DNA from: a virus
Length of the DNA: 41,031 nucleotides
IMG/VR virus record: IMGVR_UViG_3300009129_000030
Coordinates: 1-41,031 of that record
Reading direction: 5' to 3' (one strand)
Numbering within the stretch: the first letter of the stretch is position 1; each line of letters opens with the position of its first letter. The translations under genes were made by a program, and so were the position numbers. Shown here piece by piece: positions 1 to 41,031 of the stretch. The notes under the pieces were generated by a model. It made no database searches. It was not told the origin of the DNA and saw nothing but the letters and a program-made list of their open reading frames with translations.

Positions 1-564
1 AAAAAGCAAAATCCCCCTCCAAAAGTAAAGGATACGCGTAAACAAGAGTTACATGCTGCATTACTCACGTATTACCATGAAAAGTACGCCGATATGATTA
101 ATTTTTATAAAAACTCATCTATGGCCCGAGATTTTATGCAGGCAGATTACTATGCATTGTATCAAGATAGTTCTAAAAATACCTGCACTTTAAATTTTAA
201 ATCAAAAGAAGGTGATTCTGAGACTTTACCTATAAAAGGTTACTCTATGTTTGTTAATTTAAGTAATCCTGATAATGTCGCTACATTGCCTAAATATGTC
301 ACTGATGTAATTGACAGCAACAAGCGCAAAGAAAAATCTATTCGAAAACAACGTGCAGCATTAAGCGCATGGGAAGTAGAATACGAACGCTACGAACAAG
401 ACATCACTAACGTCATTGCTGGTAGCAGAAGCACAGGCCAACTACTAAATGTATGGCCTGAAGTAGAACGCTTTTTACCTGTAGGTGCTAACGATCCTTC
501 TGTAATCACCTTACCTAGCGTAAACATTAACAACCTAAACACTCGTTTAGGTATCAAGAAGTAA
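1..564 (+). CDS. Unknown phage protein, 5' end outside window
   Basis: The reading frame is open from the first base of the window to the TAA at 562-564, so this is the C-terminal part (at least 187 residues) of a gene that begins upstream. The ATG at 94 is an internal Met and not a convincing start, because codons 1-93 continue the frame without a stop and no ribosome binding site precedes it. The visible protein is hydrophilic, with a Lys/Arg-rich helical stretch in the middle (around SNKRKEKSIRKQR). I recognise no domain. It lies 32 bases upstream of the MoxR-like ATPase gene on the same strand, so it is probably co-transcribed with the ATPase/VWA pair. No function is proposed. Confidence 0.75.
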   Translation, partial: KKQNPPPKVKDTRKQELHAALLTYYHEKYADMINFYKNSSMARDFMQADYYALYQDSSKNTCTLNFKSKEGDSETLPIKGYSMFVNLSNPDNVATLPKYVTDVIDSNKRKEKSIRKQRAALSAWEVEYERYEQDITNVIAGSRSTGQLLNVWPEVERFLPVGANDPSVITLPSVNINNLNTRLGIKK

Positions 565-596
565 CTAACCATTAATCAACTAGCGAGAACATTAAC

Positions 597-1628
597 ATGA
601 ACAAAAGCCAAATTACTTTACAACAAGCTAAAAGTGCAGTTATCAAATGTGTTAAAGCAGGTGTAGCACCATTCTTACACAGCAGTCCGGGTATCGGCAA
701 AAGTAGCCTATATCACCAAATAGCCAAAGAGCATAATTTAAAAGTTATTGACTGGCGTGGTGCAGGTGCAGACCCAACCGATTTAAATGGCTTTCCTGCT
801 TTAGATGGCGACTTTGCTGTTTATAAGCCTTTTGAAACTTTTCCTACCACCAACACAAAAATACCTGAAGGTTATCAAGGTTGGTTAATTATTATGGATG
901 AACTAACTAGTGCACCACGTTCAGTACAAGCTGCTTGTTATAAACTTATCTTGGACAGACAAGTAGGTAATCACGATATCCATCCTAGTGTCTCCATAGT
1001 TGCCGCAGGCAACTTAGATACTGACGGTGCCATTACACAGCCAATCAGCACAGCATTAGTTAATCGCATGGCTCAATTTTATATTCGAATTGACAATGAC
1101 GCATGGCTAGACTGGGCAGTGAAAAATGACATTGACCCAATGAAAATAGCGTTTATTAATTTTAAGCCTGACTGCCTCTATACGTTCAATCCAGATGCGC
1201 CAAAAAATCAATATGCTTCTCCTCGTACTTGGGAGATGTTAGATAAAATCGAAAAACAAAGCGGCCATTCTACCTCAGAAGACTTGCCTTTAGTTGCGAG
1301 CCTTATTGGCGAAGGCACTGCTGTAGAATATCTGGCTTTTATCAAAATCGCTGCTGAAGCCCCCAGCATTAAAAAAATTATGGCAAACCCTAGTACTGAA
1401 CCAGTGCCTACTAGACAAGATTTACGTTATGCCTTGTCTGGTAGTTTAGCTCAAGCTATGAGTGTAGATAATTGTGCCGCTCTATCTACTTATATTGAGC
1501 GTATGCCTGATGAATTTCAACTGCTTACTGTGCGTACAGCATATGCGCGTAACCAAGCATTACTTGATTCAGACTCTTTTAAAAAGTTACTCGACAGGTT
1601 CATAAACTACATTGAACAAAGTTCATAA
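597..1628 (+). CDS. MoxR-type AAA+ ATPase (N4 gp24-like)
   Basis: A 343-residue AAA+ ATPase. Walker A is SSPGIGKSS (residues 29-37, Lys35), with Ser where many MoxR proteins have Gly. Walker B is WLIIMDE (D101, E102). A sensor-1-like Asn follows in AAGNLDTD. MoxR ATPases work as ring-shaped chaperones with a VWA-domain partner, often to load metal or remodel a complex. The next gene encodes exactly such a VWA protein, which is the classic MoxR/VWA pairing and matches the gp24/gp25 pair I associate with N4. The start at 597 follows a weak purine-rich site (gcgagaac). The client of the phage pair is unknown. The ATPase call is firm; the biological role is inferred. Confidence 0.88.
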   Translation: MNKSQITLQQAKSAVIKCVKAGVAPFLHSSPGIGKSSLYHQIAKEHNLKVIDWRGAGADPTDLNGFPALDGDFAVYKPFETFPTTNTKIPEGYQGWLIIMDELTSAPRSVQAACYKLILDRQVGNHDIHPSVSIVAAGNLDTDGAITQPISTALVNRMAQFYIRIDNDAWLDWAVKNDIDPMKIAFINFKPDCLYTFNPDAPKNQYASPRTWEMLDKIEKQSGHSTSEDLPLVASLIGEGTAVEYLAFIKIAAEAPSIKKIMANPSTEPVPTRQDLRYALSGSLAQAMSVDNCAALSTYIERMPDEFQLLTVRTAYARNQALLDSDSFKKLLDRFINYIEQSS

Positions 1629-1637
1629 CTTTAAGTA

Positions 1638-1713
1638 AGCCAAACATAGAGAATAGTGCTTATGCTACCTCTATGTTTGGCTAAGTATTACCATATATTT
1701 TATTGGCATAAGC
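1638..1713 (+). promoter_or_regulatory. 14-bp hairpin with possible pseudoknot, 5' of the VWA gene
   Basis: In the 111-base gap between the ATPase and VWA genes, AGCCAAACATAGAG (1638-1651) is perfectly complementary to CTCTATGTTTGGCT (1669-1682), leaving a 17-base loop. The loop octamer GCTTATGC (1658-1665) is perfectly complementary to GCATAAGC at 1706-1713, which would form an H-type pseudoknot. Alternatively, three extra pairs (TAG with CTA) can form inside the loop. No T-run follows, so it does not look like an intrinsic terminator. The AAGAGG ribosome binding site of the next gene (1726-1731) lies just downstream, so a role in mRNA processing, stability or translation is possible. The complementarity is seen directly; folding and function are inferred. 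Confidence 0.6.
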
Positions 1714-1739
1714 TATAAAAAAACTAAGAGGTTTTAAAC

Positions 1740-2924
1740 ATGGCAAATAAGCTTGACGCCGCAAAAATACAAATGATTTTTAAAAAAAATTGCGTATTCT
1801 TTGCTACAATGATGTATCAAATAAACTGGGAATACTCCCATAAAGTGCCTACAGCAGCCGTAAACAGAATCACTTGTAAAGTTAATCCTGAATGGTTTAA
1901 CAACTTAGACGCAGAAGCACGGGTAGGTTTATTGGCGCATGAAATAATGCATATTGCCTTAATGCACCAAACCCGCATTGGTATGCGCGACCGTAAGTTA
2001 TGGAATATAGCGGCGGATTATCTCATTAATTTCATGCTAAAAAAACAAGGATTTGTTTTACCGGAAGGTGGCTTATATCATGAAGAATTAAATGATACAT
2101 TCACTACTGAAGAAATTTATAATATTTTAGTTGAAGACGATAAAAAAGATAATCCTAAGTATATTCCTGAAGATTATCAAAGTGATCTTGGCGAAGATAG
2201 TGAAGGCAGCGAAGAAACTTCTGCCGAATCAACAATGACCCCGGAACAAATAGCACAACAAGAAACAACAATGACCCCGGAACAAATAGCACAACAAGAA
2301 GCTGAAATAACTGAATTACTTGTTAATGCAGCTACACAAACTGAAATGAAAGGTTCTCCCGGTAGTATTCCCGACAACGTTACTTTGTTAATAAAAGATA
2401 CACTGTATCCTAAAATTTCTTGGACTACTATCTTATTTCAGTACATGACTGAATTTAACAAAGATGACTACTCTTGGCAGCGCCGTAACAGACGTTATCA
2501 AGATACTTACATGCCAGCTTTGTATTCAGAAGGCATGGGTAAAATATCTACTTACTTAGACATTTCATGCTCTGTTACAGATAAGCAATTCGCAGAACAG
2601 CATAAAGAAATGTTGCACATTAAAAAAGTAATGAACCCTTCTGAAATGGAAATTATTGAATTTGATACATCTATCAAAGAAGTACGTACATTCTCTGCCG
2701 ATGATACAATTCAGGATTTAGTGTTTACAGGTAGAGGCGGAACCTGCTTATCTGAAGTAGGTCAACGTATCGCAAAAACTAATTCAGAAGTATCTGTTAT
2801 ATTTACTGATGGGCACGTAGATCTTACACCAATAGAACGCTTACGGGACAAGCATATTATCTGGTGTATTATTGATAACCCTTCTTTTACTTCGACGATA
2901 GGCAAAGTGATTCACTTAAATTAA
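1740..2924 (+). CDS. Metallopeptidase-like/VWA protein, DUF2201 type (N4 gp25-like)
   Basis: A 394-residue protein with two parts. The N-terminal half has HEIMH at residues 67-71 followed by NIAADYLIN, the pattern of the DUF2201 N-terminal metallopeptidase-like domain. The C-terminal half is a VWA-like domain: the MIDAS motif DISCS (D274, S276, S278), T335 in GRGGT, and D357 in FTDGH, which together can bind a divalent metal. An acidic linker between them contains a 12-residue exact tandem duplication (TMTPEQIAQQE repeated). AAGAGG eight bases upstream supports the ATG at 1740. It pairs with the preceding MoxR ATPase, its likely chaperone partner. Whether it cleaves anything is not known; HExxH proteins of this family are called peptidases by motif. 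Confidence 0.85.
   Translation: MANKLDAAKIQMIFKKNCVFFATMMYQINWEYSHKVPTAAVNRITCKVNPEWFNNLDAEARVGLLAHEIMHIALMHQTRIGMRDRKLWNIAADYLINFMLKKQGFVLPEGGLYHEELNDTFTTEEIYNILVEDDKKDNPKYIPEDYQSDLGEDSEGSEETSAESTMTPEQIAQQETTMTPEQIAQQEAEITELLVNAATQTEMKGSPGSIPDNVTLLIKDTLYPKISWTTILFQYMTEFNKDDYSWQRRNRRYQDTYMPALYSEGMGKISTYLDISCSVTDKQFAEQHKEMLHIKKVMNPSEMEIIEFDTSIKEVRTFSADDTIQDLVFTGRGGTCLSEVGQRIAKTNSEVSVIFTDGHVDLTPIERLRDKHIIWCIIDNPSFTSTIGKVIHLN
2230..2300 (+). repeat. Two-copy 36-bp in-frame tandem repeat
   Basis: Thirty-five bases beginning at 2230 recur identically at 2266, giving a 36-bp period. The repeat is in frame and duplicates TMTPEQIAQQE in the linker of the VWA protein. Near-identity at DNA level indicates a recent slippage or duplication event. 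Confidence 0.9.
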
Positions 2925-2975
2925 CAGTGAATTTTGTGCGCGGCAAATTTACCAGCCTCAGAGTTAGGAATTAAT

Positions 2976-3242
2976 ATGAGTAAAAAGTTTACTTATTTAA
3001 ATTATATAATGGCAAGATTAGAACAAGACGGAGTGTGTAAAGACCCTACACAAAAGCATCAAATAAAAGCTTTTATCGTTCAGTTGCTTAATCAAACAGA
3101 TCACGTAGATGATATAGTTCCATTATTTCCATTGTTTTGGCCAAATACTGAGGCATGTATTGTAAACGCCAAGCTCAAAGAATTTGCCGAAAATCATCCT
3201 ACGTATAAACTAATTAAACGTTTATACGTATTGCTAAACTAG
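2976..3242 (+). CDS. Small unknown protein
   Basis: An 88-residue protein beginning MSKKFTYLNY. The frame is open further upstream to a start-like codon at 2934, but the ATG at 2976 is preferred. AGGA at 2966-2969 lies six bases before it, whereas nothing resembling a ribosome binding site precedes 2934. The sequence looks helical and mixed-charge, with no recognisable motif. It sits between the VWA gene and the DNA polymerase gene, ten bases before the latter, so it is probably in the same transcript. No function assigned. Confidence 0.7.
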   Translation: MSKKFTYLNYIMARLEQDGVCKDPTQKHQIKAFIVQLLNQTDHVDDIVPLFPLFWPNTEACIVNAKLKEFAENHPTYKLIKRLYVLLN

Positions 3243-3252
3243 GGTATTTTAG

Positions 3253-5886
3253 ATGAAACACATAGCTTTTGATAATAAATTTTCTACAGCAATATTTATA
3301 AAAGAAGGTGCTTTAAACGAAGCAGCTATTAAAGAGTGTTACATTGATAAATGCGGTCTAGATAACGAAGGCTTAGTCGCCTTCGATTTAAGTTACGGAG
3401 GTAAAAAGAAACCTACTGCTGCATTAAGAAAAGAATACCTTAATAAACTTATGCATAGTATCTCTAGCTTAGGTATTTTACACATCCTGTGCTGCGATAC
3501 TGAGTACTTTAAAACACTTACTGGCAAGCAAAACGTCAATGGGGCATTAGGGTACGCTTTTCCTTGCAAGCTTCAAGGTTATGAGCATATTAATGTATTT
3601 TTTTCCTATAATCACCAAGCACTCTTTTACAAACCAGAGTTGCTAGAAAAGATACAGCTATCTGTTACAAAGCTCAGTGAGCATAAAGATGGTACTTACG
3701 TTGAACCAGGAACTGGTATTATTCACTCTGAGAGCTACCCTAGCAGCTTAGAAGCTATCCGCAATACATTGGCTCAACTGCATCAGTACGATAAGCTTAC
3801 GTGCGATTTTGAGTGCTTTTCTTTAAAGCATTATACCAGTGGTATTGGTAGCGTAGGTTTTGCTTGGGACGAGCATAACGGAATCGCTTTTTCTTGTGAT
3901 TATAATCCTTTGGCTGAGCCAGTGAATGTTCTGACCGCTGCAGGTAGAAAAACGCCTAAATGGTACCACGGTGAGCAGATACATAATACCGCTGTAAGAG
4001 CCTTGCTTAAAGAATTCTTTGAAACTTATAAAGGCACCTTGATTTGGCATAATGTTTCGTATGACGCCTATATAGCAGTGTATCAATTATGGATGGGCAA
4101 CCTCTTAGATCAAGCAGGCATGCTTACAGGCATGGGCATCATGCTTAAGCGTTTTGAATGCACCAAGCTTATAACCTACCTAGCTACCAATACTTGCTCC
4201 GGTAACAAATTAACGCTCAAAGAACAGGCCCATGAGTTTGCTGGTTCATGGGCACAAGAAGATATCAAAGACATTAGATTGATACCGGAACCAGAACTAC
4301 TTAGATACAATTTAGTAGATTGCTTAAGTACTTGGTACACTTACAACAAAAATTATCCTGTTATGGTAAAAGATGAGCAAGAAGATATTTATCGCAACTT
4401 GTTCAAACCATGTGTAACAGACATTATACAAATGCAACTTACTGGCATGTGTGTAGATAGAGCCAAGGTGCTTGAAGCAGAAGCTGAGTTACTTGCGATA
4501 AAGCAAAAAGCTTTAGACAATATTCTTAAATTGCCTATAACGCAGCAATTTATTAAAGACAATATTGATAAAGAAGTCGCAGATAGAAATGCTGCATATA
4601 AACAAAAAGTCATTGACTCTAGCGAGGCAGAATTTAAGTTTAATCCAAACTCAAATCCGCAAATGCAAACATTTTTATACGAGTATCTAGGTCTCCCTAT
4701 AATTGACCTCACAAAAACCAAACAACCTGCCGTAGGCAGTAAAACATTGGAAAAGTTAATTGGCTCAATAGTAGATAAAGATGGGGATAAGCTACTAGTA
4801 TTAAACTCCTTAGTTGACTTTATTAAAGTTGGTAAATTACTTTCTGCATTTATTCCTTCTTTAAAAGAAGCTCCCTTAGCTCCTGACGGTTATCATTATG
4901 TGTTCGGTTCATTTAATCTAGGCGGCACTGTATCAGGCAGATTATCTAGTTCAAATCCTAATATGCAAAATATGCCTAGTGGTTCTACGTATGCTTGGAT
5001 CATAAAAAAATGTTTTATAGCGCCTACCGGATATATATTTGTTGGTGCAGATAGTGCTTCATTAGAAGACCGTATTGATGCGTTGCTAACAAAAGACCCT
5101 AATAAATTGTTAGTTTATACTGATGGTTATGATGGTCATTGTCTTAGAGCATACGCTTACTTTGGTAAACATATGCCTGACATTACTAGCGATAAAGAAA
5201 GCGTTAACAGCATTAAATCATTGTATCCTCAGTACAGACAAGATTCTAAAGCCCCTACTTTCGCTCTTACTTACCAAGGTACTTGGCGAACGTTAATGAA
5301 TAACTGTGGCTTTGATGAATCTTTAGCTAAATCTATTGAAGAAAACTACCATACTATGTATGAAGCTTCTGATAAATGGAAAGCAGCTAAAATTAAACAA
5401 GCCTCTATTGACGGATACACTACAGTAGCTTTTGGGCTTAGGTTACGTACTCCTTTACTAGCTCAAGTTATCTTAGGCAACAATAAAACCCCCTTTGAAG
5501 CTGAAGCTGAAGGCAGAACTGTTGGTAATGCATTTGGTCAGTCTTACGGTTTAATGAATTCCCGTACTTGTAACGAGATAAATTCAAAGATTAGAGCCAG
5601 TAAGTATAGACTAGATATTCGGCCTTGTGCTCAAATACATGATGCAGGTTACTGGTTATGCAAAGATGACTTATCTACATTAAAGTTTTTAAACGATGCT
5701 GTGGGTAAGGCTTTTTCATGGCAAGAACTTCCTGAGATTGCTCATGATAAAGTACACTTATCTGGTGAACTAGATGTGTTTTATCCTCATTGGGGGATGC
5801 CCATTACATTAAAGAATAATTTATCTGAAAATGAAATACGCAACGTCTTAATGGCTGAAAATAAAGCACGTAAGGATAAATTATGA
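3253..5886 (+). CDS. Family A DNA polymerase with 3'-5' exonuclease (N4 gp39-like)
   Basis: An 877-residue replicative polymerase. The proofreading domain shows Exo I D185-F-E187, Exo II N267...D271 in HNVSYDAY, and Exo III Y352...D356. The polymerase domain shows TVSGRLSSSNPNMQNMP starting at T559, motif A with D600 (GADSASLE), motif B R662/K666/F670/Y674 with the E. coli Pol I spacing, and motif C H796-D797 (QIHDAGY). F670 occupies the position of Pol I F762. There is no sign of a 5'-3' exonuclease domain. The first ~170 residues are not recognised. The stop overlaps the next start as ATGA. It should copy the phage genome together with the SSB, helicase/primase-like and nuclease genes that follow. 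Confidence 0.96.
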   Translation: MKHIAFDNKFSTAIFIKEGALNEAAIKECYIDKCGLDNEGLVAFDLSYGGKKKPTAALRKEYLNKLMHSISSLGILHILCCDTEYFKTLTGKQNVNGALGYAFPCKLQGYEHINVFFSYNHQALFYKPELLEKIQLSVTKLSEHKDGTYVEPGTGIIHSESYPSSLEAIRNTLAQLHQYDKLTCDFECFSLKHYTSGIGSVGFAWDEHNGIAFSCDYNPLAEPVNVLTAAGRKTPKWYHGEQIHNTAVRALLKEFFETYKGTLIWHNVSYDAYIAVYQLWMGNLLDQAGMLTGMGIMLKRFECTKLITYLATNTCSGNKLTLKEQAHEFAGSWAQEDIKDIRLIPEPELLRYNLVDCLSTWYTYNKNYPVMVKDEQEDIYRNLFKPCVTDIIQMQLTGMCVDRAKVLEAEAELLAIKQKALDNILKLPITQQFIKDNIDKEVADRNAAYKQKVIDSSEAEFKFNPNSNPQMQTFLYEYLGLPIIDLTKTKQPAVGSKTLEKLIGSIVDKDGDKLLVLNSLVDFIKVGKLLSAFIPSLKEAPLAPDGYHYVFGSFNLGGTVSGRLSSSNPNMQNMPSGSTYAWIIKKCFIAPTGYIFVGADSASLEDRIDALLTKDPNKLLVYTDGYDGHCLRAYAYFGKHMPDITSDKESVNSIKSLYPQYRQDSKAPTFALTYQGTWRTLMNNCGFDESLAKSIEENYHTMYEASDKWKAAKIKQASIDGYTTVAFGLRLRTPLLAQVILGNNKTPFEAEAEGRTVGNAFGQSYGLMNSRTCNEINSKIRASKYRLDIRPCAQIHDAGYWLCKDDLSTLKFLNDAVGKAFSWQELPEIAHDKVHLSGELDVFYPHWGMPITLKNNLSENEIRNVLMAENKARKDKL

Positions 5887-6158
5887 GCGATAAAAAAGAT
5901 ACGTCACTGACTGAAGAAGACTTACGTTATTATCTTGTTCTAGGTGAGTCTCCTGTATTTGTAGCCACAGATAAAAAAAGGCTTAACAAGAACCGTTATT
6001 TCATTAGACTTTTTGCCAATAAAATTGAATATAAAAACCCTAGATTAAAAAACTGTGACTGGCAAATTTGGCCAACTCAAACTATCGCTGATCTAGTAAA
6101 GTATTTTTATGTGACTATTTATGAAGACAAGGATTCAATAAATGAAACCCTTAACTAA
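5883..6158 (+). CDS. Small protein, LTxEDL family, copy 1
   Basis: A 91-residue protein whose ATG overlaps the polymerase stop (ATGA), implying translational coupling. Its N-terminal half contains LTEEDLRYYLVLGESPV and its C-terminal end TIADLVKYFYVTIY. Both segments have counterparts in the next two genes, so the three form a tandem paralogous family with no member I recognise. It is basic and compact, with no signal peptide or membrane segment. Its place between the polymerase and a nuclease suggests, but does not show, a role in DNA replication or takeover of the host. Confidence 0.75.
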   Translation: MSDKKDTSLTEEDLRYYLVLGESPVFVATDKKRLNKNRYFIRLFANKIEYKNPRLKNCDWQIWPTQTIADLVKYFYVTIYEDKDSINETLN

Positions 6159-6369
6159 AGAAGAGCTAGCAAGGTATCAAATACTAGACGCTCATGTAGT
6201 ATTACTTGGTTATTATAAAAATACTCTTTTTAGCATAAACAGTTTCTTTTTAATACCTACTTCTTCAGGTTTTGATTATTACACTAGTAATAAAACGCTT
6301 CTACGTAAAAACCTAAGTCTAGCTTACATAACGGAGCATTTTGATGTCTTTAAACATCCGCCCAAGTAA
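6142..6369 (+). CDS. Small protein, LTxEDL family, copy 2
   Basis: A 75-residue protein overlapping the preceding gene by 17 bases. LTKEELARYQIL near its start and LSLAYITEHFDVFKH at its end align with the ends of the neighbours. The central SPV segment is not conserved (DAHVVLLG instead). It is the shortest and most divergent of the three paralogues. An overlapping arrangement in one transcript is typical of this arm. No function assigned. Confidence 0.68.
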   Translation: MKPLTKEELARYQILDAHVVLLGYYKNTLFSINSFFLIPTSSGFDYYTSNKTLLRKNLSLAYITEHFDVFKHPPK

Positions 6370-6649
6370 AGAAGAGTTATTACTTCATTCAAATCCTTTA
6401 ACTAAAGAAGATCTTTTACATTATGTTGTATTAGGCCGTTCCCCTGTACTGTGTAGACATCATAAAGAATCTTCTTATGCTTATGCACCTTCACGTTTTT
6501 TTAACGGAAGCCTTGAAATGTTTCTTGAAAGCGCCTCTCAAGGAGGCTTGTGGAAATATAGAGAAATTATTACTATTAAGGATTTTATTGATAGTACGAT
6601 TAAATATTGCGACGTATTCATTCACCCAGAACAGGAAATATTCAAATGA
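6344..6649 (+). CDS. Small protein, LTxEDL family, copy 3
   Basis: A 101-residue protein. The ATG at 6344 is chosen because GGAG at 6333-6336 lies seven bases upstream; an in-frame TTG one codon earlier is a poorer choice. Residues around LTKEDLLHYVVLGRSPV closely match copy 1, and TIKDFIDSTIKYCDVFIH matches the C-terminal motif of copies 1 and 2. It has an extra N-terminal segment (SKEELLL) that looks like a second, partial copy of the same motif. Its stop overlaps the next gene's start (ATGA). Confidence 0.74.
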   Translation: MSLNIRPSKEELLLHSNPLTKEDLLHYVVLGRSPVLCRHHKESSYAYAPSRFFNGSLEMFLESASQGGLWKYREIITIKDFIDSTIKYCDVFIHPEQEIFK

Positions 6650-7626
6650 CCCAAAAGTACACTAACGACAATAATATTTCGTTACCCATGGCAGTATGGT
6701 TAGCACACGACGAATATAAACATGACCCTAGACCTAATCATATATCTGTAACGGCCCTACTTAAATCAACCAGACAATTAATATTGTCTAAACGCCTTAA
6801 ACCCGGAGAAGGCCTAGAAGACGTCTCTATGTTGCTAGCAGCAAGGCTAGGTACTGCTGTGCACTCAGCTATTGAAAAAGCATGGGTATGCAACTACAAA
6901 CAATCTATGCTTGACTTAGGTTACCCTGAGCATGTTGTAAACAATGTTGAAGTAAACCCTTTAAAACCAGACCCTGAAAAAGTGCAAGTATACTCTGAAA
7001 TAAGAAAAGAACGCCAAATTGGCAATTGGGTTGTTTCTGGTGAGGTAGATATGATTTGCGATTTTCGCGTACATGACACTAAATCTACTTCTGTCAGTAT
7101 GTACACAAAAGGCACTAAAGACGAAGATTACTCAAAACAAATGAGCATGTATCGTTGGATTATGCCTGATTTAATTACTGAGGACTTGGGCTTTATTGAG
7201 TTCATCTTTAAAGATTGGAGTTTAATTAAATCTTTCCATACGCCTAATTACCCTAAAGTACCCGTTTTACAACACAAGATTCCTTTGATGCCTGTTGAAA
7301 AAACTGAAAGATTTATTAGCGAAAAGCTTATTCAGATTGAAACATTTATGGATGCTGAAGAACCAGACATACCTTTGTGTAATGATGTAGAGTTATGGCG
7401 AGATCCGCCTGTATACCAATACTTTAGTAAAGCAACTAATGCTCGGGCAACTAAAAACTTTGATTCTGAAACTGCAGCTACTAGCTATATGTTACAAAAA
7501 GGCTCTGGTGTCGTTAAAACTAAACCGGGTAAAGCTATGGCGTGTTTATATTGCAAAGCTGCCACTATATGCTCCCAGCGAACTGAATTAGCGAGCCAAG
7601 GCTTATTAGCAACTAGCGCTAGTTAA
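6646..7626 (+). CDS. Cas4/AddB-type Fe-S PD-(D/E)XK nuclease (N4 gp43-like)
   Basis: A 326-residue nuclease. The ATG at 6646 overlaps the previous stop and has AGGA at 6633-6636; an upstream TTG at 6607 in the same frame is rejected. Nuclease core: GEVDM with D135, then HDTK with D144 and K146, then a Gln-containing helix (YSKQMSMYRW). The C terminus has C300-x2-C303-x5-C309, the exact spacing of the AddB/Cas4 iron-sulphur cluster, and C82 is available as the distant N-terminal fourth ligand. Family members cut or resect DNA ends, with the cluster holding the fold. In this operon it probably acts in recombination-dependent replication or host DNA degradation. Family is well supported; substrate is not. 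Confidence 0.85.
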   Translation: MTQKYTNDNNISLPMAVWLAHDEYKHDPRPNHISVTALLKSTRQLILSKRLKPGEGLEDVSMLLAARLGTAVHSAIEKAWVCNYKQSMLDLGYPEHVVNNVEVNPLKPDPEKVQVYSEIRKERQIGNWVVSGEVDMICDFRVHDTKSTSVSMYTKGTKDEDYSKQMSMYRWIMPDLITEDLGFIEFIFKDWSLIKSFHTPNYPKVPVLQHKIPLMPVEKTERFISEKLIQIETFMDAEEPDIPLCNDVELWRDPPVYQYFSKATNARATKNFDSETAATSYMLQKGSGVVKTKPGKAMACLYCKAATICSQRTELASQGLLATSAS

Positions 7627-7643
7627 TAAACACAACTCAACAT

Positions 7644-7660
7644 AGTCCCCGAAGGGGACT
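7644..7660 (+). promoter_or_regulatory. 7-bp triloop hairpin, possible vRNAP-type promoter
   Basis: AGTCCCC-GAA-GGGGACT is a perfect 7-bp inverted repeat with a three-base purine loop closed by C-G. There is no downstream T-run (taattgaattcc follows), so an intrinsic terminator is unlikely. N4 virion RNA polymerase uses small triloop hairpins, extruded from DNA, as promoters, and this phage encodes such a polymerase. It lies 36 bases upstream of the start of the helicase/primase-like gene. The promoter role is inference. Confidence 0.45.
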
Positions 7661-7695
7661 TAATTGAATTCCCACTAATTAGAGGAGCTTTATTC

Positions 7696-9840
7696 ATGGA
7701 AAAACCATGGAAGCACTATCCCTACCATGCTGTATCTGAACAAATTCTTGAGATACTGCGGCAAAAGACTCAAAATACTCGTTCAGACTTATATTTTAGA
7801 GTCCTTATAGCATTTCACTTAGCCCAAATGGCTGCTTCTATGCGTTGCGTTGTCGTAACAGCAGACCGAGGTAAAATACCCGTCAATGCTTATGTGTGTG
7901 CATTGATGGAATCTGGCGCAGGTAAAGGCCACTCATTAAACATATTCGAAGACCAGATAGTAAATAGGTTTAAAGAAGAGTTTACAAAAAATACTTTTCC
8001 TGAAGTAGCTGAAGTAAGTTTAGATATCGAAGCCGCAGCTAATGCTAGTAGAAAAGCTACAGAGCCTCAAGATGAGCTTGATAAACTGAACAGAGAATTT
8101 CATAACCTTGGTGCTATGCCTTATCAATTTAGCGAAGGTACCGGACCTGCTTATAAGCAAATACGTACTAAAGCACAAATGGCAGGTATTGGCGCACTAA
8201 ATTACATCTGCGATGAAATTGGTTCTAATATCATGGCTGCTCAAGAACTTCTTACGGTATGTCTTGAAACTTACGATGTAGGTAAAGTAAAAGACAAAAT
8301 CACTAAGTCATCCTCAGACAACACACGGCAAGAGCAACGAACTGAGCCAGTGCCTAGTAACTTAATGATATTTGGTACCCCTGCTAAAGTATTTAACGGC
8401 GGTAAAGAAGAATCTGAGTTCATAAGCTTACTTGAAACTGGTTATGCTCGTAGACTTTTATTTGGTTGTGGTAATAAAGGCACCGAAGTAGAATATACGG
8501 CAGAAGAGCTTTATGATTTACTCGCCAATAAAAACGTATCATCTAATTTATCAGCCTTATCAGATAAGTTTGCTAAGCTGGCTGATCGTATTAACCATAA
8601 CACTGAAATAATTGTGCCAAGAGATGTAGGTATTAAGTTACTTCAGTATAAGATGGACTGCGAAAAACTAGCAGATATGATGCCTGAGCATGAACATATT
8701 CGTAAAGCTGAGATGCAACACAGATATTTCAAAGCATTAAAAACTGCAGGTTCATACGCTTTTATTGATGGCGGTGGTGTACTTACTGTTGCTCAACTGT
8801 ATGCTGCAATTAAGCTAGTTGAAGACTCTGGCACAGCTTTTACTACCATAATGAACAGACCTAAATCTTACGAAATATTAGCAAAATTTATTGCACAAAG
8901 CGAAGATGAGTTGACTCATGCCGACTTAGATGCAAATTTAGCATTTTACAAAGGCTCTGCATCTAACAAAAATGATTTACTTCAACTAGCTACTGCTTGG
9001 GGCTATGTTAATAATGTAATCATTAAACGTAGAATATCCGACGGTATCGAATTCATATCAGGTGAATCTGTGAAAGACAATGATTTAAGTGAAATGATTT
9101 TGGCTTATTCTACTCAAATGGCAGAAGGTTATATGCCTCAAAAACCACCTTGGGAAAAGCTACATTTGCTTACTCAAGCTGACGGTTTGCACTGGATAAA
9201 CCACCATATGATAGATAATCATCGTGCAGAAGCCAATGCTATACAAGGCTTTAACATGCTAGTTATTGATTGCGATGGCACTATATCTATGGATGCTGCG
9301 AAAGAATTACTTAAGCAGTATAAAGCGCTGTATCATACTACTAAACGCCACACACCAACAGTTAACAGATTCCGTGTAATTTTGCCTATCAAATACGAAG
9401 TTAAACTTAGCGCAAAAGACTATAAAGAATTTATGTCTAATGTGTTTAATTGGCTACCTTTTGATACGGATGAGAACACTGGCCAACGAAGCAAGAAATG
9501 GCTGACTAACAGTAAAGGCACTTATCAATATACTGATGGTGAATTACTTGACCCCACTAATTTCATACCTAGAACAAGTAAAGCAGTAGAATGCGCTAAA
9601 GGCATTAAAAATATCAATTCACTTGATGCATTAGAGCGCTGGTTCTTACTGAATGAACTTGTAAAAGGTAATCGTAATTGTGGCTTACTGAAATATGCAA
9701 TGTTGCAATATGACGCAGGCAAAGATTACGAAACTGTAGAGGCTGCAGTAAAAAGCCTAAATCAAAAACTAGGTGATGACAAGCTTAAAGCTGATGAGCT
9801 GAGAAACACCGTGTTAAAAACATTAAGCAGCAAATATTAG
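7696..9840 (+). CDS. Helicase/primase-like replication protein (N4 gp42-like)
   Basis: A 714-residue protein starting at an ATG eight bases after AGAGGAG. The N-terminal half has a degenerate P-loop, ESGAGKGHS (residues 72-80, K77), and a Walker B-like YICDE (D173, E174), resembling DUF3987-type phage and plasmid replication ATPases. The C-terminal part has VIDCDG (D525, D527), then NRFRVILP (557-564) and a later acidic cluster at D590/D592. This order resembles the catalytic core of archaeo-eukaryotic-type primases found fused to such ATPases. It is therefore likely to open or prime the replication fork for the family A polymerase. The P-loop lacks the usual Ser/Thr right after Lys, so ATPase activity is not certain. 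Confidence 0.68.
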   Translation: MEKPWKHYPYHAVSEQILEILRQKTQNTRSDLYFRVLIAFHLAQMAASMRCVVVTADRGKIPVNAYVCALMESGAGKGHSLNIFEDQIVNRFKEEFTKNTFPEVAEVSLDIEAAANASRKATEPQDELDKLNREFHNLGAMPYQFSEGTGPAYKQIRTKAQMAGIGALNYICDEIGSNIMAAQELLTVCLETYDVGKVKDKITKSSSDNTRQEQRTEPVPSNLMIFGTPAKVFNGGKEESEFISLLETGYARRLLFGCGNKGTEVEYTAEELYDLLANKNVSSNLSALSDKFAKLADRINHNTEIIVPRDVGIKLLQYKMDCEKLADMMPEHEHIRKAEMQHRYFKALKTAGSYAFIDGGGVLTVAQLYAAIKLVEDSGTAFTTIMNRPKSYEILAKFIAQSEDELTHADLDANLAFYKGSASNKNDLLQLATAWGYVNNVIIKRRISDGIEFISGESVKDNDLSEMILAYSTQMAEGYMPQKPPWEKLHLLTQADGLHWINHHMIDNHRAEANAIQGFNMLVIDCDGTISMDAAKELLKQYKALYHTTKRHTPTVNRFRVILPIKYEVKLSAKDYKEFMSNVFNWLPFDTDENTGQRSKKWLTNSKGTYQYTDGELLDPTNFIPRTSKAVECAKGIKNINSLDALERWFLLNELVKGNRNCGLLKYAMLQYDAGKDYETVEAAVKSLNQKLGDDKLKADELRNTVLKTLSSKY

Positions 9841-9848
9841 GAACGTTG

Positions 9849-10238
9849 ATGGAAATTAATCTAGATAAACTATCATTGCAAGACTTTATGCTACTACGGC
9901 ATAAAGTAAATACTCACTATGAGGCGATTACTACAAAAGCCCATGAAACTTTGTCTGCAGGTGAAAACTATCCCGGTTTCGCTCTTACAGAAGGTAAAAA
10001 GACTCGTTATATTAAAGACGAGAAAGGTTATCGCGCATTCCTTGAAAATACTTTCATGGAAGACTTTGCAGAAACTTGCCTTAGTGAAAAACTCATTCCT
10101 TTCAGTACAGCAGAAAAACTTATTAAAGATATTTTTGATAAGTCTGATGCGCTTCAACATCTTAACGAGCTTAAAAAGCACTTAGATGTAAAAGTAGCTC
10201 CTGCTAAATTAACTTATGTTGGTGGAGGTAACCAATAA
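9849..10238 (+). CDS. Small unknown protein in replication operon
   Basis: A 129-residue, mostly helical, charged protein. AGGAA at 9839-9843 points to the ATG at 9849, rather than an in-frame TTG one codon earlier. Its stop overlaps the start of the RecA-like NTPase gene (TAATG), so translation of the two is probably coupled. It follows the helicase/primase-like gene by eight bases. No motif is recognised. Its constant company with replication genes makes a replication accessory role plausible but unproven. Confidence 0.7.
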   Translation: MEINLDKLSLQDFMLLRHKVNTHYEAITTKAHETLSAGENYPGFALTEGKKTRYIKDEKGYRAFLENTFMEDFAETCLSEKLIPFSTAEKLIKDIFDKSDALQHLNELKKHLDVKVAPAKLTYVGGGNQ

Positions 10239-10954
10239 TGAGCAACAATAATGTTGTATTAGTCATGGGCCAGCCTAACACAGGTAAATCTACTTCACTT
10301 ATGTTTTTTGATAAACCAGAAGAGATTGTATATCTGAACACAGATAACAAAGATTTACCCTTTCGACCTAAATTTAAAGTAGATCGTAAAATACTTAAGC
10401 CAGAAGATGCTATCGTCTGTATGCAGCAACTAGAAGAGCTTGATGATGTAACTGGTGCTGTTCTAGATACTTTGACTTTTTTAATGCAGCAGTTCGAACA
10501 AGCGTATGTACGTAATTCTCCTAACGGAAGATCTGCTTGGGGCGAATATGCTGCATTTTATCATAACGCGCTTAATACTATTAAAGCCAGTAAAAAAGAC
10601 TATGCGATATTAGTGCACGAAGATACCAACTATGACGAACAGTCTATGACCTATAAATCGCAAATACCAGTCAAAGGTTCTGTAGGTAAGTTAGGTGTAG
10701 AAGCAGACTTCACTACTATACTCGCTGCGCGTAAAGTATCTATCAAAGCCCTCGAAGGTGTTGAAAACGATTTGTTGCACATTACTGACGAAGAGCGTGA
10801 AGATGGGCAAAAATACGTATTCCTTACTCGTCCTTTTAAAGGCGACGGTGACAAAGTACGTAGCCCTATGAAGTTATGGTCACGTAACGAACTTTACATT
10901 GATAACAACATCCAGTATGTATTCAAACGTTTGCACGAATACTACAACAACTAA
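10238..10954 (+). CDS. RecA-like P-loop NTPase (N4 gp44-like)
   Basis: A 238-residue ATPase with Walker A GQPNTGKS (residues 11-18, K17) and a Walker B-like strand ending in D in TGAVLDTLT. The layout (P-loop at the very N terminus, then the D-containing strand some 65 residues later) fits the phage RecA-fold NTPases usually annotated as AAA or Sak4-like recombinases. It lies directly before the SSB-like gene, as such recombinases often do, and could promote single-strand annealing or strand exchange. Assignment to a specific recombinase family needs a profile search; the P-loop itself is clear. Confidence 0.8.
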   Translation: MSNNNVVLVMGQPNTGKSTSLMFFDKPEEIVYLNTDNKDLPFRPKFKVDRKILKPEDAIVCMQQLEELDDVTGAVLDTLTFLMQQFEQAYVRNSPNGRSAWGEYAAFYHNALNTIKASKKDYAILVHEDTNYDEQSMTYKSQIPVKGSVGKLGVEADFTTILAARKVSIKALEGVENDLLHITDEEREDGQKYVFLTRPFKGDGDKVRSPMKLWSRNELYIDNNIQYVFKRLHEYYNN

Positions 10955-10957
10955 AAT

Positions 10958-10976
10958 AAAGTGCCTGCGGCACTTT
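10958..10976 (+). terminator. 8-bp triloop hairpin before SSB gene
   Basis: AAAGTGCC-TGC-GGCACTTT forms a perfect 8-bp stem with a three-base loop, followed by one more T and then AACG. The T-run (four) could make a weak or attenuating terminator between the NTPase and SSB genes. The triloop shape also resembles N4 virion RNA polymerase promoters. It sits 40 bases upstream of the SSB start, so it could raise or lower SSB expression relative to the upstream genes. The type given is only one of these readings. Confidence 0.4.
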
Positions 10977-11016
10977 TAACGAAACAAACCTAAACAATTA
11001 ATACAAGGTAAATTTT

Positions 11017-11709
11017 ATGAATATTTTTGAAGTTTCAGAAGACGTAGTTCAAGAAGAAGAGCGTGACGTTATTAGCGGACAAAAACTGGACACTGATATC
11101 TACGCAGCAAAGCTTAAAATGGTTTACGTAGATAAGTCTAAAAGCGGTGCTGCCAACATTAATTTTATGCTTGACGTTAACGGGCAGAATTATAACGAGA
11201 CCGTCTACGTTACCAATAAAAGCGGTCAAAATACTTACACGTGTAAAAAGACAGGTAAGAAAAAACTGCTGCCGGGCTTCCAGCAAGTTAATACTGTGTG
11301 CAAACTACTCTTGAATAAAGAGATTAGTGCTGCTGTTTTGGAAGAAAAAATGATTAACATTTATGACTATGAGCTGAGCAAAGAAGTGCCTATGAAGCGC
11401 CAAGTATTAACTGAGTTAATCGGTGAAAATGCTCATGTTGCTATTCAAAAAGTTTTACAAAATAAGCAAGTTAAAGCTGACTCAGGTGACTACGTTAACG
11501 ACCCTACTGGCGAAACTCGTGAAACTAACGAAATTGTCAAATGGTTTAACGCAGATAAACAAACCTTGCCTGAATTTGCCGAAGAAAGCGAAGCAAAATT
11601 CTTCCAAAAATGGCTTGATGCCAATAAAGGCAAAGTAAAAGATAAAGTACAAAAAGTAGCAACAAGCACAGCTACTAGTACTCCAACAGGCTCTGGTTTA
11701 TTTACTTAA
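11017..11709 (+). CDS. Single-stranded DNA-binding protein (N4 gp45-like)
   Basis: A 230-residue protein assigned by position and general features. It follows the RecA-like NTPase and precedes the resolvase, as the SSB does in N4-like phages, and has its own leader with a hairpin. The N-terminal half is beta-rich (DTDIYAAKLKMVYVDKS and ANINFMLDVNGQ), as expected for an OB-like fold. The tail is Thr/Ser-rich and ends SGLFT, without the acidic tip of bacterial SSBs. In N4 the SSB also activates late promoters used by host sigma70 RNA polymerase, which is relevant to the promoter near 40450. No diagnostic catalytic motif exists, so confidence is moderate. Confidence 0.65.
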   Translation: MNIFEVSEDVVQEEERDVISGQKLDTDIYAAKLKMVYVDKSKSGAANINFMLDVNGQNYNETVYVTNKSGQNTYTCKKTGKKKLLPGFQQVNTVCKLLLNKEISAAVLEEKMINIYDYELSKEVPMKRQVLTELIGENAHVAIQKVLQNKQVKADSGDYVNDPTGETRETNEIVKWFNADKQTLPEFAEESEAKFFQKWLDANKGKVKDKVQKVATSTATSTPTGSGLFT

Positions 11710-11720
11710 AGGAGTATCTT

Positions 11721-12260
11721 ATCGTAAATATTGCTAAAAAAGTGGGTGGGTTAGATCCTAGCCTATCCAACTTCGGTATGGTAAAAGGCTCCTTTGACGG
11801 GGCTACTTTCATACCAGAAGATATCAAACTAGTTACTACTCGCGAAGATGCTTCATTACAATATCAAAATCAGCGTGATCTTAAACGAGCTATCCAGCTC
11901 AGAGAGGCCATGCTTCAATTTTTTGATGGCATTGATACTATTTATGTAGAAATGCCTGTAGGGAGCCAATCAGCTAGAGCTTCAGTATCTTACGGCGTAT
12001 GTATTGGTATACTGGCCAGCTTAGGTAAACGTTTGGTTAGAGTCTCTGCAAGGGACGTAAAACTTATTGCAACCGATGATCCTAAAGCAAGCAAGCAAGC
12101 TATGATTAACTGGGCATACAATAAATACCCAAGTTTACCATGGCTCACTAAAATGCGTAATGGAACAAAATCTTTAACTAATGCCAACGAGCATGTATCA
12201 GACGCAATAGGCGCTGTACTTGCTGGCTTAAAAAATGAACAGGAAATAGTATGGAATTAG
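11721..12260 (+). CDS. RuvC-like Holliday junction resolvase, non-canonical start
   Basis: RuvC/RNase H-fold nuclease. With the proposed start it has 179 residues and acidic residues at D12 (GGLDPSLSNFG), E77 (YVEMP) and D161 in EHVSDA, with H158 as in RuvC-type active sites. The only common start codon is GTG at 11742, but that would trim the first beta strand and lies 27 bases from the strong AGGAG at 11710-11714. The ATC at 11721, six bases after AGGAG, gives a complete strand, so initiation at ATC (or at ATT 11730, or a base-calling error) is favoured. It would resolve branched replication intermediates before packaging. It overlaps the next gene by ten bases. Confidence 0.78.
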   Translation: MVNIAKKVGGLDPSLSNFGMVKGSFDGATFIPEDIKLVTTREDASLQYQNQRDLKRAIQLREAMLQFFDGIDTIYVEMPVGSQSARASVSYGVCIGILASLGKRLVRVSARDVKLIATDDPKASKQAMINWAYNKYPSLPWLTKMRNGTKSLTNANEHVSDAIGAVLAGLKNEQEIVWN

Positions 12261-12586
12261 AATTAAACATTGTTTCTAAAGTGGAAGTCGCTGTTACACA
12301 AGACGATATTAAAGAACTTATTCGCGAAAAATTGCGTAAACAAAATCCTGATGTCTATGTAACTAAAATTGACTTTTCCATGGGGCGTAGCCCTGCTGGT
12401 TTGAAAGTAGAAGTACAAGCACAGCTAGGCAAACCTACAGAAGAAGTTACTACCTCCGTAGAAGAAACTTCCGCCAATACTGACACTGAAGACAGCATCA
12501 ATACTGACACTGATGACAGCGCCAATACTGGTAGTGAAGATTCAGACAACCCTCCGCCAAGAACTGCAGCAGAGATCTTCCAATAA
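12251..12586 (+). CDS. Small protein with acidic Thr/Asp repeat tail
   Basis: A 111-residue protein overlapping the resolvase gene by ten bases. The first ~60 residues are a compact mixed-charge domain (KEELIREKLRKQ-like helix, then a beta-rich stretch), unrecognised. The last ~50 are a low-complexity tail with three degenerate repeats of NTDTEDS type, ending in RTAAEIFQ. Acidic tails of this kind can mimic DNA or act as flexible linkers, but nothing specific is shown. It is the last gene before the terminator at the end of the replication arm. Confidence 0.72.
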   Translation: MELELNIVSKVEVAVTQDDIKELIREKLRKQNPDVYVTKIDFSMGRSPAGLKVEVQAQLGKPTEEVTTSVEETSANTDTEDSINTDTDDSANTGSEDSDNPPPRTAAEIFQ

Positions 12587-12587
12587 T

Positions 12588-12626
12588 AACCCTCGCGTAA
12601 AATTATTTATGTGAAGGGTTTTTTAT
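12588..12626 (+). terminator. Intrinsic terminator at end of replication operon
   Basis: AACCCT (12588-12593) pairs with AGGGTT (12615-12620). The inner CGCGTAA/TTATGTG extends the stem to about 13 pairs with two G-U pairs, one bulged A and a six-base loop. The 3' arm runs into a six-T tract. This has the form of a rho-independent terminator for plus-strand transcripts. The 3' arm also contains the AAGGG that would be the ribosome binding site of the small ORF at 12628. Confidence 0.75.
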
Positions 12627-12627
12627 T

Positions 12628-12786
12628 ATGTGGGTAGATATCAAAGCTGTTTTTGTGACCATATTACTATTAGGTTTTGTTTTTATACTACCTATATTGT
12701 TTATGGTCATAAGTACATTGGCAGCAATCATTATAGTGTTTATCGTTATCAAGGCACTTATAACGTACCCTGACGACGATAAATAA
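12628..12786 (+). CDS. Possible 52-residue membrane protein
   Basis: A short ORF beginning MWVDIKAVFVT. Residues ~7-47 are almost entirely hydrophobic (two closely spaced transmembrane helices, or one long one), and the tail is YPDDDK. AAGGG at 12614-12618 is nine bases before the ATG. Its stop is one base from the stop of the convergent virion RNA polymerase gene, so it fills the gap exactly, which argues that it is real. Against this, it lies just behind an intrinsic terminator that would hide its ribosome binding site. A small membrane protein could be a lysis or membrane-takeover factor; that is speculation. Confidence 0.55.
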   Translation: MWVDIKAVFVTILLLGFVFILPILFMVISTLAAIIIVFIVIKALITYPDDDK

Positions 12787-12787
12787 C

Positions 12788-15700
12788 TTAAAACAACGTT
12801 TCTGCCACATGAGAAACAGGCATAGAATCAATGCCTTTTTCTGCATAATTCATTAGCCCAAGTTTGTTGGTAATTGAATTAAACAAGAAGAAGGCATCAT
12901 AATAAGTAGGTAAATCTACTCCTAAAGTCCCAATAGTTGCCATAAGCTCCATCACTTTTCTAGGTGAGTTTATTGTGTTTTTGATTATAACTGCCTGTAT
13001 ACGCATAAAGTATTTTAAGAACCATACTTGACCAACGTCACCTAAATACTGCAAATACTTGTTTGACGGTAAATCATAGTTAACAAAAGAATCCATAACA
13101 TTACCTAATGAACTTTCTGTTAACTGGTTACGTTCTTTCAGGTTTTTATACATAGCATAACGAGCACCAAAATCACCAATTTGAGTAAATTGGTAAGCTG
13201 TTTTGTACCATTCTGACTCTTTGCTTGCTGCCAAGTTTCGTGTTACCCATTGAACACTTTCGGGCAATTTATTATTTAAAGAATTGGCTTTATCACCTAG
13301 CTTAGTAATAGAGTTGTACGGGTTAGTGTCCGCTTCAACATCCTCTACAATAGCAGTAAGTAAACCAGCATCTATAAGAACAGAGGCAGCATTCTTTGTT
13401 TGCTCTGTACGTAACTGAGCTAGCGTATTTTGCATAGCTGTAGTGTCCCCTAATGAAGTGCTTATATCAAACTCCAGTCTACGTATTTTACTTTGGTTTT
13501 CTTGATAGATTTTAGCCAATTTCAACCCTTCCATTTGATAAGCTATAGCCTTACGTATAGACATACCTTCGCTTTCTAGCACTAACTGAACAGTGTTTGA
13601 CAGTATATTGCCTATCAGTACTTCTAAACCCCTTACTACAATCCAATCTTTTATATAAGAAGAAATCTCTGTCAAAGCTTTCTCCCCTTTCACAATACCC
13701 CTAATTAAAGCCTTATCCGAAATAAATAAGCCAAGCGTATTTTTTATTACTGACTTTGCCCACTGAGGAGAATCTGAATTTGCCCTTAGTACATTGGCCA
13801 AAGAAGCCTTACGGTAACCAAATACTTGGTCCATTAGACTACTTCTAACGTAAGCTAAATCCCCCCACTTATCTGCTAAATCCGCTCTAGCTTTTGGCGG
13901 TAACATTCTCCAAGCTTCCCTACCCCTTTTAGTATTAGCTTTCTTACCAATCTGCACATAATCATTAGTATTGCCTTGAGCCAAGTCTTGCTTGTACGTA
14001 TTAATCAAAGCGTCATTAACCAACTTGTTATAGTTATCACTATGGCTCGCCTCTATAGTTCTTCCGTACATATGCGGCAATACAGACTCAATGCGTCTGT
14101 CTGCATTAAGTATAGTCTTTTTCTGTGCGGCGGAGATAGAGTACTTATACGCTGTAACATTACCCTTGCTATCTACTACAGCAGACGTACCAGACTGCAT
14201 AATATTTCGCTTAGTGCCACGAACAGAAGATGTATTCTTCATATTTTTTTCATAATTTTCTCGTGTGCTTTTAGCATGCTTACGTATCTTTGCATAGTCA
14301 TCAATACCATCAGTTACGCTTCTGCCATCCAAGTTATCAATACCACGAGTATCAGAAATAATTGTTGAGACTGCGCCTTGTTGGTAAGTAGCAGCACCGC
14401 CTATGTCAGAATACATTATGAACATTTTGTCTTTATTAGTGTCACTAGGGTTTCTAGGCATTTCACCTAACGAAGTATAACCATCATGCACTAACGCATC
14501 TATATCTTTGGCAGGTACGATACGTACGTCTCTATATGGGTCGTGTATTTCACTGATGCCTCCCTTGAGCTGTGCATACTTATCCCCTCTATACTTATCT
14601 TTAAGCTCCTGCTGCTTCTGTACGGCTTGCATATTAATAAGTGATGCAATCGCACTAGGATTAATTTTGATAGCTTCTACTAGCGTCTCCTTGGCTCCCT
14701 GACTAGTCTGCTGAATAGCTACCAAGGTTGAAAGTTTATCTACGTCTTTTTCTAACCCCAATAAGTTTACTTTGAACACTCTGCTTAATTTAGTTACTGC
14801 AGATATTGCATTAGGGAAGGTAGTATTTTCAGTACCTTTATGATGTATAGCGAACCAACCCATGCTGTGAGCATGGTCAATTAAAGCGGTGCTTGCTTTT
14901 GAACCAGTAAGCCTAGATTCTAATTTAGCAATCGCTTCTTCTAATTTTGCAGGATTTGTATATAAGTCTCTTATTTGCTGTAAATCAAATTCATCTGTTA
15001 TTGCAGACAAGTCTGTATTTACTACCGCCTCAGTATAATGAGCAGAGTTACTTTTAGTCAGTAAAGAACCTAATTCTGAATGTATTTTATTGCTTACCGC
15101 TTTAATAGCGCCATCCCTTGAACCAGCAATAGCTCTATTCTTAGCCATAAATAGACGACGTATAAATTTATTATTGTCATTGGTAAGACTGACTTCTTCA
15201 ATTATTCTAGGAATAAAAGAACCGTATCCATGGTGAAGCTCGTGGAATATTTTGCTATAGGCCTCAGCTTGTTTAGTATTGTTGGTGCCTTTGATAGTAT
15301 CAGCAACACCCATAGCGGTAGACTTAGCTGCACTTTTAAGCCCACTTACAGTAGAGGAACCAAGAACCTTTTTATATGCTGCGTCAGCCCAACTAGCATA
15401 CGTAGTGTATGTTTTATCTAATTGGCCTACCATACCTACTGCACGTTGCTCTAACTTACTTTTAGCCCTGAACTCACTTAATAGTAACCGTTTAGAAACT
15501 ATATCTACTTTGCGTGTAAGGTTGCCCTTGGCACCAGTTAATGACTGAGTGAGTGCACTATGCACCTTATCAATAATCTTAAAGATTACACCGGATAATT
15601 TGTTATTTGAACGACCATCTTTAACAGGGTCAAGGCGTTTATCTAATACTTGACGCACTTCTTCATTAGTTTTAGCCATGGCAACAAATTCAGCTAAGTA

Positions 15701-18700
15701 CTCAGATTCTGTTCTGACATAACTAGCACCAAATTTGTTAATGCGAGATACCTTTTTAATTGTTGCCGTTGCTGAGTTAAATAAGGCATCCCATTTTTCT
15801 TGCGCTATTGCCATAGCTTCAGGACTAGTATCCCCTTCAGTAAGAAAGTCTTCAGGAGTGATTCTAGCCTTTGCAGTATTAAATAACTTAGTTAGCTCTT
15901 GAGATTTAATATTAAAACTATCTAAACCAACTTGAATAATATGCTTATAATTATCGTACATGTACGACTCTGCAGGCGACATGACAAAAGCTGCATCCAT
16001 TCTAGTTGGCGCATTCGACTCACCTTCCTCTACTAACCCTCTTAAGGTTTCCATAGCATTAATTGCTTTATCTTTTAGTAAAGCATTCTTGCTAGTTTGA
16101 AGATGTAATATTTCTTCTCTAAATATTCTGGTTAATTCATCTGAATGTTTAGAGGTATTGTTGCTCATTGCTAAAAGATTGTTAAAAGTATTTTCCGGAT
16201 CTAGCACAGCGACATCTTGTAAAGATATCTGGGTTTTATACTGGTTAGCTTCATCTGGCTCAACAGTAGAATTTTTGGCAATAGTCGATGAAGCTTCTAC
16301 AAGAAAACTCAATATAGAATTTTCATGAAACTTAGCCTGACCAAGTACTTTACGAATAACTCTCCGAATAGCTGCTAACAGCTTTTTAGCAAAAGTCTGT
16401 CTGGCTGCTGCTACAGACTCATTTTTATTTTCTGCTAATGCAGTGACATATTTAAAGTTAGTTAGGCCCCATGCAAATAACTCTTTGGCTGAGAATCTTA
16501 TAGGCGTATAACCATTCTCAGGCATGTATTCTACTTGCACTTCTTTAGTAGCATCTGCTTGCAATTGATTAACTAATTTGGAAAAGTCCTTGTTGTTTTT
16601 CATCTCAGAAACTAAACCAGCATCTAAAACAGAATGCACCATTTCATGCATTAAGGTTTCAATGTTTATACCGCCATTATTTTCGTGTAAATAAATAGTG
16701 TTCGTTGAAGGATCAAACATGCCTTTGCTTCTACGAATACCTTCTACTTTTTTAAGCTCTTGCTCATTTAGTTCTCTGCCTTCTTTTTGCTGAACCATGG
16801 TCAAAGTAGCATTGCTGTCCTGAATTACTATTCTAGGAAACTTACCTTTAGCCGTAAATGCTGGTGACAACACAGAAGTCACTAAAACTTTTTTAAGAAA
16901 GTCTTTATAAATCTGAGTAGCGTTACTTGCATCTATAAGTTTATTTAGTCTGCGGGAAGTAGCAGATCTGTTTTTACCAGTGCCTTTATCAGTCAGGGCA
17001 GTTATGTGCTCTGCTAGCCCGGCATCTTTAGTATGAGGAAAAAATAAATTATTAGGTATATTCGTAGCCTGTTCATCTAATGATTTAGTTGCATCAGGCG
17101 CACTAATATTTACAGAGTTTTTAACGCCATCTTTAGCAGATATTATGGTAGGCTTACCAGATAAGTTACCCATCTGGTCCACTGACATATCACCTTTGGT
17201 TAGTTGTTCTACCAGACTTATTTGAGCCGCAGCATCCTCTGCTCTACTAATTAGAGCAGGAATGTAATGCTCAATAATAGCATCTACTTCTGCCATATCT
17301 AAGTCTTTATGTAATTTACGTAATTCTAGTTCCGGGCTAGCAACTACTTGTTTATTGCGAGTTACGGTTTTTGTATTTAATGCTCTACTTATATCCCACG
17401 AACTTAATATATTGCCTTCTGCGTCTCTTAATGCAATTATGTTGCTAATAGAGCTCCAATAAGCTACATCTCTTATATTATCTACTATAGTAGCTTTACC
17501 TGCTGCAGATAACGTGGCTATACTTTCTTTCCATGAGGATTCTTCGCCCAATGTTCTTTTCATCGCATCTACGTGCAGTTGTAATTGAGGATTATTTAAA
17601 ATAGATTCAAAATAAGCTAAGTTACTTACCTGAGCCAGACCATCTTGATCAAGCGTGTTAGATAAAATACCGTCAAATACGTGCATAATATCTTGACCGC
17701 CAGCAATAGTACCAGCAATCATTGCAGCATCTGCGATACCTTGAGTACTTAAAGGTAGTGCACCTGACGCAATAGGCGTAACAGTCTGGCCTCCTGACAC
17801 AATACCTGAAGGGTCTGTAGATAATGAATGCCTTTTTATAGAAGCTGATTCAACGTCATCTGGTTGCGCCCACTTAAACTGAGGTATGGCATCTACATAA
17901 TCCACTTTATCGTCATGAATGTTTAAAGAAAGAGTAGGCATAAATTTCATAACAGACTTCAGTATAGCTCTTTCTTCTGTAGTCGATAAACTTTGATAGT
18001 CAGAATAGCCTGCTTTATCTAAAGCTTCTTGGTAAGCTTTTTCATAAGTTTGACGAGCAAACGGAGCAACAGCATTCATCATTTCCCTAATCAAAGTAAA
18101 GTGCGTTACAGCATCTGAATAGTACGTATTAAAAGCACCTACTTTAGCCCCTGAGTAACCAAAACCACTTTTAAGATTAATAAACATTTGTGGCTCTAAT
18201 TCTTCAGGTAAAGTAAACCCTAAACCAAAATGCTCAGGACTTTTAGCTTTATCTTCTTCAATAGCGCGATCAATAAGTTTTCTATTTTTAATTGCTTCTG
18301 CTCTTAACTCTTCTTGGCTAAATGTTTTAGTCACTTGACCGTATTCAATCAACTCCGTTGTTGCAGACATTGCAATAATATCGGATTTAAGGGAATTAAG
18401 TAATGCTGAGCCATGCTCAGTTAATCCTTTTTCATCAGTATGGTTAGTGCGTATATTCTGCATCTGATCATAAAAATTAGATTCTATTTGCGCCATGTCA
18501 GAACGTATAAGAGAATTAGTTCCTGCGCCATAAAATGCTTCGGTTACAATAGATTTGGTTTCATTACGATGAACACTTACTGTTAGAGCTTCGCTGTCTA
18601 GAGCCACTAATTTACCCAAAGATTTTAAACGTAATTGAGCCAGAAGTATTTGCTTATCTACACCGCTAGCAGTAATTAGCGTATTGTTTAAAGCAGTATT

Positions 18701-21700
18701 TATAACTTCTTGCGTTTCTTCATATAAGCCAGTAACTACGCCAGCTTCAAGTCTTTGAGCATGAGTTCTTCTATCTGAGGCATCACTAATACCGCCTTTT
18801 AAAAGGTAAGTTTTTAACTGGTCAACATCTTTAACTGAATTAACTAATGCAGTTATAGGCCCGTTGTTTACCCCATCAAGTTCAATAGGCAAACTTACTT
18901 TCATTTTATCCGGCGCATCTAAGTACTGTACGTACTCGGCTAATCCCATGGCTGTATGCATAGCAGGATGCCCTGCTAGTTGGAGGTCTCTTACGTAATT
19001 AACGTATAGATCTAAATTATCTGCTTGCTCTCCCTTGTTAAGCTTACGTACTATTTCTAGTATTTCTTGTACTTCTGGTTTAGCGAGCTCTTCATGTACG
19101 CGTAATAAAGCAGTTTCTGGGGATAACTTATCTACGCTTATATCTAATGCTTGAGCAACGCCAAGCATGAATAACACCTCTTCTTTAGTATTACCAGCAG
19201 GGCTTTTAGTTAGCTCCCTTGGCTCAAGATTTATAGCAAAACGATGTAGCTGTTTATTAGTTTGGTAATTTAAAGTTTTACTATCAACAGTTAAACGATA
19301 GTTGCTAATAACTCTGTGATTAAAAAATATAGGCGTATCAAATAACGCAGACGTTATACCAGTATCTTTAACGGTTTCCACCATATCTCTATAGAAAGTA
19401 TAGTAGTTATCAATACCCTGCCTAATAGTCAGGTTTTTACTTTTATTTAATGCCTTAGTTGCATCTAGAAGGGTTTCACCTGTTTCAGGCAACATACCTA
19501 ACATAAGACCTAGATTATCTGAGCCAAGCACAGCTATATGTCGGGCCATAGTTTTATTCAAATAAAATGGTGTTTTATTGGCTTTTTTTACAACGTTCTG
19601 CATTTGCTTACTCAACGTACCCACATTATTTTTTATAGCCTTATTTACTGTTTTATGTGGTCGGCCTATAGATGGCGTTGATTTATTATAATCAGTATCA
19701 AATACCCTACTAAATAAACCAGACTTGCTTTTTAAACCTTCTCCTTCTGTAGAAATAGATTTAACAAAAGGATGCTCTTTGTTTGGTATGTAAGTATTCA
19801 AAGCATCCACAGATTTAAACTGAGTGTGTTTATCGGCATTTTCAAAAGTAGCAATAGTGTAATAACCCCTATTTGCATTATTAGACGACTTCCACACGTA
19901 AAGTGCATCATTGTATTCAATAAGGTTATTGCCTACACCAACTTTTTTTCTGGGAAATTGGTCCAATTTAATAACATTAGGCATGCCTTTAATTGGATTC
20001 TTTGCGCCAAAACGAAACATCTTGTTACGGGAGATTTTTACTTCTTTAAATATACCTGCATCAACCATGTAATCTAATATTACTGAGCCAAGAGCGTCTC
20101 TAACCCTATTTTTAGTGTTGGCATGCTTACCGCTAAATTCTATGCCAGCAATAGCAATGGCATTATTACCTAGGTCTTGTATAGCATTATTCTTTGAAAA
20201 ACCTACCCCAGTTTCATCTAAATAGTCTGTTAATTGCCCTGATGGCGAAGCTTTACGATCTAGGCCGCTTATGGCTATAACTGACTGTTTTGTTAGACCT
20301 GCAGATTTAGTCATAAGAAACTCTGTCATAGACAACACAGAGGCCTTGCTAAGCATTTTATCCATACCCTTAGTTAGTGGGTCATTTGACAAGAATAGCG
20401 CTCTAAAGCCGCTCTTAGCTTTGTTATAAGGGGTATTCTTAACAGTAGCTCTCTTGTCATTCTTGCCTTTAGTGGCCAGCTTGTTTAAAACGCTTTTATA
20501 AAGGAAATCTGATATCCCGTTTTCTAAGTTATTTAGATCTAAAGCATCTACCATGCCAGTAAATTGCTCTGCCTCGGCAGAAGAAAGCCCAAGGCTACTT
20601 ACCTTATCTTGCACTTTACTAAGGAAATTATCTGTTAGATCTTCATTTGTAGAATTACCTACAAGAGATGTTTTATTTATAGAGCCTTCTTCAGCCAACT
20701 CATTGTACTGAGTTAACCACTGAGCATTTACAGGTTTTGACGCTAAACCTCCTGTGATTGGCCCAGTAAAGAATGATTTTCTAAAGCCGCTAGCAACACG
20801 CTCTGAGCCAGTAGTTATTTCTTTTTGGCCAAAGTTTTCGTCATCAATGGCATTACCTAATAACTCAGTAGCTCCATCTAGTAATTTAGCAGGAGTCTGA
20901 TCAATAAATTCTTCCGCCGCCAAATCACCAGTAAGCACTTTACCTAAGTCATTTACAGCATCTGCTAGTGCTCTACTATTAGCGCCTTCTCTGGCTCTAG
21001 TAATAAATGGGTTTATTGCCTCTGGCTCAGCAAGAAATTCGCTTTCACTGCTTTCAGGTAAGTTAATTAAACTTTGTACTCTTTTAGCAATACGGTCTGC
21101 ACTACCAGTTAATTCAACAGCTTTTTCTACAGGCGATACGCCTAAGCTAACGGCTATCTCGTTTGCTGCCGCTAAGGCCTCTGTGCTTCCCTCCTGCTGG
21201 ATTTTTTGTAACACTGGTTCAATTGCCGCAGGTAAGTCGCTAAGCTCTTTAGTGGCGTCTAAGAAGCTTTTTTGTATATCTCCAAATTCTTGGCTAGAGA
21301 TGTTATTTGGTTTAGGGAATGTGCTTATTTGATTAGCCAATTCCTCTGTTTGAGTAGAGGCAGCTTCTTCAACAGTTTCGCTTAAATTACTGACTACAGT
21401 GTCTACTGCATCTTTTAAAGGAGTATCTGTTACAGCAGCATTGATAGTAGCGCCAATTTGTTTAAGCGAAGTTGTGTCAGCTCGCATAGTAGCAATTACA
21501 TTTTCAGAAGTACCTGCTTTAACCCACATATCACCTGTACCATTAATCTGTTTATATGGCACACCTTCAGGATTTAAAGGAGTAACTACTTTACCTGTAG
21601 CTGATGACTCTTCTAAAGCTTTTTCAAAAGCAGCCACTTTATCATCCATATGGCCAATAAATCGTTCTACTTCTGCCACTTGTTTAGCCACATAAGCAGG

Positions 21701-23725
21701 GGCGTCATTGGCTATACCGCGTAAGACATTATTTAAATAAGTTCTGCCTCCTCGCCATTCTTCAGAACCAATTATAATATCTTCAGACACTTCTTTAGAG
21801 GTTTTACGTACTGCTATTAAATCATCAATTAACGCCAATTCACTTTCTTTGGCACCAAGCTCTTTAGCTGTATTACGCGCAGAAGTTAAGCTTTCAACTG
21901 AAATAGCGTTATCGCTATCTTCGTTACTTAAGTGTAAAGATAAATCACCAAGAAAATCTTTAACTAGTTGATTTTCATTTCTGGCTTTTTCGCTCAATTC
22001 TACTATATCTGCGTCAGTAGACTTAGTAATGATATCTTGGTTCAACAAAGAATTAGCTGCGTTAGCTGCATCTAGTTTAGCCCTTGCTTGTTTAATTACT
22101 TCAGGTGATTGTTTACCTTCTTGCTCAAGTAAGTCTATTTTAGCTTCTTCATCTAATTGAGCTAACTTAGCTTTGGCATAAGCAATTTTTTGCTCATTAC
22201 TCATTGCACTGAGATTTACTTTACCATCTTCATTTTTAGGAGCTTGCTCTATTGCTTGGTTGCCTTGCACTAGTGTACTGTTCAACTCTTTTTCTAGGTT
22301 GACGCCTTCGGCGTCTTTATCTGAGCTTTTCTCTACTGCTGAATTAAGTAAGTTAATGCCTCCTGCTGTCATTAAAGAACTACCTAAGCCTGTGACTGCT
22401 CCTACAGCAGCGGCACTAGACACACCTTTAGAAGTGTCTAAATCTTTATCAATATTTTCTTTAATGGCTTGATTAGATAATGCCTTGCCCCCACCAGACT
22501 GTACGCCTTCTTCTAAAAATTCCCCTGCAGAAGAAATAGCTGTTTGTTTTAATTTACTACCAGCAGCCTTAGTTTTAACGCCACTTGCAATCTTTTCTAA
22601 GCCTACGCCAAATACTTTAGCAGCGGCCTTACCTAAGAGCGCTGAACCACTACCTACTTGAGTAGCTACTTTACTAGCCAAAGCTTTATGCGCATCTTCT
22701 TTACTCATAGTCAAACGTAGCTTTTGATACTCAGGTGATTTTTCTAAGTCTTCTTGGCTTAAAGACATGACCTCGCTGTAAGTTTCAGTAAAGTTAGACG
22801 CACCCTCAAGTTTGCCTATTTCAGTAGAGGTAGCAGTACCAACTTTTTTATTAATACGCTTTTCTAATACTTCACTACTTATAGGACCTGCAGTTTTAGT
22901 TTCTCTTTCTTTAACCTTACTGGCAGTAGAAGATACTTTAAGTATTAAAGGTATGGTTTCAATGGCACTTTCTACTACTCCGGCAACTCCTGTATGCCCT
23001 ACAGCAAACTTAGCTTTAGCAAATTCAGCAGAACGTATTTGAGCCGGGGTAGCATTATCTGGTAAAGCATCATCAATGCTTTGCTCATAAGCAGCTATAT
23101 CTTTTGCTATTTGGGCTTTACGTGCATTACCCTCGTCACTTTTTAAAGAGCCAAGGCTTTGTTTAATGCTGCTACCTACTGCAAGTATTGGATCAAGTAC
23201 TTTATTGATTGCTTTTACGGTAGGATCATTTTGAGCCATGGAATCAAGATCTTTACTTATCTTGTCAATGTAACCGCCTTCTTCTGGTGTAGTAGCCTCA
23301 CGAAAGCTATCTCCGTAACCTAGCTTATCTGCTACCCATTGAAAACCACTGCGCCCACCTCTAATAATATCAGCAGGGCTAGTGAGTGCTTTATTTATGG
23401 CAGGTGCTGCCTCAGCAATGGATACACCCATTTGAGCTGCGCCAACTAAACCATCTTGAATAATGCTGCTTTGGTTAAGTGTTTGCTGTCTAAGGTTGTT
23501 TTGTTGGTTGAATTCCATTCGTTGAGCTGCGGTAGCAAAAGGGAATCGCTTATCAAACTCAGCAAGCGAAAATACCGACTCAGTTCCTTGAAGTCGGCTT
23601 TGTTTATCTACGGCAGCATGTTTAACTGCTTCTCTCTTAGAGTCTAATAAAGATGACGGGTCATCAATAAATTCATTTTGTGCGGTATCTATACTAGAAG
23701 TTAAAGTAAGAAAATCAGTACTCAT
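12788..23725 (-). CDS. Virion RNA polymerase, N4 gp50-like, with metallopeptidase-like signature
   Basis: A 3645-residue protein, close to the ~3500 of N4 gp50, which is packaged and ejected to transcribe early genes. Single-subunit polymerase motifs: R1477 (ISNYR, place of the T/DxxGR Arg); motif A D1617 in LPIELDGVNNG; motif B R1720/K1724/Y1732, with the exact 4 and 8 residue spacing of T7 RNA polymerase; motif C probably D2018 in MHVFDG. Distances R-D (140), D-K (107) and K-D (294) resemble my recollection of N4 (135, 111, 281). Downstream, HEMVH (2360-2364) and ELFAWG (E2415) form a zincin-like signature, and a second HExxH (HELHH) lies at 2828-2832. The N-terminal ~1300 residues have glycine/alanine-rich segments of the kind seen in ejected internal proteins. 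Last gene of the late arm. Confidence 0.93.
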   Translation of the reverse strand: MSTDFLTLTSSIDTAQNEFIDDPSSLLDSKREAVKHAAVDKQSRLQGTESVFSLAEFDKRFPFATAAQRMEFNQQNNLRQQTLNQSSIIQDGLVGAAQMGVSIAEAAPAINKALTSPADIIRGGRSGFQWVADKLGYGDSFREATTPEEGGYIDKISKDLDSMAQNDPTVKAINKVLDPILAVGSSIKQSLGSLKSDEGNARKAQIAKDIAAYEQSIDDALPDNATPAQIRSAEFAKAKFAVGHTGVAGVVESAIETIPLILKVSSTASKVKERETKTAGPISSEVLEKRINKKVGTATSTEIGKLEGASNFTETYSEVMSLSQEDLEKSPEYQKLRLTMSKEDAHKALASKVATQVGSGSALLGKAAAKVFGVGLEKIASGVKTKAAGSKLKQTAISSAGEFLEEGVQSGGGKALSNQAIKENIDKDLDTSKGVSSAAAVGAVTGLGSSLMTAGGINLLNSAVEKSSDKDAEGVNLEKELNSTLVQGNQAIEQAPKNEDGKVNLSAMSNEQKIAYAKAKLAQLDEEAKIDLLEQEGKQSPEVIKQARAKLDAANAANSLLNQDIITKSTDADIVELSEKARNENQLVKDFLGDLSLHLSNEDSDNAISVESLTSARNTAKELGAKESELALIDDLIAVRKTSKEVSEDIIIGSEEWRGGRTYLNNVLRGIANDAPAYVAKQVAEVERFIGHMDDKVAAFEKALEESSATGKVVTPLNPEGVPYKQINGTGDMWVKAGTSENVIATMRADTTSLKQIGATINAAVTDTPLKDAVDTVVSNLSETVEEAASTQTEELANQISTFPKPNNISSQEFGDIQKSFLDATKELSDLPAAIEPVLQKIQQEGSTEALAAANEIAVSLGVSPVEKAVELTGSADRIAKRVQSLINLPESSESEFLAEPEAINPFITRAREGANSRALADAVNDLGKVLTGDLAAEEFIDQTPAKLLDGATELLGNAIDDENFGQKEITTGSERVASGFRKSFFTGPITGGLASKPVNAQWLTQYNELAEEGSINKTSLVGNSTNEDLTDNFLSKVQDKVSSLGLSSAEAEQFTGMVDALDLNNLENGISDFLYKSVLNKLATKGKNDKRATVKNTPYNKAKSGFRALFLSNDPLTKGMDKMLSKASVLSMTEFLMTKSAGLTKQSVIAISGLDRKASPSGQLTDYLDETGVGFSKNNAIQDLGNNAIAIAGIEFSGKHANTKNRVRDALGSVILDYMVDAGIFKEVKISRNKMFRFGAKNPIKGMPNVIKLDQFPRKKVGVGNNLIEYNDALYVWKSSNNANRGYYTIATFENADKHTQFKSVDALNTYIPNKEHPFVKSISTEGEGLKSKSGLFSRVFDTDYNKSTPSIGRPHKTVNKAIKNNVGTLSKQMQNVVKKANKTPFYLNKTMARHIAVLGSDNLGLMLGMLPETGETLLDATKALNKSKNLTIRQGIDNYYTFYRDMVETVKDTGITSALFDTPIFFNHRVISNYRLTVDSKTLNYQTNKQLHRFAINLEPRELTKSPAGNTKEEVLFMLGVAQALDISVDKLSPETALLRVHEELAKPEVQEILEIVRKLNKGEQADNLDLYVNYVRDLQLAGHPAMHTAMGLAEYVQYLDAPDKMKVSLPIELDGVNNGPITALVNSVKDVDQLKTYLLKGGISDASDRRTHAQRLEAGVVTGLYEETQEVINTALNNTLITASGVDKQILLAQLRLKSLGKLVALDSEALTVSVHRNETKSIVTEAFYGAGTNSLIRSDMAQIESNFYDQMQNIRTNHTDEKGLTEHGSALLNSLKSDIIAMSATTELIEYGQVTKTFSQEELRAEAIKNRKLIDRAIEEDKAKSPEHFGLGFTLPEELEPQMFINLKSGFGYSGAKVGAFNTYYSDAVTHFTLIREMMNAVAPFARQTYEKAYQEALDKAGYSDYQSLSTTEERAILKSVMKFMPTLSLNIHDDKVDYVDAIPQFKWAQPDDVESASIKRHSLSTDPSGIVSGGQTVTPIASGALPLSTQGIADAAMIAGTIAGGQDIMHVFDGILSNTLDQDGLAQVSNLAYFESILNNPQLQLHVDAMKRTLGEESSWKESIATLSAAGKATIVDNIRDVAYWSSISNIIALRDAEGNILSSWDISRALNTKTVTRNKQVVASPELELRKLHKDLDMAEVDAIIEHYIPALISRAEDAAAQISLVEQLTKGDMSVDQMGNLSGKPTIISAKDGVKNSVNISAPDATKSLDEQATNIPNNLFFPHTKDAGLAEHITALTDKGTGKNRSATSRRLNKLIDASNATQIYKDFLKKVLVTSVLSPAFTAKGKFPRIVIQDSNATLTMVQQKEGRELNEQELKKVEGIRRSKGMFDPSTNTIYLHENNGGINIETLMHEMVHSVLDAGLVSEMKNNKDFSKLVNQLQADATKEVQVEYMPENGYTPIRFSAKELFAWGLTNFKYVTALAENKNESVAAARQTFAKKLLAAIRRVIRKVLGQAKFHENSILSFLVEASSTIAKNSTVEPDEANQYKTQISLQDVAVLDPENTFNNLLAMSNNTSKHSDELTRIFREEILHLQTSKNALLKDKAINAMETLRGLVEEGESNAPTRMDAAFVMSPAESYMYDNYKHIIQVGLDSFNIKSQELTKLFNTAKARITPEDFLTEGDTSPEAMAIAQEKWDALFNSATATIKKVSRINKFGASYVRTESEYLAEFVAMAKTNEEVRQVLDKRLDPVKDGRSNNKLSGVIFKIIDKVHSALTQSLTGAKGNLTRKVDIVSKRLLLSEFRAKSKLEQRAVGMVGQLDKTYTTYASWADAAYKKVLGSSTVSGLKSAAKSTAMGVADTIKGTNNTKQAEAYSKIFHELHHGYGSFIPRIIEEVSLTNDNNKFIRRLFMAKNRAIAGSRDGAIKAVSNKIHSELGSLLTKSNSAHYTEAVVNTDLSAITDEFDLQQIRDLYTNPAKLEEAIAKLESRLTGSKASTALIDHAHSMGWFAIHHKGTENTTFPNAISAVTKLSRVFKVNLLGLEKDVDKLSTLVAIQQTSQGAKETLVEAIKINPSAIASLINMQAVQKQQELKDKYRGDKYAQLKGGISEIHDPYRDVRIVPAKDIDALVHDGYTSLGEMPRNPSDTNKDKMFIMYSDIGGAATYQQGAVSTIISDTRGIDNLDGRSVTDGIDDYAKIRKHAKSTRENYEKNMKNTSSVRGTKRNIMQSGTSAVVDSKGNVTAYKYSISAAQKKTILNADRRIESVLPHMYGRTIEASHSDNYNKLVNDALINTYKQDLAQGNTNDYVQIGKKANTKRGREAWRMLPPKARADLADKWGDLAYVRSSLMDQVFGYRKASLANVLRANSDSPQWAKSVIKNTLGLFISDKALIRGIVKGEKALTEISSYIKDWIVVRGLEVLIGNILSNTVQLVLESEGMSIRKAIAYQMEGLKLAKIYQENQSKIRRLEFDISTSLGDTTAMQNTLAQLRTEQTKNAASVLIDAGLLTAIVEDVEADTNPYNSITKLGDKANSLNNKLPESVQWVTRNLAASKESEWYKTAYQFTQIGDFGARYAMYKNLKERNQLTESSLGNVMDSFVNYDLPSNKYLQYLGDVGQVWFLKYFMRIQAVIIKNTINSPRKVMELMATIGTLGVDLPTYYDAFFLFNSITNKLGLMNYAEKGIDSMPVSHVAETLF

Positions 23726-23755
23726 TTGGACAAAGGCCCTTAATTATTAAGTTGA

Positions 23756-25126
23756 CTATTTCCTTATGATACCTGACTTAGCAAATACCCTCAATTGTTC
23801 TGTCTGTGCTTCTGTGTCATATTTTCTATTTATTCTATCCCGCTGATTAAACTTATCTACTGCTGCTTGTATACGAACACTTTCATCTTGCATACGTTTA
23901 AGCAGTTTTTCTTTGTCTAATTCGTTGTTGTTGACATCGTTCCAATACCATGGAGTTTGCCCTACAGAAGCAGTAGGTAGCACTTTATGAAGTAAGACGT
24001 TTAAGTAGTTCTCTGGTAAATTACGCCCATCTTTAGTATCTTTAAAAGTATTTATGGCATCTTTTACTTGCTCTTGTACGTAACCCCTATTTGATACTTC
24101 TTCAGGTAAACCTTTCACAAACTCTACAATAGGGTTAGGCACTGGCTTACCCTCTTCTACCATAGATTTAAAAGTTTGTAATTCATTCATTAATTGAGTC
24201 GTTTGGTCTAACCCTGCAGATTTAAGCGCAGATGCTCTTTTAGCTTCTATGCCGCTCATCTTACCTGCCAGTACTTTTTGCTCATTAGCGTCTAATTGGT
24301 AAGTTGAACTTATTTCGTTAACCAGTTGCTCACTGAGTCTATTTCTGTCAGCTAAAGATAAATCATCCGATGTAGTAAGCGTACTTCTACCTGCTCTTTC
24401 TAAAGCATCAAGCTGATTTGCCAGATTTGCTTTTACGCCTGCGCCAGTCAAATCATTTTGAACTAAACTGGAATTAATGTTGTTAATTAACGCAGGTGCA
24501 GTATTTCCCGAAGGGTCCGCAAATTGCTTAGTATTTGTATCATATACTAAACCTAATTGCTCTGCTTGTTGAGCTAGTCTTTGATTACTTGCACGGGCAT
24601 CACGTAAAGGATTAACAAGGTCATACAACCGATTGTCTAAGTCTGCGCTAAAATTAGCCCTTGCTAAATCTTCTTGCTTTGCCTGCTGTTCTTGATCAAA
24701 CTTTCTTCTAGCTAAAGCTGTATTTTGCTTAATGCTATCAATCCTTGCTTTTTGAGAAGCATCGGCTAAACCTTGGGTTCTATTTTGCTGAGAAAACTTT
24801 GCTTTAGCCAAAGCCTGTGCAGCAAGAGAACTTTCTTGGTTAAAAGCATCTAACCCTCTATTGTATTGAGTCTGCTCTGCCTTCTCTGCTGCATCCAATT
24901 GAGCCAGTCTGTTTAAAGCGTCTTGAGCATTTTGGTTATCAGCTCTAGTAAATTGCCCGCCTAATCCTTGCTGCATTTGGTTCAACCCACTAGAAAGCAA
25001 ACTGATAGGATTGCTTGCTACCACAGGCGCAATATTGTTAGTAGGGGCAAGTAGTTCCCCTGTTGCTTTTTGGCGCTCTAACAAGTTTTTCTGTAACACG
25101 CTATCTAATGTAATAGGTTTGGTCAT
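23756..25126 (-). CDS. Coiled-coil virion protein (N4 gp51-gp55 region)
   Basis: A 456-residue, Gln/Ala-rich helical protein located 30 bases upstream of the polymerase gene. Residues ~65-190 form a long predicted coiled coil (for example QALAKAKFSQQN and RRKFDQEQQAKQ). No membrane segment or enzymatic motif is visible. In N4 the genes between the major capsid protein and the virion RNA polymerase encode structural or internal proteins, so this is probably an internal or connector protein ejected or assembled with the polymerase. The exact N4 counterpart is not determined. Confidence 0.72.
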   Translation of the reverse strand: MTKPITLDSVLQKNLLERQKATGELLAPTNNIAPVVASNPISLLSSGLNQMQQGLGGQFTRADNQNAQDALNRLAQLDAAEKAEQTQYNRGLDAFNQESSLAAQALAKAKFSQQNRTQGLADASQKARIDSIKQNTALARRKFDQEQQAKQEDLARANFSADLDNRLYDLVNPLRDARASNQRLAQQAEQLGLVYDTNTKQFADPSGNTAPALINNINSSLVQNDLTGAGVKANLANQLDALERAGRSTLTTSDDLSLADRNRLSEQLVNEISSTYQLDANEQKVLAGKMSGIEAKRASALKSAGLDQTTQLMNELQTFKSMVEEGKPVPNPIVEFVKGLPEEVSNRGYVQEQVKDAINTFKDTKDGRNLPENYLNVLLHKVLPTASVGQTPWYWNDVNNNELDKEKLLKRMQDESVRIQAAVDKFNQRDRINRKYDTEAQTEQLRVFAKSGIIRK

Positions 25127-25131
25127 AACTA

Positions 25132-25686
25132 TTAACCCCCCATTGCTTGCTTTCTACGAGCCTCAGAAACGGAATCTCTGATAAGCTGACGTTCTTCCTT
25201 AACATCATTAAACTTGGCTCTATTGAGCGCTAGGGTGTCTTCTGCAAGACCTATTTGTTTGTTTTGCATGTAAGCCCCTAATGCAGTTTTAGCTGCACCA
25301 AAACCAAAATTCATAATATCTGTGCCTGTGATATTACCAAAGAAATCTGTTTGAGGCGCTGGGTTATTGCCCGTTAAAAAATCATTGCCTTGGTTAAACG
25401 AAGGGTAACTAAAATCTGGGCCAGAATAATTGTTAGTATTTGCAAAACGCATTGTATCAGGTATACCGCCTATTGAAGGAGGTTGAGGTATTTGAGGTGC
25501 TGTCTGATTACTAGCTAAAAAGTTGTTGTCTTGGCCAAGAGAATAATAGTTAAAATCTGGGCCAGTATAACCTTGTAACATGCCAGTATTTTGTGCTGCA
25601 CTAGGCATACCTAAAAAGTTTGTGCTTTTTGTTGTAGGTTGCCCTAGGGTGTTCATTGGCATGATTGGATGTAAAAAATTAGTCAT
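25132..25686 (-). CDS. Virion protein with duplicated aromatic motif
   Basis: A 184-residue protein. The N-terminal ~100 residues are Asn/Gln/Pro-rich and contain two copies of a ~26-residue unit that starts Y(T/S)GPDF(N/S)Y and ends in APQ. A glycine-rich segment (MNFGFGAAKTALGAY) follows, then a charged helix (LALNRAKFNDVKEERQL) ending RKQAMGG. The glycine-rich-then-helix ending resembles small internal or head-tail proteins of podoviruses, but I do not recognise the family. It starts ten bases after the 692-residue gene and ends five bases before the coiled-coil gene, so it is part of the same operon. Confidence 0.7.
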   Translation of the reverse strand: MTNFLHPIMPMNTLGQPTTKSTNFLGMPSAAQNTGMLQGYTGPDFNYYSLGQDNNFLASNQTAPQIPQPPSIGGIPDTMRFANTNNYSGPDFSYPSFNQGNDFLTGNNPAPQTDFFGNITGTDIMNFGFGAAKTALGAYMQNKQIGLAEDTLALNRAKFNDVKEERQLIRDSVSEARRKQAMGG

Positions 25687-25696
25687 AAAATATTCC

Positions 25697-27775
25697 TCAA
25701 TAGACTCGTGTTCGTATAGGGCTATAAGGTAAGTCTAGTCTAAGCTGACTATCTACATAGTATTCTGTTGCAGCTACCGATAAAATACCAGCATTGCCCG
25801 TATGAATGGCTTGGGTATAATAACCCGTTGGACTGTCTGCAACAACATCAAAAGAAAAAGTATATTCTGAGCCAATGCCATACATAGTTAAGGGGTCTTC
25901 AGGTAAAGTCTCGTACAGCGCATCAAACTCTTCTTGCTCCGTTTTTAATACCTCCATTTCTCTTTGCAAGTCTCGTAGCTTGCCTTGTGCACGCAAGTTA
26001 CTTAAACCTGTTGTGCCGTACAAAGCAGCATTAAGCATACTTAAAGTAGATGTCCCAGCAACTGAAATACCTGCGGTATTAATTGTAACGCCATAAGCAG
26101 TAGCTACTATTGCTAGTATTAACGACAACTCTTCGCCCACCAAATCAGCAACTTGCACAGCTACTTTATTAAGCACTGAATTTAAAATGAGTGCTTCAAT
26201 AGTTGCAATTCCTATTGCACTAAGTAAACCCATACCTCCTTGCACGTAACCATAAGCTGCAACTGCTACAGCTACAATAGTAACTACAAGTTTAAAAAAG
26301 TTAGTTTGATACCATTTTAATTTAGTAACTATTTTACTGTTAAATACTATTCTTATTGCATCATACATTAAATCATACGATTTTATAGTGCCAAGGTTGC
26401 GAGCAATAAATTGATTTAGCGGAATAATAAAATTTTGCTTTTCATCGTCACCGCTAAAAGCTTCTTCTAGTGTAGTCATTACTGCATTACTACCGTAGAC
26501 GTAATTAAGATGCTGCAAACCCTTAACCTGCAACTCTATATAATTACTAGTATCAATTTGTTTACGTATTATTAAAGTAGAAGTTGGGTAGCTATACAAA
26601 GGATTATTAATAGAACTGCTCGAAGCTATGGCTGTCACTACTGAACCAACTGCAGCAATATTACCACTCATCAAATCTCTGCTAATATAATTCCACGATA
26701 ATTCCATACGGTACTTAGCATCAGCCACCACTAAAGTATTTACTGGCGGTGTAGTGTTATTCTGCTCATGTGCAAACCAATAATCATAATCAGTTTTATA
26801 TGTGCTAGAAGTGCTCCGTAAGTCGTTAAAAAACTCAAATAAATATAGTTTAGAGTTCTCTTCTTCACTAGCTACATCAATACCTAGCATAACATAGGCA
26901 TGGTCTACAGATCCAATGTCAGGGCTATCATTTACACTATCTACTAAGTCATCTATGTTTACGCCAATATAGCGTAAGCATTGTTTACTGCTTTGGTATT
27001 CCGCTTCATTACGCGTAGCAGGCAGAGCCAAGTCAACCTTATCTTGCCTTAAAGGCACTATAGGATAATAAGGAGAAACTAAATCTTCTAGTGGGGCTTC
27101 TACATTTAATTGATAATGTACACCAGTGTCTTCTTGGTACCTCCAGTAAAGAGGTTCTCCTGTCACTTGACCACGATTATCTACTAAATAATAGGTAGCA
27201 TAGTAATAAAGTTTTTCTTCGGTTAAATCAGTTACAATTAATTCTTGCTCATGCTTTTGTGCGCCATATGCGTAAAATATCTTGATGGTATTATCAGCCA
27301 CTACCTCAGCATAATCAAAAGTAACTGTCGCACCTCCGGAATTAAATGGCGGGTTAGATACAATATTTGAACCAGAGTCCCAGTCATAATTAGCCTGCAT
27401 ATACTCATGAGCATAATGAGCAGCATTATTTTTATCAAGGAAAGAATTTATAAGTGATATTCTATGTCCTATTTCAGCTTCTATAATAAGCTTAATAGTA
27501 GATTGTATACCTGTAGGAATATAAGCCTTACTGCCTGAAGGCAGTCCTAAGTAATAGCCATTTGCTGGGTTTATGTCGCCTCTTTTACCATAAGCATACA
27601 TGGCTCTTCCTTGAGCTGCAATGCCATTAATTAAATTGGTCTGTAAGGCTTCTGCTATGTTTTGGTTTTGAACTGTAGATGCTAATACAGTGGATTTAAC
27701 TAGGCCTTTTTTATCATCAAATATTAATACAGTTGATGATTGATAAGTTGTTTTGGTTCGGCTAAAAAGCGACAC
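25697..27775 (-). CDS. Large structural protein with hydrophobic core
   Basis: A 692-residue protein in the position of the N4 gp51-gp55 structural genes. The first ~480 residues look soluble and beta-rich (many Tyr/Asp/Asn). Residues ~490-580 are strongly hydrophobic with several possible membrane helices (KLVVTIVAVAVAAYGYVQGG, then LILAIVATAYGV). A coiled coil follows (KLRDLQREMEVLKTEQEEF) and then a soluble end. A virion protein with an internal hydrophobic block could insert in the host membrane during ejection, as podovirus internal proteins do. That is inference; no specific family is recognised. It lies ten bases after the next gene upstream. Confidence 0.7.
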   Translation of the reverse strand: MSLFSRTKTTYQSSTVLIFDDKKGLVKSTVLASTVQNQNIAEALQTNLINGIAAQGRAMYAYGKRGDINPANGYYLGLPSGSKAYIPTGIQSTIKLIIEAEIGHRISLINSFLDKNNAAHYAHEYMQANYDWDSGSNIVSNPPFNSGGATVTFDYAEVVADNTIKIFYAYGAQKHEQELIVTDLTEEKLYYYATYYLVDNRGQVTGEPLYWRYQEDTGVHYQLNVEAPLEDLVSPYYPIVPLRQDKVDLALPATRNEAEYQSSKQCLRYIGVNIDDLVDSVNDSPDIGSVDHAYVMLGIDVASEEENSKLYLFEFFNDLRSTSSTYKTDYDYWFAHEQNNTTPPVNTLVVADAKYRMELSWNYISRDLMSGNIAAVGSVVTAIASSSSINNPLYSYPTSTLIIRKQIDTSNYIELQVKGLQHLNYVYGSNAVMTTLEEAFSGDDEKQNFIIPLNQFIARNLGTIKSYDLMYDAIRIVFNSKIVTKLKWYQTNFFKLVVTIVAVAVAAYGYVQGGMGLLSAIGIATIEALILNSVLNKVAVQVADLVGEELSLILAIVATAYGVTINTAGISVAGTSTLSMLNAALYGTTGLSNLRAQGKLRDLQREMEVLKTEQEEFDALYETLPEDPLTMYGIGSEYTFSFDVVADSPTGYYTQAIHTGNAGILSVAATEYYVDSQLRLDLPYSPIRTRVY

Positions 27776-27784
27776 ATCAGCACC

Positions 27785-28663
27785 CTACGTTACATTTATA
27801 CCAGCATTAAGTTTAGCTATTACGCTAGAAGCTGCGACAGGACCAAAACCATAGCTCGTAGGTGCATGGCTAGCAGGCTCAATTGAGTGAGCAACGCTAA
27901 ATGCATCACTTTGTATCTTGGCTGCTTTCTGCTCCGCATCTCGCAAGAAGCCTTCTTTTTGAGTATAAAGGAGTTCCATTTGCTTACCTAACACACCGCC
28001 TACAGTATTGGTAAGTACGCCATTATTATCCGTTAATGTGCCTACAGTCTGAGCATCTTCCGTTTGCTTTCTAGCAGCAATTAAATCCTTCTCTGCAACA
28101 ATCTTATCATAACTAGCTAGATTTAAACCAGTTGTTGGCGTACTACGTACTTTATCTTCTGCGTCAAGTATCTGAGCGTCAACCAAAGATTCTTGTTTAG
28201 TAGTCAGATTTTTTTGTGCCGTTACTTGAGCTTTCTGTTCTGTAACTAAATTGGTTTGAGCAACAGACTGAGCTTTTTGCTGAGTGACTAACTCGCGTTG
28301 TTCTACAGCTAACGCTAACTGTTCTGGCAATAAATTATTTAGGTTATACTGGGCAATTGCATTATCTGTGGTTGCTCGAATTTTTTGTAACTCAAGCAAC
28401 TCATTTTGCTTTTTAGCTTGCAGAACTTGCTCTTGCTGTAAAAGTACTTGTTGGTTCACTTGCTCAAGTTTTAATAAGTAGTCGCTAGATACTTGCAATA
28501 CTCGCTCTAAACTACCTAAGTAAACTGTGGCATAATTTTGCTGAGTTATATTTCCCGTACTTAATTGCTCATCAATATGTGATTTGACTGTACGCATCAA
28601 TTCATCAAATATACCAGAACCTTCTACTTCCCCTGTAGTGAGTTCTCTTACACTTAAAGACAT
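27785..28663 (-). CDS. Helical Gln-rich structural protein, paralogue of upstream gene
   Basis: A 292-residue protein. The first ~65 residues (EGSGIFDELMRTVKSHI, then NYATVYLGSLERVL) align with the start of the gene just upstream (DGTGTFDVLMRSMKAHL, then EYAKVYMSMLNSTM). The middle is a Gln-rich helical repeat (TNLVTEQKAQVTAQKNLTTK). The end (residues ~190-292) is different and less repetitive. The start codon overlaps the previous stop by one base and follows a GGGGGA ribosome binding site. Both genes are likely virion components from a duplication; a similar N-terminal domain occurs in podovirus structural proteins by my recollection. Confidence 0.75.
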   Translation of the reverse strand: MSLSVRELTTGEVEGSGIFDELMRTVKSHIDEQLSTGNITQQNYATVYLGSLERVLQVSSDYLLKLEQVNQQVLLQQEQVLQAKKQNELLELQKIRATTDNAIAQYNLNNLLPEQLALAVEQRELVTQQKAQSVAQTNLVTEQKAQVTAQKNLTTKQESLVDAQILDAEDKVRSTPTTGLNLASYDKIVAEKDLIAARKQTEDAQTVGTLTDNNGVLTNTVGGVLGKQMELLYTQKEGFLRDAEQKAAKIQSDAFSVAHSIEPASHAPTSYGFGPVAASSVIAKLNAGINVT

Positions 28664-30279
28664 TATCTAAATCCCCCTCTTTCCTGTAGTACCGCAGTGT
28701 TTGCGACTATATTTTGAGTCTGTGCAACTACCTGCGCAGTTTGATTAGTTTGTGTAGTGACTTGTTCTTGCGCTACATCAGTCTGTGCTGCTGCCATAGC
28801 AATTGTATCTGCTTTGGTATCCGTTGATATATCAACTTGGTTCGCGCTTATTGCAGAGGCGTTAGACGCTTGTATAGCTTGCTCATCTAATATATTACCT
28901 TGGACTGTTTGTTGCGCAACTTGCTCTGCTACCATAGCTATACGGTTGGCCTTTGTAGCTGAAGAAATTTCAGACTGATCTGTAATAAGGTCAGTTTGTT
29001 TATCTGCTTGTATTGCATTCTGCGTTTCCACCAAAATACGTTGCGCCAATACTGATTCTTCAGCCTGAGATAGGTTAGTCTGTGATATTGCCAGAGAAGT
29101 ACGAGCTGCTTGAGTAGCAGTGGCTATACTAGATTCTACATCGCTAATTGAAGTAGCATTAATAGACTGTGCTTTCTGCTCGTCTAACAAGTCCCCTTGA
29201 GTTTGCTGCTGAGCTACTTGCTCTGCTACCATGGCAATTTGATTAGTCTTAGTAGCGCTGGCAATTTCTTCTTGAGTTGAAGTAAGCAATGCTTGTTTAG
29301 TAGCTATATCTGTGTGGCTAATAGCTTGTTTAAGGCTTTCTTCTCTTAAAGCTATCTGCTCATCCGTAGTTGCAGTGGCCACTGTTTGCTCTGCTGTAGC
29401 CAACAATAACTGTTGATCTAATATATTGCCTTGCGCTTCAGCTTGGCTCAACTGCTCCGTAGATAGTGCGATTAAATTAGTTTTAGTGCCGCTGGCTACT
29501 TCAGCTTGGTTAGTGAATATAACTGCATTCTGCTCTGCCTGAGTTACTTGAGCATCCCCAATTTTTTTCTGGTTACTTATACTAGCTATTTGGTCTGTGA
29601 CAGTAGACGTAGTAATAGTCTCTTGGGCAGTATTAATCAATGCTTGTTTAGTTGTAGAAATTGTATTCTGCACTGCTTGAAGCTTTTGTTCGGCAGTTAT
29701 ATCAGTATGGTTTAAAGACTGTTTTACTGCCTCTTCTGCAAGCTTTATCTGCTCATCTTGTGTAGACGTAATAATACTAGTCTGAACTACAGCTTGTAGT
29801 TTTTGTTCATTAGCAATATCTGTTTGATGCAAAGACTGCTTTACTGCTTCTTCAGCTAAACTTATCTGCTCATCTTGAGTAGATGTAATGATGCTGGTTT
29901 GTACTGTAGCTTGTAGTTTTTGTTCAGCAGTTATATCTGTTTGGTTTACAGATTGTTTTACTGCTTCTTCGGCTAAACTTATCTGCTCGTCTTGGGTAGA
30001 TGTAATAATATTAGTTTGTACTGCAGCTTGCTTAGCTTGCTCTTCTGTAATATCTGTAGAAAACCCTGCTTGCACTTTAGTAAGCTCAAATTGAATAGCC
30101 TGAGCCATAGTACTATTAAGCATGCTCATGTAAACCTTGGCGTATTCATCGCCCACAATACGACCTGCATCAAACTCTTCACTAAGGTGAGCTTTCATAG
30201 ATCGCATAAGAACATCAAATGTCCCTGTACCATCTACGGTAGTATCAGTTACTTGATTGATTAAAATTTGAGTGGGCAT
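28663..30279 (-). CDS. Helical repeat structural protein
   Basis: A 538-residue protein. The start at 30279 (MPTQILINQV) is chosen because AGGA lies about seven bases upstream; an in-frame Met 15 codons earlier lacks a site. Residues ~1-65 form the same domain as in the following gene. Residues ~85-200 consist of 39-residue repeats (IITSTQDEQISLAEEAVKQS in each). The rest has looser repeats around IAMVAEQVAQQ. Composition is dominated by Gln, Thr, Ala, Ile and Val, consistent with a long helical bundle or rod. Given its place behind the capsid gene it is likely a virion appendage, connector or internal protein. Confidence 0.78.
   Translation of the reverse strand: MPTQILINQVTDTTVDGTGTFDVLMRSMKAHLSEEFDAGRIVGDEYAKVYMSMLNSTMAQAIQFELTKVQAGFSTDITEEQAKQAAVQTNIITSTQDEQISLAEEAVKQSVNQTDITAEQKLQATVQTSIITSTQDEQISLAEEAVKQSLHQTDIANEQKLQAVVQTSIITSTQDEQIKLAEEAVKQSLNHTDITAEQKLQAVQNTISTTKQALINTAQETITTSTVTDQIASISNQKKIGDAQVTQAEQNAVIFTNQAEVASGTKTNLIALSTEQLSQAEAQGNILDQQLLLATAEQTVATATTDEQIALREESLKQAISHTDIATKQALLTSTQEEIASATKTNQIAMVAEQVAQQQTQGDLLDEQKAQSINATSISDVESSIATATQAARTSLAISQTNLSQAEESVLAQRILVETQNAIQADKQTDLITDQSEISSATKANRIAMVAEQVAQQTVQGNILDEQAIQASNASAISANQVDISTDTKADTIAMAAAQTDVAQEQVTTQTNQTAQVVAQTQNIVANTAVLQERGGFR
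29647..30040 (-). repeat. 117-bp tandem repeats within the helical protein gene
   Basis: The segment beginning with the bases read as agacgtaataata (plus strand, 29764) recurs at 29881 and 29998, a strict 117-bp period (39 codons). A further copy lies ahead of 29764 at a 108-bp offset. Copies differ by scattered, often synonymous changes, so they are older than the 36-bp repeat near 2230. Limits of the array are approximate. Confidence 0.82.
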
Positions 30280-30300
30280 AATGAATCCTTTGTAGGTAGA

Positions 30301-30324
30301 GTGAGCCAATACACACTGGCTCAC
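30301..30324 (-). other. 8-bp inverted repeat in gap behind 174-residue gene
   Basis: GTGAGCCA (30301-30308) is perfectly complementary to TGGCTCAC (30317-30324), with an eight-base loop. It lies in the 75-base gap between the 174-residue gene and the helical repeat gene. No T-run follows on the minus strand, so it is a hairpin of unknown role: possibly an mRNA processing or stability element, or a weak terminator. Confidence 0.5.
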
Positions 30325-30354
30325 CTAAGTGGCTTGTTGCAATATAATATAGGT

Positions 30355-30879
30355 TTAGTCAATTGCTCCACGTTTTCTTTGATCATCAGCTAAGCTAGCT
30401 AATTCTTGCTCACTCAACTGAGGCAACACTTCAATGCTATAGCTAGGGACGAAAATATTTCGATTAACCTTTTGGCCTGAAGAAGTAGTTTCAACTTTAG
30501 TTACACGATGCTTTTTAGACTTCATAACATTATACATAATCTTCGGAATATGATAATCTACATTAAATGGCACAAATTTTTTCAAAGTACCTACGGCTGC
30601 ATTAGAAACCGAAATTAGAATACCTTTGTGTGCTCTATCTGCCGGGTTCATACTGGCCACACGTACACGAACTAACTTAGTGCTTTCGTTTCTTACATCA
30701 GTATGCCGAATATTAACTGGATCGACCATTGAAGAAGAAGCTACTGTTTTGCTTTTGGCTTCTTCAATTTTCTTTTTTAGCGTATCTACGCCGATATTAC
30801 CAGAGTAAGTTATACCCATGTTATTGGCAATTTGTTTAAGCGAGTCTAATTCACTAGGTACTTCAACTGCATCAGTCAT
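30355..30879 (-). CDS. Structural protein with HeH/SAP-like N-terminus (N4 gp55 position)
   Basis: A 174-residue protein directly behind the major capsid gene. Residues ~8-42 (SLKQIANNMGITYSG, then DTLKKKIEEA) have the pattern of a small helix-extended-loop-helix (HeH/SAP-like) domain: a first helix, a Gly-Ile turn and a second helix. This domain occurs in phage proteins near capsid genes and can bind nucleic acid. The remaining ~120 residues are beta-rich and basic, with no family recognised. It is likely a head or head-completion protein. It has its own leader after the terminator at 30926-30949, so its level may be set apart from that of the capsid protein. Confidence 0.68.
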   Translation of the reverse strand: MTDAVEVPSELDSLKQIANNMGITYSGNIGVDTLKKKIEEAKSKTVASSSMVDPVNIRHTDVRNESTKLVRVRVASMNPADRAHKGILISVSNAAVGTLKKFVPFNVDYHIPKIMYNVMKSKKHRVTKVETTSSGQKVNRNIFVPSYSIEVLPQLSEQELASLADDQRKRGAID

Positions 30880-30925
30880 TGTTTATATATCCTTAAAGAG
30901 ATTCATTATCTAAGTGCTTTTACCT

Positions 30926-30949
30926 AAAAAGCTCTCAATAAGAGAGCTT
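30926..30949 (-). terminator. Intrinsic terminator behind major capsid gene
   Basis: On the minus strand the sequence reads AAGCTCTC-TTATT-GAGAGCTT and then TTT: an 8-bp perfect stem, five-base loop and T-tract, beginning 21 bases after the capsid stop codon. This is a standard rho-independent terminator shape. Partial termination here would make capsid transcripts more abundant than downstream ones, as is common in phages. Confidence 0.78.
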
Positions 30950-30969
30950 GTTATATTAGGCTGTGATTA

Positions 30970-32187
30970 CTAAATGCGTGCAACTGATTTAGCTAAAGCA
31001 ATACGTTCTGGACGTAAAGCCATGAAACCATACCACCATTTGATAGAACTAAAACCAACTTCACCATAAGGGTCACTGTGGTCTGCAGTTGCTACGCCCG
31101 GCATCTTAGTAATGATTTTAAATTTAACCATTTCACCGGATGTTTTAAAGCCAATAGTAGTAAAAGACTCGCTACCTACACAAAGCAAAGGGAAGACATC
31201 GTAATTGGAGCCAGTGGCGTTATAACCAGCATTGTTAGTTACTGCTGCGCCAGCACCAGCCCAATGCATCATTTCAGGAACCACAACAATACGAAAATCA
31301 CCTACTTTACCAATTTCACCGTGAACCATATTCACGCCTTTTTTGTAGTCATTAGCATGAGCATAATGCTCTACACTAACAAAAGCGGCGTTACCATGAA
31401 AATCAGTCATACGAGTAAATGTAGGGATCATTTCAGAACCACAGTAAAGAATACGGCCAGAATTGACAGTATTAGTATCTACCATACGTGAACCAGTAAT
31501 AATCTTAGTTTGCTTAGGCGTACGATTGTTGTCTAAATCTATAGACATACGCTGCAGATCATTATAGCTGATTTCAGAAATATCAGGACCTTCACCAATG
31601 ATTTCACTATCTTGTGAAGCAACACCACCAAAGCGTACAACGCCAGCAGCATTAAGTAGATCTATCTGTAACATGTCTTCAGTGATTTCATTGGCACCAT
31701 CGATAAGTGCACTAGAAAGATACTCGTATAAATCATCTTGCGAATCAAGATCTAAGGCTTCTTGAGAAAAGTCCATGAAGAAACCTTGTTTCTCAATTGC
31801 GCCTTCAATTAAAAGACGAGTAAAACCTACCCGATTAACTCGACCACCAGTTTCAGTCAATGAAGGGATTTTACCAGTGATTGTGCCTACATCTTTACTT
31901 GAGCCATATAAGTTACCATTGGCAATAACAGCACCAGCGGCATCAATGCCTTGGTCATTAATATTACGATCATCAAGTAAAGGTATCATATGGTACACTT
32001 TAATTTGTTTACCGTAATGTTTAGGCATATTTTTAGTAGAAGCTAGCTGAGTAAAATACTGCTCTTTCACTGCTTCAACTAATGCTTTTTTATGCCAGTA
32101 ATCTGTTCGGACCTGTGGCCCAATATCAGATGATGTGCCCCCTAAAGGGTCGTTATAGCGTATTTGACTTTTATCATTTAATGGCAT
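30970..32187 (-). CDS. Major capsid protein, N4-gp56 family
   Basis: A 405-residue protein, matching the ~400 of N4 gp56. The start (MPLNDKSQIRYNDPLGGTS), the segment YGKQIKVYHMIPLLDDRNIN, the ENGANEITEDMLQIDLLNA-like region (here GANEITEDMLQIDLLN) and the end (FSSIKWWYGFMALRPERIAL) are what I recall of the N4-gp56 capsid family (HK97 fold). GGGAG precedes the ATG. It follows the acidic scaffold-like gene by 13 bases and is followed by a terminator, the usual position and regulation of a major capsid gene. It would form the shell of the icosahedral head. Confidence 0.92.
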   Translation of the reverse strand: MPLNDKSQIRYNDPLGGTSSDIGPQVRTDYWHKKALVEAVKEQYFTQLASTKNMPKHYGKQIKVYHMIPLLDDRNINDQGIDAAGAVIANGNLYGSSKDVGTITGKIPSLTETGGRVNRVGFTRLLIEGAIEKQGFFMDFSQEALDLDSQDDLYEYLSSALIDGANEITEDMLQIDLLNAAGVVRFGGVASQDSEIIGEGPDISEISYNDLQRMSIDLDNNRTPKQTKIITGSRMVDTNTVNSGRILYCGSEMIPTFTRMTDFHGNAAFVSVEHYAHANDYKKGVNMVHGEIGKVGDFRIVVVPEMMHWAGAGAAVTNNAGYNATGSNYDVFPLLCVGSESFTTIGFKTSGEMVKFKIITKMPGVATADHSDPYGEVGFSSIKWWYGFMALRPERIALAKSVARI

Positions 32188-32200
32188 GCTTTACTCCCGT

Positions 32201-33334
32201 TTAACCGTATTTTTGCATGAATTCATCGTCGCTTAAACTAATTACAGGTTTTGTGTTTAGATTATTTGCGACAGGACTGGCTTTTTTGGCAGGACTAACT
32301 CTTCGCTTTTTAGCCTGCGTAGCCGTGTTACTAACACTTTTCGGTTTAGTTGATACTTTAGACGGAGCGTCTTGTGCTTCTTGAGCATTGAAGGCACCAC
32401 GTTCTTGCATCATACTACCTACTTTGTTATATGCTTCTAAGTCAGACAGTCCAGTAAGTCCGCCTAGTAGCCTTGCTTTCTCAACTTCATTCATCACACT
32501 ATTATAAGTGCCATTGGAAACGTGAGTATTAATTTGTTCGAGTAAAGCAGGATTCTGCACTATCGCAGTTTTGCTTGCTTCATCCCATTTATCGTTAACT
32601 TCAGTCATTGTGGTTGAAAATGATTCTGTATTACGTATACGATCAACAACATCATCCAGTGCCACAACATTGTCGCTAACAGTGTGCTCGTTAGGAATGT
32701 ACTTATTAAAGTCCACTTCTTCTAAGCTATCGGCATCAATTTTAGTGTCTGCCATTAATTTAGCGATAGCCCCTTTATCGCCTTTTACTAAATCAATTAC
32801 ATAATTTAATTTACCTTCATCTAATAGATCATGATTCTCTAGCATTTTCAATGCTTTTCTATGAGGCTTCATAGCTCGCATTTTATCGCTATAATCTACA
32901 CCCATCTGAATAAGTTGACGAACTTCATTAGGATTACTGGGAGTAATTGTTCTACCTCCAGCTTTGATTGGAGCCATGATCTCAGCAAGCATATCAGCAC
33001 TTTCTGAGGATTCGTCATTAGGCTCTTCAGGCTCTTCCTCATCATCGTCAGAAGATTCTACCTCATCTTCTTCTACTGCGTCTGCCTCTTCTGCTTCATC
33101 ATCTTCTTCCAAGGATTCGTCACTGTCATCAGTATCAGGAGTTTCATCTAAATCTGGGTCATCAACATCATCCGACTCAGAACTAGATTCTTCTTCAACC
33201 TCTGCATCTGCAGCAGCTTGGTCTTCTTCTGGCTCAGTAGAATCTTCTGGCTCATCGGAAGCCTCAGCAGTAAAATCGCCGACAGAAGACTTTAAAAAGT
33301 CTTCATCGGACATGTCTAATAAACGATCAGCCAT
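32201..33334 (-). CDS. Scaffolding-like protein (N4 gp57 position)
   Basis: A 377-residue protein. Residues ~18-115 are extremely Asp/Glu/Ser-rich low-complexity sequence. The middle is helical (KALKMLENHDLLDEGKL). Residues ~330-360 are Lys/Arg-rich (AKKRRVSPAKKAS), and the end is SLSDDEFMQKYG. The charge distribution (acidic body, basic C-terminal patch and terminal helix) and position between portal and capsid genes fit an internal scaffold that guides capsid assembly. A short motif near the N-terminus (MSDEDFLKS) resembles the C-terminal LSDDEFMQK. No protease gene is visible beside it. Confidence 0.75.
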   Translation of the reverse strand: MADRLLDMSDEDFLKSSVGDFTAEASDEPEDSTEPEEDQAAADAEVEEESSSESDDVDDPDLDETPDTDDSDESLEEDDEAEEADAVEEDEVESSDDDEEEPEEPNDESSESADMLAEIMAPIKAGGRTITPSNPNEVRQLIQMGVDYSDKMRAMKPHRKALKMLENHDLLDEGKLNYVIDLVKGDKGAIAKLMADTKIDADSLEEVDFNKYIPNEHTVSDNVVALDDVVDRIRNTESFSTTMTEVNDKWDEASKTAIVQNPALLEQINTHVSNGTYNSVMNEVEKARLLGGLTGLSDLEAYNKVGSMMQERGAFNAQEAQDAPSKVSTKPKSVSNTATQAKKRRVSPAKKASPVANNLNTKPVISLSDDEFMQKYG

Positions 33335-33335
33335 A

Positions 33336-33671
33336 TTAATGCCCCTGATTTGCTACATCAAGTGCTTGTTCGTATTCAGCTAAAGCTGCTTTAGCCGCCT
33401 GACCTTCATTATAGACATTACTAAGGTAAAGCTTTAAAGCAGAAATACCGACCATTTTGTTTTGCACACTTTTTTGCTGCACTTCGTTTAAAGGGTGCGC
33501 CGTTAAAGCAACTAATTTCACAGCTTCATCTTCAAGATAACCTTTATCAATTAATGTTTTAAATGATGCGTTGTTACCTAACTCTTCTAAGTGTTGAGCC
33601 AGTGCAATTTTTAATTTAAGCTCTTCAATGCTAATTTCAATTTCTTGTGCTTCGTTTTGAGGTTGAATCAT
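33336..33671 (-). CDS. Small helical protein between portal and scaffold (N4 gp58 position)
   Basis: A 111-residue protein, helical and weakly acidic (SIEELKLKIALAQHLEEL, then AAKAALAEYEQALD). It is 25 bases behind the portal gene and one base ahead of the scaffold start. I do not recognise a family. By position it matches the small gene between portal and scaffold in N4-like phages, so a head-assembly role is likely. The helical tail could pair with scaffold or portal. Confidence 0.68.
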   Translation of the reverse strand: MIQPQNEAQEIEISIEELKLKIALAQHLEELGNNASFKTLIDKGYLEDEAVKLVALTAHPLNEVQQKSVQNKMVGISALKLYLSNVYNEGQAAKAALAEYEQALDVANQGH

Positions 33672-33696
33672 TGTGTTTCCTATTGCCTTGATTATA

Positions 33697-35829
33697 TCAT
33701 TGGGCTGTTTTTGTTTCTGGGTTTGTTAAAACTTTAAAGGCTTCCAAATCTATATTAGCTTGTGCTTGTGCACTTTGTTTTTGCAATTCCCTTTCTTGAG
33801 TTACACCAGCTTCCTGCTCAACAAAGTCTAAATTCTTCTTGTCAGTGTCAGCCTGCATATTATCCGATTTATACCCCGATAAAGCAGCATCTGCAAGTAC
33901 TTTCTGCGTATCTGCCTTAATTTTAGCAATTTCAGCTTGTTTCTCTTGCAATTCCAACTGTTGCATTAATTGTTGGTGCTGATCAGGCTGTGGAGAAAAT
34001 TCTTTTATTTGTTTAGCCAACTGAGGCATTTTACGTAATTCAGCAATCTCAGCTAGTATAATTTTAGTGAACTCTAAACCAAAAGATTGGCCAGTAGTTT
34101 GAAGCATAAAAGAAAGCTCTTGTGCTTTTTGCTCATCAGCTTCGGCAGTAGAAATACGTAGCTCTAAATCAAATTTACCTGCTAAATCGTCACGTCTTAC
34201 AGGCACAAATTCTTCAGCAGTTATACGTACAACTTCTTCTTCAGAGAGAAATTCAGCATTCATGGCAATTATTTTACGGCCTACTGCTTTAACTCCTTCT
34301 GCATACCTTCTCAATATACCCATCTCTCTTCTTGCAGCCGCACTTAAAGCACCGTTAGCTGCTGCTGCAGTAGCTCCTAAACCTGCTCCTGATATGCCTT
34401 CAGTTGAAAAAGATTTAATCCCTGACAGGCTCTCAGCTTCGTTATTTTGCATATTGAGCAGAGTATAGGCTGACATTGGTATTTCTGGGAATTGATGCTG
34501 ATAAATACTTTGTTGCCCATCACCTGCACTGTTAAACTCATAGTCCTTTCCTGCTTCAAATCTACGTTTATTTACGACGTCTAAGGCACCTTTTCTTACA
34601 CCTGTTTGGCCATTGGCAGATTTGCCCATAGAGTCAATCATGCCTCTGGTCAAGGCTCCAATAACTTTTTGGTTATCTAACAAGAGTTCGCCATCAGGTT
34701 CTCCGTGTATAGCGTTTTTAACTGGTAAATACTGAATGATTACAAAAGGTAACTCTTGATCTGGGTAAGGATTTTCTTCAAGGCGAATCATGACATCGCC
34801 TACCCAAGCAGCAACAATGGGTTTAGTTTCACCAGTACCGTCAATATCCCAATAACCCCAATACTCAGTTACAACAAACTTCTTACGCGGAGCATCGCTA
34901 AATCTGAAGCCTTCTTTTGCCCAAGAAGATTCATGATCAGGCGAGCCAATAACAGAATTAACCTTATTATCTTTGATATGCTCTAAGTTACTATATATGC
35001 CTGCTTTTTCTAAATTGGCATAATTTGTTTCGTAAGAATATATAACAAATTCTGCCGCATCAATATCACCGTTACACGTAGGATCAACTCTAACATTACG
35101 GTAGTCACAAATTTCTACCGCAGGTTGATTTTTTAATTGAACTTCCTCTTCTACTTCTTCCATTTGACCTGTAGGCACTGGCACATAGCCTTTACCGCTT
35201 GATTGAGACTTTTCCACTGCCGCAAGTAACTCTGTAGGTAATTGACTAGGGTCAGTTTGAGAAGCTTCTTGTAGTAATTGTACATCTGCTTGGGTGCGTG
35301 CAGGAACCAGCTCATAAATAGGATATTCCTTCATTACTTTAGTAGTACTACTTTCCCAAGATACTTTAAGAATTACGGTTCCTTCGTTTACACCTGTTCT
35401 AACCATCTTATCAATAAGAGCTACTTTATTTAATTGGTTATTAAACTGATTATTTAGCACTAATTGGTTTTGCTTTGAAGAATGTACATCTTCCGCGGTT
35501 ATAGGCAATACTTTAAAAATATCTGGAGTATTTAAAAAAGGTTCCGATAAAGAAGTATAGCGCCACTCAGCTTGTTTACGTATGAGCTTCGGTTGTAATT
35601 TAGAACGCCCATCACTTTTGTTTGGTTTAGTGACACCAAAAGGTTGGTGTCTATTAGGGTTGCCTTGATTAGAATTAACGGGATTTAGGTTATGCAACCA
35701 TTCATCAATTTTGCTAACCATAGCTGCATGACTACTTTCAGTAGCTGTATAATCTTCTTTTAATTGCATTATTTTAGGTGGATTCTCCCACCCAGTGTTT
35801 ATATCAGTTGGCTGAACTAAGTCATGCAT
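33697..35829 (-). CDS. Portal protein (N4 gp59-like)
   Basis: A 710-residue protein starting at an ATG preceded by AAGGAG. N4 gp59 is of similar size (about 760). Characteristic portal segments: an N-terminal part with WRYTSLSEPFLNTPDIF, a middle DYRNVRVDP, then LPFVIIQYLPVKNAIHGEPD and LIGALTRGMIDSM-type helices, and a Gly/Ala-rich region (GAGLGATAAAANGALSAAARRE). The C-terminal ~100 residues are a Gln-rich coiled coil (QQLMQQLELQEKQAEIAKI). Twelve copies should form the head vertex through which DNA is packaged and ejected. Order relative to scaffold and capsid genes supports the call. Confidence 0.9.
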   Translation of the reverse strand: MHDLVQPTDINTGWENPPKIMQLKEDYTATESSHAAMVSKIDEWLHNLNPVNSNQGNPNRHQPFGVTKPNKSDGRSKLQPKLIRKQAEWRYTSLSEPFLNTPDIFKVLPITAEDVHSSKQNQLVLNNQFNNQLNKVALIDKMVRTGVNEGTVILKVSWESSTTKVMKEYPIYELVPARTQADVQLLQEASQTDPSQLPTELLAAVEKSQSSGKGYVPVPTGQMEEVEEEVQLKNQPAVEICDYRNVRVDPTCNGDIDAAEFVIYSYETNYANLEKAGIYSNLEHIKDNKVNSVIGSPDHESSWAKEGFRFSDAPRKKFVVTEYWGYWDIDGTGETKPIVAAWVGDVMIRLEENPYPDQELPFVIIQYLPVKNAIHGEPDGELLLDNQKVIGALTRGMIDSMGKSANGQTGVRKGALDVVNKRRFEAGKDYEFNSAGDGQQSIYQHQFPEIPMSAYTLLNMQNNEAESLSGIKSFSTEGISGAGLGATAAAANGALSAAARREMGILRRYAEGVKAVGRKIIAMNAEFLSEEEVVRITAEEFVPVRRDDLAGKFDLELRISTAEADEQKAQELSFMLQTTGQSFGLEFTKIILAEIAELRKMPQLAKQIKEFSPQPDQHQQLMQQLELQEKQAEIAKIKADTQKVLADAALSGYKSDNMQADTDKKNLDFVEQEAGVTQERELQKQSAQAQANIDLEAFKVLTNPETKTAQ

Positions 35830-35840
35830 CTTTTGGCTCC

Positions 35841-36128
35841 TTAAATTATAACGGTATGATCAGCTAAAAGAGTAGGTAAGTCAATAACACTAGGTGTTTG
35901 CGAAGTAACTATAATATTAACCCCTTTACTATATTCCCCCGAATTACGTATCTCTATACTGTGCATGCCTTCAACCAAATTAAAATTATAAGTACCATCT
36001 ACCTCAGTAGTTAAAACACCTTCGGTGCCTTGCACAGCAACTTCGCTATTAATTGCTGTAACTCGTATACCTATTTGTGTTGGCAAACCCAAAGGATCAG
36101 TAAGAGTGCCTGTTACTTGTATAGTCAT
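35841..36128 (-). CDS. Stand-alone fibre N-terminal (carboxypeptidase-regulatory-like) domain
   Basis: A 95-residue protein: a single beta-sandwich domain of the carboxypeptidase-regulatory/collagen-binding-B type (VTGTLTDPLG, DGTYNFNLVEGMHSIEI). It is clearly paralogous to the first ~90 residues of the next gene upstream (VTGQLTDPIG, TGNYNFNLEEGTYLLEC). AGAGG precedes the ATG. It lies between fibre and portal genes. It may attach to the same virion site as the fibre, cap unused sites or decorate the particle. These are inferences; the paralogy is seen directly. Confidence 0.78.
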   Translation of the reverse strand: MTIQVTGTLTDPLGLPTQIGIRVTAINSEVAVQGTEGVLTTEVDGTYNFNLVEGMHSIEIRNSGEYSKGVNIIVTSQTPSVIDLPTLLADHTVII

Positions 36129-36147
36129 AATAACCTCTTAAAATAAA

Positions 36148-39100
36148 TTACTCTTCTGTACATAGGATAGTAAACTTTTGCGTATTTACGTCAGACGTAC
36201 CATGGTAACGAGAATAGCTAGTTATGAGAACCCTATATGAAAAGTTAGCAGTTGAAGACGTACTATCTGTGTAAGTAGTAGAGCCGCTAGCAAATTCTTC
36301 TGAGACACATATACCTACTTCTTGTTCTGTAGTAGCGCTCCCTGTGAACGAGCCGTTAGTAACTACTTGCCATACTCCACTAGTGATAGATCTTTCTAAT
36401 GTCCACGTTAAACTAGGTTGCGTAACTGACGTTGGGCAAGTACCGGGAGTCTCAGCATATGCTTCTAATACCCAAGATATTATAATGTTTTTAGGGTTAC
36501 CGTTAGTACCAAAAGGACCAATTTCAACAGCATGAGAATTAACGCCATAAGGCGTTAATTGAGTGTTCGTAGCAGAGTTCTTAAGAGTACCTGCAGAGAG
36601 CGAACCACCAAAATAAGCATCGCCATTCGCTTTTAAATACGTTATAGCATTAGCTTCAGTTAATGAATTAGTAATAGGACTTCCGTTACTATCTACGTTT
36701 TTTAAACCAAACCATTCTATAAATTGATTTGAACTACCAAAAGAAGTAGCTGAAGATATCCTCATATGTGAGCTACCAATTAAAGTAACATTACCTTTAA
36801 AAGTAGCATCTTCCCCAAATGTTATATCAGAATCTATCTTATCTGCAGTTATAGTACCTGCGGCTATATTATCCGCAGTTATTGAACCAGTGGCTATATG
36901 TACTGCGGCAATCGTACCATGTACAATTTGATTGCCATTAATTACATTGGCAAACTCAGTCCAGCTTGAACCATCATAAAGAAAATCTAAACGAAACCTT
37001 AAAGACTCTGCTGCAGTTTCATTTATATAGCTAAGAATATCTCTATTCTGAGGTGATCTGCCTGCTACAGCTACAAAGTTATTTGTATGGTTAAACCCTC
37101 TAGTTGTAGCTTCATCCGCAGAAGTAAATATTATATAACTGCCTGAGCCATGGTCACCTTGCTCCCCGTCTATACCATCTTCGCCATCAAGACCATTCTG
37201 AGAAAATACTTCAGGAGTAGCCCAGTTATTAACATCTAAAATATCTGTAGCACCTTGGCTCAAAGCAGTGTTAAAAGTCACCCATATTTTACCGCCCGCA
37301 ACAACATTTTCGGGTATTGTTTCACTCCACCCATCTAAACTTCCTGATAAACTGCCTGTTGCAAAAGTATATGTAATAGGGTTGTTTGGCACGGCAATAG
37401 CTGAAGCACCAACGTAGTATAAAAATACTGTTTTAGTATTCCATGCATGATCACCAGTCCACTTAACAGGCGTACTCCAGCCATTTGCACGCTGCCATTG
37501 AACCACACCATCTTCTTTGTAGTAAGTAGCTTTACTTACCCAAGTTACTTCCGGTGCAACAGGAGATACATTATTATCTGTCCATAAGTCTGGCTCAATC
37601 TCGCTAGTGCCATCATAACTGCCTTTATTAATTACAGCAGGATCTGTGTCGATATCTGGCGGTTGATTGACTGAGTTACGGTATACAAAACTAGGGTAGT
37701 TACCATCTAAACCATCGTTACCTGAAAATTGTACTGCAGGACTCCAACCAGAAGTATGTACTGAAGTGTCAATATCCCACGACTCAGGAGCTTGCTCTGT
37801 TGCTGGCGTATGTAAGTACTTGCCTATACGCACGTAAGTAGTTTCGCCCGGATTTGTTGGAGTAGGGTCATCTGTATAAAAAACCCCATCACTTATTTGC
37901 GGGTATACCTCAGAAACCCCGTCATATGAACCAGAGGCAAATAAAGTATTTGGGGGAGTGCTGGATGAGTTTATAAAAATATACGACGTATATGTGCCTG
38001 TGGCTCCATCAGTGCCCACAGCAGCAAGTAACTCTATTACCCACTCATTTGCCGCTACAACGTCATTATCCGAGAGCGAGTAAACAGACGCTACTGCTAC
38101 CCATAAGCTATCTTGACCGCTAGGAACTGAAGGACTCCATCCATTAAATGCACCTGCATCTTTTTCGGTTATAGCTAGGCTAATAAAGTTATAATCAATT
38201 TCTCCTGTAGGTCCTGCTGGCGCAGTTAAGCTACTATTCACTTTTTGGTACAAAGTTATAGTTGCATTTTTATAACCGTAGTCTACTCCATTAATTGGCA
38301 CTATTTGAGCTGCTGCACTCCATGGAGTAGTGAAGTAAGGAATACCATCTAGCTTATCTTGAACAGTGTAAAAATATTCTACTCGTTCCCTTCTCCAATG
38401 ATCGCCAGTAGAGAAATTACTATGCCAAATAGATAAACCATCAATAGAGTATTCATAAGCAATAGCAGTTATTTCACCATCTGCACCATCGCTACCAATA
38501 ATCCTACCCGCTGAGGACCAACCAGAAATTGGACTACCATTCTTGATAGTACGTTCTCTTCTCCATATATCGCCATCAACAAATATATCATGCCAACCCG
38601 GATCATCAGCAGCAGAAACAGTATTATACTGATAAGCAATGTAGATAGTATCTCCGTCTGCGCCATCTTCAGCAAATAAATTAATACCTATAGACCAAGG
38701 CCCAATTACGCCATTAGTACTAATAGCGAACCTTCTCCACTTATCTACGTTAGGTATGAATGTATCGTGCCAAGGATCAGTCACGCCATTATCTGCAGAA
38801 TACTGAAATACTTCGAAAATAGTATCCCCATCTTCGCCTTTAAAATCTTCAGGGTTAGTTACTACAAGCTTTGCGTTTAAAGTAACTTCTTTATTTACAG
38901 TATCTACCTCAAAGACTGAATCACCATCAGCATCAATGATATTATACGTGTCAGGGTTTTTTTCTATGCTGGTAGAAAAACCGTTATTAGTATGGCGTTC
39001 ATATAAATTTCTACTATAAATAGTAATGCCGCGTTCATATGTAGATTGAATTTCATCGTTAACATCTAGCAATAAATGACCTTTTTCATATAACTTACCG

Positions 39101-40014
39101 TAGTGAATATTTGCATTAAGCTCACTGAAATTATCAAAGGCTAACTTAGGTTTATTTACTAGAGCGTTAGAATCATTTCTATACTCTAACTCAAGCGAAA
39201 CATCTTCTTTCCGCTCAATTGTATACTGGCCTTCGGCCAGTGATGTGATTTCACTAGAATTAATTGTTACATCATCTGCTGCAATTGATTCTGTATGGCC
39301 ATTACTACCGTACAAAGTTTTTCTTTCTGATAACGATAATTCATTAGTAAAACTGGTATTGTCTGTGTACGAACCATTAGGCCCGGTAAATTCATAGATA
39401 CTATCAAATAATACATTGCCGTTAGATGCATCATACAACTCATTACTATTTACTAAGGAAGCGTTTTTAGTTGAGCCAAGATGAGTTTCTTGGATAGATT
39501 GATTTAGATTAGGGTCTTCATACACATTGATTTGGTTGACTCTTGCTGTTGCTCCTACGTTATGCATGACATTAGCTTCTGCCATGCTACTTCCCCATAG
39601 ATGCTTAGTATCATTTACGTAGTTAGTAGTATGCGATAGTTGGTCAACTTTACTTCTTTGTTCTTCTGCTCTAGCAGCAGAATGCAAAGTAATCCACGAT
39701 GGATCTTCAGGTATTATAGTCGGCGTATCAACGGAAGTAGAGTACTTAGTTAAAGCTATTAAATCTAGTGGGTTAGGCGTGCCACTATCTACTATTACAA
39801 CCCCAGTTATAGCAAAGTAATCTGTAACATTGCATTCAAGTAAGTAGGTGCCTTCTTCTAAATTAAAATTATAATTTCCTGTTGCATCTGTTGTAAACAT
39901 ACCTTCAGAAGTTTTAGGCGTATTGCCTGTTGATTTTTGGGCAGTAAAACGTATTTGCGCATTAGGTATGTTGTTACCTATGGGGTCTGTAAGTTGTCCT
40001 GTGACTGTTACCAT
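36148..40014 (-). CDS. Modular tail fibre / receptor-binding protein
   Basis: A 1288-residue protein. Order: N-terminal beta-sandwich (1-90), a stretch with YNDTKH-like helices, then three Trp-rich repeats (DGDTIFEVFQYS...W; DGDTIYIAYQYN...W; GEITAIAYEYS...W, ~residues 390-570), further GWSP modules, a short collagen-like stretch (LDGEDGIDGEQGDHG), then TGSITADNIAAGTITADKID and a C-terminal beta-rich end. The last parts resemble the tail-tip/host-specificity (lambda J-type) region. The ribosome binding site is weak (GAGAAAG). It is likely the main receptor-binding fibre; repeats give length and the C terminus specificity. No chaperone or self-cleaving domain is evident. Confidence 0.85.
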   Translation of the reverse strand: MVTVTGQLTDPIGNNIPNAQIRFTAQKSTGNTPKTSEGMFTTDATGNYNFNLEEGTYLLECNVTDYFAITGVVIVDSGTPNPLDLIALTKYSTSVDTPTIIPEDPSWITLHSAARAEEQRSKVDQLSHTTNYVNDTKHLWGSSMAEANVMHNVGATARVNQINVYEDPNLNQSIQETHLGSTKNASLVNSNELYDASNGNVLFDSIYEFTGPNGSYTDNTSFTNELSLSERKTLYGSNGHTESIAADDVTINSSEITSLAEGQYTIERKEDVSLELEYRNDSNALVNKPKLAFDNFSELNANIHYGKLYEKGHLLLDVNDEIQSTYERGITIYSRNLYERHTNNGFSTSIEKNPDTYNIIDADGDSVFEVDTVNKEVTLNAKLVVTNPEDFKGEDGDTIFEVFQYSADNGVTDPWHDTFIPNVDKWRRFAISTNGVIGPWSIGINLFAEDGADGDTIYIAYQYNTVSAADDPGWHDIFVDGDIWRRERTIKNGSPISGWSSAGRIIGSDGADGEITAIAYEYSIDGLSIWHSNFSTGDHWRRERVEYFYTVQDKLDGIPYFTTPWSAAAQIVPINGVDYGYKNATITLYQKVNSSLTAPAGPTGEIDYNFISLAITEKDAGAFNGWSPSVPSGQDSLWVAVASVYSLSDNDVVAANEWVIELLAAVGTDGATGTYTSYIFINSSSTPPNTLFASGSYDGVSEVYPQISDGVFYTDDPTPTNPGETTYVRIGKYLHTPATEQAPESWDIDTSVHTSGWSPAVQFSGNDGLDGNYPSFVYRNSVNQPPDIDTDPAVINKGSYDGTSEIEPDLWTDNNVSPVAPEVTWVSKATYYKEDGVVQWQRANGWSTPVKWTGDHAWNTKTVFLYYVGASAIAVPNNPITYTFATGSLSGSLDGWSETIPENVVAGGKIWVTFNTALSQGATDILDVNNWATPEVFSQNGLDGEDGIDGEQGDHGSGSYIIFTSADEATTRGFNHTNNFVAVAGRSPQNRDILSYINETAAESLRFRLDFLYDGSSWTEFANVINGNQIVHGTIAAVHIATGSITADNIAAGTITADKIDSDITFGEDATFKGNVTLIGSSHMRISSATSFGSSNQFIEWFGLKNVDSNGSPITNSLTEANAITYLKANGDAYFGGSLSAGTLKNSATNTQLTPYGVNSHAVEIGPFGTNGNPKNIIISWVLEAYAETPGTCPTSVTQPSLTWTLERSITSGVWQVVTNGSFTGSATTEQEVGICVSEEFASGSTTYTDSTSSTANFSYRVLITSYSRYHGTSDVNTQKFTILCTEE

Positions 40015-40031
40015 AACTTTCTCGGTGCCTG

Positions 40032-40412
40032 TTATTTAAATATGCTGTGTACTACGGCTACTATAGATACTGCTAGGGTGAGGATACCTAAAGATTTTTT
40101 TAATGTGTTGGCTTTGGCAACTTCTGCACCAACCCTTCTTTCTTCTGCTCTTTCTAATAAATCTAGCCTACCTGATAATATTACATTTTGTTCGTGTATT
40201 GCTTCGGTTGTTTTAGTTAAGGAGTCTAGTCTATTTATGGAGTCTTGTTCTATTAGTTTATTAGATAAAATGACTTCGCGTAAACTATCATTCATTTCTT
40301 TGTTTTGTTCGGCTAGTTCACCTACTGAACGTGCTAATTGGACTATAGCTACACTATTTGCGGCCACTGTGTTACTAGTATTATTTCTTTTTTTGTTTAC
40401 TGGGTCTGTCAT
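40032..40412 (-). CDS. Small tail-anchored coiled-coil membrane protein (holin/XhlA-like?)
   Basis: A 126-residue protein: a polar N-terminus, a long coiled coil (residues ~25-100, with VGELAEQNKEMNDSLREV and LSGRLDLLERAEER), and a single C-terminal membrane helix (SLGILTLAVSIVAVVHSIF, ~residues 106-125). This topology (cytoplasmic coiled coil, membrane anchor at the very C-terminus) matches XhlA-type proteins and some holin-associated factors. No lysis enzyme is visible nearby in the window, so function is not settled. It is the first gene behind the promoter at 40450-40478 and so would be transcribed first in the late arm. Confidence 0.6.
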   Translation of the reverse strand: MTDPVNKKRNNTSNTVAANSVAIVQLARSVGELAEQNKEMNDSLREVILSNKLIEQDSINRLDSLTKTTEAIHEQNVILSGRLDLLERAEERRVGAEVAKANTLKKSLGILTLAVSIVAVVHSIFK

Positions 40413-40420
40413 AATAAATA

Positions 40421-40448
40421 CCCCTAGACATATAATTGAGTTTAGGGG
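40421..40448 (-). other. 9-bp inverted repeat overlapping predicted start of transcription
   Basis: CCCCTAGAC (40421-40429) pairs with GTTTAGGGG (40440-40448) with one G-U pair and a ten-base loop. It overlaps the expected transcription start of the promoter at 40450-40478, so it could be an operator or a leader hairpin. Confidence 0.45.
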
Positions 40449-40449
40449 C

Positions 40450-40478
40450 AGTATACGTAACCGAACTTAGTTATTCAA
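40450..40478 (-). promoter_or_regulatory. Sigma70-like promoter for late arm
   Basis: On the minus strand TTGAAT (40478-40473) is followed by a 17-base spacer and TATACT (40455-40450): four of six and five of six matches to the sigma70 -35 and -10 boxes at ideal spacing. It lies in the 108-base gap between the fibre-like gene and the tail-anchored gene, oriented into the virion operon. N4 late genes are read by host sigma70 RNA polymerase with phage SSB, which fits. The -35 box lies within an inverted repeat (CTTAGTT-ATTC-AACTAAG, 40466-40483). Confidence 0.55.
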
Positions 40479-40483
40479 CTAAG
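40466..40483 (-). other. 7-bp inverted repeat over the -35 box
   Basis: CTTAGTT (40466-40472) and AACTAAG (40477-40483) form a perfect 7-bp inverted repeat separated by ATTC. It covers most of the predicted -35 element of the late promoter. It may be a binding site for a dimeric regulator or SSB-stabilised hairpin, or simply a transcript-end hairpin for the fibre-like gene; no T-run follows on the minus strand. Confidence 0.45.
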
Positions 40484-40520
40484 GCAGTCTATTAACATTC
40501 TTTATGTTAGAATACTTTCG

Positions 40521-41031
40521 CTACAGAGCTTCTGTAATTAAGTCACCTGAGTTATTTACACTTATTTTGTATCTTGTACCATTTGAGGACTTAAGTATTA
40601 ATCCTCTACCTGCCGTTAGCACTTCCAAGTTACCCGAAGAGCTCAAAGACATTTTAGTTTGGTTCCCTGAGATTCTAAACTGAAGCTCATCCGAAGATGT
40701 GCCTGTGTAATAGATACCTGCTTGTTGGTTGTTTGATGGCGATCCAAAAACTACACCTTTCAGCGACGTGTCGGGAGACAAGATACCCAAGTAATTAGCC
40801 CCGCTGTTTTCTAATGTTAAAGTAGAATTTACAGGCGAAGATACATTACCAGCATCTCCGCTTTGCACATGTAGCTTACTGTCAGCATCTGTTATCCCAA
40901 CACCTACGTCACCATTTACATCAACAGTAATACGGGCATTTGCTCCATCAAATAATGACCAAGAACCACCGCTAGTCAACATATCAAATGTTGCTGTATT
41001 GTTTGCTAGCCTTAAGCGAGGAGAATTAGAA
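40521..41031 (-). CDS. Tail fibre-like protein, 3' end only (5' end outside window)
   Basis: The minus-strand frame is open to the right edge of the window (the last visible codons read PRLRLANNTATFD before Met at 40982), so this is the C-terminal ~169 residues of a larger protein and not an independent 153-residue gene. VDVNGDVGVGITDADSKLHV matches the V-G-I-G-T-x-x-P-x-x-K-L-H-V type repeat typical of phage fibres and of proteins carrying S74 chaperones. The end (GTRYKISVNNSGDLITEAL) is a common fibre terminus. No S74 peptidase is seen. It is probably a second fibre or appendage protein, ending 43 bases before the late promoter. Confidence 0.8.
   Translation of the reverse strand, partial: SNSPRLRLANNTATFDMLTSGGSWSLFDGANARITVDVNGDVGVGITDADSKLHVQSGDAGNVSSPVNSTLTLENSGANYLGILSPDTSLKGVVFGSPSNNQQAGIYYTGTSSDELQFRISGNQTKMSLSSSGNLEVLTAGRGLILKSSNGTRYKISVNNSGDLITEAL

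Follow-up and report, generated by a model that had tools for sequence, protein, structure and literature searches.

We found that the virion RNA polymerase (vRNAP) encoded in the window, by which we mean the whole 41,031-base stretch of viral DNA analyzed here, almost certainly carries a gluzincin domain at residues ~2250 to 2490 (16256..16978, minus strand), and that the residues predicted to form its active site were retained in every vRNAP that we compared. The N4 vRNAP has been under study for more than 50 years, and the full conservation of a predicted peptidase site makes it a testable question whether, during entry, this injected protein cleaves a host protein, the ejectosome, or its own chain. 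A domain of this kind is already described: Iyer et al. (PMC5512222) published it in 2017, delineating a zincin-like MPTase in the N4 vRNAP at amino acids 2130 to 2448, and finding it here is therefore no discovery by itself. The original prediction treated a peptidase as undescribed for the N4 vRNAP; this was wrong, and later papers repeat the description. A 2021 review (PMC8472413) reports the MPTase in Cbunavirus vRNAPs, and a 2025 cryo-EM preprint (PMC12633501) presents the solved N4 C-terminal domain and notes a conserved HExxH in its C1 region (2124-2375). According to that preprint, the N4 RNAP domain ends at ~2101-2103, a flexible 23-residue linker joins the C-terminal domain to the polymerase, the C-terminal domain represses transcription, and HExxH is also found in other, radical SAM-fused enzymes. 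Neither catalysis nor a substrate was reported for the vRNAP domain in the papers examined, which included these three. The remaining interest lies in the substrate and in a likely second copy of the module.

The vRNAP gene is the open reading frame (ORF) at 12788..23725 on the minus strand, which encodes an N4 gp50-like protein of 3645 aa. It matched PHROG 2206, "virion RNA polymerase" (E 0, 1067 bits), and a phmmer search of the PDB matched it to the N4 vRNAP structure 9pnr (E 3.9e-54). The polymerase core covers residues 1470-2045 (17591..19318, minus strand), where an alignment of 19 vRNAPs showed invariant R/K/Y/D columns, and the window protein has both the sequence of the family and these invariant polymerase residues. 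The invariant polymerase Asp D2018, in FDG, is probably motif C. The gene adjoins late virion genes, with the SSB, Sak4, and primase genes on the opposite side; PHROG matches among the neighbors were to SSB, a Sak4-like protein, primase, and DNA polymerase and to the major head protein and portal. The gene order around the vRNAP was the same in three of the reference phages (L002-L004), and the window itself is probably a fragment. Elsewhere in the window, the adjoining minus-strand genes at 27785-28663 and 28663-30324 each matched PHROG 2050, "virion structural protein," which suggests a duplicated or split structural gene. Additionally, a 394-aa ORF with a PHROG "HNH endonuclease" match (1740-2924, plus strand) contains the HExxH sequence HEIMH (codons 1938-1952), probably by chance.

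The predicted active site of the vRNAP domain lay where the original prediction had put it. HEMVH occupies residues 2360-2364 (16634..16648, minus strand), with H2360 and H2364 as predicted zinc ligands and E2361 as the predicted catalytic base. The predicted third zinc ligand, E2415 (16481..16483, minus strand), is exactly 55 residues past H2360, in KELFAWGLTN, of which the part KELFAWGL starts at residue 2414. The distance from motif C, given as about 340 residues, was 342 from D2018 to the HExxH. The motif had also been placed inside the vRNAP, which is correct for the polypeptide and incorrect for the polymerase domain itself, since the site is C-terminal to that domain. Given the protein's own composition, 0.05 HExxH motifs were expected, and two were observed. 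The other one, HELHH at residue 2828, was rejected as a second active site: its His was present in 2 and its Glu in 1 of 23 aligned sequences, and it looks like a chance occurrence.

To the window protein we added 22 reference vRNAPs of named phages (L002-L023) from many Schitoviridae genera, giving 23 rows, and all 22 references had an HExxH past the polymerase region. In a 280-aa domain alignment of 23 diverse Schitoviridae vRNAPs (A1), the sole invariant columns were H, E, H, and E. The same result was obtained with a broader alignment of 70 diverse sequences, 13 to 91% identical to the window (A8), in which exactly four columns were invariant, those of H2360, E2361, H2364, and E2415 (H111, E112, H115, and E166 in the A8 numbering). 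Thus, the four residues are conserved together, as proposed, and do not vary. Two further positions were nearly invariant, each in 64 of the 70 sequences: a Glu four residues ahead of the HExxH (E2356, or E107 in A8; 16658..16660, minus strand) and an Asn past the distal Glu, in LTN (N2423, or N174 in A8; 16457..16459, minus strand).

We then turned to IMG/VR. A search with the single window domain as the query found no relatives, and an A1-based search returned 16 loci; the A1 pattern contains HExxH and is biased for a test of conservation, so the survey was switched to polymerase-core queries. No stretch of the all-family polymerase-core alignments was conserved enough for scanning, and the survey was done with sub-family alignments of the core (A5-A7). 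It yielded 151 loci with a core, and 140 ORFs, including the window, extended at least 500 aa beyond it. HMM alignment placed H, E, H, and E at the four positions in 137 of these 140 ORFs; the other three (L155, L165, and L178) had been missed by the default filters, and direct reading showed an intact HExxH and later Glu motif. When the distal Glu was sought by a strict regular expression, 23 ORFs appeared to fail, which was an artifact of the expression, as all but those three intact sequences showed the four residues in the HMM alignment. Overall, the HExxH and downstream Glu were kept in 162 of 162 vRNAPs, made up of 139 IMG/VR ORFs selected by polymerase motifs, blind to HExxH, and the 23 reference rows. 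The 162 sequences are not all independent, because some IMG/VR entries repeat reference phages. At 70% identity, 116 survey domains formed 82 clusters. The spacing from the HExxH His to the distal Glu in the survey ORFs was 53 to 95 residues, with a median of 68.

AlphaFold2, run on A8, modeled the domain with a mean pLDDT of 75.9 and a pTM of 0.73, and the HExxH helix was at pLDDT 92-94. The elements appeared in the order helix, strand, helices, two strands, HExxH helix, long helix, and Glu helix, which matches the order of the MPTase core given by Iyer et al. (PMC5512222). Helices 4-17 and 22-44 (model numbering) precede strands 49-53, 86-89, and 94-98, that is, a three-stranded sheet after an N-terminal helix. 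The HExxH, at 111-115, lies on helix 106-128, and E166, equivalent to E2415, lies on a helix of its own, 164-173. In this model both motifs are carried on successive C-terminal helices in the element order of a zincin. The best PDB fold matches were to lethal-factor-type (M34-like) zinc peptidases, with a probability of 0.97 but an E of 0.19 and a TM of 0.29; Iyer et al. (PMC5512222) also reached this superfamily, via HHpred. In a search of predicted viral structures, the SBP1 vRNAP and proteins with a large polyvalent protein annotation matched best.

In profile searches, the domain matched the C1 region of the N4 vRNAP in the PDB at E ~1e-91 and 9sfn_G, a phiKMV-type "Internal virion protein," at E 3e-21; it weakly matched Spartan/SprT, aureolysin, thermolysin, and the PhiM1 ejection protein gp48 (8vb2, E 2.6e-4), whose paper does not mention a peptidase. 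With the window domain alone, Pfam DUF6782, "putative metallopeptidase," was hit at E 0.0021 over the HExxH half, a partial match that did not reach the gathering cutoff (17.8 versus 27 bits), and an NCBIfam search gave no match. The sub-clade signature of Iyer et al., a His ending strand 2 and an Asp ~3 residues past HEXXH, was not found as a conserved vRNAP feature. H2347 and D2368 of the window are near these positions; neither is conserved across vRNAPs, and the signature therefore does not define the vRNAP group. The window domain is the counterpart of N4 vRNAP C1 and belongs among the domains of phage polyvalent proteins termed "MPTase." The invariant H/E/H/E set and the predicted order of elements support the original reading as a Glu-zincin, from which we infer zinc binding and catalysis.

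In the full-length alignment, the HExxH of two Varunavirus-like sequences did not share a column with that of the other sequences, and this mismatch led us to a second copy of the module. In the window, a block at residues 2562-2716 (15578..16042, minus strand), identified by a copy-2 HMM and by hhalign, aligned with the HExxH and Glu helices of copy 1 and appears to be a degenerate zincin alpha-half. Its HExxH position reads Y2590-D2591-N-Y-K2594, and its distal Glu position is E2679. In N4, copy 2 lies at residues ~2436-2572. The block is at the start of the C2 region, which has been described as being without known homologues. The copy-2 HMM, built from two-copy vRNAPs, matched 161 of the 162 vRNAPs. 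None of the 156 two-copy proteins had HxxxH in copy 2, and the position of the first His was mostly Phe or Leu. The Glu of the HExxH and the Glu four residues ahead of the first-His position were often retained. When copies 1 and 2 of 21 references were compared by hhalign, the E value was 7.9e-6 (probability, 84), versus at least 0.013 (probability, at most 3.4) for 16 control blocks taken from elsewhere in these proteins. With 156 sequences the match was weaker (E 7e-5; probability, 63). An hhalign match of A8 to A9 (E 8e-16) was discarded, as the two alignments overlap in sequence. The AlphaFold2 model of copy 2 in the window was all-helical (pLDDT 70) and had no meaningful structural match in the PDB. 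Because the hhalign match weakens as sequences are added and the all-helical model lacks a PDB match, we rate the second copy as likely, not proven.

A single copy was present in five vRNAPs, those of the Varunavirus-like phages BUCT194 and PhiImVa-1 and of three IMG/VR contigs (L183, L188, and L189), and all five had the intact H/E/H/E set. The copy-2 profile gave the BUCT194 copy 76 bits, whereas the copy-1 profile gave it 27. All five group as one clan in the polymerase tree (support, 93/89), and loss of a copy within this clan is favored, not shown, because the tree is unrooted. We consider it fairly probable that the C-terminal region of vRNAPs is a duplicated zincin module in which copy 1 is always intact, copy 2 has lost both His residues (EASVFEAIQA, versus ETLVHELVHA in copy 1) and the beta half, and one clan has a single, copy-2-like module with an intact site. 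Since no tested vRNAP lacked an intact site, selection on catalysis appears to be strict, even where the domains were rearranged. Neither Iyer et al. (PMC5512222) nor the available part of the preprint (PMC12633501) mentions a duplication or an inactive copy, and the degenerate copy has apparently gone unreported so far.

The explanation that we prefer, and rate as somewhat better than even, is that the vRNAP carries a gluzincin-type peptidase that acts after ejection on the vRNAP or on other ejected proteins. H2360, H2364, and E2415 would bind zinc, and E2361 would activate water. The domain would ride in the capsid within the full-length, unprocessed vRNAP, and its activity would start only once the chain had been ejected and refolded. 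It would then cut the vRNAP itself, perhaps in the flexible linkers flanking the polymerase domain, or other ejected proteins, and cutting of a linker would relieve the inhibition of the polymerase by the C-terminal domain. Iyer et al. (PMC5512222) state that the N4 vRNAP is packaged without being processed, and recombinant full-length gp50 was purified with no evidence of degradation, according to the preprint (PMC12633501); thus, self-cleavage is at least not constitutive. That the domain is proteolytically active at some stage is likely, and a peptidase is favored by the retention of the intact site in the clan whose repeat arrangement changed. The presence of the domain in other ejected proteins that have no polymerase links it to entry, not to transcription, and suggests a role there.

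The main rival reading keeps the peptidase active and gives it a host target (a defense, envelope, or transcription factor), to which it would be delivered with the vRNAP as an early effector. Iyer et al. (PMC5512222) proposed this alternative, and the presence of the domain in unrelated architectures, phiKMV gp37 and the DarB-like antirestriction protein of phage Parlo, is consistent with it. However, the recorded hosts span Vibrio, Escherichia, Pseudomonas, Rhizobium, Roseobacter relatives, and Acinetobacter, and a phage-encoded substrate fits better with a domain found in the vRNAPs of such varied hosts. Early effectors also are often patchy in distribution, whereas this domain was present in every vRNAP tested. 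A host target is therefore possible rather than probable, and we lean slightly toward the vRNAP or ejectosome as the main target. Less likely still is a structural role, in which the fold and its metal site would serve as a zinc-stabilized clamp that holds the polymerase and the large helical C2 domain together and would cut nothing. The preprint (PMC12633501) describes contact of N4 C1 with the polymerase through a D2012-R2279 salt bridge, no cleavage of gp50 has been seen, and in the degenerate copy part of the fold has persisted although the site is gone. A purely structural zinc site, however, would not need the catalytic Glu, and the invariance of E2361 makes this role unlikely. Chance co-occurrence of an HExxH and an unrelated Glu in so long a protein, for which the unconserved HELHH offers a precedent, is refuted by the 23- and 70-sequence alignments, the latter with no invariant domain positions other than these four, and also runs against the low expected motif count and the independent finding of the N4 zincin domain in 2017 (Iyer et al.).

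The window domain can be set against known systems. In the N4 vRNAP gp50, the MPTase/C1 domain (PDB 9PNR) likewise follows a T7-like polymerase domain and has the same four catalytic-type residues, which from the sequence are HELVH at 2228 and E2310. The N4 and window domains are ~17% identical, and the His-to-distal-Glu spacing is 82 residues in N4 versus 55 in the window protein. The nearest named relatives are the vRNAPs of Vibrio phages SBP1, K479, and D505, whose domains are 28 to 32% identical to that of the window and have the same motifs. The window and these three form one supported group of four in the polymerase tree, and the sequence divergence argues for a separate lineage for the window phage. 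The window groups most closely with the IMG/VR contig L190 (IMGVR_UViG_3300017782_000068), with 93% identity in the polymerase core and 91% in the zincin domain, and by these identities it is a second member of the otherwise isolated lineage. Two roseophage vRNAPs have an extra HExxH far upstream, at residue 1178 in DSS3P2 (L022; GKAILIHEAGHLVDNH) and at residue 1291 in RPP1 (L023; GKAVVIHEMAHIIDF), possibly as part of another MPTase domain. Two very large phage ORFs (L026, 53-14416, and L037, 5582-15643) each had two domain matches, both with HExxH; in L037 these are at residues 1482 and 1736, each with a downstream Glu. The Serratia phage Parlo DarB-like antirestriction protein (L041, 4422-15716) has a zincin domain with an intact HExxH and Glu. 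The internal virion protein gp37 of phiKMV (1337 aa; L040, 3795-7808), an injected ejection protein of the same length as 9sfn_G, matched at 75.6 bits with HEAVH...KELVAWGLT; unlike a vRNAP, it has no RNA polymerase and instead has an annotated endolysin domain. The occurrence of the zincin domain in both phiKMV gp37 and a DarB-like protein points to an entry function common to unrelated phage lineages.
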